The notes under the pieces are model-generated. The model had not been told where the DNA came from, searched no databases, and saw only the letters and a list, made by a program, of their open reading frames with translations. The position numbers were made by a program, and so were the translations under genes. 64,000 nt of DNA from Bacteroidota bacterium (GTDB taxonomy: Bacteria; Bacteroidota; Ignavibacteria; Ignavibacteriales; Ignavibacteriaceae). The DNA lies in assembly GCA_020161395.1 (NCBI GenBank), contig JAIUOE010000010.1:1-64000 (forward strand), in the 5' to 3' direction. Shown here piece after piece: positions 1 through 64,000 of this stretch; the stretch's first letter is position 1, and each line of letters starts with the position of its first letter.

Positions 1-434
1 GGGGATTTGTGGGAGATGTAACAGGAGATGGAGTTGATGATTTAGCACTTGTATATGATTATGACGGTAATTCTACGGGATACGGCTATGCAGTAATAGT
101 GGCGGGAGACAGGAATCTGGTATCTGTTCAGGATAATAATCCCTCTTCAGTTCCTTCATCTTTGAAGTTGGAAGCGTACCCCAACCCGTTTAATCCAACA
201 ACAAAGATGAAGTATACTCTTACGACTACGGGCTTCGTGACACTTTCAATAGTCAGTGTATCAGGAGAGCTGATTGAAAGACGGGAACTTGGAGAGCGAC
301 ATCCCGGAAGTTATGAACAAGAGATAAACCTCGGTTCGAAAAACGCTGCCTCGGGAATCTATTTTGCAGAGATAACCCTCAAGACAGGTTCAGAAGTGAA
401 GAAGGAGAGGGTAAAACTACAGTTGCTCAAGTAG
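1..434 (+). CDS. T9SS cargo protein, C-terminal fragment (5' end outside window)
   Basis: Only the last 140 or so residues are present; the frame is open to the window edge, so the start lies outside. The visible part begins with an FG-GAP/integrin-type loop (GDVTGDGVDDLALV), which usually belongs to one blade of an extracellular beta-propeller. It ends in a T9SS (Por) C-terminal sorting domain of about 85 residues, recognised by AYPNPFNP, the GIYF strand and the basic end before LQLLK. Proteins with this domain are exported by Sec, cross the outer membrane through the type IX machinery and are released or anchored at the surface. The catalytic or binding function cannot be told from the fragment. 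A good terminator follows 15 bases after the stop codon. Confidence 0.85.
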   Translation, partial: GFVGDVTGDGVDDLALVYDYDGNSTGYGYAVIVAGDRNLVSVQDNNPSSVPSSLKLEAYPNPFNPTTKMKYTLTTTGFVTLSIVSVSGELIERRELGERHPGSYEQEINLGSKNAASGIYFAEITLKTGSEVKKERVKLQLLK

Positions 435-449
435 ATAAGAATATTTCTA

Positions 450-484
450 AAAGCTGTCATCAGAAATGGTGGCAGCTTTTTTTT
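450..484 (+). terminator. Rho-independent terminator after the T9SS cargo gene
   Basis: AAAGCTG (450-456) pairs with CAGCTTT (473-479). The stem is extended inward by TCA/TGG pairs, and a run of eight T (477-484) follows. It lies 15 bases after the stop codon of the upstream gene. Confidence 0.85.
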
Positions 485-546
485 CAGGTATCTGCCGTAT
501 TAATTAAGACCTGTTTGGTCTCAACAAAATCAAAAAGTCTAATAAA

Positions 547-2919
547 ATGAATAACACCAAATTCTTAATTCTGTCAGTTTTGCTCTCGTTTTCAGCCTTG
601 TCACAGAACAGGCCGGGAATCGATTACTTCCTGCACATCAGTTTTTTTGACCAGTACATAAATGCCAAATTTGGTGTTGAAGCGTGGAGTGACAAAGAAA
701 ACAATGTACTGCAAAGAGTTAAGCCTGTATATGAGATGATGAAAGCAGCCGGAATTACGCATTGTGTTACATTTCTTGATGATTACACTTCAGATACCCT
801 CGTAAATCCGGGACTGAAAATCTACGACCGTCACATCGAATGGTCGGAAATAGAAAGTCTGCCGGTCGAGGGAACAAACAATCCCGGGAGATATCTCCTC
901 GCTCAGGGACTCGATACGATTGAGAATGCCTTTGAGATCGGGGAATCGTCGTCGTTTACCGGCTCTTCACTTACAAAAGAGAATAATTATGGCTTCGGAG
1001 TTGCCGGGGGAGACACGAGCAGCGTCTGGTGGATGAATGTTGCTCCCAATATGATTCCCAAGTGGGTCACGGGTAAAACGGGCGGCAGGGCATCTGATGA
1101 CCTTGACACCGGCGGGAAAAAAATAAAAATCAGAAGAGGAGAAGTGTCAGCCGGAGGCGGATATTACCTGGTTTACGGGATTATTAACCGGATGATGTTT
1201 ACACGAAACAGGCAGCACTTTATGTGGATAAAGGCAAAAACAGACGAAAATAACCTTCCCGCTTCCACTCCCGTGCTTACTGTCCGGATAAGAATTAAAC
1301 CATATACTTATGAAATGAATCCCGAAGATCATTTCGGAAAGCAATTGAATTTTGAAGATCCTGCCACTTTAAGAGACTCTTTACTGCCCGATGTGGTCTT
1401 TCAAATTCCTGTAACCGTGAAGGATTTTAAGGGAGATGGCTACCACTGGATCGAAGTTACTCATCCTCTTTTTCGACGAAGTGATGCGTTCAATCAGGTG
1501 GGGAAGGAGATGGAGATCGCTCTGTATTTCGAGAACAACATCGGTGTGAGTATAGACAGGATCGCCATTTGTGATGAGGATTTCAGGGAGTTCTATTCAA
1601 ACGGGAAACTTCGCTCGGAGATTGAGTCTGCGATCAATTCAAAAACCGGTAAATACATCGATAATCCTCTTTTTGAATCGGCATATTATGATGAACCATA
1701 CATGCTTACGACGAAGATCCGGGGGGATTATCAGAAAATGTTGAGAAGGGGAACGAACAGGGAAAGACTTGATATTAATGGTGCAACAGGAGGTGCCTGG
1801 AACTGGAATCTTGCTTTCGACAGGGAAATGTCCAAAGGTGAACAGTTCTATAAAAATTATCTCCTCTATGATTTCTATCCCCTGATCAGGGAGATTCCAA
1901 AAGGATACGATGATCAGGCAAGACTTCAGAGGGCTTTTGATGAGATGATCTGCCACAAAGGTGAACCTGTACTTAAATATCCGGGTCACGACCGCGACAT
2001 GATCCAACACATGGGCTATCTTTCCGCAATAGAAGCATCCCAAAATTACACATCAGGAATCCCGGGGGATGACATCCCCTTGTTTCACACCATACAAGTG
2101 GCTGCATCTCAGACCATAAGATACGACGGTAACGGGAAATACTCTTACAAACCTAAATTTGGTGAACTTCGGGCACCGACACCGGAGGAAGTAAAGGCGA
2201 TGAGTAATCTCGCAATAGCTTATGGAGCAAAAGGTTTCATGTATTATATGGTACCGACAATGATCCCGATGTTCAGACAACCTCTCGTGGAAGGGAGTGA
2301 AGTGCTTGCAACTTACGGAATCTTTGACGATGCCGGGAGAAAATATGATGATGACAGCAAGGAAGTCTGTTTCTCAAGAGGCTATGCGGAACAAACAGGA
2401 AATGACAGATACCGGGCAGTGAAAGAAACCATAACCACCATCAAATCGATAGAAAAATACATTTTGCGAGGCAATTGGCTGAACGGGTTTACATCAGATC
2501 AGAATGGCGGGAAATATCGTCTCGATAGAGGAAGAAAATGGATCAGTTCGATCAGCAGCAGACTTCTTGACAAAGATATTCCCGACTCAATACCTTATAT
2601 GGAAGCAGGACTGTTTGGTTATACCAACGGACTGAGCGGCAAGGAAAGGACTTTTTCGCCTGACACTTTACTTCTTTATGTTGTGAATAAATTTTGTGAC
2701 GATACTGACCGTGATCCGACTACTCATGCGGTCAGGGAAGTAAAGGTATTTATCGATGTGGAGAGTGTTCCATTCAAAAGATTTAAAATTCTGAACTTGT
2801 CTGATTCACAAAACACGGTACCCGGTCGATTTTCGCAGGACAGGACCGGCAGTTCAGATTATGTGAAATTACTACTTTCAGGAGGGGATGCCGCACTCCT
2901 GATGATTGTGAAGGAATGA
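547..2919 (+). CDS. Secreted protein of unknown function, 790 aa, possible TIM-barrel hydrolase
   Basis: I do not recognise a family. The N-terminus is a clear signal peptide (basic MNNTK, hydrophobic stretch, cleavage likely after ALSQ near residue 20), so the protein is exported to the periplasm or beyond. There is no T9SS sorting domain at the C-terminus, which ends in a short beta-rich stretch. Residues 45-85 (KPVYEMMKAAGITHCVTF) and about 370-390 (FESAYYDEPY), followed near residue 560 by AYGAKGFMYYM, read like beta strands of a glycoside-hydrolase-type TIM barrel with an acidic residue at a strand end, but no catalytic pair can be assigned. Between these lies a beta-rich region, about residues 180-340, that could be an inserted carbohydrate-binding-like module. 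It stands alone between two terminators. Confidence 0.75.
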   Translation: MNNTKFLILSVLLSFSALSQNRPGIDYFLHISFFDQYINAKFGVEAWSDKENNVLQRVKPVYEMMKAAGITHCVTFLDDYTSDTLVNPGLKIYDRHIEWSEIESLPVEGTNNPGRYLLAQGLDTIENAFEIGESSSFTGSSLTKENNYGFGVAGGDTSSVWWMNVAPNMIPKWVTGKTGGRASDDLDTGGKKIKIRRGEVSAGGGYYLVYGIINRMMFTRNRQHFMWIKAKTDENNLPASTPVLTVRIRIKPYTYEMNPEDHFGKQLNFEDPATLRDSLLPDVVFQIPVTVKDFKGDGYHWIEVTHPLFRRSDAFNQVGKEMEIALYFENNIGVSIDRIAICDEDFREFYSNGKLRSEIESAINSKTGKYIDNPLFESAYYDEPYMLTTKIRGDYQKMLRRGTNRERLDINGATGGAWNWNLAFDREMSKGEQFYKNYLLYDFYPLIREIPKGYDDQARLQRAFDEMICHKGEPVLKYPGHDRDMIQHMGYLSAIEASQNYTSGIPGDDIPLFHTIQVAASQTIRYDGNGKYSYKPKFGELRAPTPEEVKAMSNLAIAYGAKGFMYYMVPTMIPMFRQPLVEGSEVLATYGIFDDAGRKYDDDSKEVCFSRGYAEQTGNDRYRAVKETITTIKSIEKYILRGNWLNGFTSDQNGGKYRLDRGRKWISSISSRLLDKDIPDSIPYMEAGLFGYTNGLSGKERTFSPDTLLLYVVNKFCDDTDRDPTTHAVREVKVFIDVESVPFKRFKILNLSDSQNTVPGRFSQDRTGSSDYVKLLLSGGDAALLMIVKE

Positions 2920-2958
2920 CTTCACTTTGGTCACCGGTACAATCTGTTTCTAATTTAT

Positions 2959-2989
2959 AAGGCTGTCTCTTAACGGGCAACCTTTTTTT
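2959..2989 (+). terminator. Likely Rho-independent terminator
   Basis: AAGGcTG (2959-2965) pairs with CAaCCTT (2978-2984) with one mismatch, and a run of seven T begins at 2983. It sits 40 bases after the stop codon of the secreted protein gene. Confidence 0.6.
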
Positions 2990-3035
2990 AGAACCCGGGA
3001 GCTTCGGAACCGTATATTCTTTAAGTGATAAAAGC

Positions 3036-3068
3036 ACTCAAGTACTCAGGTACTCAAGTCACTCAGGA
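3036..3068. repeat. Quartet of an 8-bp unit (ACTCARGT)
   Basis: Four consecutive imperfect copies: ACTCAAGT (3036-3043), ACTCAGGT (3044-3051), ACTCAAGTC (3052-3060) and ACTCAGGA (3061-3068). It lies between the terminator of the upstream gene and leuS. Similar quartets with other unit sequences occur at other gene ends in this window. Confidence 0.7.
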
Positions 3069-3140
3069 ACTGCCTCCCAATTCCCCAAATATTCCTATTT
3101 TTAAAGTTTGAAATATTTAAAATATTAAGACTTTATAAGT

Positions 3141-5615
3141 ATGAAATATCAAGCAAGCGAAATCGAGCCGAAATGGCAAAAATACTGGGACGAGCACGGG
3201 GTTTACAAGACTGATCTGAACGATCCTGCCAAAAAGCTTTACTCCCTGGTAATGTTTATTTACCCTTCAGGGGCAAAACTTCACTGCGGGCACTGGTACA
3301 ATTATGGTCCCGCTGACACATGGGCACGATTCAGAAAATTGATGGGATATAATGTTTACGAACCGTTCGGTTACGATGCATTTGGTCTTCCAGCCGAAAA
3401 CTACGCAATAAAGACGGGTGTTCATCCGTTGGACAGCACCCTGAAAAACATAGAAGATATCAGAGCCCAGCTCAAAAGAATCGGCTGCATGTATGATTCA
3501 AACAGTGAATTGATGACATGTGATCCCGATTATTACAAATGGAATCAGTGGCTTTTTCTTCAACTCTACAAAAAAGGACTCGCATACCGCAAAAAATCAC
3601 CCGTAAACTGGTGTACTTCGTGCCAGACAGTTTTGGCTAATGAACAGGTACTCGGGGATGGAAGCTGTGAGAGATGCGGAAGTCCCGTTATTCAAAAAAA
3701 CCTTGTACAGTGGTTCTTTAAGACCACAGCCTATGCCGACAGACTGCTTGAAGATCTTGATCTGATTGACTGGCCCGAAGAGACAAAGACCAAACAGCGT
3801 AACTGGATTGGCAGAAGTGTGGGTGCTGAAGTCGAATTTAAGGTGGAAGGAAGTGAAGAGGTAATAAAAGTTTTTACCACCCGACCTGACACACTTTTTG
3901 GTGTTACCTATGTAACCCTGGCTCCCGAGCATCCGCTTGTAGCAAAACTCACGAAGCCCGAATACAAATCGTCTGTTGAAAAATATGTTGAACAAACCGC
4001 ATATCTGACCGATATTGACAGACAATCGACGACAAAAGAGAAATCGGGTGTGTTCACGGGTTCTTATGCGGTTAATCCGGTCAACGGTGAATCGGTTCCC
4101 GTCTGGATCGGTGATTATGTCCTCGTAACCTATGGAACAGGCTGTGTAATGGCTGTTCCCGGACATGATGAGAGAGATTTTGAATTTGCGAAGAAGTTTA
4201 ACCTTCCAATCGGAAAAGTGATTCTTCAGGAAGGTACCAATCTCGAGGATGAACTTGCCGAGGCATTTACCGAGGCAGGAACAATGGTAAATTCGGGTAA
4301 ATTTACGGGATTAAACTCAATTGCCGGTAAAGAAGCGGTTATAAAGGAACTTGAAAAAACAGGGAACGGATGTGCCAAAGTTAACTACAGACTGAGGGAC
4401 TGGCTGATTTCCCGTCAGAGGTATTGGGGAACGCCGATCCCCGTGGTTTACTGTAATACATGCGGCGAGGTTCCTGTTCCCGAAGAGCAGCTTCCGGTTA
4501 CACTTCCCTACGATGTGGAGTTTAAACTTCAGGGTGATTCACCCTTGAGGAGACACGCAGGATTTATGAACACAACCTGTCCGAAGTGCGGCGGTCCTGC
4601 TGAAAGAGACCCCGACACGATGGATACATTTGTGGATTCCTCCTGGTACTACCTCCGTTATCTGAATCCGAAATTTAAGGACGGGATGATCGACACTTCG
4701 CTTACCGATAAATGGTCACCCGTTGACATGTATATTGGGGGCAGGGAACACTCGGTGATGCATCTGCTGTATGCCCGTTTTGTCCACAAATTTTTGATGG
4801 ATATTGGTCTTGTCAAAACTCCCGAACCGTTCATGAGGCTTGTGCATCAGGGGACAATCACCAATCAGGGTGCCAAGATGTCGAAATCGAAAGGGAATGT
4901 CGTAAATCCCGAGCCATACATCGACAAATACGGATCTGATGTTTTCCGTCTATACCTGATGTTCATGGGACCATATGAACTTGGTGGTGACTGGAGTGAT
5001 TCAGGAATTACCGGCACTGAACGGTTTGCCCAGAGACTTTATGACATGGCTCAGACCTATGCAGGATGGTTTACAAAACATAAATCCGAAGAAAAATATG
5101 ATCTTGCAGATTTGAGCAGTGAAGAAAAATCGGTTTACAGATATGTGAACAAAACCCTCGCGAAATATCAACATGAGATGGAACATCTGAAATTCAATAC
5201 GGCAATTGCCTCGATGATGGAACTGAGCAATGAACTCGGAAAGAATCTTGCAGCCTGCAGAGCCGGAATTCAGACATACACTCTCTTGAGGGTTGCTTCG
5301 ATGCTGGCTCCACTGGCACCACATCTTGCCGAGGAAATTGCAAGCATTTTGGGACGGGAAAAGTCGCTGTTTGAGGAACCCGATCAGTTCACCCCCGATC
5401 CTGCAGCTTTGACGGTTGACTCCGTCACGATTGCTGTTCAGGTCTCGGGCAAGATGAGAGGAACTGTTGACATGCCCGTCGATTCAGATCAGGAATCTGT
5501 TTTTGATGCGGCAAAAAATGACCCCAAAACTGGCAAGTTCATTGAAGGAAAAGAGATCATTAAAGTAATCTTTGTTAAAAACAAAATTTTGAATGTAATA
5601 GTAAAACAGGCATAA
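3141..5615 (+). CDS. leuS: Leucyl-tRNA synthetase
   Basis: Class I synthetase that charges tRNA-Leu with leucine using ATP in the cytoplasm. The HIGH box appears as HCGH (residues 48-51) after YPSGAKL, and KMSKS is at 579-583. The editing domain carries the threonine-rich TTRPDT segment (246-251) and the GTGCVMAVPGHDERD stretch that binds mischarged adenosine. Two zinc-ribbon cysteine sets are visible: CTSC/CERC near residues 157-180 and CNTC/CPKC in the region before DTFVDSSWYYLRY. Length (824 aa) is normal for bacterial LeuRS. The C-terminal domain is complete. It is followed by serS after a single base, so the two are probably one transcript. Confidence 0.98.
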   Translation: MKYQASEIEPKWQKYWDEHGVYKTDLNDPAKKLYSLVMFIYPSGAKLHCGHWYNYGPADTWARFRKLMGYNVYEPFGYDAFGLPAENYAIKTGVHPLDSTLKNIEDIRAQLKRIGCMYDSNSELMTCDPDYYKWNQWLFLQLYKKGLAYRKKSPVNWCTSCQTVLANEQVLGDGSCERCGSPVIQKNLVQWFFKTTAYADRLLEDLDLIDWPEETKTKQRNWIGRSVGAEVEFKVEGSEEVIKVFTTRPDTLFGVTYVTLAPEHPLVAKLTKPEYKSSVEKYVEQTAYLTDIDRQSTTKEKSGVFTGSYAVNPVNGESVPVWIGDYVLVTYGTGCVMAVPGHDERDFEFAKKFNLPIGKVILQEGTNLEDELAEAFTEAGTMVNSGKFTGLNSIAGKEAVIKELEKTGNGCAKVNYRLRDWLISRQRYWGTPIPVVYCNTCGEVPVPEEQLPVTLPYDVEFKLQGDSPLRRHAGFMNTTCPKCGGPAERDPDTMDTFVDSSWYYLRYLNPKFKDGMIDTSLTDKWSPVDMYIGGREHSVMHLLYARFVHKFLMDIGLVKTPEPFMRLVHQGTITNQGAKMSKSKGNVVNPEPYIDKYGSDVFRLYLMFMGPYELGGDWSDSGITGTERFAQRLYDMAQTYAGWFTKHKSEEKYDLADLSSEEKSVYRYVNKTLAKYQHEMEHLKFNTAIASMMELSNELGKNLAACRAGIQTYTLLRVASMLAPLAPHLAEEIASILGREKSLFEEPDQFTPDPAALTVDSVTIAVQVSGKMRGTVDMPVDSDQESVFDAAKNDPKTGKFIEGKEIIKVIFVKNKILNVIVKQA

Positions 5616-5616
5616 A

Positions 5617-6894
5617 ATGTTAGACTTAAAATTTATAAGAGAGAATCCCGATGTTGTAAGACAGGGAATCGAAAACAAAAATGAAAAAAACAGAATTGAT
5701 GAAGTACTCGAACTCGACAAAAAGAGGAGAGAAATTCTCGTTATCGCCGATGATCTGAAGTCGAAGAGGAACAGGGTAAGCGACGAGGTGGCAAGGCTTA
5801 AAAAAGCCAAGGAAGATGCCACTTCCCTCATAGAGGAGATGAAAGGTGTCGGAGAGGATATAAAAAAGTATAACGAAGAGCTTGCAGTAGTGGAAGCGGA
5901 TTTGAACAACATACTCGCTTACATTCCCAACCTGCCGCATTCATCAGTACCCGTCGGAAAATCTGCCGCTGATAATGTTGAAGTGAGAAGATGGCTTCCC
6001 GATGGATATAATCTTGATGACCCGACCGTGGTTCCCGACCATCTTCAGATTGGCAAAAATCTGAAAATCCTCGATTTTGAGAGGGGAACAAAGATTTCAG
6101 GTTCCGGTTTCCCCCTCTACATGGGAGACGGAGCCACTCTTGAGAGAGCACTTTTCAACTTTTTCCTCGATTTCCATCTTGAGCATCACGGATATCAGGA
6201 AGTGATGACCCCCTTTATAGTGAATCGTGATTCGATGAAAGGGACGGGACAGATTCCGAAAATGGAAGAGGATATGTACACCTGTGAAAGAGACGGGATG
6301 TATCTTATTCCGACTGCGGAGGTGCCGATTACCAATATTTACAGAAGCGAGGTTCTTGATGAGTCCTCACTTCCGATAAAATACTGCGGATACTCCCCCT
6401 GTTTCAGACGGGAAGCGGGTTCTTATGGCAAGGATACCAAGGGATTTTTAAGAGTTCACCAGTTTAATAAGGTAGAGATGGTGAAGTTCGCAAAACCTGA
6501 AGGTTCTTACGATGAACTTGAAAAACTTGTGAATGATGCCGAAGATATTCTGAAAGCCTTGAATATTCCATACAGAGTTCTGATGCTTTGTACCGGAGAT
6601 TTAAGTTTTTCGGCAGCGAAATGCTATGACATCGAAGTGTGGTCACCCGCTGAAAAGAAATGGCTCGAAGCCTCTTCCTGCAGTAACTTTGAAGATTTTC
6701 AAGCCCGGAGAGCAAACATAAAATATCGCCGTTCGGAGGATAAAAAGCTTGAGTTCATTCATACATTGAACGGTTCAGGGCTTGCCACCAGCCGGTTGAT
6801 GGTTTCACTTCTCGAAAACAATCTCAGACCTGACGGCAAACTCAATGTTCCCGAAGCTCTAAGACCATATCTCAGAAAAGATATTATCGGATAG
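5617..6894 (+). CDS. serS: Seryl-tRNA synthetase
   Basis: Class II synthetase that charges tRNA-Ser, and tRNA-Sec where present, in the cytoplasm. Residues 1-105 form the charged helical arm (long Lys/Glu-rich coiled coil) that grips the tRNA long variable arm. The catalytic core follows, with motif 2 (FLRVHQFNKVEM) and motif 3 (NGSGLATSRLMVSLLEN). Length (425 aa) is typical. The ATG lies one base after the leuS stop codon, so translational coupling with leuS is likely. A long structured palindrome follows 20 bases after the stop codon. Confidence 0.98.
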   Translation: MLDLKFIRENPDVVRQGIENKNEKNRIDEVLELDKKRREILVIADDLKSKRNRVSDEVARLKKAKEDATSLIEEMKGVGEDIKKYNEELAVVEADLNNILAYIPNLPHSSVPVGKSAADNVEVRRWLPDGYNLDDPTVVPDHLQIGKNLKILDFERGTKISGSGFPLYMGDGATLERALFNFFLDFHLEHHGYQEVMTPFIVNRDSMKGTGQIPKMEEDMYTCERDGMYLIPTAEVPITNIYRSEVLDESSLPIKYCGYSPCFRREAGSYGKDTKGFLRVHQFNKVEMVKFAKPEGSYDELEKLVNDAEDILKALNIPYRVLMLCTGDLSFSAAKCYDIEVWSPAEKKWLEASSCSNFEDFQARRANIKYRRSEDKKLEFIHTLNGSGLATSRLMVSLLENNLRPDGKLNVPEALRPYLRKDIIG

Positions 6895-6914
6895 AGATTT
6901 CCTTTCCCCGTGCA

Positions 6915-6967
6915 GAGGGGTTGTCTTTTCAGTGGATACAATTTAATCCCTGAAAACTCAACCCCTC
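6915..6967 (+). other. Long near-perfect palindrome after serS
   Basis: Three nested stems: GAGGGGTTG/CAACCCCTC (6915-6923 with 6959-6967), TTTTCAG/CTGAAAA (6926-6932 with 6950-6956) and GGAT/ATCC (6934-6937 with 6946-6949). The first two stems are separated by a TC/CT internal loop and there is one bulged T at 6933; the terminal loop is eight bases. Twenty base pairs form in 53 bases. There is no T-run after it on either strand, so it is not a textbook intrinsic terminator. It may act as a 3' end-stabilising structure, a factor-assisted terminator or a protein-binding palindrome. Confidence 0.6.
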
Positions 6968-7113
6968 CGGGATAAAAAATTCCCTGATAAAAAAATACCC
7001 GATTCATTTGTAATTCTCGTAAAATATTTGGAAATTCCATTGTGGATTTGCGATATTAGCGAAATGCCACACCGGTTAAATTTCATATTTACAAAACAGA
7101 TCAGGACTGTGCT

Positions 7114-7476
7114 ATGCAGAATGATTTTATAATGAACAGTATGATGTCAAAGCTGGCAGCCGACTCGAAATTCGTGGGAATTTTCATGATGGTTGTCGGC
7201 GGGTTGGTTTGTCTTACACTTTTCGGGATACCGTTTGGTCTTCCATATTTATTTGCCGGAATCAGAGCCAAGGATGCCGGAGCACAAATCGAACAATTTA
7301 TGATGACAAACGACAATGTGATAAAAACGAATGCCTATGAGAACTATCAGAAGCATTTTTTCATATTGAAGGTTTTGTTTATAGTCGGAATTGTAGTTGC
7401 GATTCTTGCAATTCTGATTTTTGTATTCGTCTTTGCAGCAATGATTTCGAGTATTTCAAGATCGGGAGTACACTAA
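7114..7476 (+). CDS. Small membrane protein, first of a tandem pair (DUF5362-like, tentative)
   Basis: A 120-residue protein with hydrophobic segments at about residues 20-50 (a re-entrant or two-helix block containing GIPFGLPYLFAGIRAKDAG) and 83-112. These are separated by a polar region, and the N-terminal extension is short and polar. It resembles small inner-membrane proteins of unknown function common in the Bacteroidota; the family name is a memory-based suggestion only. It shares the order SKL..D.KFVGI....G...CL.L.GIP.G.....G..AKDAG with the gene right after it, so the pair arose by duplication. The genes are separated by one base and are surely co-transcribed. No function can be assigned. 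Confidence 0.8.
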   Translation: MQNDFIMNSMMSKLAADSKFVGIFMMVVGGLVCLTLFGIPFGLPYLFAGIRAKDAGAQIEQFMMTNDNVIKTNAYENYQKHFFILKVLFIVGIVVAILAILIFVFVFAAMISSISRSGVH

Positions 7477-7477
7477 C

Positions 7478-7843
7478 ATGGAAAACAACTACTACGAAAA
7501 GAACATTATCACAAAGCTTGGTTCCGATGCCAAATTTGTCGGTATTCTTAATATCATCATCGGTGTTCTCAACTGTCTTTCGCTGTACGGAATTCCTTCA
7601 GGAGTTCTTACGATTATTACCGGGATGAAGGCAAAGGATGCGGGAAACCATTTCCAAAATTATGCAACTTACGGGGATGAGGCTGAAGAATACAGAGCCA
7701 TCGAAAATCTCGGAAACTACTTCAAATGGATGAAAATATCGATCATAGTGGGGATTGTGATCATGGCGATCGTTTTCATTATTTCCCTCTCTGCCGGAGG
7801 CAGTCTTTTCAAGATCCCCAAGGGTAGATACACTCAGCTTTAG
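7478..7843 (+). CDS. Small membrane protein, second of a tandem pair
   Basis: A 121-residue paralogue of the preceding gene. Both share the block ITKLGSDAKFVGI / MSKLAADSKFVGI, the CLSLYGIPSG and GMKAKDAG segments, and a second hydrophobic segment near residues 85-108. It starts one base after the stop codon of its partner. Tandem paralogues of this size often form hetero-oligomers in the membrane, which would be an inference here. The C-terminus is short and basic. No catalytic residues are visible and no function is known to me. Confidence 0.8.
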   Translation: MENNYYEKNIITKLGSDAKFVGILNIIIGVLNCLSLYGIPSGVLTIITGMKAKDAGNHFQNYATYGDEAEEYRAIENLGNYFKWMKISIIVGIVIMAIVFIISLSAGGSLFKIPKGRYTQL

Positions 7844-7854
7844 CCAATAAAAAA

Positions 7855-7884
7855 GAGGCTGATAACCTTTCGGAAATCAGCCTC
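7855..7884. terminator. Bidirectional-looking terminator hairpin
   Basis: A perfect 9-bp stem, GAGGCTGAT (7855-7863) with ATCAGCCTC (7876-7884), and a 12-base loop. It begins 12 bases after the stop codon of the tandem membrane genes. On the minus strand it is followed by TTTTTTATT; on the plus strand only by a short pyrimidine stretch, so termination of the upstream operon may be weaker than the stem suggests. Confidence 0.65.
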
Positions 7885-8044
7885 TCTAACATTTCACACA
7901 TCACTTCGGAGCCAACAAATCTTTATTGATACTCCGGCACACAGGCAATTCACAGCAATTCGTTCACAGTATATCCATCTTTACATTACTGCCGGAGCAT
8001 CGGGAGAGATTCTATAATTAACACTGTTGGAGTAAGTACTTGTT

Positions 8045-8080
8045 TAACATTTGTGGCAATAAAAAGAGTTCCAAATGTTA
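8045..8080. promoter_or_regulatory. Inverted repeat upstream of the CarH-like gene (candidate operator)
   Basis: A perfect 9-bp inverted repeat, TAACATTTG (8045-8053) and CAAATGTTA (8072-8080), with an 18-base spacer. It lies just upstream of a sigma-70-like promoter for the MerR/B12 regulator. CarH-type repressors bind repeated sites around their own promoters, so autoregulation is a reasonable guess. Confidence 0.4.
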
Positions 8081-8088
8081 GATAATTA

Positions 8089-8117
8089 TTGACAAAAATT
8101 GAACGACACTTGATTAT
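8089..8117 (+). promoter_or_regulatory. Probable promoter of the CarH-like gene
   Basis: A full TTGACA (8089-8094) is separated by 17 bases from GATTAT (8112-8117). The start codon follows 27 bases after the -10 element, which leaves a short leader of about 20 bases. The region 7885-8044 upstream shows no gene. Confidence 0.5.
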
Positions 8118-8144
8118 TAGCGAAAAGATGCTTAATTTTAGGAT

Positions 8145-9065
8145 ATGAAAGAAACTTTAGAATTCCCCATAAATGTCGTCGCAAAACTTACAGGCCTTTC
8201 GTCCCATCTCATCAGGGCGTGGGAAAAAAGGTATTCTGCAATTACTCCGTCAAGAACAGGTACGAACAGGAGGGTATATACTGAAGAAGCGATCGAAAAG
8301 CTGAAATTGCTAAAGCTCCTCACCTCAAAAGGTTACTCGATAGGGAATGTGGCTTCCCTTGGTATATCGCGTCTCAAGGATATGCTGGGACAGCCGGAGC
8401 TTCACCACCATCTCCCCGGTGTGGAGCCCAAAAGTGAGGGAGACATCATCACACGATGCCTGAAAGCGATTGAGGAATACGACTCACAGAAACTCGAAAC
8501 AGAGCTGATTAAATCCTCACTTCAGTTTACCTTGCTGGAATTGTTCGACAAAGTGATTACTCCTCTCATGCATAAAACAGGTGACCTTTGGCGGGTTGGT
8601 AAACTAAGACCGGCACATGAGCATCTCGCAATTGAAACGATAAAAAGATTTCTGAGAGGAATTCAGGCAGGTTTCTCGATTCATTCTGCTGCCCCCGTCA
8701 TGGTGGTTTGTTCTCCGGCAAACCAGTTGCACGATCTCGGTGCATTCATGACCACATTCGCGGCTTCATCTGAAGGATGGAAAACCGTTTTTCTGGGTTC
8801 GAACCTTCCCGCAGAAGATATAGCAGCCGCTGCACTCCGGGTAAATGCAAAGGCTATTGCATTGAGCATCGTCTATCCGGATGACGATCCATATCTCTCC
8901 TCTGATATCCAGAAAATGGGGATTCTTCTTCCCAAAAGCATTAAAATCATCTTTGGCGGGCAATCGGTCTATGGCTACAAGAAGGAAATCGACAGCATTG
9001 GGGGTATTATAGCCGGAAATATGACCGCACTTCGGAATGTGATGCACTCGATTAGAAAAAAATAA
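8145..9065 (+). CDS. MerR-family regulator with B12-binding domain (CarH-like photoreceptor)
   Basis: The N-terminus is a MerR winged helix (residues 5-75; SSHLIRAWEKRY recognition region). Next comes a four-helix B12 cap domain with W149-x9-E159-H160, the exact W-x9-EH signature of the light-sensing CarH/LitR group. A Rossmann-type cobalamin domain follows, with axial-ligand candidate H196 and an FGG segment near residue 270. In CarH, adenosylcobalamin in the dark holds a DNA-bound tetramer and light breaks it. The usual acidic residue two positions before the axial histidine is a glutamine here (Q194-L-H-D-L-G). Length (306 aa) is normal. No carotenoid genes are near; a photolyase gene lies 8.5 kb downstream. 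Photoreceptor function is inferred from the motifs. Confidence 0.88.
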   Translation: MKETLEFPINVVAKLTGLSSHLIRAWEKRYSAITPSRTGTNRRVYTEEAIEKLKLLKLLTSKGYSIGNVASLGISRLKDMLGQPELHHHLPGVEPKSEGDIITRCLKAIEEYDSQKLETELIKSSLQFTLLELFDKVITPLMHKTGDLWRVGKLRPAHEHLAIETIKRFLRGIQAGFSIHSAAPVMVVCSPANQLHDLGAFMTTFAASSEGWKTVFLGSNLPAEDIAAAALRVNAKAIALSIVYPDDDPYLSSDIQKMGILLPKSIKIIFGGQSVYGYKKEIDSIGGIIAGNMTALRNVMHSIRKK

Positions 9066-9179
9066 AAAATTTCACCTGTTTTTTTCCGAAATTTCATAAC
9101 TTTATTAACCGGTTTTCAGCCTTTTTTGGCAGCGCCGAGGGCGGAAACAATCAGTTAATTTTTTACCGGCAGGCATAAT

Positions 9180-9680
9180 ATGAATACTAAAGACGACAGG
9201 AAAAAAAGATCCGGGAAGTTTCGCGGAATTGAAGAAGATTACCCCGGATTCGAAAAATTCAGGAAGAACAATAAATTTTACCCCGGGTATCCTCCTGATG
9301 CAAGCAAAGAAGCGATTCAAAAAATAGAATCTCAGCAGTTCGGTACAGGCCACCTTGTACACGACAGTAAAGTCCTTTTTGACGGCGACAGATCTGAAAA
9401 CACTTATAAAGAATTCAGACCCGGTGTCGTCGGAAATCCACCCACCAAAAGCAACCGGTTCCTGACCGGCTGGTTCCCCTGCAGTACAGGGAGTTTCCAT
9501 CGCAAGCGCTCCGAGACTGTTTTTCTTGACACTGACAACGACGGCATCGACCGCAAATGCTACATCCTCCTGAAGTATCGACAATTTTTTAAGTATTCAA
9601 CACTCGTGGAAAAGAAATTCGAGATTTCGGAGCAAAAGAAAACTGAACTTAAAAATAAAATGAACAATTTGGACGGATAA
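9180..9680 (+). CDS. Unknown 166-aa protein leading the sigma/MazF-like/Lon operon
   Basis: I do not recognise this protein. It is hydrophilic, with a basic N-terminus (KDDRKKRSGKFRG), a Pro/Tyr-rich stretch (residues 35-45), an acidic DTDNDGID segment near residue 120 and a Lys-rich helical tail. It has two cysteines (in FPCS and RKCY) and no signal peptide or membrane helix. The stop codon lies four bases before the next ATG, so it belongs to the same operon as the sigma-like, MazF-like and Lon-like genes. It could be an accessory, substrate or regulator of that module. A minus-strand frame overlaps much of it but lacks operon context; the plus-strand frame is preferred because of the tight spacing. 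Confidence 0.6.
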   Translation: MNTKDDRKKRSGKFRGIEEDYPGFEKFRKNNKFYPGYPPDASKEAIQKIESQQFGTGHLVHDSKVLFDGDRSENTYKEFRPGVVGNPPTKSNRFLTGWFPCSTGSFHRKRSETVFLDTDNDGIDRKCYILLKYRQFFKYSTLVEKKFEISEQKKTELKNKMNNLDG

Positions 9681-9684
9681 GAAA

Positions 9685-10704
9685 ATGGGGAAAAAGAATA
9701 AAATGAGCGAAGCAGAAAGATTTTTCAGAATGCTTAAACAGGATGATTCGCTGACATATGCCGAAATATCAGCGGCTTATGCTTGGTTCACAGGCTTTTT
9801 TGAGAAGAGAGCAAGGCAAACACTTTTTAATTTTGATGAATGGCAGGTTTTGAATGCCATGTCGGGTGTACTCGAGTCGCTTTTCACTACTTTCCGCGGA
9901 GAGGAAGCTCCCGACGATCCTGAAGCTTACCTGAGGATCACTATAGCGAACGCCTTAAAACCCCTTTATGGTGATAAAGCCGATGCAAACCGGATTGCCA
10001 CAAGAAAAAAATATGCAAAAATTTTGCAAAGTTTGGAAAACGAGGGCAGAATTTACTCTAATGATACAAAGGTCAGTGTGAATAATGTGTTCGATCAGCC
10101 TGGGCTCAGTGAAGAATCCATTTATGGTTACATTTGGCAACTCGCTGATGATGACACAAAACTTGATGCAGTGTTCATTCTCGAACTCCTGACATTAATC
10201 AATGGACCGGTTGAAGAACAATTATTGCTCAATCAGTTGGTTAATTACTCAAGAGGCATAAAAAACACTGAGGTTAGAATTGACGGAGACGAAGATCCGG
10301 AGAATGAAACACCGGAATATGAAGCAAAGGATACAAATTTTTGGGCGGATAAGGAGCTTGAAATAAAAGATTTTATGGATAATGTTATGTCGGAAATTGA
10401 GCAAGAAGCCAATTCAGATAAAATATTGAGCGAAGAAGTTTTTATGCAGCTCCTTTATTTATCGATGAGCAACAAAACCAGCAAAGAAATCGGAAAAATT
10501 GCAGGAATGACTCAGAAAAATGTTGAATACTACATATCCGAGCGGGCAAACAGAGCGATGAGATGCCACATAAAGGATTGGACTAAAGAACTTGCTGATC
10601 TATTATGGGACTACAGCGAGGAAACCGTGCTCGCCCTGTTGCAGGATGAACTGACTGTGAGACTAAAGGATAAATACCATGTATATCTACAGGGAATTAA
10701 TTGA
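9685..10704 (+). CDS. Sigma-70-like protein (ECF-type regions 2 and 4)
   Basis: A 339-residue protein. Residues 30-110 resemble sigma region 2: a helix with FFEKRARQTLF, an acidic stretch, then DDPEAYLRITIANAL followed by basic RIATRKK, similar to the AYLxxIAxN...RR pattern of ECF factors. Residues 250-296 resemble region 4: a helix, then TSKEIGKIAGMTQKNVEYYISERANRA as the helix-turn-helix. Between them is an unusually long, acidic linker of about 140 residues (IDGDEDPENETPEYEAKD), and the C-terminus extends beyond region 4. It would direct RNA polymerase to specific promoters. The next gene encodes a MazF-like protein that may be its anti-sigma factor. The match is by pattern only; the protein is divergent and longer than usual ECF factors (about 200 aa). 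Confidence 0.6.
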   Translation: MGKKNKMSEAERFFRMLKQDDSLTYAEISAAYAWFTGFFEKRARQTLFNFDEWQVLNAMSGVLESLFTTFRGEEAPDDPEAYLRITIANALKPLYGDKADANRIATRKKYAKILQSLENEGRIYSNDTKVSVNNVFDQPGLSEESIYGYIWQLADDDTKLDAVFILELLTLINGPVEEQLLLNQLVNYSRGIKNTEVRIDGDEDPENETPEYEAKDTNFWADKELEIKDFMDNVMSEIEQEANSDKILSEEVFMQLLYLSMSNKTSKEIGKIAGMTQKNVEYYISERANRAMRCHIKDWTKELADLLWDYSEETVLALLQDELTVRLKDKYHVYLQGIN

Positions 10705-10752
10705 TGAAAATTGTGCTATTGTTGCAGAAATGTGAAGCAAGGAGTGTCTGAT

Positions 10753-11757
10753 ATGGACAAAAAAGAGAAAAAGATGATCAAACAAAAAAGTGTGATGCCT
10801 GATTTGGAGCAATTCAAAAAGATGGTGGAAAAAGCCCGGGCGGCTGTGTACGAAAAACCTGATGAGATAAAACCGGGACAAATATGGGGAATTACAGGCA
10901 AGGAATACCGGTTTGTAGTTTTGTCTTCTCCAGAAGACTCCATTACAGGAAAAGATGTAAGAGTTGTTCCGGTAACACATAAGGTTCACATGGCAACCGA
11001 AACAGATGTGATACTTCCTGAAGATTTCGTTTATTATTCCGAATCTGTAGTTCTTCCGTTTCAGGTTACAAACATCATGAAGGAAAGACTCGACCTTTAT
11101 CACGGCGAGCTTAAAAAAGATATCACCGATTTCCTCCTCAAAACCGACAACAAAGGTGAGCTGGCGACACTTCCCAATTTCACACGCCAGGGCAGGAACG
11201 ATCCTTACGACCCCATAATCTTTGAATACAACGAAAACCTCAGGGAAGAGTTGTTCAGCTTTGCTCAGGAAGTTTTTCATGCTGCAGATCTGGTTGAAGA
11301 TGAGGAGAGGGTAACGGTTTTTGACACTGTAGAGAAAACATTACTGGAATTCCTGGGTTTCCTGAAGAATGCTCTCGCCTCTCCGGAACCTGAATATATG
11401 ATGATGATGGCAATGACACCCGAGAGACCGGATTTCAATCCCAGAGCGAAAAACAAGAAAATTCTTCTGAAAAGTCACGACAACATTTCAATCGCTCTTG
11501 CCACCATAAGCTCCGAGCCGGTAATGGTTTTCACAGCATTAAATCTGGAGGACGACAGAGATTTGACGGGTGTCAGAATCACTCTAACAAGCGGAGACGG
11601 TGAAGGGAGCTATTCTGATTTTCATGATGGAAATTTTGGTTCCAGACAGATTAATTTTCTGATTCCTGAAAATATAGTTCAAAATATGAAAAATGGTTTT
11701 GTTCTAACCTATAAACTCGCCGGTCAGGCGTTTGAATTACCTGTCAATTTCAAATAA
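10753..11757 (+). CDS. MazF/PemK-like domain protein, candidate anti-sigma factor and protease substrate
   Basis: A 334-residue protein. I chose this ATG because AAGGAG (10739-10744) lies eight bases upstream; a TTG at 10711 would add 14 cysteine-rich residues. Residues 38-125 resemble the MazF/PemK barrel: IKPGQIWGI, a strand with RFVVLSS, then VRVVPVT and a later VVLPFQVTNI block. Catalytic residues of MazF toxins cannot be assigned. A helical region follows (150-210), then a methionine-rich linker (residues 216-219 are MMMM) and a beta-rich C-terminal domain (235-334). Placed between a sigma-like and a Lon-like gene, it resembles CalpT, a MazF-fold anti-sigma factor cut by a Lon protease. 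That role is inferred from context. Confidence 0.55.
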   Translation: MDKKEKKMIKQKSVMPDLEQFKKMVEKARAAVYEKPDEIKPGQIWGITGKEYRFVVLSSPEDSITGKDVRVVPVTHKVHMATETDVILPEDFVYYSESVVLPFQVTNIMKERLDLYHGELKKDITDFLLKTDNKGELATLPNFTRQGRNDPYDPIIFEYNENLREELFSFAQEVFHAADLVEDEERVTVFDTVEKTLLEFLGFLKNALASPEPEYMMMMAMTPERPDFNPRAKNKKILLKSHDNISIALATISSEPVMVFTALNLEDDRDLTGVRITLTSGDGEGSYSDFHDGNFGSRQINFLIPENIVQNMKNGFVLTYKLAGQAFELPVNFK

Positions 11758-11765
11758 GAGAGCAA

Positions 11766-13001
11766 ATGTCCGGTAAAATTAACAGGATCATCAATAAACT
11801 CAGACAATACAACAATGGTTTTGATGTAGCAATCTCCGAGTACCAGCAAAAAGACAAGGAAGAGAGGGTGGATTTTTTCCTTCGAATCCGGGATGAATAT
11901 TTAACGGGAATCAGTGGACGCAGGTTAAAAGAGGATACCAAGAAGAGATTTCTGCAAATGGTATATCCCGACCAGGATGTTACATCTGAACTTCAAATTT
12001 GCAGCCGGTTCAGCCCGGTTGAATCACTTCAAATTGGCGAAACATACCTTGCAACCTACTTCTCCGAAACAACCGGAGGAGCAGCTTACAGGATGAAATT
12101 AGTTGCACAGAAAGCAACATCTCCGTCACAGATTGAAAGGAAATCTGTAAGTCCTGCTCTGACAATGATTTCCAATTTGATAAATGAAATCATCAAAGAA
12201 AAAAAGTTTTTTGTTGCAAGGAGCCATTTATTCAACTTCGAACCTGTAGTCTTCGATGCGTTTGATGTATATGTTGATGATATAAAAATAAAGGGAAGAT
12301 CACACGAACTTCCAATGGCTATGGCACTCCTTTCTACAGTTTTTAAGAGAGCCCTTCCGGCAAATGTGGCTTTTACGGGTGCATTAAATGAGTATGGAAA
12401 GATTGAGAGAGTATCCGGTTTAACTGAAAAGATTAAAGCCTTCATCAATGAATATCCTGAGGTTGATACTCTATATATTCCGAAACAGAACGAATTCGAC
12501 AAATATTTTCGTCCTGATAACATCAAAATAGTACCCGTTGACCGTTTCTCTGATTTGATGAAAATTATATTCCCCGATTTTAGTGAGATAATTGAGGGGG
12601 ACATCGAGGAAAAAATTTACTTTGAGGTGGTGAAGGATGTCGAACTAAGCCTGCCCAAGGATATGCCGGGAAAGATGGATACGCCAAAAGCAGTTTTGTT
12701 CACTTTGCAATATTCCTATGTCGGTGATCTTGGAACCGGAGTTATGAACAAGCTCAACCTTGTGGAAGAAATAAGAAAGAATACGAGTGGAGATTCTGAC
12801 TGGTTTATTCTTGACAATGTCAGACCAAACTGGTTTGTAGCTTTTCTGGCGGGAAAATTTTTTAATAAATGTTCGGTGTTTGCCATAACCAGTAAAAGTG
12901 ACGGATTTCAGAATGCTGTAGTCATTTTCAAGAGGGGAAATGTGGGCGTGAAACCGGGGGATAGAATTCCTTACACAATAAAAAAGGCTTCGGACACCTA
13001 A
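11766..13001 (+). CDS. Lon-type (S16) protease without AAA+ domain, with Csx3-like C-terminal domain
   Basis: A 411-residue protein. Residues 1-130 are helical and unassigned, with no membrane helix. Residues 130-270 match the Lon proteolytic domain: IKGRSHELPMAMALL, VAFTGALNEYGKIERVSGL and EKIKAF. S179 and K222 form the catalytic dyad, 43 residues apart as in E. coli Lon (S679/K722). There is no Walker motif or AAA+ module, so it should cut specific folded or disordered targets. Residues 307-407 resemble Csx3, a CARF-like cyclic oligoadenylate fold: RPNWFVAFLAGKF, VFAITS, AVVIF and the closing KPGDRI. The histidines of the AHKYH segment in Csx3 ring nucleases are absent, so ligand sensing rather than cleavage is suggested. 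Its stop codon overlaps that of priA by four bases. Confidence 0.75.
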   Translation: MSGKINRIINKLRQYNNGFDVAISEYQQKDKEERVDFFLRIRDEYLTGISGRRLKEDTKKRFLQMVYPDQDVTSELQICSRFSPVESLQIGETYLATYFSETTGGAAYRMKLVAQKATSPSQIERKSVSPALTMISNLINEIIKEKKFFVARSHLFNFEPVVFDAFDVYVDDIKIKGRSHELPMAMALLSTVFKRALPANVAFTGALNEYGKIERVSGLTEKIKAFINEYPEVDTLYIPKQNEFDKYFRPDNIKIVPVDRFSDLMKIIFPDFSEIIEGDIEEKIYFEVVKDVELSLPKDMPGKMDTPKAVLFTLQYSYVGDLGTGVMNKLNLVEEIRKNTSGDSDWFILDNVRPNWFVAFLAGKFFNKCSVFAITSKSDGFQNAVVIFKRGNVGVKPGDRIPYTIKKASDT

Positions 13002-15472
13002 ACCACTGAATAGGGATTCATATCAAAGACAATTCTGATATCTTTGTGTTTTGATTTTTTCCGCCAGATTTCGTGAGCTTTGGTAATGGTTTCTCTAAGG
13101 ATTGAAGCAGAGGGATCGACCTTTTTGGAAGTTTTTATGAGCATCTGGAAGCGAAACTCGTTTTTCAGTTTTGAGAGGACTGCCGCAGAGGGGGGAAGAA
13201 TTGAGACATTTCTGTTGTAATTAAACATCTCTTTGTACAAATCAATAAGGGCATTACTTGCCTTTATCGGGTCTTTATCCTTTGTCTCGGCGAGGCAGAG
13301 GTTTGAGAACGGGGGATAGAGCCTGAATTCGCGACTTTGCACATCCCTGTTAAAAAATCCCGGATAATCGCCATTCAACACCAGCTTAAGGAGGGGATGA
13401 TTCGAATCATAAGTCTGGATAATCACTTCACCGGGGAGGTTGCTTCTGCCCGCCCTGCCGCTGACCTGAGTCAGCATCTGAAAAGTTCTCTCCTCTGCTC
13501 TGAAATCGGGCATCCATAATGAAGCCTCCGCTGAAATCACACCGACGAGGGTAACGCGGGGGAAATCAAGTCCTTTCGAAACCATCTGAGTTCCTACCAG
13601 CACATCAATTTCACCATCCCTGAATTTATTCAGAATCTCTCCAAGTTTCCCTTTTTCCGAGATTGTATCGGAGTCAATTCTTTCAATCCGGGCATCGGGG
13701 AAATATGACTGCAATTCATCTTCCACTCTCTCAGTGCCCGTCCCAAATAGTTTCACATTTCGGGAGCCGCATACTGTGCACGCTTTTGGCATTGGTTTTA
13801 CGGAGTTGCAATAGTGACATTTGATGTTGTTCGTTTTTATGTGGTAGATCATTCCCACAGAGCAGTTGTCACACTTTTCAAGGTTGCCACACTCGACACA
13901 GTAAACCTGAGTGGCAAACCCCCGTCTGTTTTGGAGGAGAATAACCCCTTCCCCCTTTTTGATTTTCTCATCGATTTTACTCAGAAGGAGCTTCGAGAAG
14001 ACATTCTCCATCTCTCCTTTTTTCTTCATTTCGGTGGTGTTTACAAGTTTTAAGTCGGGAAGTGTAGCACCATCAACTCTTTCGGGGAGTTCGAGAAGTG
14101 TGTATTTGCCTGAACGGGCATTATGCATCGACTCGATGGAGGGGGTGGCAGAGCCCATCAAAATTGGACAGTCATTGTGCTTTGCGAGAACCACTGCAGC
14201 ATCCCGGGCATGATATTTCGGGGGTATTTCCTCCTGTTTGTAACTGGAATCGTGTTCCTCATCCACTATTATCAGGCCGATATCATTCAGCGGTGCAAAC
14301 AGAGCCGAGCGCGCACCTGTGACAACCTTGCACTTTCCCGATGCTATTCTCATCCATGCATCATGCCTCTCTCCCGGGGAGACCCTGCTGTGAATTACTG
14401 CAACCTTATCTCCGAAATTTTGAACGAGTCTCGCCGTCATTTGAGGAGTCAGCGAGATTTCAGGAACGAGAAGGAGGCAACTTTCCCCCTTTGCAATGGT
14501 CTTCTTTATCAGTTCGATATAAACCTGGGTTTTACCGCTTCCCGTTACTCCATGAAGCAGAAAGGGTTTGAAACTTTTATTTGTAATATGCACAGAAACG
14601 GCAGAGATCACTTTTTCCTGGTCCGGTGAGAGATCGAACTGCTTCAATTCCTCGTTGTAGGTTTCGTGGTAAACTCTGTCAACCACCTTGTCATAAACCT
14701 CCACAAGACCTTTTTCCACAAGTCCGTTTATGGAACTTGAAGAGCCTGATACCACTTTTAGCAGTTTTCCCGAGGGGGCTTCCTTCGTTCTGAAAGATGC
14801 AAGCTTCAGAAGCACAGTAACCTGTTTAGGGGAGCGTCTCTCGATTTCGGGTATCACCGAATATATCTCTTCAAGTGATTTTGCAAGTCTGACATACCGT
14901 TCGGTTTTGGTTTTAACCTTGGGCTTGCTTAGTCCGTCATCGATAGTGAGAATTCCCTCCTGCTCCATTTTCTTCAAAGGATTGATTATCGACTTCACAC
15001 CCGTCAGATTTTGGAGTTGTTTTAGGGTATATTTCTCCTTCTTCAGAAGCAGATCCATCACTTTGTATCGTGTGGATGAGGTGTTTTTTTCATTTCCGAT
15101 AAATTTCTCGATCGTTTCACGGTCGGAGTAAACAATTTTTTCAGACTGAATGGAAGTGCCGTAGGGGTCGGTAAGTTTTAGTGCCTCTCCGAGCGAACTC
15201 ATGTAAAAAGAAGAGAGCCACTGATAAAATTTCAACTTTTTTTCGTCAAAAACGGGATGCTTGTCGAGTACCCGAATAATTTTTTTGATTTTACTCAGAT
15301 CATCAAAGGGGGGGTCATCCGTCATCCCGACAATAAATCCCGTTAGAGTTCTCTGACCAAAAGGGGCAACCACCCGTTTCCCGATCTCCACTTCATCATA
15401 AAGCGTTACCGGAACCGAGTAGGTAAAAAGAGAATCAACCGGAAGCGGGAAAGATACCTGGAGGAAACGCAT
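12998..15472 (-). CDS. priA: Primosomal protein N' (replication restart helicase PriA)
   Basis: A superfamily 2 DNA helicase that recognises stalled forks and reloads the replisome. The N-terminal 3'-DNA-binding domain begins with FLQVSFPLPVDSLFTYSVP. Walker A is GVTGSGKT (308-315) and the Walker B/DEAH-type box is DEEH (404-407). The zinc-binding insertion has the full set of cysteine pairs (CVECGNLEKCDNC, then CHYC and CTVC). Helicase motifs V and VI are present (GTQMVSKGLDFPRV and QVSGRAGR). Length (824 aa) is normal. It converges on the Lon-like gene with a four-base overlap of the two stop codons. The upstream intergenic region holds an inverted pair of heptamer arrays. Confidence 0.97.
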   Translation of the reverse strand: MRFLQVSFPLPVDSLFTYSVPVTLYDEVEIGKRVVAPFGQRTLTGFIVGMTDDPPFDDLSKIKKIIRVLDKHPVFDEKKLKFYQWLSSFYMSSLGEALKLTDPYGTSIQSEKIVYSDRETIEKFIGNEKNTSSTRYKVMDLLLKKEKYTLKQLQNLTGVKSIINPLKKMEQEGILTIDDGLSKPKVKTKTERYVRLAKSLEEIYSVIPEIERRSPKQVTVLLKLASFRTKEAPSGKLLKVVSGSSSSINGLVEKGLVEVYDKVVDRVYHETYNEELKQFDLSPDQEKVISAVSVHITNKSFKPFLLHGVTGSGKTQVYIELIKKTIAKGESCLLLVPEISLTPQMTARLVQNFGDKVAVIHSRVSPGERHDAWMRIASGKCKVVTGARSALFAPLNDIGLIIVDEEHDSSYKQEEIPPKYHARDAAVVLAKHNDCPILMGSATPSIESMHNARSGKYTLLELPERVDGATLPDLKLVNTTEMKKKGEMENVFSKLLLSKIDEKIKKGEGVILLQNRRGFATQVYCVECGNLEKCDNCSVGMIYHIKTNNIKCHYCNSVKPMPKACTVCGSRNVKLFGTGTERVEDELQSYFPDARIERIDSDTISEKGKLGEILNKFRDGEIDVLVGTQMVSKGLDFPRVTLVGVISAEASLWMPDFRAEERTFQMLTQVSGRAGRSNLPGEVIIQTYDSNHPLLKLVLNGDYPGFFNRDVQSREFRLYPPFSNLCLAETKDKDPIKASNALIDLYKEMFNYNRNVSILPPSAAVLSKLKNEFRFQMLIKTSKKVDPSASILRETITKAHEIWRKKSKHKDIRIVFDMNPYSVV

Positions 15473-15480
15473 TTTTAATT

Positions 15481-15552
15481 ATGAGTTATGAGTTATAAGT
15501 TATGAGTTAGAACCAAAATTAAATAATAACTCATAACTCATAATTCATAACT
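15481..15552. repeat. Inverted pair of heptamer arrays between priA and the lipoprotein gene
   Basis: The left arm is four 7-bp units, ATGAGTT, ATGAGTT, ATAAGTT and ATGAGTT (15481-15508). The right arm is AACTCAT, AACTCAT, AATTCAT plus AACT (15528-15552). The arms are reverse complements with two mismatches in 25 bp and a 19-base spacer, so the element can form a strong hairpin. The right arm overlaps the last base pairs of the lipoprotein stop codon. Confidence 0.8.
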
Positions 15553-16099
15553 ACTTTACTTTTTTCTTAAAAAATGGTACAAGGTCCCGCTTGTTTTGGG
15601 GTTTTTTGCTGATGAGTTCGAATTCGAGTTTTTTCTCATCTTTGGGCCATATGATGCGGGTGTATTCCGGCTTTTTGATAACGGTACCGTTTGTTACACC
15701 GATGGAATCTTTGCTGATGTTGGTATAGTAATAGTATTCACCGTCAAACTGGATGGCTTCCACATTGCGGATGGAATTGAAGGAAAACTGTACACTTCCC
15801 GAGAGTTTTTTGTTGACTACATCGAGGTTTACACCGATGAGTCTTTTTCCCGTCTCTGCCATATATCCTAAAAATTCATCCCTCTGGAAGTAGATATCCC
15901 ACAGAATTGTAGTATCCTGTTCCAGCTCCTTGTTGCCGGTTGCATCTGAATAAATTCCGTCTGCGAAGAGGGTGGCGGTGCCTGTTGTATCGGAATTTTT
16001 ATTTATGGTTATCTCATATCTCATTTTTTCGACGAGGAGGCAACCCTGGGAGGTCAGTAAAATGGTCAGTATGGAGAGGGCAAAGAGTGTTTTTTTCAT
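15551..16099 (-). CDS. Lipoprotein of unknown function, 182 aa
   Basis: The N-terminus has a basic start, a hydrophobic stretch and the lipobox TSQGC, so the mature protein should be lipidated at C20 and anchored in a membrane. After the cysteine the sequence is beta-rich and polar (YEITINKNSDTTGTATLFADGIYSDATG), a style seen in small periplasm-facing lipoproteins of the Bacteroidota. The tail is basic (PFFKKKVK). No catalytic motif is visible and I do not recognise a family. It lies between lysA and priA on the same strand, with moderate gaps on either side. Confidence 0.8.
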   Translation of the reverse strand: MKKTLFALSILTILLTSQGCLLVEKMRYEITINKNSDTTGTATLFADGIYSDATGNKELEQDTTILWDIYFQRDEFLGYMAETGKRLIGVNLDVVNKKLSGSVQFSFNSIRNVEAIQFDGEYYYYTNISKDSIGVTNGTVIKKPEYTRIIWPKDEKKLEFELISKKPQNKRDLVPFFKKKVK

Positions 16100-16149
16100 A
16101 ATCTTCTTGAGTTGTTTAAATTTCTACTGTTGGTTCGCAATTAACTGAA

Positions 16150-17433
16150 TTAAGGTATTTTGATCAAGTCATCAATTACTCTCTCATCATAGATGAGGTG
16201 GTCATAGGTTTCACGGCTGCGAGCTATATGCCAGGCACTGCCATCCACAATTATTTCAGGTGGTTTTCTTCTGACATTGTAATTTGACGACATTACCGAA
16301 GCATATGCACCTGCAGACATTATTGCTACGAGATCTCCCGGTTCACCTTTTTGCAGTTCCCTTCCTTTGGCGAGATAATCACTCGATTCGCAGACCGGTC
16401 CGACAACATCGTATGTTATACGCTCACGGGAGTTAATAAGTTCTACCGGAAGGATTTCGTGGTAACTTTGGTAAAGAATCGGGCGGATAATTTCTGTCAT
16501 GGAAGTGTCGAGAAGGAGAATATTTTTATTTCCGCTTTCTTTTGTGTAGAGCACTTTGCTGATAAGGGCTCCGCAGTTTGATGTGATGAATCTTCCCGGT
16601 TCGAAGAATATTTCACAGTTAAAATCATTCAGTATTGGAGCCACCTGCTCTCCAAATTCTTTAATATGGAAGATATCCCCGCCGTGGTAGGGTGACCCGA
16701 AACCTCCGCCGAGATCGAGGTGTTTTAATTTCAAACCGCGATCTTCGAGTTTACTCATGAATAACCTTAGTTTTTTCAGAGTCTCGAAGTAAGGGTCGAA
16801 CGACAGGATCTGTGAACCAAGGTGGACATCAATTCCTGTGAATTCGATGTTTTGATAGTTCTTATGATTCAGAAAAATATCCATTGCAGGTCCCGGATCG
16901 ATTCCAAACTTTACACCGCTTTTAGCAGTTGAGATATTTGGATGTGTCTGGACAACAATATCCGGATTTACACGCAATGCCACCGAAGCCTTTTTCCCCA
17001 GTTCGCCAGCAATTTCGTTTATCATTTCCACTTCAAGCTTCGATTCAGCTTTTATCATGAGTACTTCAGACTCAACTGCGAGGCGGATTTCTTCGAGAGT
17101 TTTTCCGACGCCGGTCATTATCATCCGGCTTGGATGGGCACCGGCTTTAAGGGCGCGATAGAATTCACCGCCCGAGTTCACATCGAGACCAAATCCTTCG
17201 TTATAGATTATTCTGATTACATTGATATTTGAGTTTGATTTTACTGCATAAAAGACTTTGTGAGGTACATTTTTGAAAGCGGCATCAAACTCGCGGCATC
17301 TTTTAACGAGCGAAGCTTTGCTGTAAATGTAAGCCGGAGTGTCTTCAGCAGAAATTATTTCTTCAACAGGGATGTTTTCACAAAATAGTTTGTTATTTTG
17401 GTAGTGCCAAAAGTTATCTTCAAAGTGTTGCAT
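16150..17433 (-). CDS. lysA: Diaminopimelate decarboxylase
   Basis: PLP-dependent fold-III enzyme that decarboxylates meso-diaminopimelate to L-lysine, the last step of lysine synthesis. The PLP lysine is K65 in FYAVKSNSN. The family blocks VHLGSQI, LDLGGGFG (phosphate-binding glycine loop), FFEPGRFI and GPVCESSDYLA (active-site cysteine from the partner subunit) are all present. The C-terminus retains the GAY(A)S segment and SWHIARSRETYD. Length (427 aa) is normal. It is transcribed away from the photolyase gene, with an 85-base divergent region between them. Confidence 0.95.
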   Translation of the reverse strand: MQHFEDNFWHYQNNKLFCENIPVEEIISAEDTPAYIYSKASLVKRCREFDAAFKNVPHKVFYAVKSNSNINVIRIIYNEGFGLDVNSGGEFYRALKAGAHPSRMIMTGVGKTLEEIRLAVESEVLMIKAESKLEVEMINEIAGELGKKASVALRVNPDIVVQTHPNISTAKSGVKFGIDPGPAMDIFLNHKNYQNIEFTGIDVHLGSQILSFDPYFETLKKLRLFMSKLEDRGLKLKHLDLGGGFGSPYHGGDIFHIKEFGEQVAPILNDFNCEIFFEPGRFITSNCGALISKVLYTKESGNKNILLLDTSMTEIIRPILYQSYHEILPVELINSRERITYDVVGPVCESSDYLAKGRELQKGEPGDLVAIMSAGAYASVMSSNYNVRRKPPEIIVDGSAWHIARSRETYDHLIYDERVIDDLIKIP

Positions 17434-17518
17434 TTTTGGGGAAATTTTTCAGAAAATTAAAACGAAATTTAGTCAAAAATCTTAAGACAGCGGAATTTGG
17501 TGATTCCGGGAGCTTATA

Positions 17519-18880
17519 ATGCAAAAACAGATAGTAGTCGATGAGAGGAGAATAAGACTTCTGCAGGAGGGGACGAACAGAAACGGGGTGGTGGTTTACT
17601 GGATGAGTCGTGACCAAAGGGCGGATGACAACTGGGCTCTTCTTTTTGCACTTCAGACGGCAAACAGACGGCAAATGCCCCTCATGGTGGTTTTTACTCT
17701 TGTACCAAATTTCCTTGAGGCAACAGAGAGACAGTATAACTTCATGATCAAGGGGCTGATGGAAGTGGAGAGAGTTCTAAGGAATCATCTGATTCCATTT
17801 AAAGTACTCCTTGGATCCCCTGAGACAACACTTCCGCAGTTTTTGAAGGAAATCAGGGCTTCGGCTCTCATCTGTGATTTCGACCCGCTGAAGATCAAAA
17901 GAATCTGGAAAAGGGATGTTGCCAAACAGATCAATATTCCTTTCTATGAGGTTGATGCACATAATGTTGTTCCTGTCCTCAATGTCAGCAACAAGGAGGA
18001 ATTTGGTGCATACACCTTGCGACCTAAAATTCACAGACTTCTTCCCGAACTTTTGACCGATTTTCCGGTACTTTTCGAACCTGTCGTCAAGGAGAGTTAT
18101 CCCGAAAGAGTCGATTGGGATTCTGTGAATTCATCTCTCGTGATCAACAGGGGGGTGAAAGAGTCGGAACATTTTCACCCCGGTTCAGGATCAGCCACGA
18201 AGGCATTACAGAACTTTCTGATCAGGAAGATAGAATTTTATGATGACAAAAGAAACGATCCAACGGAAGATTATCAGTCGGACCTTTCACCATATTTTCA
18301 TTTCGGAAAACTTGCTCCTCAAAGGGCAGCTTACGAGGCTTTTATGAGGGTAAAGAAAACAGAAGCAAAAGATGCATTTCTTGAAGAATTGATTGTAAGA
18401 AGAGAACTGGCGGATAATTTTTGCTACTACAACACGAAGTATGATTCCTTCGAGGGATTTAAGGACTGGGGAAAGCTTACCCTGAACACCCACCGGAACG
18501 ATGAGAGGGAGTTTGTATATTCACTAACAGAATTTGAGGAAGCGAAAACACACGAAGACCTGTGGAATGCAGCTCAAATGGAGATGGTAAAAAAAGGGAA
18601 AATGCACGGATACATGCGGATGTACTGGGCAAAAAAGATTCTCGAATGGAGTGAAAGTCCTGAGGAAGCCATGAGAATAGCCGTGTATCTTAACGACAAA
18701 TATTCACTTGATGGCAGAGACCCCAACGGTTATACAGGCATTGCATGGTCTATCGGTGGAATTCATGACCGCGCATGGACTGAACGAGCTGTCTACGGGA
18801 AGATCAGATACATGAACTACAATGGATGTAAAAGGAAGTTTGATACGGCAGAGTATGTTAAACGATGGCTGAGTATTTGA
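17519..18880 (+). CDS. Class II deoxyribodipyrimidine (CPD) photolyase
   Basis: FAD enzyme that uses blue light to split cyclobutane pyrimidine dimers. The N-terminal Rossmann domain begins with VVVYWMSRDQRADDNWAL, the characteristic class II opening. The C-terminal helical FAD domain contains SDLSPYFHFGKLAPQRAA, MHGYMRMYWAKKILEWS and LDGRDPNGYTGIAWSIGGIHDRAW, typical of class II enzymes, with the conserved Asn-Gly-Tyr and Trp residues. Length (453 aa) is normal. The last coding bases and stop codon lie within a 20-bp sequence that is repeated 16 bases downstream. It may serve UV protection together with the CarH-like light sensor, but no direct link is visible. Confidence 0.93.
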   Translation: MQKQIVVDERRIRLLQEGTNRNGVVVYWMSRDQRADDNWALLFALQTANRRQMPLMVVFTLVPNFLEATERQYNFMIKGLMEVERVLRNHLIPFKVLLGSPETTLPQFLKEIRASALICDFDPLKIKRIWKRDVAKQINIPFYEVDAHNVVPVLNVSNKEEFGAYTLRPKIHRLLPELLTDFPVLFEPVVKESYPERVDWDSVNSSLVINRGVKESEHFHPGSGSATKALQNFLIRKIEFYDDKRNDPTEDYQSDLSPYFHFGKLAPQRAAYEAFMRVKKTEAKDAFLEELIVRRELADNFCYYNTKYDSFEGFKDWGKLTLNTHRNDEREFVYSLTEFEEAKTHEDLWNAAQMEMVKKGKMHGYMRMYWAKKILEWSESPEEAMRIAVYLNDKYSLDGRDPNGYTGIAWSIGGIHDRAWTERAVYGKIRYMNYNGCKRKFDTAEYVKRWLSI

Positions 18881-18918
18881 AGGCTGAGGGCTGAATTGCG
18901 ATGGCTGAATATTTGAAG
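18863..18918 (+). repeat. Duplicated photolyase 3' end and GGCTGA/TTTGAAG short repeats
   Basis: CGATGGCTGAGTATTTGAAG (18863-18882), which spans the photolyase stop codon, is repeated with one mismatch at 18899-18918. The following bases (to about 18940) continue with TTTGAAG, TTTGAGG and TTTGAAAA-type units. It is related in style to the other short-repeat quartets at gene ends in this window. Confidence 0.75.
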
Positions 18919-18951
18919 TTTGAGGTTTGAAAATTTGAAGAAAATGAAATA

Positions 18952-20133
18952 ATGAAGAAAACAATTTCGCGGCAGGTGGTGATACTTGGGATGGTGAGTC
19001 TTTTCACTGATATTGCGAGTGAGATGCTGTATCCCGTAACACCGATTTTTTTGACTGCAACTCTCGGTGCCTCGATGGCCTTGGTTGGTGTTATCGAGGG
19101 GATTGCGGAGGTGATTGCCGGATTCCTTAAGGGATATTTCGGGATGCTATCCGACAGGCTACGGAAAAGATCAATCTTTGTGACTATAGGATATTCATTG
19201 TCGGCAGTTGCAAAACCGCTACCCGGTTTGATTCCCGGTATCGGGACTGTGATTGGTTCGCGAATTGCTGACAGAATCGGGAAAGGGATCAGAACTGCTC
19301 CCCGTGATGCACTTCTTGCAAGTCATTCCGATGGGAATTCGGGGGCTGTTTTTGGTTTTCATCGCGGAATGGATACTCTCGGAGCGGCATTGGGACCTGT
19401 TGTTGCACTGGTTCTCCTCTATTTTTATCCCGAAAACTACACACTTGTCTTTTTGGTGGCGTTTATTCCGTCCGTTTTTGCGGTTGTTTCCACACTGCTG
19501 GTTAAAGACAGGTTTGTTGAGGGGAAATCGAAACCAAAATCAAACTACCTTGCTTTTCTGAAGAATGCGGGTACACAATACAAATTTCTTTTGGCAATTG
19601 TTGTTCTTTTTTCCTTTGTAAACAGCAGTGATGTCTTTCTTATTCTAAAGACTCAAAAAGAGTCAAATTCAGAACTGCTGGCAATAATTGGCTACATTTT
19701 CTACAATCTGGTCTATGCATCATTTTCCTATCCCGCAGGAATAATTTCCGATAAACTTGGTAAGAGAAAGGTTTTTGCAACAGGACTGTTTCTGTTTGCG
19801 ATCGTTTATTCGGGATTTGCGTTTCTTTCCAATATTTATGTGATTTTTGGACTTTTTACCCTTTATGGAATATACGCCGCAACCACAGAGGGGATAGTAA
19901 AAGCATGGGTTTCTGATCTCGTTCCTGATGAGTCGAGGGGATCTGCGATCGGGTTGCTGACGATGTTGCAGAGTTTTGCTGTGATGGCGGGCTCCGTAAC
20001 CACAGGAGTTCTCTGGGATGCCTTTGGGTCAAAATTCCCGTTTTTGATTTCGGGAGGTGTTGCCGGGGTGCTCTGTCTGGTTGTACTTCTCATGAAGGAG
20101 CAGATGCATCGTAAACATGAATTACCTGTGTAG
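18952..20133 (+). CDS. MFS transporter
   Basis: A 393-residue major facilitator protein with about twelve hydrophobic segments. The loop between helices 2 and 3 has GMLSDRLRKRS, the usual MFS motif A (GxxaDrxGrr). A related DKLGKRK occurs in the second half after SYPAGIIS, as expected from the internal repeat. The stretch RIGKGIRTAPRDALLASH resembles a conserved segment of a subgroup of putative drug or metabolite efflux MFS proteins (MFS_1; YfcJ-like or fosmidomycin-resistance-like). The substrate is not known. It follows the photolyase gene by 71 bases, filled by short repeats, on the same strand. Confidence 0.9.
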   Translation: MKKTISRQVVILGMVSLFTDIASEMLYPVTPIFLTATLGASMALVGVIEGIAEVIAGFLKGYFGMLSDRLRKRSIFVTIGYSLSAVAKPLPGLIPGIGTVIGSRIADRIGKGIRTAPRDALLASHSDGNSGAVFGFHRGMDTLGAALGPVVALVLLYFYPENYTLVFLVAFIPSVFAVVSTLLVKDRFVEGKSKPKSNYLAFLKNAGTQYKFLLAIVVLFSFVNSSDVFLILKTQKESNSELLAIIGYIFYNLVYASFSYPAGIISDKLGKRKVFATGLFLFAIVYSGFAFLSNIYVIFGLFTLYGIYAATTEGIVKAWVSDLVPDESRGSAIGLLTMLQSFAVMAGSVTTGVLWDAFGSKFPFLISGGVAGVLCLVVLLMKEQMHRKHELPV

Positions 20134-20155
20134 AACGGGGATTTATCTATTCGGG

Positions 20156-20187
20156 CGACAGAGTGTACTAATCATGTACCTGTGTCG
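20156..20187 (+). terminator. Possible terminator-like hairpin after the MFS gene
   Basis: CGACA (20156-20160) pairs with TGTCG (20183-20187), and GTAC pairs with GTAC inside it, with internal mismatches. No T-run follows, so it is only a weak candidate. The remaining sequence before aspS shows no gene. Confidence 0.3.
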
Positions 20188-20298
20188 TAGTTGAACAGCA
20201 TCCGGTACAGGCATCGAATTTATGTTTTCACATCAATTCATTATTAAGTAAATTTAAAGTCAAGTTTTTTTGAAATAAAGAAGAGTAAACGATATCCG

Positions 20299-22068
20299 AT
20301 GGAATTTAAGTTAAGAACACACAATTGCGGAGAGCTTCGGGAGAGCAATATAGGCGAGAAAGTAGTATTGAACGGCTGGGTGGCTGTTAGAAGAGACCTC
20401 GGTGGAGTAATTTTTATTGATCTGCGGGATCGATACGGAATAACCCAGGTTGTATTTGATCATACTTTCAACGCTGATGCACATGCACACGCAAAAGAAT
20501 TAAGATCGGAATATGTGATCTCGATAGAGGGAACCATTCGTAAGAGACCTGAAGGAACAGAGAACGCTGCACTTCCAACAGGATTTGTCGATGTAATGGT
20601 TGACAACCTCCTGATTCTGAACAGAGCGAAGACACCACCATTTCCAGTTGAAGACGACATTGATGTTCATGAGGAATTGAGGTTGAAGTATCGTTATCTC
20701 GATCTTCGCCGTCCCGCCATGCAGAAAAACATGCTTGTTCGCCACAAAATGTATCAGGTAACAAGAAAGTTTTTTGATGAAAACAGTTTTGTGGAAGTGG
20801 AAACACCGATACTTATGAAATCAACCCCGGAAGGGGCAAGAGATTTCCTTGTGCCGAGCCGTCTGCACAAAGGGAAGTTTTATGCTCTTCCACAGTCTCC
20901 TCAGCAGTACAAACAAATTCTCATGGTTGCAGGTTACGACAGATATTTTCAGATTGTAAAGTGCTTCAGGGATGAAGACTTGAGAGCCGACCGTCAGCTT
21001 GAGTTTACTCAGATAGATGTTGAAATGTCGTTCATCAATCAAAATTTTGTATTTGAGACTTTTGAAAGACTGATGAAAGTGCTTTACAAGGAGATCTGGG
21101 GGAGAGAGCTTGAAACCCCGATTCCGAGAATCACCTATGAAGAGGCTATGACAAGATACGGCTCCGATAAGCCTGATCTTCGTTTCGACCTTGAAATGAA
21201 AACCCTCAACGGAGTGTTTGCAGGCACGGAATTCAGAGTTTTCAAAGACACTATTGAGTCAAAAGGAATCATAACCGGACTTGTTGCTCCCGGATGCGGT
21301 GACTACACAAGAAATCAGCTTGATGTGCTAACTGACTTCATTAAGAAACAGGGTGCAGGCGGACTGATCTGGATTCGTGTAAAGGAAGATGGACTTGAGT
21401 CCCCGACGATGAAGTTCTTTACCGATACCGAGAAAGAGGCAATGGTAAGTGAACTTGGCGCCAAACCGGGCGATCTTATCCTTATCCTCAGTGGCAGGAA
21501 ATACAAAACCCTGGGACTTATGGGCAACCTTCGTCTGGAGATGTCACGCAGACTCAATCTCGTCACAGCGGAATCAGAACCGAAACTTTTGTGGGTTAAG
21601 GATTTCCCTCTGTTCGAATGGGATGAAGAGACCAACAGATATTATGCAATGCATCATCCATTCACTTCCCCCAACATGGAAGATGTGGCGTTGATGGATA
21701 CCGATCCTGCTGCTGTCAGAGCGCAGGCTTACGATCTGGTTCTCAACGGGAATGAAATTGCCGGTGGCAGTATCAGAATTCATGATTCGGAGTTGCAGGC
21801 TAAGATGTTCAAAACTCTCGGATTCACCGAAGAGGACGCAAAAGAAAAATTCGGCTTCCTGATGGGTGCGTTCCAATATGGTGCACCACCTCACGGCGGA
21901 ATCGCATTCGGATTTGACCGTCTGTGCATGATCTTCTGCGGGGAGAAATCGATTCGCGAAGTTATTGCCTTCCCCAAAACTGCAAACGCAATTTCACTTA
22001 TGGATGACAACCCGTCACTGGTCTCCGATGACCAGTTGAAGGAACTTCATCTCAGAATCAGACAGTAG
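20299..22068 (+). CDS. aspS: Aspartyl-tRNA synthetase
   Basis: Class IIb synthetase that charges tRNA with aspartate. The N-terminal OB-fold anticodon-binding domain is residues 1-105, the catalytic core follows, and the bacterial GAD insertion is around residues 290-420. Motif 2 is CFRDEDLRADRQLEFTQIDVEMS and motif 3 is GGIAFGFDRLCMI. In the OB-fold the position that is His in non-discriminating enzymes is Leu here (L34 in RRDLGG), which suggests a discriminating enzyme specific for tRNA-Asp; that is an inference from a known substitution. Length (589 aa) is normal. A strong terminator follows. Confidence 0.97.
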   Translation: MEFKLRTHNCGELRESNIGEKVVLNGWVAVRRDLGGVIFIDLRDRYGITQVVFDHTFNADAHAHAKELRSEYVISIEGTIRKRPEGTENAALPTGFVDVMVDNLLILNRAKTPPFPVEDDIDVHEELRLKYRYLDLRRPAMQKNMLVRHKMYQVTRKFFDENSFVEVETPILMKSTPEGARDFLVPSRLHKGKFYALPQSPQQYKQILMVAGYDRYFQIVKCFRDEDLRADRQLEFTQIDVEMSFINQNFVFETFERLMKVLYKEIWGRELETPIPRITYEEAMTRYGSDKPDLRFDLEMKTLNGVFAGTEFRVFKDTIESKGIITGLVAPGCGDYTRNQLDVLTDFIKKQGAGGLIWIRVKEDGLESPTMKFFTDTEKEAMVSELGAKPGDLILILSGRKYKTLGLMGNLRLEMSRRLNLVTAESEPKLLWVKDFPLFEWDEETNRYYAMHHPFTSPNMEDVALMDTDPAAVRAQAYDLVLNGNEIAGGSIRIHDSELQAKMFKTLGFTEEDAKEKFGFLMGAFQYGAPPHGGIAFGFDRLCMIFCGEKSIREVIAFPKTANAISLMDDNPSLVSDDQLKELHLRIRQ

Positions 22069-22076
22069 TTATTAAG

Positions 22077-22101
22077 ACCCGGTTAACAGCCGGGTTTTTT
22101 T
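22077..22101 (+). terminator. Rho-independent terminator of aspS
   Basis: ACCCGG (22077-22082) pairs with CCGGGT (22090-22095) around a seven-base loop. A run of seven T follows from 22095. It lies nine bases after the aspS stop codon. Confidence 0.9.
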
Positions 22102-22132
22102 ATTATATTTCCCTAATGATTCAGAGAAATTT

Positions 22133-23860
22133 ATGAGCCGAAGAATGAAGAAGCGAATACCATCAAAATCCTCAAATTATGCAAGTTTGATAGAAGAGAA
22201 TATTTATTTTGTTGACAAGACGAAATATATCAGGACTTTAGAGTCGATCAGCGATAAATATGTGTTTTTTCTTCGTCCGCGCAGATTCGGGAAATCTCTC
22301 ACCCTTTCCATGCTTGAATATTATTACGGCATTCAATACCGGGAAAGATTTGATGAGTTGTTCGGCCAATACTTCATCGGGCAACCGGGAAATACAACCC
22401 CCCTAAAAAACAGTTATTATATATTAAGCTTCAATTTCAGCGGAATAGGTACAGATGTCAGGGAAGAAATCAAGAAGAAGTTTGAAGTCGAAATAAGGAC
22501 TGCTCTTAAAGGTTTCATGTACACATACGGTATAAGTAGTGAACAGGAAATTAATGAGTATTTGAATATTGATGGCAGCAGTGAGCTGTTAAGAAATTTT
22601 ATGTTGATATTTAAAAAATACAGATCAGAGGGGAAAATTTATCTTTTGATCGACGAATATGACCATTTTACGAATGAATTATTCTCCTTCGACGAAGTTC
22701 ATTTCAAGGAAGTTGTTTCCCGCAACGGATGGGTCAGGAAGTTTTATGAGGTAATCAAACAGTTCATGGGTGACGGAATAATCGACCGGTTCTTTGCAAC
22801 AGGAGTAACTCCCGTTACACTCGACAGCATGACGAGCGGATTTAATGTCGCAAAAAACATCACACTTGACTACAAATTCCACAATACGGCAGGATTTACT
22901 GAATCAGAACTTTGGGGTATGATTGAAAATACCATCTATGAAGAGGGAAAGTTCGATATTGAGACGGTAATTTCAGATATGCGTTCGTGGTATAACGGCA
23001 GTAAATTCTCTTCAGAAACTACTGAGAGATTATACAATCCTCAAATGGTAATTACATTTTTGTCAAGATTCGCTGATAACTTCAAGTATCCCAAAGAAAT
23101 GGCAGATCAAAATGTAACATCTGATTACAAAAAAATATCGAATATTCTCGCTCCTCTGTCAAAAGATGAATCTGATGAAATAATATCGGGTGTTCTGGAA
23201 ACAGAAAGAACCACAGAACAACTGACAATTCAATACAATTTCGAGTTGCCCTATACAAAAACCGAAGCGGTCTCTTTATTATTCTACAACGGCTTGCTTA
23301 CAATCGAAAATGAGATGTTTGGCAAATACACATTTGTGATTCCGAATTATGTAATCAAACAGATGTATTGGGAATATTTCAGGCATCTTTTCACAATGTC
23401 CAAAAACATAAGATTTGATTCATCAAAAATAATTGATTCAATCATAGAGATGTCATTAAGAGGGAAGATAGATCAGCTTGTTGCTTATGTCCATTATGTT
23501 TTGAAAAACCTTTCAAATCGCGATCTGCAAAACTTCAACGAGAAGAATATCAAGATGATCTTCATGACTTTGCTGATGGGGAACAATGCATATTATGTAA
23601 AAAGCGAGTATGAGAACAATAATGGATATGCGGATTTACTTCTGATTCCAACTAAAATTAATCCGGGAAAAGACAGCTTCCTTTTGGAACTTAAATACCT
23701 CAAAAAAAGCAGCAAAGAAAACCTGAAAACCGAGAAGGAGAAAGCACTCGATCAGGTTTCGAGGTATAAAGCAGAACTTGCTGACAAAGGGGTTTTTTGC
23801 AAGTCATTTGCGATAGTGTTTGTTGGGAAGAGTGAATTTGTGATAGCGGAAGTTTCATAG
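22133..23860 (+). CDS. AAA-ATPase-like / PD-(D/E)XK (DUF1703) family protein, copy 1
   Basis: A 575-residue protein of the widespread family that joins an AAA-ATPase-like N-terminal domain to a C-terminal PD-(D/E)XK nuclease-like domain (Pfam AAA-ATPase_like and PDDEXK_9). The start has FVDKTKYIRTL, a P-loop-like RPRRFGKS (48-55) and the Walker B-like YLLIDEYDHF. The nuclease-like core near the C-terminus is GYADLLLIP...LLELKYLK, with the D and E-x-K residues retained. An ATG 12 bases further in (MKKRIPSKSSNYA) aligns with the start of the paralogue and may be the true start. The biological role is not established; such proteins are often multi-copy. A second copy lies 34 kb away. Confidence 0.9.
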   Translation: MSRRMKKRIPSKSSNYASLIEENIYFVDKTKYIRTLESISDKYVFFLRPRRFGKSLTLSMLEYYYGIQYRERFDELFGQYFIGQPGNTTPLKNSYYILSFNFSGIGTDVREEIKKKFEVEIRTALKGFMYTYGISSEQEINEYLNIDGSSELLRNFMLIFKKYRSEGKIYLLIDEYDHFTNELFSFDEVHFKEVVSRNGWVRKFYEVIKQFMGDGIIDRFFATGVTPVTLDSMTSGFNVAKNITLDYKFHNTAGFTESELWGMIENTIYEEGKFDIETVISDMRSWYNGSKFSSETTERLYNPQMVITFLSRFADNFKYPKEMADQNVTSDYKKISNILAPLSKDESDEIISGVLETERTTEQLTIQYNFELPYTKTEAVSLLFYNGLLTIENEMFGKYTFVIPNYVIKQMYWEYFRHLFTMSKNIRFDSSKIIDSIIEMSLRGKIDQLVAYVHYVLKNLSNRDLQNFNEKNIKMIFMTLLMGNNAYYVKSEYENNNGYADLLLIPTKINPGKDSFLLELKYLKKSSKENLKTEKEKALDQVSRYKAELADKGVFCKSFAIVFVGKSEFVIAEVS

Positions 23861-23908
23861 AAAACAGTACCACATAATCCGGCCCCATTTGAGACAGTAT
23901 GTGAAGTC

Positions 23909-23939
23909 TTGACTTTAACCAAATAAATGGTTATGTTTG
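23909..23939 (+). promoter_or_regulatory. Bacteroidota-type promoter before the small secreted protein
   Basis: TTGACT (23909-23914) and TATGTTTG (23932-23939), spaced by 17 bases, match the Bacteroidota primary sigma factor consensus TTG...TAnnTTTG. The spacer contains the small palindrome AACCA/TGGTT (23917-23932), a possible repressor site. The start codon is 56 bases downstream. Confidence 0.6.
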
Positions 23940-23995
23940 CATGTGACGAGTGTCCAGTATTTTAAAAGATACTCGAAATAAACCGGAGACATATC

Positions 23996-24547
23996 ATGAA
24001 TAAATTCAGATCAATTCCGTTTTTCCTTTCGCTTTTACTGTTTACCCCTCTGTATGCCCAGGAATCGATAATCATTTCACTCCACAAAGTCGACTCGACC
24101 GATTATTACATAATACTCGAAAAAAATGTAAATCTCTCCGAACTTTGGCTGAGAGAAAAACCATTTGCCAAATCGAACAATGACATTAAACTCGCTGTCA
24201 TCGAAACAAAACTGACAAAAGAGGCATCAAAACTTGTTGTCCGGCAGCATCATCACTTGAAAAACAATATGATAGATGCCGGCAGGGCGCAACCTCTTGG
24301 AAGTGGAGTCGCATCGGTGAACGGTACCGATAATGAGTTGTTGCCTGTTTGTATGGTCTTCCTGACGCCGAACATGAATCAGAAATTTGTGAAGTTCATA
24401 GAAGAGGACGGGATTATAATTGCAGACAACTTTAAGAAGTTTGACTATGGTGATCCAAAGGATGTGACAATGAAAGGTCTGATACCATCAGATCTGGCGG
24501 AGGTGGCGATTGCCGAGGCGTGTAAAGATTACAGTGTTGCGAATTGA
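23996..24547 (+). CDS. Small secreted protein of unknown function, 183 aa
   Basis: A signal peptide is clear (MNKFRSIPFFLSLLLFTPLYAQ), with cleavage expected after residue 22. The mature protein of about 160 residues has alternating beta and alpha character, a His-rich patch (RQHHHL, residues 82-87) and no known motif or T9SS sorting domain. It should be periplasmic. It sits alone with its own Bacteroidota-type promoter upstream and a strong hairpin downstream. I do not recognise the family. Confidence 0.75.
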   Translation: MNKFRSIPFFLSLLLFTPLYAQESIIISLHKVDSTDYYIILEKNVNLSELWLREKPFAKSNNDIKLAVIETKLTKEASKLVVRQHHHLKNNMIDAGRAQPLGSGVASVNGTDNELLPVCMVFLTPNMNQKFVKFIEEDGIIIADNFKKFDYGDPKDVTMKGLIPSDLAEVAIAEACKDYSVAN

Positions 24548-24564
24548 GTAAACGATAAAATCAA

Positions 24565-24598
24565 AAGAGCACACAAAGAAACTTCTCTGTGTGCTCTT
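24565..24598. terminator. Convergent terminator hairpin
   Basis: A perfect 11-bp stem, AAGAGCACACA (24565-24575) with TGTGTGCTCTT (24588-24598), and a 12-base loop. It lies between two converging genes and can serve both strands, although the T-run is short on each side. Confidence 0.75.
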
Positions 24599-24621
24599 GA
24601 GTTATTAATTCTTCAGGAATT

Positions 24622-24649
24622 CAGCCATCAGCCGTCATCCATCATCCTA
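24622..24649. repeat. Quartet of a 7-bp unit (CAKCCRT)
   Basis: Four consecutive units, CAGCCAT, CAGCCGT, CATCCAT and CATCCTA (24622-24649). The last one includes the stop codon of the minus-strand metalloprotease gene. It follows the same pattern as the quartets elsewhere in the window. Confidence 0.65.
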
Positions 24650-27130
24650 TTTCAGCAACATCATTTTACGGGTTGCGCTAAAGCTTTTCCCATTGACCGA
24701 CTGTGCCGTAATTGTATAGAGATAGATTCCACTGTTCATTTTCGAAGCATCGAAATCAACTTTGTGCCAGCCGGTTGCAAAATTGCCATTCACGAGTTCT
24801 GCCACTTTATTACCCACCACATCATACACCGTAATTCTGACATTCGAGGCCTCAGGCAGGCTGAACGAAATCGATGTTGAGGGGTTGAACGGATTCGGGT
24901 AATTCTGTGATAAAGAGAAGGCATCAGGATTTGAAATGTCAGCGTTCACTTCATTCGAGAATGAGAAAGAACCGTCAAAATCGACCTGTTTCAGACGATA
25001 AGTATAGCTTCCTGCTGCAAAAGGCTTGTCGCTGAATGAGTAGTTTGAAATTTTAGTGGTTGTTCCGTTACCTGAAACGAAACCGATATTTACAAACTCA
25101 CCGTTGCCGGATTTTCTTTCGATCTCGAATCCTTTGTTGTTGGTTTCGGTTGCAGTCGTCCAGTCAAGAACCACTGTCCCGTTATTTGAAGTTGCCGAAA
25201 AAGCAGCGAGTTCAACCGGAACCGGTTGAGTGATCGAAAAATTAGCATCAGACACATCGTAGAAGATATTATCAGCCGCTTCGATATAGAGTCTTGCAGT
25301 AGTAGTCTGGATATTCGGGAGATTCACAATTGCAGCACCATTGTTCGGAACAGGTCCGGCAACATTGGTGAATGTATTTCCACCGTCGGTTGTCACTTTG
25401 ATATTGACATTCTGGCAATTGACAGGGGCTGTATTTGTGCTTGCCACATCCCAGGTAACCGTAACAGGTGAAAGTGCAGGAATCGAAACATTGGTATTAG
25501 GATATGTAACTTTAAAGGGAGCCGAACCTGCCACGGCAAACGACATCTCCTGGAACGCATAATTTCCGGCACCCGGATTGTTGTCTCTGACAATCAATCT
25601 GAATTTCAGGTTCCTCGCATAAGAAGGAAGAATTTCGCCAAGAACCTGTGTACCGCTGAAAACATTGGCTCTTTTCGGGAACCAGCGGGTTCCACTGACC
25701 ACAGGATCAAAACTTCTGAAAATAGGTGCATTTCCCGAAGGAGTGTTTGGATGTGTGGATGGACCTAAATCATACTCTTCCCAGCAGTAGGTCAGAGTTG
25801 TGTTATCCACATCCGAAGCAGCACCGGTAAGTTTAAATGGTGTGTTAATTGGAATGGTAAATCCACCTGTCGGGAATGAAGTGATAACAGGTTTTTCATT
25901 TCCGTTGGTGACAGAAACTGCACAGTTGTTACCCGTTCCGGCGATGAAACTTGAAATTTCCGCCATGCTTCCGCTGTGGAAATAGTCATCGGAGTTATTC
26001 TGGAGATCGGGAGGGCAGATACCTGCGTAACCCATGATAGTGGCTGCACTTCCGGGTTCAAAAGCTGTTGAAGCATTTCTCTGGCAGTTGTTGTTCTGCG
26101 TATGGTTGGCACCGAACTGGTGTCCCACTTCATGAGCTACATAATCTATGTCAAAAGGATCGCCGACAGGAGCAGGACCACCGGTAACACCGCCTGCTTT
26201 ACTCGAACCGCAAACACTTGCAAGGTAGGCGACACCACCGCCACCTGTGCTGAAAACATGGCCAATATCGAAATTTGCTGATCCGATTACACTGTTAAGA
26301 TTGGTTATGTTTTGTCCAAGCATCGTCGAACCATTGTTATTGGTATATGGATCAGTGGAAGCATTGGTGTAAACTATCAGGTTGTTGTTTGCAATCAGAA
26401 TCATTCTGACACTAAAATCCCGTTCATAAACCTGGTTTACTCTGTTCACAGAAGTAACTATCGCCGCCATTGCGAGAGCTACAGTACCTCCATGAAACGA
26501 AGTATATTCACCTGTGGCTGCCATGGCAAGGCGGTAGGTTCTTAGTGTACCTGCCGCAAGTCTTGCACCCGAGGGGGGAGCGGGCGATTCTTCATTTACG
26601 AGACAGACACTTTTTGATAATTTATCCTGTGAAGGGGAGAAATCTTTTCTGAAATATGAAATGTGGAAAATCGAATTTCCTTTTGCATACGGGTCAATAA
26701 AGATGGTACCTTCGGAAGTGAATATCTGGGCATGAAATCCGTGAGGAGTAAGGTCAAGTCTTGCAGAATATGAATAATTATCGATAGATTTTGCGAGATA
26801 AGTTCTTATTTCAGGATATTTTTCCGCGAGAGCAGGTTCCATTACCGGTGAATAATAAATTTCAAATTTGGAGTAATTTCCGTTAGGCAACGGGAGTTCG
26901 AGAACGGGCACCTTACCGGCAGTATATGAAAATTCAGGGGGAGCGGTTGCAAGAAACTGAGAAATGGATGATTTATCCAGCTCCAAAAGTCTGTACTGTT
27001 CTACAGTTATCTGTTTATCCAGCCCGGATGGCAGACTGTTTCTGTTAAAGTCTTTCCAGGGGTTCAAACTCAAACCCTGTGCGACAACAAACGGGACGAT
27101 TAAAAAGAAGAAGATAAAGATTCTCTTCAT
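24647..27130 (-). CDS. Secreted zinc metalloprotease (reprolysin/M12B type) with T9SS sorting domain
   Basis: An 827-residue exported protease. After the signal peptide (MKRIFIFFFLIVPFVVAQ) there is a prodomain-like region to about residue 190. The metzincin catalytic domain follows, with zinc motif HEVGHQFGANH (residues 333-343, three His ligands and catalytic Glu) and a later Met-turn candidate IMGYAGICPP. A beta-rich region of Ig-like or PKD/fibronectin modules covers about 410-730, with a proline-rich VPVELAAF linker. The last 85 residues are a T9SS sorting domain (QNYPNPFNPST...). It should be secreted and cell-surface linked, acting on extracellular proteins. Related proteases are typical T9SS cargo in the Bacteroidota. 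Confidence 0.93.
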   Translation of the reverse strand: MKRIFIFFFLIVPFVVAQGLSLNPWKDFNRNSLPSGLDKQITVEQYRLLELDKSSISQFLATAPPEFSYTAGKVPVLELPLPNGNYSKFEIYYSPVMEPALAEKYPEIRTYLAKSIDNYSYSARLDLTPHGFHAQIFTSEGTIFIDPYAKGNSIFHISYFRKDFSPSQDKLSKSVCLVNEESPAPPSGARLAAGTLRTYRLAMAATGEYTSFHGGTVALAMAAIVTSVNRVNQVYERDFSVRMILIANNNLIVYTNASTDPYTNNNGSTMLGQNITNLNSVIGSANFDIGHVFSTGGGGVAYLASVCGSSKAGGVTGGPAPVGDPFDIDYVAHEVGHQFGANHTQNNNCQRNASTAFEPGSAATIMGYAGICPPDLQNNSDDYFHSGSMAEISSFIAGTGNNCAVSVTNGNEKPVITSFPTGGFTIPINTPFKLTGAASDVDNTTLTYCWEEYDLGPSTHPNTPSGNAPIFRSFDPVVSGTRWFPKRANVFSGTQVLGEILPSYARNLKFRLIVRDNNPGAGNYAFQEMSFAVAGSAPFKVTYPNTNVSIPALSPVTVTWDVASTNTAPVNCQNVNIKVTTDGGNTFTNVAGPVPNNGAAIVNLPNIQTTTARLYIEAADNIFYDVSDANFSITQPVPVELAAFSATSNNGTVVLDWTTATETNNKGFEIERKSGNGEFVNIGFVSGNGTTTKISNYSFSDKPFAAGSYTYRLKQVDFDGSFSFSNEVNADISNPDAFSLSQNYPNPFNPSTSISFSLPEASNVRITVYDVVGNKVAELVNGNFATGWHKVDFDASKMNSGIYLYTITAQSVNGKSFSATRKMMLLK

Positions 27131-27560
27131 GGGGGACCTGTCATGTTAATAAATGAAAAAGTGGAAACTTAAAGTTCTTAAATTCTCATCATATGAACAA
27201 ACGATTTATCGAAAAAAGAAGGTTTTTATTGAAAAAAAATTGTGAGGTCAAGAATTTGGAGGTGTCAGTGGATATTAGCACGATCGAAAAAATGGTACGG
27301 AGAATGTCGTTTATTCACTCCGGTAGCAAACATGAAACAAAATCTCAATAAGGGCATGCAATAATTTTACTTTTCGATTTTGGTTTCTTTACTCTGATCA
27401 GGAATTTTTTCATTTTATTAAAATCTCTAACTTTGTGTGTAAATTCGAAACGGTAGAATAGAAATATTTAACCAAAATTTAAAATATGCGTCAACAGATT
27501 GCAGATTTTGCATCGTGTTGAGTCAGGAACATTTGTAGTCTGCCAAATTTGAGAAATAAA
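27131..27560. other. AT-rich intergenic region, no gene seen; one promoter-like site
   Basis: The first part of a 794-base gap between two T9SS cargo genes. No reading frame with coding character was found. TAACTTTG (27428-27435) matches the Bacteroidota -7 element but lacks a good upstream partner; it could have served the short remnant starting at 27561. Confidence 0.4.
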
Positions 27561-27638
27561 ATGAATGAGATTCAATTACGCAATAAATTACAAGAACTTC
27601 TTTCTTTGCCCTCCGAAAATGAGGTAATTGAGTCTTAA
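27561..27638 (+). pseudogene. Possible remnant of an AlbA_2/Schlafen-type gene start (25 codons)
   Basis: A short frame reads MNEIQLRNKLQELLSLPSEN and then EVIES before a stop codon. Leu-Pro-Ser/x-Glu-Asn-Glu followed by an (E)FKEAK-type sequence is a common beginning of AlbA_2 (Schlafen-like, putative DNA-binding) proteins in this group; here the frame ends just where FK would come. The following A-rich sequence has no continuing frame. This suggests a decayed or truncated gene, but the evidence is one short motif only. Confidence 0.3.
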
Positions 27639-27831
27639 TAAAAGAAAAATCAAAAGAAATAATCTGTCAGTCTAATCGATTTAAAGGAAAATAGTGCGTT
27701 TACAGAATGAAATCAAAAGAAGATGAAAAGTAATAAAAAGGAAAACGCCCAAGCCTTGAATCACTGGATGATACATTATTATTAAAATTTAATTTCATCA
27801 AAGTCATCTTCGTAATATGGAGATATAAAAT

Positions 27832-27921
27832 AAGCTCCCGATTACTCAGGAGCTTAAAAGAAATTTTCAAGAATTCTCACCTCTTCAGTAATACCGAAGG
27901 CATCTCTTCGGGAGTGGTGAG
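27832..27921 (-). terminator. Terminator region of the 548-aa T9SS cargo gene
   Basis: Two structures follow the stop codon on the minus strand. First comes a nested hairpin, CTCACC/GGTGAG (27876-27881 with 27916-27921) enclosing CCGAAG/CTTCGG (27894-27899 with 27906-27911). Second comes AAGCTCC/GGAGCTT (27832-27838 with 27849-27855), followed on the minus strand by ATTTTAT. The second looks like the actual terminator. Confidence 0.6.
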
Positions 27922-27924
27922 GCC

Positions 27925-29571
27925 TTACTTCATCAAAAGCATTTTCTTGACTGAAACATATTCACCGGCATCTAGTTTATAAATGTAGAATCCGGATGCG
28001 AGATCACCTCCACCAAATTTTACATCATAATACCTGCCTGTTTCTGCCGTACCATCAAACAAAGTGGCAACTTCAGAACCAAGTGAATTGTAAACTTTTA
28101 AGGTTGCCTTGGTATCTTCTTTTAGAGCAAATCTAATTGATGTCGCAGGATTAAATGGATTAGGATAATTTTGTTCCAAAGCAAATCCATTAGGAAGATC
28201 ATCAACTAAAACTTCAACCTCAGGACTGTATTCAAACTGGCCATCATTATCAATTTGTTTTAATCTGTAAGCAATATTTCCAGTTCCGACCGGTTTCTCA
28301 GAATAGGTATAAAATTTTGGTGAGTTGGTGGAACCGTGCCCTTCAACAAATCCAATCTTGATCCAGTCAGAAGCCTCTGATTTTCTCTCAACTTCAAAAC
28401 CGTAGTTACTAACTTCTGTTGCAGTTTCCCATTTTAAGTCAACAAGACCGTTTCTGATTGTAGCATTGAGGGAGGTTAGTTCGACGGGGAGGGGAGTTGC
28501 ACCTCCAGAGAGAGTAGCGTTAGTGATCGTGGAACTAAGGGACCCCCCCGCAATGGTTAGTGATGAGTTGTCAACCAAAACTCCCTGGATAGCACCAGTT
28601 GCGTTCTCAGCTAAATCACATGTAACGAAGAACCAGTTATAATACGATAACGCCTTTGATAAAGAACTAAAAACTATATTATTACCTTCACCCGGATCTA
28701 CGGCCACAGTCGTTCCAATCTGAGTACTTGTTAAAGGATCGAAATCAATGTTATCACTGCTTGCCCATAGCTTGAAGTTCGATACACCTGTCCTCGTTCC
28801 GTTTAGTTTAATCGTGGCCCCGGTTAGAGTAGAACCTTCATTTAAGTCATCCAAATAAAAACGACCAAATGGTTGGTTGATAGAACCCGGCACTCCTTCA
28901 TGGGTGTATCCTGACCCGCCTGTAAATGTGATCGCTGCGAACTTATAAAAGGATAAGGCACTTGTGGGAGACGAAGTATATGGCTGGCTCCAAGATGTTA
29001 TGGTCACAGCTGGATTTGACAAAGCATCTACCGCACCGTCAGTAGCTCCACCTCCCGAAGAGTAAACATCAAAATAGAAGTCGTCGCCTGCGTTCAAACC
29101 GATAGATGCAGATGTTACTTTCATGTTAATAATGCTTTGTGCGCCAGGTGTAATAGAAAATTCACTCAGGGGTGAATTTAGGTTCCAAGAACCATTGTAC
29201 TGCCACAATTGAGACCCGCCACCACCATCAACCCAGGTACCACACCAGAAATCCATACCGCCATCGGTGGAGTTTAGTTGAATAGGTCTTCCCCAACCAT
29301 TCCCGGTATTGGTAGTGGGAAATATACTTCCTGAAGAAATACCGATCATGAATTTCCCCCAGTCAGTTGTGCTGAGATTTCCGTTAACCGTAAGTTTGAA
29401 CAAAATATCGGTTGAGGTATTTGATAATTCCAATTTAACGATATCAAGCGTGCCATTGCCGGTACTAAGTCCTGGATCAATATCACCTATCGCATCAACA
29501 TAGATCTTCTGCGCCCAAAGTTGGGGCACCAAAGACAAGATTATTAAAAGCCAGTAAAAAATTTTCCTCAT
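27925..29571 (-). CDS. T9SS-exported protein of unknown function, 548 aa
   Basis: A signal peptide (MRKIFYWLLIILSLVPQLWAQ) leads a mature protein that is beta-rich throughout. It starts with an acidic DAIGDIDPGLSTGNGTLDI segment of the type found in surface domains that bind calcium or carbohydrate. Residues 215-355 form a further repeat-like module (FYLDDLNEGSTLTGATIKLNG). After a LPVELTSLNATIRNG fibronectin-like module, the last 80 residues are a T9SS sorting domain (LEQNYPNPFNPATSIRF, ending KMLLMK). No enzyme motif is visible. It may be an adhesin or matrix-binding surface protein. It belongs to the run of minus-strand T9SS cargo genes here. Confidence 0.85.
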   Translation of the reverse strand: MRKIFYWLLIILSLVPQLWAQKIYVDAIGDIDPGLSTGNGTLDIVKLELSNTSTDILFKLTVNGNLSTTDWGKFMIGISSGSIFPTTNTGNGWGRPIQLNSTDGGMDFWCGTWVDGGGGSQLWQYNGSWNLNSPLSEFSITPGAQSIINMKVTSASIGLNAGDDFYFDVYSSGGGATDGAVDALSNPAVTITSWSQPYTSSPTSALSFYKFAAITFTGGSGYTHEGVPGSINQPFGRFYLDDLNEGSTLTGATIKLNGTRTGVSNFKLWASSDNIDFDPLTSTQIGTTVAVDPGEGNNIVFSSLSKALSYYNWFFVTCDLAENATGAIQGVLVDNSSLTIAGGSLSSTITNATLSGGATPLPVELTSLNATIRNGLVDLKWETATEVSNYGFEVERKSEASDWIKIGFVEGHGSTNSPKFYTYSEKPVGTGNIAYRLKQIDNDGQFEYSPEVEVLVDDLPNGFALEQNYPNPFNPATSIRFALKEDTKATLKVYNSLGSEVATLFDGTAETGRYYDVKFGGGDLASGFYIYKLDAGEYVSVKKMLLMK

Positions 29572-30232
29572 AGTTTTTCTTCTCCTTATTAAGTGTTAAC
29601 CATACACCAATAGTATTTTCAATTCCTCAACAATAGAGGATATGAAATTAGCTCAACTATCCAAAATCATCCTGTTCAACTTCAGGCATAACAAAAAGCA
29701 GAAACAAGTCGATAGTGGCTTGAACAAATTATATATGTGTTGTTTACGGTAGAATGGTTTGACCTCTATCAGATCAAGTTACGAAGGAGCTAAATAGAGT
29801 GAAGAGAATCCCGGGTACAGAATTTAAAAGTTGGCTGTTTTTCCCTCACTAACCAAATTTAATGATGTAGGAATCTCTGATATAATTATCTAATAGAAAA
29901 AGAATACCTCCGGTTTTAATAAATGAAAATTCCTCACATAACCTAAATTAAAAATAACATTTTTTTATTTATTTATTTGTCAAGAGATTTTTCTAAAATC
30001 TAACATTTTGTCAAATATTTTTAGCTTATCTCCTGGATAGGGTAAGTTGAAGCGAGAACAATATTATCTTTGAAATATCTCAAAAGCGGGTGTATCTTAG
30101 TACATTCCAGTTTGTTCGAAAAATTAACCTTATTCAATTACTGAGGCTTATGGGTACAGACTCTTTAATCTGCCATGGTTGAGTCTACTGGAACTTATCT
30201 GGGTGAAAGGTTATTTTTTCATTCTGAAAGAA
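29572..30232. other. Long AT-rich intergenic region, no gene seen
   Basis: About 660 bases without a reading frame of coding character on either strand. A site reading TAAATTTG on the minus strand (29854-29861) matches the Bacteroidota -7 element and could drive the 548-aa cargo gene, but it has no clear upstream element and would leave a leader of about 280 bases. No RNA gene structure was recognised. Confidence 0.4.
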
Positions 30233-30258
30233 AAGCGGGCTTTAAAGGTGGCCCGCTT
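30233..30258 (-). terminator. Rho-independent terminator of the 29-residue-repeat protein gene
   Basis: A perfect 8-bp stem, AAGCGGGC (30233-30240) with GCCCGCTT (30251-30258), and a 10-base loop. On the minus strand it is followed by TTTCTTTC. It lies 16 bases after the stop codon of the gene on that strand. Confidence 0.8.
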
Positions 30259-30274
30259 CTCACGTTTAATAACA

Positions 30275-31891
30275 TTATTTGAGAAGAATCAGTTTCTTTG
30301 AGTCACTAAATTGTCCCGCTTTTAGTCGATAGATGTAAACACCGCTGGGTAATTTACCGGAATTAATTGTAAACTGATGTTTACCGGCACTCATGGTTTC
30401 ATTAATCAATGTCATTACTTTCTTCCCTTCAGTTGAAAATAACTCAAGGATTACATGACCGGTAAGGGGTAAAACAAAACTTATTGTCGTTGAAGGGTTA
30501 AAGGGATTCGGGTAATTTTGTGAGAGAGTGAAATTCATATCGTCCGAATTATCATACTCCAATCCGGTTGTTATATACTGGTATGTTGCTGTTGCAGAGG
30601 ATGAATAAATATAATAATAAGACTGTCCATTGTTATATGAAAAACGGATGTTTATTTGTGAACTAACCCAACTGTTATTTGACCATGAATAGTGTTGGCC
30701 GGAGACTGTATTTCCGTTATTGTCGTATGAATAGGTGTACTTCTCAGAATTTAGCCATGCATTATTCTGCCATAATTCTCGCAGGATAGACAATCGATTT
30801 CCGTTGTTGTCATAGCTATAACTGTTCTTCCTGTCATTTACCCAGTCATTATTCTGCCAGAGTTCATACAAGGAAGTCAGCCAATTTCCGCTGTTGTCAT
30901 AAAAATAAGTGTTCTTTTCGGAATTTACCCAGTCATTATTTTGCCAGAGTTCATATACAGAAAAAATGAATTTCCCATCGCTGTCGTAGGTATAGGTGTA
31001 CTTATAAGAATTTACCCAGGCATTATTTTGCCAGACTTCATACAAGTATGTCAGCCAGTTTCCGTTATTGTCATAGGTAGAAGTGTGCTTCCAGGAATTT
31101 ACCCAGGCATTATTTTGCCAGAGTTCGTACAAGTAAGAAAGCTTCTTCCCGTTGTTATCATAAGTAGTAGTGTACTTCTTGTAATTTACCCAACTATTAT
31201 TTTCCCATCTCTCATCCAACCATGTCAATTCATTTCCGTTGCTGTCATAGGTAAAAATCCACCTAAGGTTATAAACCCATGCATTGTTTTGCCATTTTTC
31301 ATACAGATCAGTCAACCTGTTTCCGTTGTTGTCATAGCTATAAGTGTCCTGATAGTAATTTACCCAAGCATTGTTCTCCCATCTTTCAGACAGCTCGTAC
31401 AATAGATTTCCGTTGATGTCATAGATATAACTGTACTTCCCGAAATTTACCCAGGCACTGTTTTGCCATTTCTCAACCAACCGCGTCAGAATATTTCCAT
31501 CGTTGTCGTAGGTGTCAGTGTACTTCCAAGAACTTACCCATGCATTGTTTTGCCATTTTTCCTCCAATTCAGTCAGCCTGTTTCCGTTATTGTCATATGT
31601 GTAGGAGTAGCGAATTGTATCTCCCACAAGTGTAAGCATGACATATTTACCTGCTGTAAAATTGGATTTATTTTGTTTTGTTCGACCGTATTTTGGTTGA
31701 TACATCTCATTAGATCTGGTAGGATCTTGAATTCCCTCTTTGATTTTGTAGAAATCCTTCGTCATATCCGGCTTGTTTCCACGGTTGCCATGATCAATGT
31801 CACGGAATTTTAGGGAATATTCTGATTGCCCCATGACAACAACACATAGGGCAACAAATAATAAGACCATTTTTTGTAAAATTATTCTCAT
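30275..31891 (-). CDS. T9SS-exported protein with eleven 29-residue YD-type repeats
   Basis: A 538-residue exported protein. The signal peptide is MRIILQKMVLLFVALCVVVMGQ. From residue 99 to 417 the chain is eleven repeats of 29 residues, each of the form YDNNGNxLTxLYExWQNNAWVNSxKYTYT, reminiscent of the YD repeats of RHS/teneurin-type surface proteins, which form a spiral beta shell. The repeats correspond to 87-bp DNA units. The last 85 residues are a T9SS sorting domain (LSQNYPNPFNPST, ending KKLILLK). There is no toxin or core domain, so it is more likely an adhesin or structural surface protein than an RHS toxin. Recombination between repeats could change its length. Confidence 0.88.
   Translation of the reverse strand: MRIILQKMVLLFVALCVVVMGQSEYSLKFRDIDHGNRGNKPDMTKDFYKIKEGIQDPTRSNEMYQPKYGRTKQNKSNFTAGKYVMLTLVGDTIRYSYTYDNNGNRLTELEEKWQNNAWVSSWKYTDTYDNDGNILTRLVEKWQNSAWVNFGKYSYIYDINGNLLYELSERWENNAWVNYYQDTYSYDNNGNRLTDLYEKWQNNAWVYNLRWIFTYDSNGNELTWLDERWENNSWVNYKKYTTTYDNNGKKLSYLYELWQNNAWVNSWKHTSTYDNNGNWLTYLYEVWQNNAWVNSYKYTYTYDSDGKFIFSVYELWQNNDWVNSEKNTYFYDNSGNWLTSLYELWQNNDWVNDRKNSYSYDNNGNRLSILRELWQNNAWLNSEKYTYSYDNNGNTVSGQHYSWSNNSWVSSQINIRFSYNNGQSYYYIYSSSATATYQYITTGLEYDNSDDMNFTLSQNYPNPFNPSTTISFVLPLTGHVILELFSTEGKKVMTLINETMSAGKHQFTINSGKLPSGVYIYRLKAGQFSDSKKLILLK
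30641..31597 (-). repeat. Eleven tandem 87-bp coding repeats
   Basis: The DNA encoding the eleven 29-residue repeats. The units are clearly related but diverged, with recurring stretches such as TTATTTTGCCAGAGTTC and TTTCCGTTATTGTCATA on the plus strand. Period is 87 bp. This is a coding repeat, not a CRISPR or satellite array. Confidence 0.9.
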
Positions 31892-32003
31892 TTTAATTCT
31901 CGAGGTATATTTATTGTATTGTTATTAAATCAATAATAACTAATTGATGCTGAACAGACTATAGCCAATTCTGAAACAGTGACAGAATTCGTTGCCCTGC
32001 CTG

Positions 32004-32029
32004 AAGCCGGGTTTTGTCTTTCCCGGCTT
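32004..32029. terminator. Terminator-like hairpin downstream of the LamG/lipase-fold gene
   Basis: A perfect 8-bp stem, AAGCCGGG (32004-32011) with CCCGGCTT (32022-32029), and a 10-base loop. It lies 28 bases after the stop codon of the minus-strand gene. The T-run is on the plus-strand side (GTTTTG), so its strength for the minus strand is uncertain. Confidence 0.55.
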
Positions 32030-32056
32030 GTTTTGGGCGGAGCGTAATAACCTTGC

Positions 32057-35000
32057 TTATTTTAATACTATCATTTTTTTCGTATTCTGAAATCTCAGCC
32101 CACCTTCAAGTGCATATGCCTCAAGTGAATAGAAATAAACTCCACTTGCAAATCCTGATCCATCAAATTCGATTTCATAATTATTTGCTTCCTGTATTTC
32201 ATTAACAATTTGCCTGACCATTTCACCTAAAGAGTTATAAATCCGAATATTTACCGTGCTTGTATTTGGGATGGAATACCTGATCTTTGTTACTGGATTA
32301 AACGGATTGGGAAAATTTTGAAATAAAGCAAAATTCTCAGGAACACCATGAAAGTCAACTTGTATGGTTGGTGTATAAGTAAATGATCCATCATAATCAA
32401 TCTGCTTTACCCGATAGAAATACAGATCGTCTTCCATTGGAGAATCGATAAAACTGTAACTTCTCGGTTTGGTGGTAGTTCCATTCCCGTCAATAAAACC
32501 TATCTTGGTAAAATCTTTCCCATTTTGGGCTTTCCTCTCAATTTCAAAACCTCGATTATTTGTCTCTGTTTGAGTTTCCCATTTCAATGAAATTTTATCT
32601 CCACTCTGGATTCCTGTAAAAGATGTCAATTCAACTGGCACAATCTCCTCCCCCCTTATTTTGAAATAAATTGTGTCAGCTAAATTATCATAATGCACTA
32701 TGATATAGGTGTCACCATCGGCCATTGCTGAAAGTTTTTTTTCTGCATCATCATAAACAAATATTGACGGATTCTCAAATGTTACCTTTAACTTGGTACC
32801 AGAAGTCCCGACCTTACTTATAAAATTCGGGAAATACAAATTCATATCAAGATAATAATCTTGTGATGCAACCAGATAAACAAATTTATCTTCTGACTCA
32901 AGATCGAAAGGGATATCGTTTGATTTTACCACAACAGGGACTGATTTGTTTACAATTTTTATTGAATCACCCATAAAATAATAAGCAAATATGTAAACTT
33001 TTTGGGTGTCAAGCCGATTATTGCTCACTCCGAGTTCAAAATTATAGTTAAATTGGGGGATAGTGTCTTCAACCAACTGGTCTTGGTATCTAATTTCAAT
33101 TTTCTTTAGATTTACAGTATCTTCCAATTCAAATAGCAAATTGAATGTGCTATCAATAAATAATGTACTGTTGAGTTCAGGTTGAAATATCTCAATACCT
33201 GAACTATCTGCAACGATATTTACATGAGATGGTGCGATTCTAAAATCAGAAATAGTACGAGTTGTAGCAGGAATTGGACCCCACTTATTTGAATAAATGG
33301 ACATGTCTAATAGACTGCTTACTTTTTCAGCAGAAACATCTACAACTGCATATGAACCAAACAAAGATGAGTGTACATAGTAAGGTCCATATGTGACATT
33401 ATCCGAGGTAAGGGAGAGTCCTGAGAGCTGACTGTTAACCAAAACAATGATATCTGAGTTCGCAAAGGAATTGGGAATTGGGTCTTGTGCAGGAACCGCC
33501 GAAAAATGCGAATCCCATCTTTTAAGTAAATCGTAAGGTTTTTTTACATCCAGAAAGAATAATCTCAATAAATCAATTAATGTCTTATAAAATTGACTAT
33601 CCCATATTGCATTTGCTGCCAATTGTGAAAATGTTTCGGGCCCCGGGATAAAATCGCCTACAAAAACATGTGATTTATATATGGTTTGATTGAAGGAGTG
33701 CTGATTTACTCTTAAATCCTCAAATGCAGGGTGAACCTTCAAACCATCACTAAAACTCCAATTATAAAAATCTTTTAGTAGAAGAGCAAGTGAAACCTCA
33801 ATCAATGAGGCAGGAGGTTTAAAGTTAACTAACATGTTAGCTAAGGGTGAACCTTTATGCGGGGTATCTAATGAAATAAATTTATTAACAAAACCTTTCC
33901 TATAGTTCTGTCTGTCAGAGAAATTGTAGGGAAATATTGTTTCTGCGTATCGTAAAATACTGCCCCCCATGCTATGTCCAACATAATAAACCTGATTAGT
34001 TGCTATTTTATGATGCATTCTGTACTGCTTAATATAAGCGGGAAGTGAGTAGTTTGGATCAGCATTGAATAAAATATTTTGTGCATTAAGGTCAAAACTT
34101 CCTTTATTATCGATCTCAAGTTTATGAATGGTGAACTTTCTTAAATTTGGTTCTTTGACAAAACTATTCCATGTAGAAGTTGTGCCATTCAATCCATAAA
34201 CTAGCACCAGTTGTGGGCGCTGAACAATAACTGGTTTTGTTGTTTGCTCTATTTGTCCGTTTGAATATTCTACTTCGATATGAATGTTAACTTTTCTTTC
34301 CTGAGTATTTTCAGAAATTGTCCCATCCAAGAAATCGTCAGGTGCCACATACCAACAATAGAATGAATTGGGTGGATGCTCATTACCATTTGCAGTTATT
34401 TGATCGGCAGAATTTGCCTCATCGCTGTAACTTGATATATTCGTTGCTTCTTTTAGTTTCCCCAGTATTCTTGTTTCGGTGTTTGAGTTCTGATCACTAA
34501 GTGTGAAAGTCACTCTTTCAATTGTTGTTGTAGGGTTTGAAACTTTTATATAAAATCTGCCTGTTCCATCAGCAACAACTCCAATTGGGGGTTCGCTTGG
34601 CCGAGGATAAGAATAATCCCAAAGATATTCGACTTTAAAATTTACAGAGGTTGCTGCGCTAATTTGTAACTGGGCATTTTCAGTCTGACGGTTTGGGATC
34701 AAACCATCTACAACTCTTAGAAAACAACTTCCTTCGTTTGGGATATTGACTACTTTACTTAAAGTCACACTTTTAAATTTATCATCAAATCCGGAAATAG
34801 ATGAAATAACCTGCCAAGGTCCGTTTATACTTAAGGCTTTCTCGATATCGTATGAATACGCTCTTTGATTACCGCCGGGTGGGTTGTCATTTGCAGGAAT
34901 TTCCAGATCAAGTTTGTCATTCCACTTCACTAAAATCTGATCGTTTGTGTTTGCCTGAGAGACAGGCTCAGGACTAAGAAGAGTAAAATACGAATTGTTT

Positions 35001-36304
35001 GATGGAGCTGAAGCAATAAACGATTTGTGGTTCGAAAAATTTCCTGTAAGCATATCTTTGCAATAAACGGAATAACTACCCGGTTCAGAAATCAGAACTG
35101 GATTGGCAAATTCACCTAAAGAATTTGTTGGTACATTCAAAAATAAATTAGATCCATTATTTGAATTTATTCGGACTTGAACTCCACTGTTTATTGAAAA
35201 TTTTATCCCTGAGATCGAAACTCTTTCACCAACATTAATCATTGACGAAGAAAGAAAAATTGTCGGGGTTACCGCCACGATATTTGTCGAGAAATAATTT
35301 GGTTGTGAAAAAGGAATCCAATTATTTGCAATTTTTGCACGAACGATCCAGAAGTAAGTGGAACCATTATTGATCAACCCTGACGGTATCGGAAAGCTGG
35401 TATTTGGGATGTTATCATTTCCATAAATAAATTCATACCTGTTGCCAATTTTTTTATACAAGTGCAAACTGTAAAGTGTTGCATTTCTGACACTAAACCA
35501 CAAACAAGTAGGAGTTAAAGTTGATATTGTATATCCGGGTTCTGTACCATTTCCAGGTGATACCAAAGTCACCAACCCCTCATTGAAATATGAATTAATC
35601 TCTGAAGCATTAATCGATCTGTTAAAAATTCTTATATCATCGATCGATCCATTTAAATGTTCGATAACCCCGGGTGTATTAACTCCCATAGTGAGACTAT
35701 TATTATTCGGTATTAGTGACCCGGAAGTGGCCACTGAGCCTATAAGTTCATTATTTACATAAGTGTTGATTACAGAACCATTCCAGGAAACGGCAATAAA
35801 ATACCATCGTTGAAGTTGGAATTGATAAGAAATTGTTGAGTTTATAGTTGCGTTTGAGGTATAAAACCCGATAAAAGTTTGGTTCAAGAGAATTTCATAC
35901 TGAGGACCATCCGCTGATACGGATTTGCATAAAAATGGAGCAAATCCATTGTCCCAAGAATTGATGTATATCCAACCACAAATTGCAATTCCATTTACGG
36001 GTGAAGCCAAGGATGGAGAATTTGCGATTTCAATTTGACCATCAATTCCGTTGAATGCGAATGCAGAGTTTGGATTGCCAAATCTGTCGGCTGTAAGATA
36101 GGCACCTCCACTGGCGACACCATGGTTGTCATACCCACTCACATCATTCAGGTTTCCATTAAATGGGTAATATGCTACTATTGTATTGTCATTAGATTTA
36201 GGAGAGATTTTGTGATCGCCGGTAGCATTGCCTGGGTTGGTATTTATCGCACTGACACTAATAGTCAGACAATAGAGTGTTGCGAGTAGAAATATTATTT
36301 TCAT
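32057..36304 (-). CDS. Giant T9SS-exported protein with LamG domain and alpha/beta-hydrolase (lipase-like) domain
   Basis: A 1415-residue exported protein. After the signal peptide (MKIIFLLATLYCLTISVSA), residues 45-245 form a LamG/concanavalin-like jelly roll (AYYPFNGNLNDVSGYDNHG, then SIDDIRIFNRSINASEI), a typical carbohydrate-binding fold. Fibronectin/Ig-like modules follow to about residue 690. Residues 695-1000 look like an alpha/beta hydrolase: Y703GLNGTTSTW at the oxyanion position and G776HSMGG with S778 as nucleophile, in a PGAP1/lipase-like order. A DxxHKGSPLAN segment follows. The last 90 residues are a T9SS sorting domain (LFQNFPNPFNPVTKIRY). It may be a surface esterase or lipase. 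The acid and final His of a triad were not assigned. Confidence 0.88.
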   Translation of the reverse strand: MKIIFLLATLYCLTISVSAINTNPGNATGDHKISPKSNDNTIVAYYPFNGNLNDVSGYDNHGVASGGAYLTADRFGNPNSAFAFNGIDGQIEIANSPSLASPVNGIAICGWIYINSWDNGFAPFLCKSVSADGPQYEILLNQTFIGFYTSNATINSTISYQFQLQRWYFIAVSWNGSVINTYVNNELIGSVATSGSLIPNNNSLTMGVNTPGVIEHLNGSIDDIRIFNRSINASEINSYFNEGLVTLVSPGNGTEPGYTISTLTPTCLWFSVRNATLYSLHLYKKIGNRYEFIYGNDNIPNTSFPIPSGLINNGSTYFWIVRAKIANNWIPFSQPNYFSTNIVAVTPTIFLSSSMINVGERVSISGIKFSINSGVQVRINSNNGSNLFLNVPTNSLGEFANPVLISEPGSYSVYCKDMLTGNFSNHKSFIASAPSNNSYFTLLSPEPVSQANTNDQILVKWNDKLDLEIPANDNPPGGNQRAYSYDIEKALSINGPWQVISSISGFDDKFKSVTLSKVVNIPNEGSCFLRVVDGLIPNRQTENAQLQISAATSVNFKVEYLWDYSYPRPSEPPIGVVADGTGRFYIKVSNPTTTIERVTFTLSDQNSNTETRILGKLKEATNISSYSDEANSADQITANGNEHPPNSFYCWYVAPDDFLDGTISENTQERKVNIHIEVEYSNGQIEQTTKPVIVQRPQLVLVYGLNGTTSTWNSFVKEPNLRKFTIHKLEIDNKGSFDLNAQNILFNADPNYSLPAYIKQYRMHHKIATNQVYYVGHSMGGSILRYAETIFPYNFSDRQNYRKGFVNKFISLDTPHKGSPLANMLVNFKPPASLIEVSLALLLKDFYNWSFSDGLKVHPAFEDLRVNQHSFNQTIYKSHVFVGDFIPGPETFSQLAANAIWDSQFYKTLIDLLRLFFLDVKKPYDLLKRWDSHFSAVPAQDPIPNSFANSDIIVLVNSQLSGLSLTSDNVTYGPYYVHSSLFGSYAVVDVSAEKVSSLLDMSIYSNKWGPIPATTRTISDFRIAPSHVNIVADSSGIEIFQPELNSTLFIDSTFNLLFELEDTVNLKKIEIRYQDQLVEDTIPQFNYNFELGVSNNRLDTQKVYIFAYYFMGDSIKIVNKSVPVVVKSNDIPFDLESEDKFVYLVASQDYYLDMNLYFPNFISKVGTSGTKLKVTFENPSIFVYDDAEKKLSAMADGDTYIIVHYDNLADTIYFKIRGEEIVPVELTSFTGIQSGDKISLKWETQTETNNRGFEIERKAQNGKDFTKIGFIDGNGTTTKPRSYSFIDSPMEDDLYFYRVKQIDYDGSFTYTPTIQVDFHGVPENFALFQNFPNPFNPVTKIRYSIPNTSTVNIRIYNSLGEMVRQIVNEIQEANNYEIEFDGSGFASGVYFYSLEAYALEGGLRFQNTKKMIVLK

Positions 36305-36934
36305 TGGTTACTCCGTCAATATTCTTGTTACAGAGAATTTATCCCAAAGCTAAAATGACCTTGGTCATCCAAACTAAGAGACCTTGTATCACGAAAGAAT
36401 TGTTGAATTTCATTTCAACAAACACTATGCTTAAAAAATCAATAAAAATCGCAAAAAATTGCAATTACTAAAAAAGAAAAATGTCATTGTTTACTCCATA
36501 TTTGCTGTTTTAACTATCTAATTTTAAATCAGTTACAAAAAAAAGTTAATGGGATCTTATAGATTCCCGGGGCAACCATGAGTAACATGTAAAAGGATCT
36601 TTTGCAGGATAGTGATTAACGGTCGGGATTTGAACCAAATCCTCCATGGAAGAAATCTCAAGTTTCCGGAATAGAACAAAAAGAGGGGAAGCGCTTGTCA
36701 CCGGGAAAAGCAACAATGCTTTAATTAACCATTTTAACATGTTAAGCAATTTATTAACTTATAAATTTTACAATCGATGGTTAAAATAGGAATTATTTAA
36801 TTAAAAAAGAAATTCTTTTTAATGATTGGAAAAGTTTTTTTATTAAATCATTATCCTTAAGTAGTTAAACGAGGAACGATGAAAAAGATAAATATTACAA
36901 CAATCTCCCTGGATCAACGATTTATCATTTGCCT
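36305..36934. other. Long AT-rich intergenic region, no gene seen
   Basis: About 630 bases with very high A+T, especially 36400-36540 and 36740-36860. Short frames occur on both strands but none shows a motif, signal peptide or ribosome binding site. No hairpin with a T-run was found. Confidence 0.4.
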
Positions 36935-38011
36935 TCATTTACTCAAAGTCATCTTTATTATACTTTGATTCTTTCCAGCAATAAGCCTCAATAGGTAGAT
37001 ACCCGAAGGAAGATTTGTTGCTTCGAATGTGATGGAGTGGTTCCCCGCCGGCAATTCTGAATTAATAAGAGTTACAATTTCTCTTCCCATTACATCATAT
37101 ACAGTTCCTTTAACTACAGACTGTTCAATTAGAGTGAAGTTGATAACCGTTTCAGGATTAAACGGATTTGGAAAATTTTGTGACAAAGCAAGCTCATTAG
37201 GCAACACAATCTCATCTCTAATATCTGAAGGTGGATCTGCACTTACGACCTGGCCTGCAGCGACTGTTACGACCCGGGAGTAAGCTCCTCCGAGAGCGGT
37301 AATAGTGTAAGTTCCAGGCTTCACATCACCAATTCCATAATTCTCATTGTAAATATCATCGCTTCCCACATAGGGGTCTCCAAAGTTGTAGGTAAGAGAG
37401 TATCCGTAAGTCGTGTAAGGAGGTCTCGGCTTTGGGTCGGGAGAAATATCGACACGGGTGCTGTTCGGAGCATTTGGTACCCGACCATAAATTGCGCCCG
37501 TTCCGGTCATTCCCGCCCACAGTTCGGCGTTTCTTCTTGAACCGGGGGTAGCGTAGGTGGCGGTATTCATTCTAATTTCGAAGTGGAGGTGGGGTCCGGT
37601 GGAATTACCTGTATTTCCTGAAATTGCAATCGGATCACCCTGTGCAACCGTTGCTCCCGAAGTTATCAGTGGTCTTTGAAGATGCATATAGAGCATGTAT
37701 ACGGTTTTATTGTTCCACATCGCGCGGTGGGTAATGTAGTTCCCTCCACCACCTGGTTCATAGCCACCGACTGTATCAGAGGGGTTATACCCGACAAAGG
37801 TTATTACTCCATCTGCTGCAGCGAAGACGGTATCATATCTTGCTGCAATATCGATACCAAGGTGTGCAAGCGCATTATTCCCATACCTCGGCTCGCCATA
37901 AAGGTATGAGCCGTTGGTTTGAATATTATCCTTTACCGGTCTTTTAAATCTAAAAGACTGGGCAGTTGTCACGGAAACAAGGATCAATAAAAACAAAATC
38001 GACTTTTTCAT
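36935..38011 (-). CDS. T9SS-exported M23 (LytM-type) peptidase
   Basis: A 358-residue exported zinc peptidase that should cut peptidoglycan cross-links or other peptides outside the cell. The signal peptide is MKKSILFLLILVSVTTAQ. Zinc ligands are H50 and D54 (HLGID) and H143, and catalytic histidine candidates are H110 (YMH) and H141 in GPHLHFEIR; the full LytM set is present. Between 190 and 265 lies a small beta module, and the last 85 residues are a T9SS sorting domain (LSQNFPNPFNPETVINF). T9SS export rather than simple periplasmic location suggests a role outside the cell, for example predation on other bacteria or matrix remodelling. Confidence 0.93.
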   Translation of the reverse strand: MKKSILFLLILVSVTTAQSFRFKRPVKDNIQTNGSYLYGEPRYGNNALAHLGIDIAARYDTVFAAADGVITFVGYNPSDTVGGYEPGGGGNYITHRAMWNNKTVYMLYMHLQRPLITSGATVAQGDPIAISGNTGNSTGPHLHFEIRMNTATYATPGSRRNAELWAGMTGTGAIYGRVPNAPNSTRVDISPDPKPRPPYTTYGYSLTYNFGDPYVGSDDIYNENYGIGDVKPGTYTITALGGAYSRVVTVAAGQVVSADPPSDIRDEIVLPNELALSQNFPNPFNPETVINFTLIEQSVVKGTVYDVMGREIVTLINSELPAGNHSITFEATNLPSGIYLLRLIAGKNQSIIKMTLSK

Positions 38012-38176
38012 ACAATCTCAATAAAATGATAAAGAAAGTTAAGAAAATAATTGCAGAGATTGCAAATAGTATTAATTTTGACAATTAAAACATCCTGAAT
38101 TTTAATTACCATATTGAAATCCTCATTCTTTTCGTGCTGGCAGGAATGACTGGAGGTTCAGAAATGAAGGCAGAAA

Positions 38177-39673
38177 ATGTTTACTAAAGTAAAATTCAAT
38201 TCGCACAAAGAAGAGATACAGGAATGGTTGCATGACGCCTCAAATTTCAAGGGTGACTGCGACACTGTCTTCTTTCCAAAAGACCACCACGAACTTAATT
38301 CACTCCTCAAAAAATCCCATGCTGACAAAATAAAAGTAACAATTTCCGGAAGCCGAACAGGACTTACAGGCGGGTGCGTTCCTCAGGGGGGAATTCTGAT
38401 TTCAACTGTGGGAATGAATACGATCTGGAAATTCAACAGAGTAAAAATGATTGTGACCTGTGATCCCGGAGTTCTGCTCAGTGATCTGCAGGCTTACCTG
38501 AAAGAGCGAGGTTTCTTTTTTCCTGCGGATCCTACTGAAACATTTTGCACAGTCGGGGGAATTGTCGCCAATAATTCCTCCGGTGCCCGTTCGTTCAAAT
38601 ATGGTCCAACAAGAAATTATGTTGCGGGAGTGTATTTGATGCTTCCGGATGGAGATACGATCAGGATGCGAAGAGGAGACATAACAGACAAGAGGGGGGT
38701 CTTTGCAGCAAAAACACTTGAAGGGAAAGTACTTAACATCCGTCCGCCGCGCTTAAAAGTGCCGGCGGTTAAAAATGCAGCCGGCTACTACAGCAAAGAG
38801 GGTGCCGACCTACTCGATCTTATTACAGGTTCGGAAGGAACTCTCGGGGTAATTACGAGAATCAAACTTAATGCGCTTCCGATTCCCGAAAAACTCCTTT
38901 CGTGTGTTGCATTTTTCAAAAATATCGATGACGCACTTCAATTTGTTTCTGAAAGCAGAGCCGAGGGGAGAGGAATTAACGGTGATCCGGAGATCGACCC
39001 TGTAACAAACACTTGTGGGTCCCTTTCCGCCCTTGAGTTTTTTGATGCAAATGCTCTGCTTTTCCTGAAAAATGATTATCCCAATATCCCTGAAAATATG
39101 GAGGCCGGCGTCTGGTTTGAAGTGGAGACGACAGAAAATACGCACGATGAAGTAACCGCATACTGGTTGAACAAACTTGAAAAATATCACTCGAGTCCTG
39201 AAGATGCATGGTACGCAGCCGACGACCAGGATGCTGCGAAAATAAAAGAGTTCAGACACGCAATCTCCTACAAGGTGAACGAATACATTACGCAAAACGG
39301 GTTTTATAAACTTGGTACAGATACAGCCGTGCCAGTCGCTGAGTTCGATGAATACTACAAATATTCCGTAAATCTGGTAAAAGAGAACGGACTTGATTAT
39401 GTTGCCTACGGGCATTTTGGTGACTGCCACCTTCATCTGAACATGCTTCCAAAAAACGAGGAAGAATTTGCCAAAGGGAAAGAGATTTATCTTCAACTTT
39501 GCAAAAAAGCCGTGGAGTCAGGAGGAACCGTCTCAGCAGAACACGGAATTGGTAAGCTCAAAAAAGAATACCTCAAACTGATGTACGGGGAGTCCGGGAT
39601 TGCCGAGATGAAACGGGTGAAAAGATATTTTGATCCATCCAACACTCTGAATATCGGAAACCTTTTTGACTGA
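38177..39673 (+). CDS. FAD-linked oxidase (GlcD/D-lactate dehydrogenase family)
   Basis: A 498-residue flavoenzyme of the FAD_binding_4 plus FAD-oxidase_C family, which oxidises 2-hydroxy acids such as D-lactate or glycolate. The FAD domain shows SRTGLTGGCVPQGGILIS, VGGIVANNSSGARSFKYGPTRN and GSEGTLGVITRIKL. The C-terminal cap has YGHFGDCHLHLNMLP with metal or substrate histidines and SAEHGIGKLKKEYL. There is no iron-sulphur subunit next door, unlike GlcDEF, so it probably acts alone with quinone or cytochrome. It lies 32 bases before the molybdenum hydroxylase genes on the same strand, and may share their transcript by position only. Confidence 0.9.
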   Translation: MFTKVKFNSHKEEIQEWLHDASNFKGDCDTVFFPKDHHELNSLLKKSHADKIKVTISGSRTGLTGGCVPQGGILISTVGMNTIWKFNRVKMIVTCDPGVLLSDLQAYLKERGFFFPADPTETFCTVGGIVANNSSGARSFKYGPTRNYVAGVYLMLPDGDTIRMRRGDITDKRGVFAAKTLEGKVLNIRPPRLKVPAVKNAAGYYSKEGADLLDLITGSEGTLGVITRIKLNALPIPEKLLSCVAFFKNIDDALQFVSESRAEGRGINGDPEIDPVTNTCGSLSALEFFDANALLFLKNDYPNIPENMEAGVWFEVETTENTHDEVTAYWLNKLEKYHSSPEDAWYAADDQDAAKIKEFRHAISYKVNEYITQNGFYKLGTDTAVPVAEFDEYYKYSVNLVKENGLDYVAYGHFGDCHLHLNMLPKNEEEFAKGKEIYLQLCKKAVESGGTVSAEHGIGKLKKEYLKLMYGESGIAEMKRVKRYFDPSNTLNIGNLFD

Positions 39674-39705
39674 AATTTACAAATAATTCGAAGAAGAAAA
39701 ATTTT

Positions 39706-40167
39706 ATGCCTGAATTCAAACTTAAACTTAACGGTAGTGAAGTATCAGTTGATGTTGATGCCTCGACACCCTTGCTTTGGGTGTTAAGAGATGAACTTGG
39801 ACTGACCGGAACCAAATACTCGTGCGGAAAGGGCATTTGTGGCACATGCACGGTATTGCTTGAAGGAGAAATTGAAAAGTCGTGTTCCATTCCTGTCTCA
39901 CAGGTTGGAGACAGAAAGATAGTAACCATCGAGGGATTTGCGAAAGACAAATCACACCCGATCTTCAAAAAATGGATTGAAAAAGAAGTCTCCCAATGCG
40001 GTTATTGTCAACCGGGACAGATTCTTACAGTCGCTTCACTTCTAAACCGCAAATCCAAACCAACACCTCAGGAAATGGAAATTGCCCTGACAGGCGTACT
40101 CTGCAGGTGCGGAACCTACCCGAGAATCAAAATTGCTGTTGATGAATTGATGAAAGAGAGAGGCTGA
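39706..40167 (+). CDS. [2Fe-2S] subunit of a molybdenum hydroxylase (IorA type)
   Basis: A 153-residue electron-transfer subunit. The plant-type 2Fe-2S cluster is held by C40, C45, C48 and C60 (CGKGICGTC...C). The second cluster, typical of xanthine dehydrogenase-family enzymes, uses C98, C101 (QCGYCQPGQ), C133 and C135 (LCRCGTYPR). Length and all eight cysteines match IorA-type small subunits of isoquinoline 1-oxidoreductase-like enzymes. It passes electrons from the molybdopterin subunit encoded one base later to an outside acceptor. There is no CoxM-type FAD subunit gene, consistent with the two-subunit class. Confidence 0.95.
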   Translation: MPEFKLKLNGSEVSVDVDASTPLLWVLRDELGLTGTKYSCGKGICGTCTVLLEGEIEKSCSIPVSQVGDRKIVTIEGFAKDKSHPIFKKWIEKEVSQCGYCQPGQILTVASLLNRKSKPTPQEMEIALTGVLCRCGTYPRIKIAVDELMKERG

Positions 40168-40168
40168 T

Positions 40169-42265
40169 ATGAAAAGGCGTGACTTTATAAAAATTGCGAG
40201 TATTTCAGGTGGTGGATTGATACTCGCAACATTTCTTCCCGCCTCCCTGGTCAGGGGTGAAAACGGAATTTTTGGTGACGATCCGAAAGGGATATTTCAG
40301 CCGGGTCCGTTTTTACAGATCAACTCCAACGGTGAGGTCACTATTATCGTGGCAAAGTCGGAAATGGGTCAGGGGGTATATACTTCACTCCCGATGATTG
40401 TGGCTGAAGAACTTGAAGTTGACTGGGAAACCGTAAATATTGTGCAGGCGGATGCCGGATTTGATTATGGAAATCAAACAACCGGCGGAAGCACGAGCAT
40501 CAGGCAGGGTTATGAACCGTTAAGAAAAGCCGGTGCAACAGCCAGGATTATGCTGATCTCTGCAGCAGCAATTCTGATGAAAGAGAAAATTGAAGATCTC
40601 TATGCAGAAAAGGGATTTGTAATCAGCAAAAAAACAGGTGCAAAACTCTCTTATGGCGAACTTGCATCAGAAGCATCCAAACTTCCCGTTCCGGCAGATG
40701 TGCCGCTTAAAGATCCGAAAGACTTTAAGATTATCGGGAAAAGCACTCCAAGAAAAGACACGCCACCTAAATTGTACGGTGAGGCAATTTACGGAATTGA
40801 TGTCCGTCTTCCGGGAATGATCTATGCCACTGTAAAGCGACCTGATGCCTACAAACTGAAACTCAAGGCTTTTGATAAATCCTCGATTTCATCGCTTCCG
40901 GGAATATATGACGCATTTGAAATCTCAACGGGTGTTGCCATAACAGGAAAATCGACCTGGCAGGTCTTTAAAGGAGCAGAAAAGCTAAAAGCTGAATGGC
41001 TACCCTCGGATACGCTAAAATTCAACACCAGTGATCTGCGCGAGGAAGCAAAAAAGAAACTCGCTGAGCCGGGTGGAGTAATAAAACAGGAAGGTGACCC
41101 TGACACAATCTTGAAGGGGAATAACGGAACAATTACTGCCGATTATGAAGTGCCGTTTCTCTCTCACTCACCGATGGAACCGATGAACGCCACTGCACAC
41201 TTCATCAACGGAAAATGTGAAGTGTGGGCTCCAACTCAAAATCCGCAACGGCTCAGAAAAGATGTCGCCAGCACTCTCGGAATCGATGAAAAGGAGGTTA
41301 CGGTACATGTGACTTTCCTCGGCGGAGGATTTGGAAGAAGGCTCGTGAACGACTTTGGTGTCGAAGCTGCTGAAATTACAAAAAAAACGGGTAAACCGGT
41401 AAAACTTACCTGGACAAGAGAAGATGATACAAAACAGGGAGTTTACCGCCCGTACGGTTTGTACAGATTTACAGGTACAGTAGAAAAAAACGCTCCTGTA
41501 TTCACTCTCAACATTGTCGGGCAATCCATTCGTGCACAATGGAGCAAGGACACCCTGAAGCCGGAGCAGTTTGATATTGCTGAAGGTGCAAAGGACCTTC
41601 CCTATGGTATCAAAAATTATAAAATTACGGGTACTCTTCTTCAGACACCACTAACATCAAGTCCATGGAGAGCGGTCTACCATTCTCAGGTGCCATTTGC
41701 GGTCGAGTCATTCATCGATGAACTGGCGCATTCGAAAAATATCGATCCCTTCATCTTTAGAAGAGACCTGATGCCTGCAGGCAGCAGAGAGAGGGCAGTT
41801 CTCGAACTTGCAGCAGAAAAGGCAGGTTGGGGTAAGCAGAAAGGGATGGGAATTGCATTCTTCCAGGGATATGACAGTTATTGTGCTCAGGTCGCAACAG
41901 TTTCGGTTACGAACAACAATGTCAAAATTCGAAAGTTTGTTGTCGCTATCGACTGCGGACTGGCTATAAATCCTGAATCTGTAAAAGCACAAACTGAAGG
42001 AGCGGTAATCTTTGCGCTATCGGCTGCCATGAAAGGGAAGATCACTGTTAAAAATGGAGCTGTGGAGCAGTCTAATTACGATGACTATGGCATCATTTCA
42101 TACGATGAGGCTCCTGAAATCGAAGTTCACATCGTGCAAAATACTTTCAAAGTGGGTGGAGTGGGTGAGGTTGGTATCGGTGCGTGTCCCGCTGCTCTGA
42201 GTAATGCAATATTTGCTGCTACAGGCAAAAGAATCAGGACACTCCCTGTTTTGGACAATTTGTAA
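40169..42265 (+). CDS. Molybdopterin-binding large subunit of a molybdenum hydroxylase (IorB type), Tat-exported
   Basis: A 698-residue catalytic subunit that hydroxylates an aldehyde or N-heterocycle using water. The N-terminus is a Tat signal (MKRRDFIKIASISGGGLILATF), so the folded heterodimer should be exported to the periplasm. Cofactor-binding segments include GQGVYTSLPMIVAEEL, GGGFGRRLVNDFGVEAAEI and TSPWRAVYHSQVPFAVESF. The catalytic glutamate is E667 in GGVGEVGIG. The C-terminus (KRIRTLPV) is typical of IorB. It starts one base after the IorA-type gene. The substrate is unknown: isoquinoline, aldehydes and other compounds are possible. The genes for cofactor maturation are not in the window. 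Confidence 0.93.
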   Translation: MKRRDFIKIASISGGGLILATFLPASLVRGENGIFGDDPKGIFQPGPFLQINSNGEVTIIVAKSEMGQGVYTSLPMIVAEELEVDWETVNIVQADAGFDYGNQTTGGSTSIRQGYEPLRKAGATARIMLISAAAILMKEKIEDLYAEKGFVISKKTGAKLSYGELASEASKLPVPADVPLKDPKDFKIIGKSTPRKDTPPKLYGEAIYGIDVRLPGMIYATVKRPDAYKLKLKAFDKSSISSLPGIYDAFEISTGVAITGKSTWQVFKGAEKLKAEWLPSDTLKFNTSDLREEAKKKLAEPGGVIKQEGDPDTILKGNNGTITADYEVPFLSHSPMEPMNATAHFINGKCEVWAPTQNPQRLRKDVASTLGIDEKEVTVHVTFLGGGFGRRLVNDFGVEAAEITKKTGKPVKLTWTREDDTKQGVYRPYGLYRFTGTVEKNAPVFTLNIVGQSIRAQWSKDTLKPEQFDIAEGAKDLPYGIKNYKITGTLLQTPLTSSPWRAVYHSQVPFAVESFIDELAHSKNIDPFIFRRDLMPAGSRERAVLELAAEKAGWGKQKGMGIAFFQGYDSYCAQVATVSVTNNNVKIRKFVVAIDCGLAINPESVKAQTEGAVIFALSAAMKGKITVKNGAVEQSNYDDYGIISYDEAPEIEVHIVQNTFKVGGVGEVGIGACPAALSNAIFAATGKRIRTLPVLDNL

Positions 42266-42357
42266 TTTGAAAATAAGTTCGCAGATACACGCGGATTAAA
42301 AGGAGTTACGCAGAGGAGAGTTTAAGTACAATTTATTGGTTTTGACTTATGAATTAC

Positions 42358-42388
42358 CGGGACTGAAAAGGGGTCTCGACTGGTCCCG
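42358..42388 (+). terminator. Possible terminator hairpin after the molybdenum hydroxylase genes
   Basis: CGGGAC (42358-42363) pairs with GTCCCG (42383-42388) around a 19-base loop. No long T-run follows. It lies about 90 bases after the large-subunit stop codon, just before a heptamer quartet. Confidence 0.4.
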
Positions 42389-42400
42389 ATTTACAGTAAT

Positions 42401-42466
42401 TTCAAACTTCAAACCTCTGACTTCAAACTTCAATAATTCATCCTTCAAGAATTCAACCTTCAATTT
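42401..42466. repeat. Quartet of a 7-bp unit (TTCAAAC) plus related tail
   Basis: TTCAAAC, TTCAAAC, CTCTGAC and TTCAAAC (42401-42428), then further TTCAA-type units to about 42466, where the stop codon of the minus-strand DMT transporter lies. It belongs to the set of short-repeat elements at gene ends in this window. Confidence 0.7.
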
Positions 42467-43341
42467 TTGAAGATCATCAGAACGGTGCCTGCCACAATTA
42501 CAAAAGCGGCAAATCCCTTTCTGAGTAAATCGCCTTCGTTGAATATTTTTCCGCCGGCAACACTTGCAAAGAAGACTGAAAATCTCTTAACTGCTATTAC
42601 CAAAGCAACGGGGGCGATAGTGAAGGCAACGATCTGGGTATATCGGTAACCGATTGTTATGGCAGCCGTCGCAACGATAAGAAGAAAGAGGGGTTTCAAC
42701 AGCTCGCCTTTGGGCAGGGTGAAACCGGACCGGGTAAAGAGCATCAACAAAGTAAAATCGAAAAGGAAAAAGATGTGTTGCATCACCATGAAGGTGGAGG
42801 TCTCCATCTTGTGGTCTTTTAACAGGTATTTGTCAAGAATCGTTGACACAGTAAAAAATGCAAGCGCTGCTGCCACATAAATATATTTCTTTGTTGTAAA
42901 GAATATCCTGAATGGCTCCACCGCCCCCTTTATAGTCTTCATCTCGAGAAAATAAGAACCCAGGAGAACCATGGAAAGTCCCAGAATCTCTTTTATTGTC
43001 AATGTTTCACCGATGAAAATAAAAGCAAAGATTGCAACGGTTGCAGGAGTCATCGCCAGGAGGGGAAGTGCGGAGCTGATCTCGAGACTCTTCAGACTGA
43101 GCATAACACACCAGAAAGCAAATGCCTGAAGGAATGTTTTGATAAACATCACCCATGTTTGTTCGCCGGTAATCATCGTAAAATCGATGAAAAACAGAAA
43201 AGGGATACAAAAAATCAGATTTACCCAGGAAAGATGAAATGAAAACTCAAGTGCATTTATCCCCTTTAATGCTTTCTTCTGTGTAATTGCCGCAACACTT
43301 GAAAGAACGGCGGAAGCCAGAGCCCAAATAAACCAGTGCAT
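42460..43341 (-). CDS. DMT-superfamily (EamA) transporter
   Basis: A 293-residue inner-membrane protein with about ten hydrophobic helices arranged as two EamA repeats (about 1-140 and 148-290). The first begins MHWFIWALASAVLSSVAAITQKKAL, with the second starting around TTKKYIYVAAALAFFTVSTILDK. Family members move metabolites or drugs, and the substrate cannot be told from sequence. Its start codon overlaps the DUF72 stop codon by one base (TAATG on the minus strand), so the two are translationally coupled. The 3' end falls in a short-repeat array. Confidence 0.88.
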   Translation of the reverse strand: MHWFIWALASAVLSSVAAITQKKALKGINALEFSFHLSWVNLIFCIPFLFFIDFTMITGEQTWVMFIKTFLQAFAFWCVMLSLKSLEISSALPLLAMTPATVAIFAFIFIGETLTIKEILGLSMVLLGSYFLEMKTIKGAVEPFRIFFTTKKYIYVAAALAFFTVSTILDKYLLKDHKMETSTFMVMQHIFFLFDFTLLMLFTRSGFTLPKGELLKPLFLLIVATAAITIGYRYTQIVAFTIAPVALVIAVKRFSVFFASVAGGKIFNEGDLLRKGFAAFVIVAGTVLMIFKN

Positions 43342-44210
43342 TAGATATCTCCCAGTCCTTTCTTGATTTTGTTTATTGTCAGAGGAGCTGAACCTTCATA
43401 GTGATTATTTACATTTAAATATACTTCAGTATCCATTCCCTTCAGCATCTCGAGTAGTCTGGTCAATCTTGAAATTTCCACATCTTTCGGTTCAACAATT
43501 CTGTCCCATACGCCCCCTGTTTTTTCCTCAATGCTTGATCTGTCCGGTCCGTGAAGTCGAATTATGATCCTCTCACCGAGCAAATCCTTAAACTTATCGA
43601 TGATTTCAAAAACCGGTGGCATAAAGTATCCCTGCAGGAAAACAGGGACTACTTCAAGGTCATGCAGGAGAGTGAAAAATTCACGGGTGAGGAAATTTGG
43701 ATTTCTGATTTCCACCGCAAGCGGCAACCCGTTTCCGGCATCTCTAAAAAACCTCTCGAGCAATCCAAAAAACAGGTTTGGATCAGGCATTTTTTGTTTG
43801 TTCAAATACTCAAACTGTAAAATCAGTGCAGCAGTTTTCGAGTGGAGTGGTGAGATCGAATCAACAAAGGACTTCCATAGCTCACCTGAGAGAAACCACG
43901 GGTTTTGCTCAAGTTTTCCACCGGTATATTTGGGATAAAAGTGGGTGAGTGTAATTGAATTGGGCACTTTAATGGTAAATCTGAAATTATCCGGTGTGAC
44001 GGAAGCGTATTCCTCCGCATCTTTTACTTTTGGAAGTGCGGGTGGTTTCCCGGGAGTAAAAAGTGACCAGAACCACTGATCAACTTCGACAGAATCAAAA
44101 GATTTTGCGTACTCCTCCAAAAAATTGATTTCACCAAATTCAGGATATATAATCCCTTTCCATGACTCATATTTCCAACTGCAGGTGCCGAACCGGACAA
44201 GTTCACTCAT
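43341..44210 (-). CDS. DUF72 (YecE-like) protein
   Basis: A 289-residue cytoplasmic protein of the DUF72/YecE family, a TIM-barrel group of unknown biochemical role. The opening FGTCSWKYESWKGIIYP and the later segments SVEVDQWFW, FTIKVPNSITLTHFYP and LPLAVEIRNPNFLTREF are typical. It contains conserved Glu, Asp and Trp residues at strand ends like those of endonuclease IV-type barrels, but no reaction has been proven. It is coupled to the downstream EamA transporter gene and diverges from the AI-2E permease gene. Confidence 0.88.
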   Translation of the reverse strand: MSELVRFGTCSWKYESWKGIIYPEFGEINFLEEYAKSFDSVEVDQWFWSLFTPGKPPALPKVKDAEEYASVTPDNFRFTIKVPNSITLTHFYPKYTGGKLEQNPWFLSGELWKSFVDSISPLHSKTAALILQFEYLNKQKMPDPNLFFGLLERFFRDAGNGLPLAVEIRNPNFLTREFFTLLHDLEVVPVFLQGYFMPPVFEIIDKFKDLLGERIIIRLHGPDRSSIEEKTGGVWDRIVEPKDVEISRLTRLLEMLKGMDTEVYLNVNNHYEGSAPLTINKIKKGLGDI

Positions 44211-44261
44211 AACTAAAAAACTTTTCCTATATTGAATTCAAAAAAACAAACATTTGAAGCC

Positions 44262-45392
44262 ATGACCGAAAAAACAACTCTGGATAACCTGACAAAATTT
44301 TTCATTGCGACGCTGGGCATAGTAGCCATCGTTATCGTGTTGAAAGAACTTCAAAATCTTTTTCTTCCTTTTGTAATAGCCTATTTCCTTTATTTCCTTT
44401 TTGTGCCACTAAACAGATTTCTCACTTCGAAGAAAATACCACTCGCAATTGCGGGACTGTTGGATATTGCCATTACTTTCACAATGACATGGTTTGCGGG
44501 CAAATTTATCATAGACAGTCTGATGAGCTTCAGCAGTGAACTCGATCTTTACGATAAAAAACTTTCTGCAATGGTTATAAACACTGCCACCTCCCTCGGT
44601 ATCACCGATCCGGCATTAAATAACTTTTCGATACAATCGCTTTTAAATCAGATCGACTACGGTTCCCTTGCCGGAGGTCTACTCACCTCGACAATTGATC
44701 TTATGGGTTACGCCCTGTTTGTAATATTTTTCTTCTCGTTTATTCTTCCCGGTCACAAAGCGATATATCGTGCCATCGAGAAAAGGGTTGTCTCTCCAAA
44801 GAAGTTCGAAATTATCAAACGGAAACAGCATGTTGCTGATGAATCAGGTAAATCCGTTGACCAGCTCGATCATGATCTTGAGGAAGAAACCACGAAGCTT
44901 GAGAAAACATTTAAAACCATTCCCGAGCAGATTCAAAAGTATATTATTACAAAACTTGTTCTCAATATCCTTGCCGGTGTAACCGTCGGGGTTGTTCTTG
45001 GAATTCTTGGCGTTCCGTTTCCCGCAGTATGGGGAGCATTTACCGCTATCCTGAACTTTATACCAACAATCGGGTCTGCTTTCGCAACAATACTTCCCGC
45101 CCTGATGTCGCTGGTGGATTCAGGGGAAATCACTTTCACGCTGCTGGTTGTTGGTTGTATGGCAGGGATACAAACCCTCTACTTTAACCTTCTTGAGCCG
45201 ATGATTGTTGGGAAAAGGCTCAACCTGAATCCTCTGGTTATTCTTTTTTCTGTTATAATCTGGGGTTACATCTGGGGTATTATGGGGATGTTTCTGGCAG
45301 TTCCCCTGACGGCAATTCTAAAGATTGTAATCTCAAATTTTGATTCAAAAAACATGCAGTTTATTTCAGATTTGATGGGCTCGAACGATTAG
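44262..45392 (+). CDS. AI-2E family transporter (PerM/YdiK-like)
   Basis: A 376-residue membrane protein with about eight hydrophobic segments: a block near the N-terminus (residues 10-75), a central soluble region, then paired helices after residue 205. The C-terminal signature LGVPFPAVWGAFTAILNFIPTIGSAFATILP and the final GMFLAVPLTAILKI are family hallmarks. The family includes putative autoinducer-2 or Na+/H+ exporters, and the substrate here is unknown. I chose the ATG giving MTEKTTLDN over a TTG 30 bases upstream. Its last four bases overlap the 3' end of the converging reductase gene. Confidence 0.9.
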   Translation: MTEKTTLDNLTKFFIATLGIVAIVIVLKELQNLFLPFVIAYFLYFLFVPLNRFLTSKKIPLAIAGLLDIAITFTMTWFAGKFIIDSLMSFSSELDLYDKKLSAMVINTATSLGITDPALNNFSIQSLLNQIDYGSLAGGLLTSTIDLMGYALFVIFFFSFILPGHKAIYRAIEKRVVSPKKFEIIKRKQHVADESGKSVDQLDHDLEEETTKLEKTFKTIPEQIQKYIITKLVLNILAGVTVGVVLGILGVPFPAVWGAFTAILNFIPTIGSAFATILPALMSLVDSGEITFTLLVVGCMAGIQTLYFNLLEPMIVGKRLNLNPLVILFSVIIWGYIWGIMGMFLAVPLTAILKIVISNFDSKNMQFISDLMGSND

Positions 45393-46285
45393 AGGTTAAG
45401 TTCGTCCTTCATAAATCTGAATGTATCCTCTATCGAACTGGCAGAGTAGCCGAATTCGGTTTCTGCCTTAATGGTTACCAGTCCCGAGTTCAGGGGCCTT
45501 TTTGCCGGCTGATTCAGTTCAGGTGTGGTAATTGCCTTCACGAGCGATTTATCGAGACCAAAAAAGTCGACTATTCTCATTGTAAAATCATAACGGGAGA
45601 GGAATTCCCGGCCACCTATATTGTAGACTCCGTACTTTCCAAATTCCATCACCTGTCCAATGGCTCTAACCAGGTCATCCAGGAAAGTGGGATTATTTAT
45701 CTGATCGGTTACAATTCTTATTGTCTCACCTTTTCTTATCGATTCAACGACCCAGCGCACAAAATCAAGCCGCCCTTCTTTTATCACACCATACAGTACA
45801 TTCGTTCTCAATATAGTGTAGAGTGCGTTCGAAATTCTCAGGGCATTTTCACCCGCCAGTTTGGTCCTTCCATAGTAACCAACCGGATTGGGTTTGTCGT
45901 TTTCGGAGTACTGACCTTTTATTCCGTCAAAAATGTAGTCAGAAGAGATGTGTATCAAATGGGCATCACAGTTCCTGGCGCCTTCAGCCATGTATTCCAC
46001 AGCTTTTACATTGATGCTCCATGCCAGTTCCCGTTCGGACTCGGATTTATCCACATTGGTAAACGCAGCGGCATTTATGATGTAATCGGGGGAAAAATTC
46101 GATATAATCGATTTGACCTTGTCTCTTTTTGTAATATCCGCCTGAACATAATTTGCGGAAGTGTCGTAGAACTTTTCTTCGAAGGAAGAGCAGAGGACAG
46201 AGTAACCGAGTTTTTTAGCGAAATATTCATAGCACCGTTGTCCAAGCATACCTGATGCGCCAAAAATCAGAATTTTATTTTTCAT
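45389..46285 (-). CDS. RmlD-like NAD(P)-dependent sugar-nucleotide reductase
   Basis: A 298-residue short-chain reductase of the dTDP-4-dehydrorhamnose reductase (RmlD) group. The Rossmann glycine motif is GASGMLG near the start (MKNKILIFGASGMLGQ), and the catalytic YxxxK is YYGRTK after the DYIFDG segment. The full length and the VVDKSE/NAAAFTNVDKSE stretch fit the family, which reduces a 4-keto sugar nucleotide with NAD(P)H. It may feed surface polysaccharide synthesis, but no other rml genes are here. A longer start gives six extra residues; MKNK is preferred. Its start overlaps the end of the upstream PfkB gene by 11 bases. Confidence 0.85.
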   Translation of the reverse strand: MKNKILIFGASGMLGQRCYEYFAKKLGYSVLCSSFEEKFYDTSANYVQADITKRDKVKSIISNFSPDYIINAAAFTNVDKSESERELAWSINVKAVEYMAEGARNCDAHLIHISSDYIFDGIKGQYSENDKPNPVGYYGRTKLAGENALRISNALYTILRTNVLYGVIKEGRLDFVRWVVESIRKGETIRIVTDQINNPTFLDDLVRAIGQVMEFGKYGVYNIGGREFLSRYDFTMRIVDFFGLDKSLVKAITTPELNQPAKRPLNSGLVTIKAETEFGYSASSIEDTFRFMKDELNL

Positions 46286-47174
46286 ATAAGAGGGAATCAA
46301 CATCTTTTTTAAGGTTCTCTATCTGTTCTGTTGTTTTATAAGTTGATATTACAGCACCGGCAGCATTTCCTGCATAAAGTGCTTTTATAGCGTCACCTGT
46401 TCTCAACCAGTTGAGGAAAAATGCGGCACCAAACACATCGCCACACCCGACCTTGTTTACGGTTTCCACTTTGATTGCTTTCGCGAAGAGGGAGTTTATT
46501 TCACCATTTTTCAGGTAATACATTCTTACCCCCAAATCGCCTTTGGTAACCAAAACAATTTTGACTCCCAAATTTAAGATATTTTCGACTATCGATTCCT
46601 CTATTTCGCCGGTACCACAACAAAGAATTTCAGTTTCATTTGCCTGCAGGATGTCGACAGATGCTGCCCACTTGTCAATATCAACTATTTTAGCGAAGTA
46701 CCGGTTCCCGTCTTCGCTGAAGGACCTTGCCCGGGAATGGATATCGAGAAACAGAGGGGCTTGAGTGATTGATTTTAGTATCTTCAAATCATCGGGTGCA
46801 AAATCAAAACCGGTTATGAGATTCACGAGGACTCCACTCAGGTTGAGATCTGCCAGCCTCGCCGGGTCAAATTTAATTTTCTCCGTCAGGTACTCATATT
46901 TTTCCTCCCTTTCACCTTTTTCGTGAATGAAAAGGTGGTTGACGGGAAGCTGCTCAACAATATTTACGAGTGATCTGTTGAATCTCTCGTAGAGAGGGAA
47001 GTAGAGGTGCTTTTGTTTTTCTGACAGGTTCGTCAGCATAAAAATCTCATCACCATCTTCCTTGAGTGCATCAACAGCAGAAGCCACATAGAACATCCCA
47101 CCCGGCTGGTTTAATACCGTGCCGTTTATATGAATCATGTCCTCTACGGAGGATCCGGCGATAAGAAGCTTCAT
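46275..47174 (-). CDS. PfkB-family carbohydrate kinase
   Basis: A 299-residue ribokinase-fold sugar kinase. The C-terminal PfkB signature is NKVGCGDVFGAAFFLNWL, whose GD(V)F holds the catalytic aspartate and the anion hole. The first signature region is degenerate, with only the NQPGGMFYVASAV glycine stretch. These enzymes phosphorylate sugars or nucleosides with ATP, and the exact substrate is not readable here. Its coding region ends within the RmlD-like gene on the same strand, so the two probably act in the same carbohydrate pathway. Confidence 0.85.
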   Translation of the reverse strand: MKLLIAGSSVEDMIHINGTVLNQPGGMFYVASAVDALKEDGDEIFMLTNLSEKQKHLYFPLYERFNRSLVNIVEQLPVNHLFIHEKGEREEKYEYLTEKIKFDPARLADLNLSGVLVNLITGFDFAPDDLKILKSITQAPLFLDIHSRARSFSEDGNRYFAKIVDIDKWAASVDILQANETEILCCGTGEIEESIVENILNLGVKIVLVTKGDLGVRMYYLKNGEINSLFAKAIKVETVNKVGCGDVFGAAFFLNWLRTGDAIKALYAGNAAGAVISTYKTTEQIENLKKDVDSLLYEK

Positions 47175-47290
47175 ATAAAACCTGGAAAATGATGTGTAAA
47201 TATAGGTGTTTTATGGCAGGGAACATTAGAGTGGCAAGCGGATTCCGAAGAGTCAGCTGGATCGAATATGGATACAGCCGGAAATTGGGA

Positions 47291-48025
47291 TTATGCTTTC
47301 TTGCCCGAGTTAAGTTCCATTATTTTGTTCCAGTTAATCGAACCATTTGGGAGACAGAAGTCGTTCAAGAAACCTCTCTGCAAGGTAGTGATTATTTCCA
47401 TGTACTTTTCCAGAAATTCCAGATTCTTCTGTTTGGCATCATGTCCGATCGGTATTATTATTTCTCTGTACAGATCGTCATCACCTGAGATAAATGACCA
47501 GAACCTCTGTCCGCAATACTTGAAGTAATCTCCTTTGTCAGGGGTGTTATCAATACCATAGCAACAACCGTTCACAGGAACCACACGCAAACCTGAATTA
47601 CTGGTACGCAAAGTTTTAATTGCCGACTTGAAATCGCTGAGCATTTTCTTGTTCTGACTGCTGTTTCCCCAGTTGGGACCCGACTTTATGCTGACAATGT
47701 ATCTGATCGATTCTTTATCAAATTCAAGATCGATTCCTTGAATTCCAGACTTTCTACCGCTATAAACCGAAGAGTTAACGAAAATCGCTAAATTCTCCAA
47801 CCAGTCACCAAAAATAGTCTCTTCGTTGGACGACAGAAATGCATCAGCAATACTTTTGATCATTTCAGCCGGTCCGAGGTCTTTGGCTTTGAACAAATAA
47901 GGATTTTTTCTTTTGATTATTTTATTAAGATCAAGTCTGCCAAGACTTTCCAACCGTTTTGTATGAAAAGTACCGATATTTTCTGTTACATAATTCTGAA
48001 TGAGTTCTAAATTGAATTGTGCCAT
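47291..48025 (-). CDS. PmeII-family type II restriction endonuclease
   Basis: A 244-residue restriction enzyme. The sequence fits the PmeII family closely from memory: KNPYLFKAKDL (41-50), SSNEETIFGDWLENLAIF, GIQGIDLEF (D99), VSIKSGPNWGN (K114) and NGCCYGID, then GQRFWSFISGDDDLYREII and FNDFC-type C-terminal stretches. D99 and K114 would form a PD-(D/E)XK-like nuclease core, with Ser in place of the usual acidic residue before the lysine. I chose the ATG giving MAQFNLEL, since this matches the family start and lies one base after the methylase stop codon. The recognition sequence cannot be told from the sequence. It protects the cell from foreign DNA. Confidence 0.88.
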   Translation of the reverse strand: MAQFNLELIQNYVTENIGTFHTKRLESLGRLDLNKIIKRKNPYLFKAKDLGPAEMIKSIADAFLSSNEETIFGDWLENLAIFVNSSVYSGRKSGIQGIDLEFDKESIRYIVSIKSGPNWGNSSQNKKMLSDFKSAIKTLRTSNSGLRVVPVNGCCYGIDNTPDKGDYFKYCGQRFWSFISGDDDLYREIIIPIGHDAKQKNLEFLEKYMEIITTLQRGFLNDFCLPNGSINWNKIMELNSGKKA

Positions 48026-48026
48026 A

Positions 48027-48854
48027 TCAACCAAAGAGTACCAGTTTTTGAGGTTCCACAGACAACTTGACCATATTGTAATATTCTTCGACAACATCAA
48101 TACCAATTGAGTGTCTGTGCATTCTGTTTGCTACCTGGATTGTAGTCCCGGATCCCATAAAAGGATCTAAAACAGTATCCCCGGGTTGAGTAAAAAGTTT
48201 GATGAACCATTCGGGTAATTCCTCGGGAAATGCAGCGCTGTGATTTTTGTTGGAACATTCAGTCGCGAGGTGCAATACATTCGAAGGATAAGCCTTATCC
48301 CGATCCACCCAGTTGGAAATGTTTTTTCCAAAGCCGCTTCCAACTTTCGAGTTATCTCTGATTTGATCAGTTTGGCTCAATTTTTTTAAGCGTGTTTTTG
48401 CCCAGTCACCCATGGGAACCATCACACTTTCCTGATACATTGCGAACTTTTTGTCTTTATTGAATTGCAAGAGCCGTTCCCAGGAATCTCTGAACCTGTT
48501 GGGCCACTTGCCAGGATATGAATTTTTCTTGTGCCAGATGAATTCTTCCGTCCACAGCCAACCCTGTTTTCTCATCTCCAATATAAGCTCCAACACATAA
48601 GTGCTTCTTTCGCCATTCACGACTTTTTCCTTGATGTTCAAAACAAAAGTGCCCGTTGGCTTTAGAACACGGAGAAACTGCTCACTTCTTGGGATAAACC
48701 AGTTGACATATTGATCCGGGTGGATGCCACCGTAGGTTTCTTTTCGCTGATCAGCATAGGGGGGTGAAGTAAAAATCAGATCGACACAATTATCCGGTAG
48801 CTCTTTTAGAACTTCCAGGCAGTCGCCGAGATAGATGTTGTTATTAATTTCCAT
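48027..48854 (-). CDS. DNA methyltransferase of the PmeII-type restriction-modification system
   Basis: A 275-residue amino-methyltransferase (N4-cytosine or N6-adenine). The catalytic motif IV is TSPPY (29-33) near the N-terminus and the SAM-binding motif I is DPFMGSGTT (230-238) near the C-terminus, which is the beta-class order. It methylates the recognition sites of the partner nuclease and so protects the host. I chose the ATG giving MEINNNIYLGDCLEVL, which matches the usual start of this family; an upstream in-frame codon would add 26 residues without a good signal. The nuclease gene follows one base later, so the methylase is translated first. Confidence 0.92.
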   Translation of the reverse strand: MEINNNIYLGDCLEVLKELPDNCVDLIFTSPPYADQRKETYGGIHPDQYVNWFIPRSEQFLRVLKPTGTFVLNIKEKVVNGERSTYVLELILEMRKQGWLWTEEFIWHKKNSYPGKWPNRFRDSWERLLQFNKDKKFAMYQESVMVPMGDWAKTRLKKLSQTDQIRDNSKVGSGFGKNISNWVDRDKAYPSNVLHLATECSNKNHSAAFPEELPEWFIKLFTQPGDTVLDPFMGSGTTIQVANRMHRHSIGIDVVEEYYNMVKLSVEPQKLVLFG

Positions 48855-48963
48855 TGTTGCTCTATTGTGTTGTCTGACATTTAAAAAGTTTGACTCAAAA
48901 ATACAATTTTGTAGCCGATAAATCAAACACAAAAAGATCAGCGATTTGTAACCTCCATAAAAA

Positions 48964-48993
48964 AAAGCTGCCCCGGTCTCACAAGGCAGCTTT
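48964..48993 (-). terminator. Rho-independent terminator of the TonB-dependent receptor gene
   Basis: A perfect 9-bp stem, AAAGCTGCC (48964-48972) with GGCAGCTTT (48985-48993), with a 12-base loop. On the minus strand it is followed by a run of eight T, which extends through 48959. It lies 76 bases after the receptor stop codon. Confidence 0.9.
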
Positions 48994-49068
48994 ATTCACA
49001 GACTGAAACAGTCGTTATCGTGAAAGTAAAATTAAGTAGTGCATGATCCCAAAATCATTTCTGACCGT

Positions 49069-51528
49069 CTAGAAGGAATCAGCTCCGGGACCTTCTTCTC
49101 CACCTTTCTTCTGCTGTTTTTTGAAGCTGTTGAAGGTGTAGGTGAGCCCTACATAAACATTTCTGGAGTCATTCTTACGATAGTTCGACAGGTCGAAATT
49201 GGTACCGACAGTTGAGTTGGTCCACTTCATTGTATTGAAGAGATCGGAAACTCTTACTGTAAGTGACAGGTTACCATCGAAGAAATCCTGTTTGTATGCG
49301 ACATCCATGAAATACATTTCTTCAGTTCTGCCCTGGGCATTTACAGAGGGGGCATTGTAGTTAAACATCAACTGCATGCTTGCACCCTCGAAGAGATTGA
49401 GCGAGGAGATCAGTTTGGCATTCCAACTGTAATCATCCTGATTTATTTTTGTCAATCCCGACTCACCATTCAACTGAATTCTGTAGTAGGAGAACGATGG
49501 CATCAGACGGAATCCGGAGATAATTTCACCACCGGTGCTAACTTCAAATCCTGTGCTTTTTTGGGTTGCAATATTATCCCATGTTGTTTCAGTGATTCCA
49601 TTACCGATAAGACGGGTGAATGAGTTGATTGCACCATTCGTTTGACGGTAGAAAAGGGTTGTCATGAAGTTCAGTTTACCCATAAAAAGTGAGTAACCGA
49701 GTTCATAAGAATCTGTAAACTGCGGGTTGATATTTGGATTACCGAAGTAGATGTTGAGTGAATCTGTATTATCAACAAAAGGATTCACCTGTCTTGGATT
49801 TGGTCTGTCAACTCTGCGGCTATAGTTAGCTCTGATCTCCTGAATCATACTTGGTGAGTATGTCAGGTAGACAGACGGGAAGAAATCGGTATAATTTTTA
49901 TCCACTTTGACATTGGTTCTGTCGGTTTTGCCATCAGCAATAGTTGTTTCAGATCTTAAACCTGCCTGATATTTGAAGTCGCCGAAGCTTCCTGTAAATA
50001 TTGCGAAGGCAGCATGAATCTGTTCATTGTAATCGAAGACATTTGTCTGATTGGCGTTTAGCACCCAGTTGTCAGTTACGGGGTCGTTATTGAAATAGGA
50101 GACACCCGAGTTCAGATTTCTGAAAGTGGTCTTGATACCTGTTTCAAGTTTTGTGGTACTTTCAAACAGGGGCATGGACCAGTTGATGGAACCGACAAGA
50201 AACTGAAATTTATTTTTTGAATCATTCTTGGTTTTCACGAGCGAGGAATTGTTGAATCTGTCAACATTCGAAAAACTGTTCAGATTTACATCATTTCTCG
50301 AGAAAGTCAGATCGGCAGTCAGTTCAGTGTTTTTATCGGTAAAGGTTCTTTTGTAATTCAGGGAGTAGTTCTGATTTTGGAAATCTCTTGCTCCCTCACT
50401 GTATCTCTGATACACTTCTGCAGGAGTTCCTGAAGAAGTGGAGGTGTTTTGAGTCTTGAACGCATTATCGAAATTGAACTTCCTGTAATTTCCCTGAAGT
50501 GTCAGGGTATTAAAGTCATCAAGGTACCAGTCGAAACCAAGGTTGTAGTTACTCATGTTCATGGTAAAATTACCGTTGGAAGTCTGGGAGAGGATATTTG
50601 TGGAACCGGGATAGAAGGCGGTTCTCACAGAGTTACCCTCGTTCATGAAGTTGTTCACTCTGAAATCAAAATTTCCGAAGAAATTGATATGTTCGAGTTT
50701 GTAGTTCAAATTGACTGAGGAATTGTATTTGTCATTTGTTCCGACATTTGAAGAGAGCATACCGTTGATACCAAGGTTTGATTTCTTCTTCAGTTTAATA
50801 TTCACAATACCGGCGGTGCCTTCTGCATCATATTTGGCTGATGGATTTGTTACGAGTTCGATGGATTCGATCGAACCTGCAGGTATTGAAGCCAGAATGT
50901 CACCGATTGACTGACCGCCTGTGTTGGCAGGTCTGCCATCAATGAGGATTTTCACATTTCCATTCCCGCGAAGAGTCAGGTTACCATCTATGTCAACCTG
51001 TACCGAAGGGACATTTCTTAAGACATCGGCGGCATTTCCGCCTGCGGATGCGATATTTTTATCAACATTAATAATCTGTTTGTCGAGATTGTTGATTATG
51101 GCGTCTTTTTCGCCTGTAACCAGTACTTCATCAGTTGTCATTCCGGCAGGTCTTAACTTCAAAATCCCCAAATCAACAGACAGACTCTTTGGAGTCACCA
51201 GTATCGAGTCGATTGTGAGTTTCTCATAACCAATAAATGAGATTTCAGCAGTATAAAAGCCAAAGGGCACCTGGGACATTTTGAACAGCCCGGAAATGTC
51301 TGTTACAGTCCCGTTCACAAGAGCTTTGTCTTTTTTGCGGTAAATTACAAAATTACCATACTCGACCGGTTTGCCGGTTTTGGCATCAACGAGTACACCT
51401 GAAATCTCACCTGAAGGATCTGCTCCGCCGGGTGTGTTTACAGGTTTTTTTTGCTGGCTAAGGCTCTCGCTCGACAAAATTATGAGTGAGAGAATTGAAA
51501 GAATTATGATGCGTCTCATTTTCCTCAT
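49069..51528 (-). CDS. TonB-dependent receptor-like outer-membrane beta-barrel protein (OMP_b-brl_3 type)
   Basis: An 819-residue outer-membrane protein. After the signal peptide (MRRIIILSILSLIILSSESLSQ) comes a carboxypeptidase-regulatory-like beta-sandwich (GVLVDAKTGKPVEYGNFVIY, residues 40-125). The plug domain follows (VLVTGEKDAIINNLDKQI, DVLRNVPSVQVDIDGN, VKILIDGRPANTGG, TNPSAKYDAEGTAGIVNIKLKKK). The C-terminal beta-barrel takes up residues 245-800. Such proteins import large substrates such as sugars, peptides or metal chelates driven by TonB, or act as surface sensors. The substrate cannot be told, as no SusD partner is next to it. It ends in a charged, glycine-rich tail rather than a terminal aromatic residue. 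An ATG three codons in is an alternative start. Confidence 0.9.
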   Translation of the reverse strand: MRKMRRIIILSILSLIILSSESLSQQKKPVNTPGGADPSGEISGVLVDAKTGKPVEYGNFVIYRKKDKALVNGTVTDISGLFKMSQVPFGFYTAEISFIGYEKLTIDSILVTPKSLSVDLGILKLRPAGMTTDEVLVTGEKDAIINNLDKQIINVDKNIASAGGNAADVLRNVPSVQVDIDGNLTLRGNGNVKILIDGRPANTGGQSIGDILASIPAGSIESIELVTNPSAKYDAEGTAGIVNIKLKKKSNLGINGMLSSNVGTNDKYNSSVNLNYKLEHINFFGNFDFRVNNFMNEGNSVRTAFYPGSTNILSQTSNGNFTMNMSNYNLGFDWYLDDFNTLTLQGNYRKFNFDNAFKTQNTSTSSGTPAEVYQRYSEGARDFQNQNYSLNYKRTFTDKNTELTADLTFSRNDVNLNSFSNVDRFNNSSLVKTKNDSKNKFQFLVGSINWSMPLFESTTKLETGIKTTFRNLNSGVSYFNNDPVTDNWVLNANQTNVFDYNEQIHAAFAIFTGSFGDFKYQAGLRSETTIADGKTDRTNVKVDKNYTDFFPSVYLTYSPSMIQEIRANYSRRVDRPNPRQVNPFVDNTDSLNIYFGNPNINPQFTDSYELGYSLFMGKLNFMTTLFYRQTNGAINSFTRLIGNGITETTWDNIATQKSTGFEVSTGGEIISGFRLMPSFSYYRIQLNGESGLTKINQDDYSWNAKLISSLNLFEGASMQLMFNYNAPSVNAQGRTEEMYFMDVAYKQDFFDGNLSLTVRVSDLFNTMKWTNSTVGTNFDLSNYRKNDSRNVYVGLTYTFNSFKKQQKKGGEEGPGADSF

Positions 51529-51696
51529 CGTAGAAATTTAATAATACTGATAATTGGACAGCCAAAATCACGAAAAGATTAATGATATTCAAGGATTTTG
51601 GTTGAATGGTATATATTCTAAACAAGCGGTTAAAAAGAATGGTTTCTGTTGAATAGTTTTATATCCAGAATTCAAGAAATTAAGGGAGAAATTTGT

Positions 51697-51704
51697 TATT
51701 TTTG
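51697..51704 (+). promoter_or_regulatory. Bacteroidota -7 element before the MFP-ABC operon
   Basis: TATTTTTG matches TAnnTTTG. It lies 60 bases before the adaptor start codon in a 235-base divergent region shared with the TonB-dependent receptor gene. The upstream -33 element is not obvious, so this is a moderate candidate. Confidence 0.4.
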
Positions 51705-51763
51705 CCCTTTTATAATTTAACAGTATAATTATTCATAAAATTCAATTCAGACGAGAATTTAAC

Positions 51764-52948
51764 ATGCCCGATTCAGAAATGGATCTTTCAACACTAAAAA
51801 TTGACCGTACTCAAAGAAAAAATCCGGAAAACCGCGGAAAATACATCAAATTCGGGGTGCTGATAATATTATTGGCAGCGATCGCATGGGCGGTTTTTTA
51901 TTTTTTTGGTGATATTTTTGATCCTCCGGCAGAAGTAAAAATGACGACCGCAGTAATGCAAACCCCAACAGAAAGTGAAGCCCTGCTCACAGGAAATGGT
52001 TATGTAGTGGCTCAAAGAAAGGCCTCCATTGCATCGAAAGCAATGGGAAGACTGGTTTTTCTGAAGGTAGTGGAGGGTGATAAAGTAAGGAAAAACGAAG
52101 TTATCGCCCGGCTCGAAGATACAGACATTATCGCTCAGATACAGCAGGCAGAGTCGAACTTGAAACTTTCTGAGACTGACCTTAAGGAAGCTGAAAACAA
52201 TTTCAGAAGGGCGAAACAACTTTTCGAGAGAAATGCTCTGACCGAAACCGAGCTTGATGCCGCAGAGACAAGGTTAAAAAGGGTGGTTGCAGGAATTGAT
52301 TATGCAAAAACCCAGATAACACGGCTGAAGGTGGACCTTGAAAATACTCTTATAAGGGCTCCTTTCGATGGAACTGTACTGACTAAAAATGCCGAGGTTG
52401 GCGAGGTGGTCTCTCCTTTGTCTGGTGGAGCCAATTCCAGAGCCGCAGTTGTTACGATTGCAGATATGAACTCCCTTCAGGTCGAAGCGGATGTCTCAGA
52501 ATCGAATATTGATAAAATAACTTTGAACATGGAGTGTCAGGTTTATCTTGATGCTTACCCTGACAAGGGATATGCAGGTTTTGTAGCAAAAATAGTACCT
52601 ACTGCCGACAGGTCAAAAGCGACGGTATTGGTGAAGATCGGGTTTAAGGATTACGACAGCAAGGTTTTGCCTGAGATGAGGGCGAGGGTCTCTTTTCTCG
52701 CTGAACCTGTAAAAAACACGGATCAGAAGCCGTTCCTTGCCATTCCTGTAACTTCGATCGTAAAACGGGATAATAAAAAGTATGTTTACAAAGTGAAAGA
52801 CGACAAAATTGTGGAAGTTCCTGTAACAACCGGGAAGGAATACGGAACCTCTGTCGAAATCACATCCGGACTTGCCGAGGGTGACAAAATTCTCGAAAAG
52901 GTCACAAAAGAAATAACTCCCGGTCTAAAAGTGAAAATCAAACAATAA
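51764..52948 (+). CDS. HlyD/MFP-type efflux periplasmic adaptor subunit
   Basis: A 394-residue membrane-fusion protein. A short cytoplasmic N-terminus precedes one membrane helix (residues 28-48, FGVLIILLAAIAWAVFYFF). The first half of the lipoyl domain follows (GNGYVVAQRKASIASKAMGRL), then a coiled-coil hairpin (110-190), the closing lipoyl half (RAPFDGTVLTKNAEVGEVV) and a beta-barrel domain. It links an inner-membrane exporter to the outer membrane and starts a four-gene operon with an ABC ATPase and two permeases, a MacAB-like arrangement. An outer-membrane TolC-like gene is not in the window. The substrate (peptide, lipid or drug) is unknown. Confidence 0.93.
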   Translation: MPDSEMDLSTLKIDRTQRKNPENRGKYIKFGVLIILLAAIAWAVFYFFGDIFDPPAEVKMTTAVMQTPTESEALLTGNGYVVAQRKASIASKAMGRLVFLKVVEGDKVRKNEVIARLEDTDIIAQIQQAESNLKLSETDLKEAENNFRRAKQLFERNALTETELDAAETRLKRVVAGIDYAKTQITRLKVDLENTLIRAPFDGTVLTKNAEVGEVVSPLSGGANSRAAVVTIADMNSLQVEADVSESNIDKITLNMECQVYLDAYPDKGYAGFVAKIVPTADRSKATVLVKIGFKDYDSKVLPEMRARVSFLAEPVKNTDQKPFLAIPVTSIVKRDNKKYVYKVKDDKIVEVPVTTGKEYGTSVEITSGLAEGDKILEKVTKEITPGLKVKIKQ

Positions 52949-52958
52949 CAGGTAATAT

Positions 52959-53642
52959 ATGTCATCTTTAATAGAGATCAACAACCTTCAAAAATCGTAT
53001 TGGAGAAACAACCTCGAGATTCCTGTCTTGAATAAACTGAGTCTCGGTGTCGAGAGTGGTGAGTTTCTTGCCCTGATGGGACCTTCGGGTTCGGGGAAAA
53101 CCACACTTTTGAATATGATTGCAGGTATTGACAGACCCACAGAAGGCACCATTAATATCAATGGCGAAGATGTGGGGCGCATGAGTGAGTCGAATCTTGC
53201 AAAATGGAGATCGGCTAACATCGGATTTGTTTTTCAGTTCTACAATTTGATACCTGTTCTTACTGCTTTCGAGAATGTCGAACTGCCGCTTCTTCTTACC
53301 AAGTTGAAAAAAGATGAGCGGAAAAAACATGTCGAAACCGCACTGACCATAGTAGGACTTGGTGACAGAATGCACCACTCCCCGAAACAACTTTCAGGTG
53401 GTCAGGAGCAAAGAGTGGCTATTGCCCGGGCAATTGTAACTGATCCATTGATAATTGTTGCAGATGAACCGACCGGAGATCTGGATAAAAACTCGGCTTC
53501 CGAGATTCTGTCGCTTTTGGAAAAACTTAATAAAGATTACCATAAAACTATCGTAATGGTAACTCACGATCCGCATGCTGCTGAGAGAGCAAGTCGTGTC
53601 CTTCATCTTGAGAAAGGTGAACTGGTCAAGGAGACAGTATGA
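52959..53642 (+). CDS. ABC transporter ATP-binding protein (MacB/LolD type)
   Basis: A 227-residue ATPase of the MacB/LolD/FtsE group. Walker A is GPSGSGKTT (about 40-48), the signature is LSGGQEQR, Walker B is LIIVADEPTGDLD and the switch histidine is in VMVTHDP. It energises the two FtsX-type permeases encoded next. It lies 11 bases after the adaptor gene and overlaps the first permease gene by four bases (ATGA), so co-translation is expected. The Q-E-Q-R form of the signature differs slightly from the usual Q-Q-Q-R. Confidence 0.95.
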   Translation: MSSLIEINNLQKSYWRNNLEIPVLNKLSLGVESGEFLALMGPSGSGKTTLLNMIAGIDRPTEGTININGEDVGRMSESNLAKWRSANIGFVFQFYNLIPVLTAFENVELPLLLTKLKKDERKKHVETALTIVGLGDRMHHSPKQLSGGQEQRVAIARAIVTDPLIIVADEPTGDLDKNSASEILSLLEKLNKDYHKTIVMVTHDPHAAERASRVLHLEKGELVKETV

Positions 53643-54799
53643 AAATCTTAAAGATTATGCTGAAGAATGCACTTCGGCACAAATTGCGTTCCTTCCTTAC
53701 GATTATTGGTATTTCAGTTGCCGTTATCGCTTTTGTTGTGATGAGAACAATCATTACGGCATGGGATATCGGGGTGGAAGCTGCTGCTGCAGATCGTGTA
53801 ATTGTCAGGAATGCCGTATCATTTATCTTCCCTCTGCCGGTAGCATACAAAGATAAAATAGAGAAAATCGACGGAGTAAAAATTGTTTCATGGGCAAACT
53901 GGTTTCAGGGAGTCTACAAGGACAAGGAAAACTTTTTCGGCAGAATGGCAGTGGATCATAATACTTTTTTCGAAGTGTATCCCGAGTTTATGATTACGCC
54001 TGAAGAAAAAGCCGCATTTCAAAAAGATGTTCAGTCGTGTGTAATTGGCGAGGCTACCGCTACAAAGTTCAATATCAAAAAAGGTGATATTGTTACTATT
54101 GAAGGGGATATTTACCCCGGAAACTGGGATTTCAAGGTGGCAGCCGTCTATAAAGCCCGCGACAAGATAACTGATGCGACCGGCATGTACTTCCGTTGGG
54201 ATTATGTAAACGAACGCCTGCAGAAAGAGTCTCCAGCAAGGGCAAATGAAGTGGGCTGGTATATTATCAAAGTTACCGATCCTGACAAAATTGCTGCCAT
54301 TTCACAAAAGGTTGACGGATATTTTACAAACAGCTCATTTACCACCAAAACAGAGTCGGAAAGGGCATTCAACCAGGGATTTCTTGCCTCCACAAGTGCC
54401 ATTATCACAGCAATGAATGTGGTTTCATATGTAATTATCGGAATCATAATGCTCGTGCTTGGTAATACCATGATCATGGCAGCGAGGGAAAGAACCAGGG
54501 AATATTCAGTGCTGAAAACACTCGGATTTACAGGGAAGCATCTGACAGGCCTGATACTCGGTGAATCGCTGGTTATATCCTTTCTTGGCGGACTCATTGG
54601 ACTCTTCCTCGGGATCTCTCTTGTCGATGGTTTGAGTCAGATTGTCCCAAAAACAATATTCCCAATCCTGGAAGTAAAAACGATGACAATATTATTTGCT
54701 TTCTTTTCAGCCATGCTGGTCGGAATAATTGCATCGATTTTCCCGATTCACAAAGCCGTCAATACAAAGATTGTTGACGGATTCAGATTTGTAGGGTAA
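53639..54799 (+). CDS. ABC transporter permease (FtsX/MacB type), first of two
   Basis: A 386-residue permease. An N-terminal membrane helix (RSFLTIIGISVAVIAFVVM) is followed by a large periplasmic MacB_PCD-type domain (about 45-245). Three C-terminal helices follow, with the FtsX core near 265-380 (ARERTREYSVLKTLGFTGKHLTGLILGESLV). This 1+3 helix arrangement is typical of mechanotransmission-type ABC proteins such as MacB and LolC/E, which do not carry substrate through the membrane directly. It overlaps the ATPase gene by four bases and its partner permease gene follows ten bases later. Confidence 0.93.
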   Translation: MKILKIMLKNALRHKLRSFLTIIGISVAVIAFVVMRTIITAWDIGVEAAAADRVIVRNAVSFIFPLPVAYKDKIEKIDGVKIVSWANWFQGVYKDKENFFGRMAVDHNTFFEVYPEFMITPEEKAAFQKDVQSCVIGEATATKFNIKKGDIVTIEGDIYPGNWDFKVAAVYKARDKITDATGMYFRWDYVNERLQKESPARANEVGWYIIKVTDPDKIAAISQKVDGYFTNSSFTTKTESERAFNQGFLASTSAIITAMNVVSYVIIGIIMLVLGNTMIMAARERTREYSVLKTLGFTGKHLTGLILGESLVISFLGGLIGLFLGISLVDGLSQIVPKTIFPILEVKTMTILFAFFSAMLVGIIASIFPIHKAVNTKIVDGFRFVG

Positions 54800-54809
54800 G
54801 GAGAAGAGT

Positions 54810-55976
54810 ATGATACCTTTAAAATATACAGTAAACAGCCTCAAGAGAAGAAAACTCACCACTTCAATTACCATTGCCGGTGTTGCACTTGTGGCTTTTG
54901 TTTTCGCAGCGGTTTTAATGATGGCTTATGGAATTGAGAAAACCCTCAAATCGACGGGTTCACCTGATAATATTAAGATTGTCAGAAAATCTGCGACGGG
55001 TGAGATATCCAGTCTTATTGACGGTGAGTCTCAATCAATTATTTCCACATCACCACTGATTAGTAAATCGGCTGCCGGAAAACCTCTTATCTCAAAAGAG
55101 CCCGTGGTTCTGATAAATCTTACCCGCGATGACGGTGCCACAGGTAACCTGACTGTGCGCGGAACAAATGAGATTTATAAAGAACTCAGACCTCAGGTCA
55201 GGATCATAGAGGGACGCGAATTCAAATTCGGAGTGAATGAACTGATTGTGGGCGATGCACTCGTTGCAAAATTCCCGGAGACTGAAATCGGAAAGAAAAT
55301 TAAATTTGCCGGTGGTGACTGGACAGTTGTTGGAATTTTCACAACTGACGGAAGTGGTTTCGATTCGGAATTGTGGGGTGATGCTTCGCAGATTCTCGCA
55401 GCTTTCAACAGAGGAAGCACTGTAAGCACGCTGACAACAAAACTTGTTTCTCCCGATCAACTCGATCAGTTTAATCAGTTCCTGCTCAAGGATAAACGGC
55501 TGAATCAATATGAAGCGAAGGCCGAGCAACAGTATTATGCCGAGCAGTCGGAGGGACTTTCCCTGTTCATCAGCATAGTCGGAATATTTGTCACTGTGAT
55601 TTTCAGTTTTGGAGCAACCATTGGAGCCACAATCACGATGTACTCTGCGGTTGCGAACAGGACTGTGGAAATTGGAACGATGAGAGCCCTCGGCTTCAGC
55701 AGAAGGAGCATACTGATGGCATTCCTGATCGAGTCGCTGTTTCTGGCGCTTCTCGGCGGAGTAATCGGGTTGGGACTTGCATCTTTCCTCTCATTTGTGA
55801 AGATATCGACTTTGAATTTCTCGTCATTTTCAGAGATAGCATTCAGTTTCTCCCTTTCTCCGGCGATAATCATTTCATCTCTGATCTTTTCACTGGTTAT
55901 GGGTTTCATTGGCGGTTTCCTGCCGTCATTCAGAGCAGCCAGACTGAATATCGTAAATGCACTTCGGGGGATGTAG
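54810..55976 (+). CDS. ABC transporter permease (FtsX/MacB type), second of two
   Basis: A 388-residue permease with the same 1+3 helix plan as its neighbour. It has an N-terminal helix (LTTSITIAGVALVAFVFAAVLMM), a periplasmic domain (about 45-265), and C-terminal helices around NRTVEIGTMRALGFSRRSILMAFLIESL, the FtsX core. The two permeases would pair as a heterodimer, with the ATPase dimer driving the adaptor. The final residues FRAARLNIVNALRGM are typical of MacB-type permeases. It closes the exporter operon; the next gene starts 56 bases later and has its own promoter-like element. Confidence 0.93.
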   Translation: MIPLKYTVNSLKRRKLTTSITIAGVALVAFVFAAVLMMAYGIEKTLKSTGSPDNIKIVRKSATGEISSLIDGESQSIISTSPLISKSAAGKPLISKEPVVLINLTRDDGATGNLTVRGTNEIYKELRPQVRIIEGREFKFGVNELIVGDALVAKFPETEIGKKIKFAGGDWTVVGIFTTDGSGFDSELWGDASQILAAFNRGSTVSTLTTKLVSPDQLDQFNQFLLKDKRLNQYEAKAEQQYYAEQSEGLSLFISIVGIFVTVIFSFGATIGATITMYSAVANRTVEIGTMRALGFSRRSILMAFLIESLFLALLGGVIGLGLASFLSFVKISTLNFSSFSEIAFSFSLSPAIIISSLIFSLVMGFIGGFLPSFRAARLNIVNALRGM

Positions 55977-56001
55977 CTTAACAGCTAATCCCTCTTTTGT
56001 T

Positions 56002-56009
56002 TATCTTTG
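56002..56009 (+). promoter_or_regulatory. Bacteroidota -7 element before the TPR-like secreted protein
   Basis: TATCTTTG matches TAnnTTTG and lies 23 bases before the chosen start codon. The -33 partner is not clear, but the position is right for a short leader. Confidence 0.45.
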
Positions 56010-56032
56010 CTTATCGATTATAAAGAATTTTG

Positions 56033-57631
56033 ATGAGCAAGATTAAACACTACATATTAATTTTTTCCGTTCTCCAGGCAGTTGGACTTTCGCAGAATTT
56101 ACTGGAGAGCGGAAAAGATATTTTTCGTTTGGCAGAAACAAGCGATACAGTTCAGATTGAACTTTATTCTCAAGCTGCGGAGAAGCTGGAACAGTATCTG
56201 CTCACAGATTCGACAAATCCGGAGGCTCACTACTTTCTCGGCTATGCCTACGACAGAATATCCCTCCCCACGATGAATTACCTCCCGGTTCTGGATATGT
56301 CATTCCTGCGGAAATCGGTGATCCACTTCCTTAAATCGATCGAATTGTCACCTGAATACAAAGGTGAATCGTGGCACTTAAGCGCCTATTCCAAGATTAT
56401 TTCCATTTGGGGAACTGCGGCACTTTCGTATATGGTGAAAGGTCAGCCTGATTCGGCAAAGATATGCTTCAGACAAATCCTAAAAAACGGAGTGATATCG
56501 GGGGCATATTTCGATTATGGCGAGAATCTTTTAAGATCGATACCCCAAAATGCAATAGTCTTTTCAGAGGATGAACTGGAGACCTTTCTTGTCTACTATC
56601 TTCAACTGATGGACGGTCTTCGTAAAGATATCACTTTTTTACACGCCGGATTTCTAAATGCTCCCGAGTATGTAAAACTCATGAAGTCAAATTATTTTAT
56701 GGGCACATATAATGCCGGGATGGACATCTCCGTGGATGAAATTGAAAAACTTCAGCCACAGACAAGAAAACCTGAAAAGTATAATCTTGAGATTCCGTTG
56801 TCAGTCCTCGATAAATATAAAGTGGAAAGCAAAGAGAGATTCCCCAAACTGTCGTTCGTATTTCCTCCGGTTCCGGAGAAAGAAGCAGATTCTTCCCAAC
56901 TGGTTGTAACAGGTTCGGAGCAGGTTATATTCGACATCATAGCTAAAACAAAATGGCTTAGGGATATCTGCTTTACTCCGACATATCAGGGACGCGCACG
57001 CACCGTGTTCTCCAAATATCTCCGGGCGGAAGGGCTCGCTTACAGGATGCTTCCCTATGTAACTTCCGAAAGAAATGAATCGATAAACAGTGATCTGCTG
57101 GAAGTACTCTTAAGTACACCCGAAGATTATTTTGATGAAACAGCAAATTTTGGGATGCCATTCGATTTCGGTTCAATTAATTCTGAAGAAGTGGTTCGTG
57201 ACAGGTCTTTATATTCCCTCATCGACAACTATTCCAATCTTTATTTCGATCTTGCTGATTCATACCTTATGATGGAAAACAAAGGTCAGGCAAAAAGGGT
57301 ACTGATTTATTTTGATATGAATCTGAAGCCCGGAACCCTGATAAGGAACTACTCAACTGTTTACAGGGCGGCGCTTCTCTACGAGAGGGTGGGCGAACTG
57401 AATGATTTCAAAAGACTTGGCGTCATTTCAGAAGGACTTGCCTTAAAGGAACTCGAAAAAGATCCGTTCTCATACGATGATACCGGAAGCCCCTACGACA
57501 TGCTGCTTGACTACTACATCAAGATAAACGACATGAATAAACTGATTGAGATGCTTCGTAATCTCTCCCAAAGGTACCCGGAAAATCTCGAAATAAAAGA
57601 AAAACTTGATGCTTTGACAAAAAAAGGATAG
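56033..57631 (+). CDS. Secreted TPR-like protein, possible relative of the soluble domain of DUF2723 glycosyltransferases
   Basis: A 532-residue exported protein. The signal peptide is MSKIKHYILIFSVLQAVGLSQ; I prefer this ATG to the TTG just before it. Residues 25-150 contain helical TPR-like repeats (EAHYFLGYAYDRI, SWHLSAYSKIISI), and more TPR-like helices follow at the C-terminus (INDMNKLIEMLRNLSQRYPENLEI). The middle part (DELETFLVYYLQLMDGLRKDITFLHAGFLNAPEY and RAEGLAYRMLPY) resembles the soluble C-terminal region of DUF2723/GT117 proteins, by pattern only. It has no sorting domain. A role in folding or delivering a cell-surface glycan or protein is conceivable, but unproven. Confidence 0.7.
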   Translation: MSKIKHYILIFSVLQAVGLSQNLLESGKDIFRLAETSDTVQIELYSQAAEKLEQYLLTDSTNPEAHYFLGYAYDRISLPTMNYLPVLDMSFLRKSVIHFLKSIELSPEYKGESWHLSAYSKIISIWGTAALSYMVKGQPDSAKICFRQILKNGVISGAYFDYGENLLRSIPQNAIVFSEDELETFLVYYLQLMDGLRKDITFLHAGFLNAPEYVKLMKSNYFMGTYNAGMDISVDEIEKLQPQTRKPEKYNLEIPLSVLDKYKVESKERFPKLSFVFPPVPEKEADSSQLVVTGSEQVIFDIIAKTKWLRDICFTPTYQGRARTVFSKYLRAEGLAYRMLPYVTSERNESINSDLLEVLLSTPEDYFDETANFGMPFDFGSINSEEVVRDRSLYSLIDNYSNLYFDLADSYLMMENKGQAKRVLIYFDMNLKPGTLIRNYSTVYRAALLYERVGELNDFKRLGVISEGLALKELEKDPFSYDDTGSPYDMLLDYYIKINDMNKLIEMLRNLSQRYPENLEIKEKLDALTKKG

Positions 57632-57745
57632 GTTTTACTGCCTCTTTCCGATGAATTGTTGCATCCTTTTTTTGCCATCCACAATCGAAATTTGGGATTC
57701 TCTTCTACGCTCTAATTCAACTAAGAGTAACTAACCACAAATCAT

Positions 57746-57753
57746 TATATTTG
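57746..57753 (+). promoter_or_regulatory. Bacteroidota -7 element before AAA-ATPase-like copy 2
   Basis: TATATTTG matches TAnnTTTG and lies 29 bases before the start codon. The -33 element is not clear. Confidence 0.45.
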
Positions 57754-57782
57754 CACATACCAAACAATTAAAATTCAAGCAA

Positions 57783-59504
57783 ATGAAAAAGCAAATACCC
57801 TCCAAAACTTCAAATTATGCAGAACTCATTAGAGAGCAGGCATATTACATTGACAAAACAAAATTTATAGGACTGCTTGAGCAACTTAGTGATAATTACC
57901 TCTTTTTTCTCCGTCCGAGAAGATTCGGTAAATCGCTTCTAATTTCGATGCTTGAACATTATTATGGTATTCAGTACAATGATCAGTTTGAGGAATTGTT
58001 CGGAAATTATTATATCGGACAACCGGGGAACACTACGGCTCTTAGAAACAGCTATTACATCCTCAGTTTTAATTTCAGCGGGATTAAAACAGAGGATTCC
58101 GGGAGGATTGAATCTGAATTTAATTCGGAAGTTTACAATGTCATCATTAATTTTTTGAATGATTACGACATTGGTACCGAAACTGAGAAGGATATCTTCA
58201 GAAATCCTGATTTTTCAAGTCCCGAACTGCTCAGAAATTTTTTCACAATCTTTAGTAAATACAGACCGTCCGGTAAGGTATATATTCTAATTGATGAGTA
58301 TGATCATTTCACAAATGATCTGTTCTCATTCAATCAAGAGCATTTTCAGGAGGTGGTCTCCCGTAACGGCTGGGTGAGGAAGTTTTATGAGACCATTAAG
58401 ATTTATACCGGGAAAGGGATAGTCAGCCGTTTTTTTGCCACAGGAGTCACCCCGGTTACTTTGGACAGTATGACGAGTGGATTCAACATCGGGTTAAATA
58501 TTACACTCGACATCGATTTTCACAATCTTGCGGGATTTACGGAGGCTGAACTGAAAGAGTTGATACTCGGTACAATCTACGAGGAAGGGAAATTCGACCT
58601 TGATAAACTGCTTGGCGATATGCGTGCCTGGTTCAACGGTAGCCGTTTTTCGAGAAGAGGTGGTGAGAAACTGTACAATCCCCAGCTGGTGTTGAGTTTT
58701 CTATCGGCTTTTCACAAAGATTATACATATCCGGAAGAAATAACTGACAATAATGTAACAAGCGACTGGAAGAAGATCAGTAACATACTCTCAAAATTGC
58801 CCAAAGCTGACAGGGATTACATCATTGAACATGTGTATGTGGAGGAGGCGATTGAAGGCGGTCTCTCAACACAATTCAATCTGGAGATGCCATACCGCCG
58901 GGCAGACGCCATATCGGTTCTCTTTTACAACGGACTTCTGACAATTGACAAAGAGGAGTACGGTATAATCAGGTTTGTGATTCCGAATTATGTTATTAAA
59001 ACCATCTACTGGGAGTATCTGCGTGCAGTGTATGAGATGGAGCAGAATATTTCGTTTGACCTTTCCGAAAAAGCCCGCATTTTCAAGCAGATGGCGAGTG
59101 AAGGAAAGATTGATTACCTCGTAGAAGAAGTATCGAAGATTATGGAACCGCTGAAAGACAACGACTTCCAGAACTTCCGTGAAAGCAATCTGAAGATGAT
59201 TGTAATCTCCATTCTCTCATTAAACAGGATATTTATTATCGACAGTGAGAGAGAGATTTCAAACGGCAGGCTTGATCTTCTTCTTACGAGATATGATGCG
59301 TATGACTCCAAGTATCAGTTTCTAATCGAATTCAAGTATTTGAAGATGAAAGATGAATCGAAGTACGAGCAGATAAAGAACGAGGGCATCGCCCAGCTCC
59401 AGAGGTACAGGTCATCGGAAGAGATAAAACGCCTGGAAAACCTGAAGTGCTATTTAGTCCTTTTCAGCAAAAAGAAAATTGGAGAGGCGTTTTTAATCCA
59501 ATAA
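57783..59504 (+). CDS. AAA-ATPase-like / PD-(D/E)XK (DUF1703) family protein, copy 2
   Basis: A 573-residue paralogue of the protein encoded at 22 kb. It has the same P-loop-like RPRRFGKS (44-51), YILIDEYDHF and the strongly conserved SRNGWVRKFYE and DSMTSGFN segments, and the nuclease-like NGRLDLLLTR...LIEFKYLKMK. The D and E-x-K residues of the PD-(D/E)XK core are retained. The two copies differ at many positions along the whole chain, so the duplication is old or they were acquired separately. The family is often multi-copy; its role is unknown. Its stop codon falls inside an octamer quartet. Confidence 0.9.
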   Translation: MKKQIPSKTSNYAELIREQAYYIDKTKFIGLLEQLSDNYLFFLRPRRFGKSLLISMLEHYYGIQYNDQFEELFGNYYIGQPGNTTALRNSYYILSFNFSGIKTEDSGRIESEFNSEVYNVIINFLNDYDIGTETEKDIFRNPDFSSPELLRNFFTIFSKYRPSGKVYILIDEYDHFTNDLFSFNQEHFQEVVSRNGWVRKFYETIKIYTGKGIVSRFFATGVTPVTLDSMTSGFNIGLNITLDIDFHNLAGFTEAELKELILGTIYEEGKFDLDKLLGDMRAWFNGSRFSRRGGEKLYNPQLVLSFLSAFHKDYTYPEEITDNNVTSDWKKISNILSKLPKADRDYIIEHVYVEEAIEGGLSTQFNLEMPYRRADAISVLFYNGLLTIDKEEYGIIRFVIPNYVIKTIYWEYLRAVYEMEQNISFDLSEKARIFKQMASEGKIDYLVEEVSKIMEPLKDNDFQNFRESNLKMIVISILSLNRIFIIDSEREISNGRLDLLLTRYDAYDSKYQFLIEFKYLKMKDESKYEQIKNEGIAQLQRYRSSEEIKRLENLKCYLVLFSKKKIGEAFLIQ

Positions 59505-59526
59505 TCCAATAATGCAATAATGCAGA
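59495..59526. repeat. Quartet of an 8-bp unit (AATSCAAT)
   Basis: AATCCAAT, AATCCAAT, AATGCAAT and AATGCAGA (59495-59526). The first unit includes the stop codon of the AAA-ATPase-like gene. This is the same style of element as those at the other gene ends in this window. Confidence 0.75.
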
Positions 59527-59548
59527 AATGTTTCATAGCGGGAGAGGA

Positions 59549-59653
59549 GTAACCCGGTTACCCGTAACATATTGAAAGCAACTAAAGTTACTCCTGAACG
59601 GTTTTTATTACAGAATCTGATTACTTATTGTTAAACATGCAAAATAGAGTTAC
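59549..59653 (+). promoter_or_regulatory. Cluster of GTTAC/GTAAC motifs upstream of aroF
   Basis: GTAACC C GGTTAC (59549-59561) is a 13-bp palindrome. Further GTAAC or GTTAC copies lie at 59564-59568, 59587-59591 and 59649-59653. The last overlaps the -7 promoter element. The clustering suggests a binding region for a regulator of aroF, though short motifs can recur by chance. Confidence 0.35.
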
Positions 59654-59658
59654 TTTTG
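59628..59658 (+). promoter_or_regulatory. Bacteroidota-type promoter of aroF
   Basis: TTG (59628-59630) and TACTTTTG (59651-59658) with a 20-base spacer fit the Bacteroidota consensus TTG-N(19-21)-TAnnTTTG. The aroF start codon is 25 bases downstream. Confidence 0.6.
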
Positions 59659-59683
59659 CAGTTCATTTTTCCCGGAGATCAAG

Positions 59684-60697
59684 TTGGTTGTAGTATTTGA
59701 ACAGCGAGCAGATGAAGAAAAGATTGACAGAATCGTTGAGAAGATCAAAGGTATGGGTTATTCTGTATTAAAATCCGAGGGAGAAGGACAGCGAATCATC
59801 GGTATCGGAGGGATGAAACCCGAGAGTGATATAAAAGAAATCAGCATGATCGAGGGTGTTGCGAAAGTACTCAGCATTTCCGAACCGTATGTTTTTGCAG
59901 GGCGGGAGTTTAAAGCCGACAATACCATCATTAAAGTTGGTAATGCATTGCTCGGAAGTGAAGAAGTTACAATAATTGCAGGTCCTTGTGCAGTGGAGAA
60001 TGAAAGCCAGATTCATTCTGTTGCCCGTTATGTGGCGAAATCGGGAGCGAAAATTTTAAGAGGTGGTGCCTACAAACCGAGAACCTCCCCCTACTCGTTT
60101 CAGGGGTTGGGTGAGGATGGTCTCAGATTCATAAGGGAAGCTGCAGATGAAAACGGCTTAAAGGTCGTAACTGAAATAATTGATCTCACCCTTATCGATC
60201 TTGTCGGGAAATATACTGATATTTTTCAGGTGGGTGCACGAAACATGTATAACTACCCGTTGCTGAAAGAGCTCGGGAAATTAAATATTCCTGTACTCCT
60301 AAAGAGGGGATTGTCTGCAACCATTGATGAACTTTTAATGTCATCCGAATATATCCTCGCAGGCGGGAACAATAAAGTAATTTTATGCGAGAGGGGAATC
60401 AGGACTTTTGAACCCTCCACCAGAAACACATTTGATGTATCAGCAATACCGGTGATCAAACAGAAAAGCCATCTTCCTGTAATTGCCGACCCTTCACACG
60501 CCACCGGATACCGTGATATGGTAACTCCTGTTGCCAGAGCAGCCGTTGCTGCCGGCGCTGACGGACTGATAGTTGAAGTGCACAACGATCCAGCAAAAGC
60601 CATGTCTGATGGTCCTCAGGCACTCTTTCCGGATCAATTTGAAAAGTTGATTAATGAAGTGAGATTAATAGCCTCAGCTATCGGAAGACGGGTTTAG
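59684..60697 (+). CDS. aroF: 3-deoxy-7-phosphoheptulonate synthase (DAHP synthase, type I beta)
   Basis: First enzyme of the shikimate pathway, condensing phosphoenolpyruvate and erythrose 4-phosphate. The N-terminal 70 residues are the small ferredoxin-like domain of this class (VVVFEQRADEEKIDRIVEKI), which acts in allosteric regulation in homologues. The TIM-barrel core has AGPCAVENESQ, KILRGGAYKPRTSPYSFQG, QVGARNMYNYPLLKELG, KRGLSATIDELLMSSEYI and DPSHATGYRDMVTPVARAAVAAGADGLIVEVHNDPAKAMSDGPQAL; metal and substrate residues are intact. A TTG start is chosen because the family starts at this point and GGAGA lies six bases upstream. The gene converges on the flavoprotein gene with a 24-base overlap. 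Confidence 0.95.
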   Translation: MVVVFEQRADEEKIDRIVEKIKGMGYSVLKSEGEGQRIIGIGGMKPESDIKEISMIEGVAKVLSISEPYVFAGREFKADNTIIKVGNALLGSEEVTIIAGPCAVENESQIHSVARYVAKSGAKILRGGAYKPRTSPYSFQGLGEDGLRFIREAADENGLKVVTEIIDLTLIDLVGKYTDIFQVGARNMYNYPLLKELGKLNIPVLLKRGLSATIDELLMSSEYILAGGNNKVILCERGIRTFEPSTRNTFDVSAIPVIKQKSHLPVIADPSHATGYRDMVTPVARAAVAAGADGLIVEVHNDPAKAMSDGPQALFPDQFEKLINEVRLIASAIGRRV

Positions 60698-62233
60698 AAA
60701 GGCTGCTGCCACATTTTCTCCATCGATGGCAGCGGAAACAATTCCACCCGCGTAACCCGCTCCTTCACCACAAGGATAAAGCCCTGAAATCTGCGGATGC
60801 ATGAGCGTTTCCCTGTTTCGCGGAATGCGGACAGGTGATGAAGTCCTCGATTCAACTGCAAGCATCTGAGCCTCTTCTGAAATGTAGCCCTTCAGTTTTT
60901 TATCGAAAATTCTCAAAGCCTCTTTTAATCTGAATGAAATTTCATGCGGCAGAATTGTGTTCAGGTCGAGTGAAACAGTTCCGGGTATATAACTCGTTTT
61001 GGAAAGTGTCGAAGAGACTTTCCCTTTTGTGAAGTCAGTCACCTTTTGAGCAGGGGCAGTTTGAGTGCTTCCCCCTGCCTTCCAAACATCAATTTCAACC
61101 ATTTTCTGATACTCCAGCGCCGCAAGGGCACCTTTGTTTTCAAATTGCGCCCAGTCGTTTGGAGTGACCTCAACTACGAATCCTGAATTTGCAAAAGGGG
61201 AATCGCGGCGGGAGACCGACATTCCGTTGAGTACAAGTTCACCGGGAGCACTTGATGCCGGAACGATGATACCTCCCGGACACATGCAAAAAGAATAGAC
61301 TCCTCTTCCGGAAGCCTGGCATGTGAGTGAGTAACTCGCTGCCGGCAGATTCGGGTCTCTTTTTTTGGAATGGTAACGCGCCTCATCGATAAGCGGTTGC
61401 GGATGTTCGATTCTCACACCGAGGGCGAAAGGTTTGGCTTCAATCAATATTTTTTCCCTGTCGAGGAGATAAAAAATGTCTCTGGCAGAATGACCGGTAG
61501 CCAGTATAACGGCATCTCCTCTGAACTCTTCTGATTCGTTTACGACAACTCCTGTGATTGTGTTGTTTACCCTCAGAAAACCGATGACTCTCGAATCAAA
61601 ATGAATTTCACCACCATGATCGAGAATTGTTTGACGGATGGAGGCGATAATTTTCGGCAGTTTATTTGATCCAATATGAGGGTGAGCATCTACCAGGATG
61701 TCGGGGTCGGCTCCATGCATTACAAGAATGTTCAATATTTTAAGGACATTTCCTCTTTTGTCGGAGCGGGTATAGAGCTTGCCGTCGCTGTAGGTGCCTG
61801 CACCTCCTTCGCCGAAACAGTAATTGGAATCGGCGTTTACCGTATGGAACTGCATAATTGCTCTAAGATCCCGCCTCCTTGCCTGCACATCCTTCCCTCT
61901 CTCGAGGATAACCGGTTTAATGCCGCTTTCCAACAGTCGGAGTGCTGCAAAAAGTCCACCGGGACCTGCACCGACAATAATTACCTGTTTACCATCGGCA
62001 GCTTCCTTGTAAACAGGAGGTGTAAGGGGATTAACGACCGGTTCATCAATAAAAACCTGAACTTTGAATCGGTAAAGGGGGGTTCTGCTTCTCGCGTCAA
62101 TTGATCTTTTCGAGATGTAATATCCCGATATTTTTGCCGGTTTCTCTCTAATCGATTTGAGAATGAGGGAGCGTATTTTTTCGTTGTCGCGGACATCAGC
62201 CGGATTCACGGCGATTTCAATTTCTTTTATCAT
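60674..62233 (-). CDS. FAD-dependent oxidoreductase of the COG2509 type
   Basis: A 519-residue flavoprotein of the uncharacterised FAD-dependent dehydrogenase family (COG2509). After an N-terminal region (about 1-85), the dinucleotide-binding motif is VIIVGAGPGGLFAALRLLESGIKPVILERG. Other family stretches are FGEGGAGTYSDGKLYTR, ATGHSARDIFYLLDREKILIEAKPFALGVRIEHPQ, GRGVYSFCMCPGG and YPCGEGAGYAGGIVSAAIDG. The conserved cysteines in CMCPGG are notable. The reaction is not known. Its 3' end overlaps the aroF coding region by 24 bases on the opposite strand. The sensor kinase gene just upstream is on the same strand, 35 bases away. Confidence 0.9.
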   Translation of the reverse strand: MIKEIEIAVNPADVRDNEKIRSLILKSIREKPAKISGYYISKRSIDARSRTPLYRFKVQVFIDEPVVNPLTPPVYKEAADGKQVIIVGAGPGGLFAALRLLESGIKPVILERGKDVQARRRDLRAIMQFHTVNADSNYCFGEGGAGTYSDGKLYTRSDKRGNVLKILNILVMHGADPDILVDAHPHIGSNKLPKIIASIRQTILDHGGEIHFDSRVIGFLRVNNTITGVVVNESEEFRGDAVILATGHSARDIFYLLDREKILIEAKPFALGVRIEHPQPLIDEARYHSKKRDPNLPAASYSLTCQASGRGVYSFCMCPGGIIVPASSAPGELVLNGMSVSRRDSPFANSGFVVEVTPNDWAQFENKGALAALEYQKMVEIDVWKAGGSTQTAPAQKVTDFTKGKVSSTLSKTSYIPGTVSLDLNTILPHEISFRLKEALRIFDKKLKGYISEEAQMLAVESRTSSPVRIPRNRETLMHPQISGLYPCGEGAGYAGGIVSAAIDGENVAAAFLNPSSDS

Positions 62234-62268
62234 AATTCCGGCGGGTCAGGAAATCCCGTTTCCGGCTA

Positions 62269-64000
62269 TCAAATCGACAAGCCTCTCGGGAGGGTGAATG
62301 TTACAATAGTGCCCATTCCCAGTTCACTCGAAATCGCAATAGTGCCATGCATCTTTTCCAACAATTCCTTACACAGGAGAAGACCGAGCCCGGAACCTTT
62401 TTCATTGAATGTTCCCCGGGACGATCTTGTTTGAGAGATGTCAAAAAGTTTATTCAGGCTTTCAGATTCGATACCTCTTCCATTGTCGATAACCGAAACT
62501 TCGATCGTTTTATCCGTAGCTTTCTGGTTAATCCAAACCTGAGAACCGACATCACTGAATTTAGCGGCGTTCGAAAGAAGGTTTCTGATGACGGTAATAG
62601 TCATCTCGGTATCCGCAATTGCGAAAAATTCTTCAGATGGTGTAAATTTTATTAAAATATTTTTGCTTTCAAAGACGGATGATACTTGAGCAATGGCTTT
62701 TTGGATGGTAGTTGAGATCAGAAACCTTTCGGCATTTATTCTCAATTTCCCTTGCGTTGCCCTTGACCATTCGAGAATCGATTCCAAAAGTGCGAACTGG
62801 GTTTGAGCTATTTCATAACTTGATTTGATGAACTGTTTTCTTTCATCTTCTGTAAAAAGTTCATAGTCGCTGTGCAACAGGTCAAGTGAATTAAGCAACG
62901 GGTGGAAAGGACCCCGCAAGTCGTGAGCCAAAATGGAAATAAACTTGTTCTTTCTTTCATTCAAATCTCTTAATTCACTCGAAAGTGCTTCAAGTTCCCG
63001 TATCGAGTGTTTACGGTGGGTAATATCGAATCCGAAAATCGCCAGCCTGGAAACATCGCCATTTTCGTCAAAAACTGGATAAATCGAGTTCAGGATGTTG
63101 CTTCCAAATCTCAGATCCTCGAATTGTACAGAAGCTTTTTTACGGATGACCTCGTCAACCTTTTTTCTTCTGTATTCTGCTGTTTCAGGTTCCAGAAGTT
63201 CAAAAATGTTCTTTCCAGACAGATCTTCTCCCGGCCTCTTAAGTCTCTCGGCAGTAATTAAGTTACTGATTACAACGGTGCCGTCAATTTCGATCAGAAT
63301 AGCAGATTCGGTGATCGAATTTACGAGTGACTTTAGAACTCCGGCATTTTCTTTGACGCTTTCCTGGAGTTTGATTTGTTGAGAGACATCTCTTGCAACG
63401 GCATAATATTTATCATTTTTGATTGCTGCCCGCCAGTCGAGGGTAACAACTTCACCTGATTTGGTCAGATATCTGTTTCGGAAAGAAGATATGATCCCGT
63501 CATCCGAGACATATCCCGCTAGGTTCAGGGTTTTTTCCAGATCATCGGGGTGTACAAATTCGATAAATGAGCGACCCTGCAGCTCCTTAACTTCAAAGCC
63601 GAGAGTTCTCTCCCATGCCTGGTTAACTCTTATGAGAGTTCCGCCAATTGTGGCTATACAAAGAAGGTCGGGTTGGATGTCGAAGAAGGTATTAAATTCG
63701 AATTCCCGTTCTTTTTTCTCTGTAATGTCGGTGATATATCCTTCAAGAAAAAGGAGATTCCCTTTGTCGTCGTAGATTCCTGCCCCTTTTTCCCAGACCC
63801 ATTTCTCATTACCCGATTTTGTCAGGATTCTGTACTCGATGGTGAACGGAAGTCTGGAGTCAATTGATTCCTGGATGGCATCCCGGACTTTTTTTCTATA
63901 TTCGGGCAGAATTAAGGAATCGAAGGAAACGAGTTGATTTATAAACTCATCCGGTGTGTATCCGGTCAGCTCAAAAGACCCGGGGGAAATAATAAACATG
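62269..64000 (-). CDS. Multi-PAS sensor histidine kinase, N-terminus outside the window
   Basis: At least 577 residues of a signal-transducing kinase whose 5' end lies beyond the right edge; the frame is open to the end, and the internal ATG near 63999 is not taken as the true start. Three PAS domains are visible: about residues 1-90 (ending GYITDITEKKEREF), 95-215 and 220-330 (ending GFDITHRKHS). A dimerisation region follows with the phospho-accepting His 359 in AHDLRGP (numbered in this fragment). The ATPase domain has VIRNLLSNAAKFS (N box), DNGRGI (G1) and GSGLGLLLCKELLEKM (G2). There is no receiver domain at the C-terminus. The partner response regulator is not in the window. Confidence 0.95.
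   Translation of the reverse strand, partial: MFIISPGSFELTGYTPDEFINQLVSFDSLILPEYRKKVRDAIQESIDSRLPFTIEYRILTKSGNEKWVWEKGAGIYDDKGNLLFLEGYITDITEKKEREFEFNTFFDIQPDLLCIATIGGTLIRVNQAWERTLGFEVKELQGRSFIEFVHPDDLEKTLNLAGYVSDDGIISSFRNRYLTKSGEVVTLDWRAAIKNDKYYAVARDVSQQIKLQESVKENAGVLKSLVNSITESAILIEIDGTVVISNLITAERLKRPGEDLSGKNIFELLEPETAEYRRKKVDEVIRKKASVQFEDLRFGSNILNSIYPVFDENGDVSRLAIFGFDITHRKHSIRELEALSSELRDLNERKNKFISILAHDLRGPFHPLLNSLDLLHSDYELFTEDERKQFIKSSYEIAQTQFALLESILEWSRATQGKLRINAERFLISTTIQKAIAQVSSVFESKNILIKFTPSEEFFAIADTEMTITVIRNLLSNAAKFSDVGSQVWINQKATDKTIEVSVIDNGRGIESESLNKLFDISQTRSSRGTFNEKGSGLGLLLCKELLEKMHGTIAISSELGMGTIVTFTLPRGLSI

Follow-up and report, generated by a model that had tools for sequence, protein, structure and literature searches.

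In the CalpL/CalpT/CalpS system of Sulfurihydrogenibium, CalpL cleaves CalpT, releasing CalpS, as described in the available parts of PMC11417357 and PMC12751052. A 23-kDa fragment of CalpT is similar to MazF according to the available portion of PMC9704534, which also cites literature in which CARF-Lon fusions are predicted. In type III-E systems, the accessible text of PMC10028731 describes a Csx29-Csx30-CASP-sigma arrangement in which a CRISPR-activated protease cuts a sigma inhibitor, with an extra gene in the operon. The ring nuclease Csx3 (Crn3) forms dimers that are bridged into filaments by cA4, as reported in the part of PMC7371418 consulted. The operon considered here lies in a 64,000-nucleotide stretch of DNA, the window, from a genome of the Ignavibacteriaceae. 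Its best reading is as a variant of CalpL/CalpT/CalpS in which a Csx3-type sensor replaces SAVED and a MazF-like protein has been added, the copy in the window being an orphan. The type III-E arrangement is similar too, but there Csx29 is a CHAT protease that is bound to Cas7-11 and activated by target RNA, with no Lon protease involved and MazF unmentioned in the available text of PMC10028731.

The operon and the region before it consist of the following features.

Leader, 9066..9179, plus strand: the stretch that separates merR from gene 1, where a promoter and a ribosome-binding region probably lie.
Gene 1, 9180..9680, plus strand: 166 aa, a predicted small MazF/PemK-fold protein with Arg80-Pro81 and Ser102.
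Gene 2, 9685..10704, plus strand: 339 aa, a putative sigma-factor-like protein, divergent, in which region 2 is detected and the signal for region 4 is weak.
Gene 3, 10753..11757, plus strand: 334 aa from the ATG at 10753; a predicted MazF-fold domain; CalpT-like candidate anti-sigma factor.
Gene 4, 11766..13001, plus strand: 411 aa; a predicted Lon (S16) protease domain followed by a C-terminal Csx3-like domain.

The four-gene operon is real, conserved and correctly placed. The preliminary description had reported four open reading frames on one strand with gaps of 4, 48 and 8 bases, and the open reading frame calls bear out these coordinates. The gap of 48 between genes 2 and 3 requires the ATG at 10753, which is preceded by a ribosome-binding-like AAGGAGTG; the start taken by the ORF tool is a TTG upstream of it, at 10711. 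The tight packing and the order are repeated in all 13 loci measured, the window included. The 39 intergenic gaps in these loci range from -38 to +75 bases and 27 of them are overlaps, a count that may be too high because the starts taken were the first possible ones. Conservation of the leader is good against the sister species G003 and low against G002, from which a shorter piece was compared. Promoter-like sites around it did not exceed those of shuffled sequence, and none fell inside 9066..9179.

From its sequence, gene 4 combines a Ser-Lys protease of the Lon type with a Csx3-like domain. The Lon domain spans residues ~85-281 (Pfam Lon_C, 1.1e-6), the predicted model has the Lon fold (Z 20), and the Ser179/Lys222 dyad is present in 16/16 family members. 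The family profile includes CalpL in the PDB (E 1.4e-6) and Csx3 (2.7e-4) among its matches. Besides the Ser-Lys dyad, the likeness to CalpL extends to the lack of an AAA+ domain: no AAA+ family occurs among the Pfam/NCBIfam domain matches, these covering the protease part only. A membrane helix had been said to be absent from this protease, and its highest 19-residue hydropathy is indeed 1.34, whereas a membrane ORF in the window reaches 3.50. The PADLOC models of CARF-Lon and SAVED-Lon fusions resemble gene 4 in the Lon part. The CRISPR-Lon model matches seven of the 16 members (best 2.3e-11) and the CARF-Lon model five, and in the window protein and the ten members shown individually these matches stop at or just past the Lon domain. 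In those members the Lon part is likewise what SAVED-Lon models match; in contrast to the fusions they describe, all these models leave the C-terminal domain of gene 4 uncovered there. A search of 395 genomes of the phylum with a SAVED-Lon model gave none at E 1e-25, a threshold at which the controls likewise gave none.

It is in this C-terminal domain that gene 4 departs from CalpL, because residues 283-405 or so, about 125 in all, form a Csx3-like domain in the place of SAVED. A family profile of the C-terminal part matches Csx3 at E 3.2e-6, the matched stretch being residues 13-99 of AfCsx3 (a chain of 111 residues), and up to E 1 it matched no chain of SAVED type. The earlier proposal of a Csx3-like sensor instead of SAVED is thus supported. 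Csx3 models are matched directly by two of the 16 members, L004 (6.5e-6) and L108 (0.0034), and not by the window protein. The structural model has block pLDDT values of 60-81 in its C-terminal part, and its Foldseek and VIA lists consist entirely of Lon and Lon-like domains and are uninformative on that part. A further likeness to Csx3/Crn3, as the latter is described in the accessible part of PMC7371418, is the Gly-Arg of the cA4-binding loop, which is kept in L106 and L107. The window domain differs from Csx3/Crn3 in being fused to a protease and in lacking the ring-nuclease residues: His57, His60, Asp69 and Arg71 of AfCsx3 are not kept, their positions being taken by Gly363, Phe366, Thr375/Ser376 and Lys377. 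His is absent at the first two positions in 15/15 rows of the alignment, and Asp occurs at position 376 in four of the 15, the window not among them. Since these residues have been lost, the window domain should bind and hold its signal and not destroy it.

Gene 1 had been described as an extra, unknown gene leading the operon. It is extra, but it is not without relatives: its sequence makes it a second MazF-fold protein, with a family profile of 14 members that matches MazF in the PDB at E 5e-9. Pfam PemK matches six of these members (best E 0.00029), and the window copy has no Pfam match. All 14 members have R80 and P81, with S or T at residue 102; by alignment these stand at MazF active-site positions, and the Arg and Ser/Thr of MazF are its catalytic residues. 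This added gene, with its MazF/PemK fold and active-site residues, is a further difference from CalpL/CalpT/CalpS.

The MazF likeness claimed for gene 3 is upheld by a Pfam PemK match (E 0.0012, short of the curated cut-off; two of ten members match) and by the structural matches of its AlphaFold model, in which the protein has a MazF fold. The model (pLDDT 71.6, pTM 0.48) has block means of 81-93 over residues 51-150, and the MazF-fold domain occupies residues 50-153, numbered from the TTG at 10711; the rest consists of helical and beta-rich C-terminal parts. All 50 of the 50 Foldseek matches listed are MazF-family chains (best E 2e-4), and VIA-align gives MazF at Z 10.8 over 103 residues, with two CcdB rows (Z 8.7-8.8) last, after MazF. 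The family sequence profile of gene 3 found no MazF in the PDB, just Fic proteins at E 0.19, and the N-terminal segment of five relatives, searched as a profile, gave no anti-sigma structure there. In contrast to the MazF/PemK mRNA interferases, gene 3 has no conserved MazF-type catalytic Arg (column 67, in an uncertain alignment, is R in three of 15 rows and varied elsewhere), nor was any antitoxin of the MazE type recognised among the four genes.

MazF toxins act as dimers. One reading of the two MazF-fold genes is that gene 3, which shares the fold but lacks the catalytic Arg, silences an active MazF-type RNase encoded by gene 1, and that a cut by signal-activated Lon frees both toxin and sigma factor in a two-armed response of growth arrest plus transcription. 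This possibility is supported by the shared fold, by the invariant Arg and Ser/Thr of gene 1 beside a gene 3 that lacks a conserved Arg, and by the presence of gene 1 alongside the other three genes in 14 of the 16 genomes with the operon. However, gene 1 could be a further regulator instead, the window copy has no Pfam match, and the profile comparison of genes 3 and 1 is weak (hhalign 19%, E 0.0012). We regard toxin release as a tentative suggestion, about which there is more doubt than confidence.

For gene 2, the proposal of a sigma-like protein stood in part. Comparison by hhalign with eight ECF sigmas gave 82% (E 1e-5), 14 control comparisons giving 0.4% or less, and the family profile matches region 2 of SigR (1h3l) at E 0.0067. 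On the other side, the values fell to 25% with 13 mixed sigmas and to 8% (E 0.004, in the C-terminal part) with five primary-type sigmas. Among nine members scanned, Sigma70_r4_2 matches two (best 0.00059; window 0.17) and Sigma70_r2 one (0.0046), and no sigma family exceeds the Pfam cut-off in the window protein. Gene 2 may be a divergent sigma-like protein, an assignment with weaker support than those of its neighbours. The suggestion that genes 2-4 mirror CalpS, CalpT and CalpL, with a sigma-like protein, an adjoining MazF-like candidate target and a Lon-sensor protease, is thus supported, the sigma part less firmly.

Homologues of the operon genes had been expected to occur together, and in the phylum 16 genomes have distant copies of the operon, with the complete four-gene set in the window's order in 14. 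G017 differs in having a Csx20-like gene, and not genes 1-3, in front of its Lon gene. The Lon proteins are 14-28% identical to the window's, apart from 91% in the sister species, and the shared order is therefore beyond chance. That the four-gene order is conserved counts against an ordinary Lon protease lying beside a MazEF-like toxin-antitoxin pair, with no cascade. Such a pairing would account for the Lon and MazF similarity, but the Csx3 domain, the lack of an AAA+ ATPase match in the scans, the repeated order and the company of Cas10 all speak against it, and we consider it hardly credible.

The relatives of the operon accompany type III CRISPR, a further likeness to CalpL/CalpT/CalpS, and the window genome is without detected Cas10. 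Cas10 is present in 14 of the 16 carriers, the exceptions being the window genome and G003. In a set of 59 genomes, Cas10 occurs in seven of nine carriers compared with 12 of the 50 non-carriers (Fisher p 0.0034, kinship ignored). Every one of these 50 was screened with the window protein by itself, and a part of them with family profiles as well. The operon lies 41 bases from Cas10 in L081, and one gene separates the two in L106. A Csm1 model matched frames of 737 and 739 aa in the window genome and G003 (E 1.8e-4 and 3e-4), matches that cover only positions 4-122 of the model; these frames probably encode another HD protein and not Cas10. Neither SMODS nor mCpol cyclases were found in the four genomes of the genus (G000, the window genome, to G003). 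As had been stated, there is no CRISPR locus in the window: no CRISPR-like repeat array was found there, and its single repeat family is an 87-base tandem repeat within a coding frame. Searches with genes 1 and 4 gave pattern matches and no relatives in viral contigs, and no copies in plasmids (tblastn).

Purifying selection still acts on the orphan copy carried by the window genome and the sister species G003. All four frames are open in both genomes, and dN/dS against G003, from this one genome pair, is 0.24, 0.46, 0.18 and 0.063 for genes 1-4 and 0.056 for the Csx3 part of gene 4. Gene 2 is the least constrained (70% identity to the G003 copy), and all four are less constrained than five neighbour genes (0.011-0.034). 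The difference in constraint, the fast gene 2 and the absence of detected Cas10 from both genomes could suggest a decaying relic whose signal was lost together with Cas10. However, the open frames, the low dN/dS of the protease and its intact dyad make this very unlikely.

A stronger alternative is that the window module is a house-keeping stress switch outside CRISPR, settled at the merR-priA site and answering to a ligand not made by Cas10. The operon lies between merR and priA at the same site in the window genome, G003 and G002, the merR-priA spacing in G001 is 337 bases without an ORF of 70 aa, and constraint is kept without detected Cas10. On the other hand, Cas10 is lacking in two genomes only, and G002 combines the same-site copy with a Cas10 locus that includes a second Lon-like gene; the site is thus compatible with CRISPR use. 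We view the stress switch as a serious possibility but not the favoured one.

We think it reasonably probable that the operon encodes a regulated-proteolysis cascade of the CalpL/CalpT/CalpS type with a changed sensor, as a variant of type III CRISPR signalling. A cyclic oligonucleotide or similar ligand would be sandwiched between Csx3-like domains, like cA4 in Csx3, and its binding would cause gene 4 to oligomerise, switching on the Lon domain. Genes 2 and 3 would form a sigma/anti-sigma pair, and the active Lon would cut gene 3 and free the sigma factor for a defence transcription programme. The signal in the Cas10-bearing relatives is probably a product of Cas10; no Cas10 was detected in the window genome, and there the ligand must therefore come from another source. 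The most specific version of this scheme is one that we consider unlikely as a whole: a dead Csx3 ring nuclease acts as a sensor that holds its ligand, forms polymers with it and so activates Lon, one cut in a MazF-fold protein frees both sigma factor and a MazF-type RNase, and in the window's genus the module has come free of Cas10 and responds to some other messenger. We found no description of a Lon-Csx3 protein or of the four-gene operon in the accessible parts of the open-access literature, which does not establish absence from print; nor do they appear in the available portions of PMC11229360, PMC12830947, PMC12409355 and PMC12162218.

If this reading is true, the CRISPR Lon cascade would be modular, with an exchangeable sensor, and a relative of Csx3, normally a signal-ending enzyme, would have been turned into a signal reader. 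The extra MazF-fold gene suggests that two effectors may be released by one cut, and the copy without detected Cas10 makes it testable which messenger an orphaned CRISPR effector reads.

The operon comprises four genes:

9180-9680, forward strand, gene 1, small MazF-fold protein
9685-10704, forward strand, gene 2, sigma-like protein
10753-11757, forward strand, gene 3, MazF-fold protein resembling CalpT
11766-13001, forward strand, gene 4, Lon protease with a Csx3-like domain

Their placement on one strand and the gaps of 4, 48 and 8 bases are as the preliminary description had them, the value of 48 presupposing that gene 3 starts at the ATG at 10753. All four genes are intact in the sister genome, G003, and dN/dS between the window genome and G003, a single genome pair, is 0.24, 0.46, 0.18 and 0.063 for genes 1 to 4, compared with 0.011-0.034 for five neighbouring genes. 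The genes are thus real and maintained, and are constrained, though less than their house-keeping neighbours. Gene 2 is the least constrained and evolves much faster than its neighbours, with 70% identity between the two genomes against 91% for gene 4.

The assignment of gene 4 as a Lon protease is borne out by a Pfam Lon_C match (E 1.1e-6), by Lon protease domains at Z of about 20 over about residues 85-281 of its AlphaFold model (pLDDT 77), and by Ser179 and Lys222, which are present in 16/16 family proteins at identities as low as 14%. Matches to the PADLOC models of CRISPR-Lon and CARF-Lon, at about 1e-10, are confined to the Lon part. Against the PDB, the 16-protein profile matches CalpL (7qda) over the Lon part (E 1.4e-6) and archaeal Csx3 (6yud) over the C-terminal part (E 2.7e-4). 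A 15-row profile of the C-terminal domain alone matches Csx3 at E 3.2e-6, in keeping with the proposal that the sensor is Csx3-like instead of SAVED; it also matches Cat1, a CRISPR TIR effector, at E 0.0086. When the 16 members were scanned singly, Csx3 models matched two proteins from relatives (L004, residues 330-392; L108, residues 309-382), and no direct match was found for the window protein. Alignment found no counterparts in the window protein of the Csx3 catalytic residues named in PMC7371418. Across the 15 rows, His is absent from both Csx3 histidine positions, and position 376 is Asp in four. The cA4-binding loop retains Gly-Arg in two loci from relatives, L106 and L107, and reads Asn-Val in the window protein.

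Each operon contains two MazF-fold proteins, one with the active-site pair (gene 1) and one without it (gene 3). The preliminary description was right that an extra gene leads the operon, but this gene is not unknown, since its family profile (14 rows) matches MazF at E 5e-9. PemK (Pfam) is matched by 6 of the 14 single members, the window's own gene 1 not being among them, and all 14 carry a MazF-type Arg plus Ser or Thr, which we take to be the MazF catalytic pair. The MazF-like nature claimed for gene 3 is supported by a PemK match (E 0.0012, under the curated cut-off; 2/10 family members match), by its model, for which the best 50 Foldseek matches listed were all MazF-family chains, and by VIA-align against MazF (Z 10.8, rmsd 3.0, 103 residues). 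No MazF was found when the gene 3 family profile was compared by sequence with the PDB, and the family alignment has no conserved Arg.

Gene 2 is likely, but not certainly, sigma-like, judging from profile comparisons. Among nine members scanned, Sigma70_r4_2 matched two (best 0.00059; window 0.17) and Sigma70_r2 one (0.0046), and the family profile matched SigR region 2 at 0.0067. In hhalign, gene 2 scored 82% (E 1e-5) over region 2 against eight ECF sigmas from related genomes, where none of 14 controls, made with reversed profiles and with the families of genes 1, 3 and 4, exceeded 0.4%; however, it reached only 25% against 13 mixed sigmas and 8% (E 0.004) against five primary-type sigmas, the latter over the C-terminal part, where region 4 is expected.

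With the window Lon protein or family profiles, the module was detected in nine of 59 relatives, in two further genomes from a sample of 395 of the phylum and in another five from a sample of 391 of the class, 16 genomes in all. The operon homologues do occur together: 14 of the 16 genomes have all four genes in this order (in one of these, G027, gene 1 is interrupted by a contig end). In G049 the locus is cut inside gene 2; in G017 the contig end leaves a cut Lon, preceded not by genes 1-3 but by a Csx20-like gene (L035:2969-3337, E 1.3e-6, under the curated cut-off). Cas10 (PF22335) was detected in 14 of the 16 carriers; in the 59-genome set it occurs in 7/9 carriers versus 12/50 others (Fisher p 0.0034, a value that ignores kinship, and the 50 may include undetected distant carriers). 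In L081 (G037), 41 bases separate the Lon gene from the frame of Cas10; in L106 (G561) a single gene, cmr1 by eye, stands between them. In G059, G449, G488 and G006 the module and Cas10 share a contig at no more than about 25 kb, and G002, of the window genus, has a second, cut Lon-like gene one small ORF from Csm1. Further Csx20-like ring nuclease genes were seen by eye near the module (L079:1128-1589; L105:15180-15545; L107:5235-5603), and together with that of L035 suggest that those genomes signal through cyclic oligoadenylates. Other genes met repeatedly in its vicinity, as judged by eye, are von Willebrand-like or lipoprotein-like, and some of them have a membrane-protein gene as partner (L034:8631-9428; L035:2195-2827; L079:2180-3115; L104:11294-12061); they may be further module parts.

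The window genome (G000) and G003 are the only two carriers in which Cas10 was not found, nor were SMODS or mCpol found in either. The window genome has a CRISPR locus with Cas1, type I by eye (L143:11587-19499, contig C12); in G003 the Cas1 match is short and contains a stop, and the adjoining genes look type I by eye. The copies of G000, G003 and contig C183 of G002 form a clade (support 96/96) placed among rows of Cas10-bearing genomes, in a tree with many long end branches. These three genomes share the merR-priA site of the operon; in their congener G001 the spacing is 337 bases, with no ORF of 70 aa inside. Because dN/dS in the Csx3 part of gene 4 is 0.056 between the window genome and G003, the orphan protein probably still reads a ligand.

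Directly upstream of the operon lies a CarH-like MerR/B12-binding regulator (8145-9065; NCBIfam CarH 98 bits, cut-off 400), and a gene that by eye resembles a photolyase follows some 8 kb later (17519-18880), making light regulation nearby possible. Elsewhere in the window, an 87-base tandem repeat occurs 10 times (30721-31590) within a minus-strand frame (30275-31891) for a secreted-looking repeat protein, and two proteins that look like paralogues (22133-23860, 575 aa; 57783-59504, 573 aa; about 34 kb apart) have, by eye, an AAA-ATPase-like start.

In the open-access literature covered by our incomplete search, neither a Lon-Csx3 protease nor the four-gene operon was found described; fusions of CARF with Lon have already been predicted (PMC9704534). 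We class the operon as a CRISPR-associated Lon cascade variant that differs from CalpL/T/S in two respects: gene 4 is without the SAVED sensor of CalpL, and Cas10, a feature of the CalpL system, was not detected in the window genome. The SAVED domain of CalpL destroys cA4. As the catalytic residues are lost in the Csx3-like domain, the signal is predicted to be longer-lived than in CalpL. Oligomerisation induced by cA4 is what activates CalpL (PMC11417357), and Csx3 dimers form filaments bridged by cA4 (PMC7371418), so exchanging SAVED for Csx3 would preserve the oligomerisation trick. The logic of CalpL/T/S is the best fit, and the operon likely works in the same way: a ligand would drive oligomerisation of the Lon-sensor protein, the activated Lon would cleave the candidate MazF-like anti-sigma (gene 3), and this cleavage would release the putative sigma factor (gene 2). 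For gene 1, the boldest reading would be the release of a toxin.
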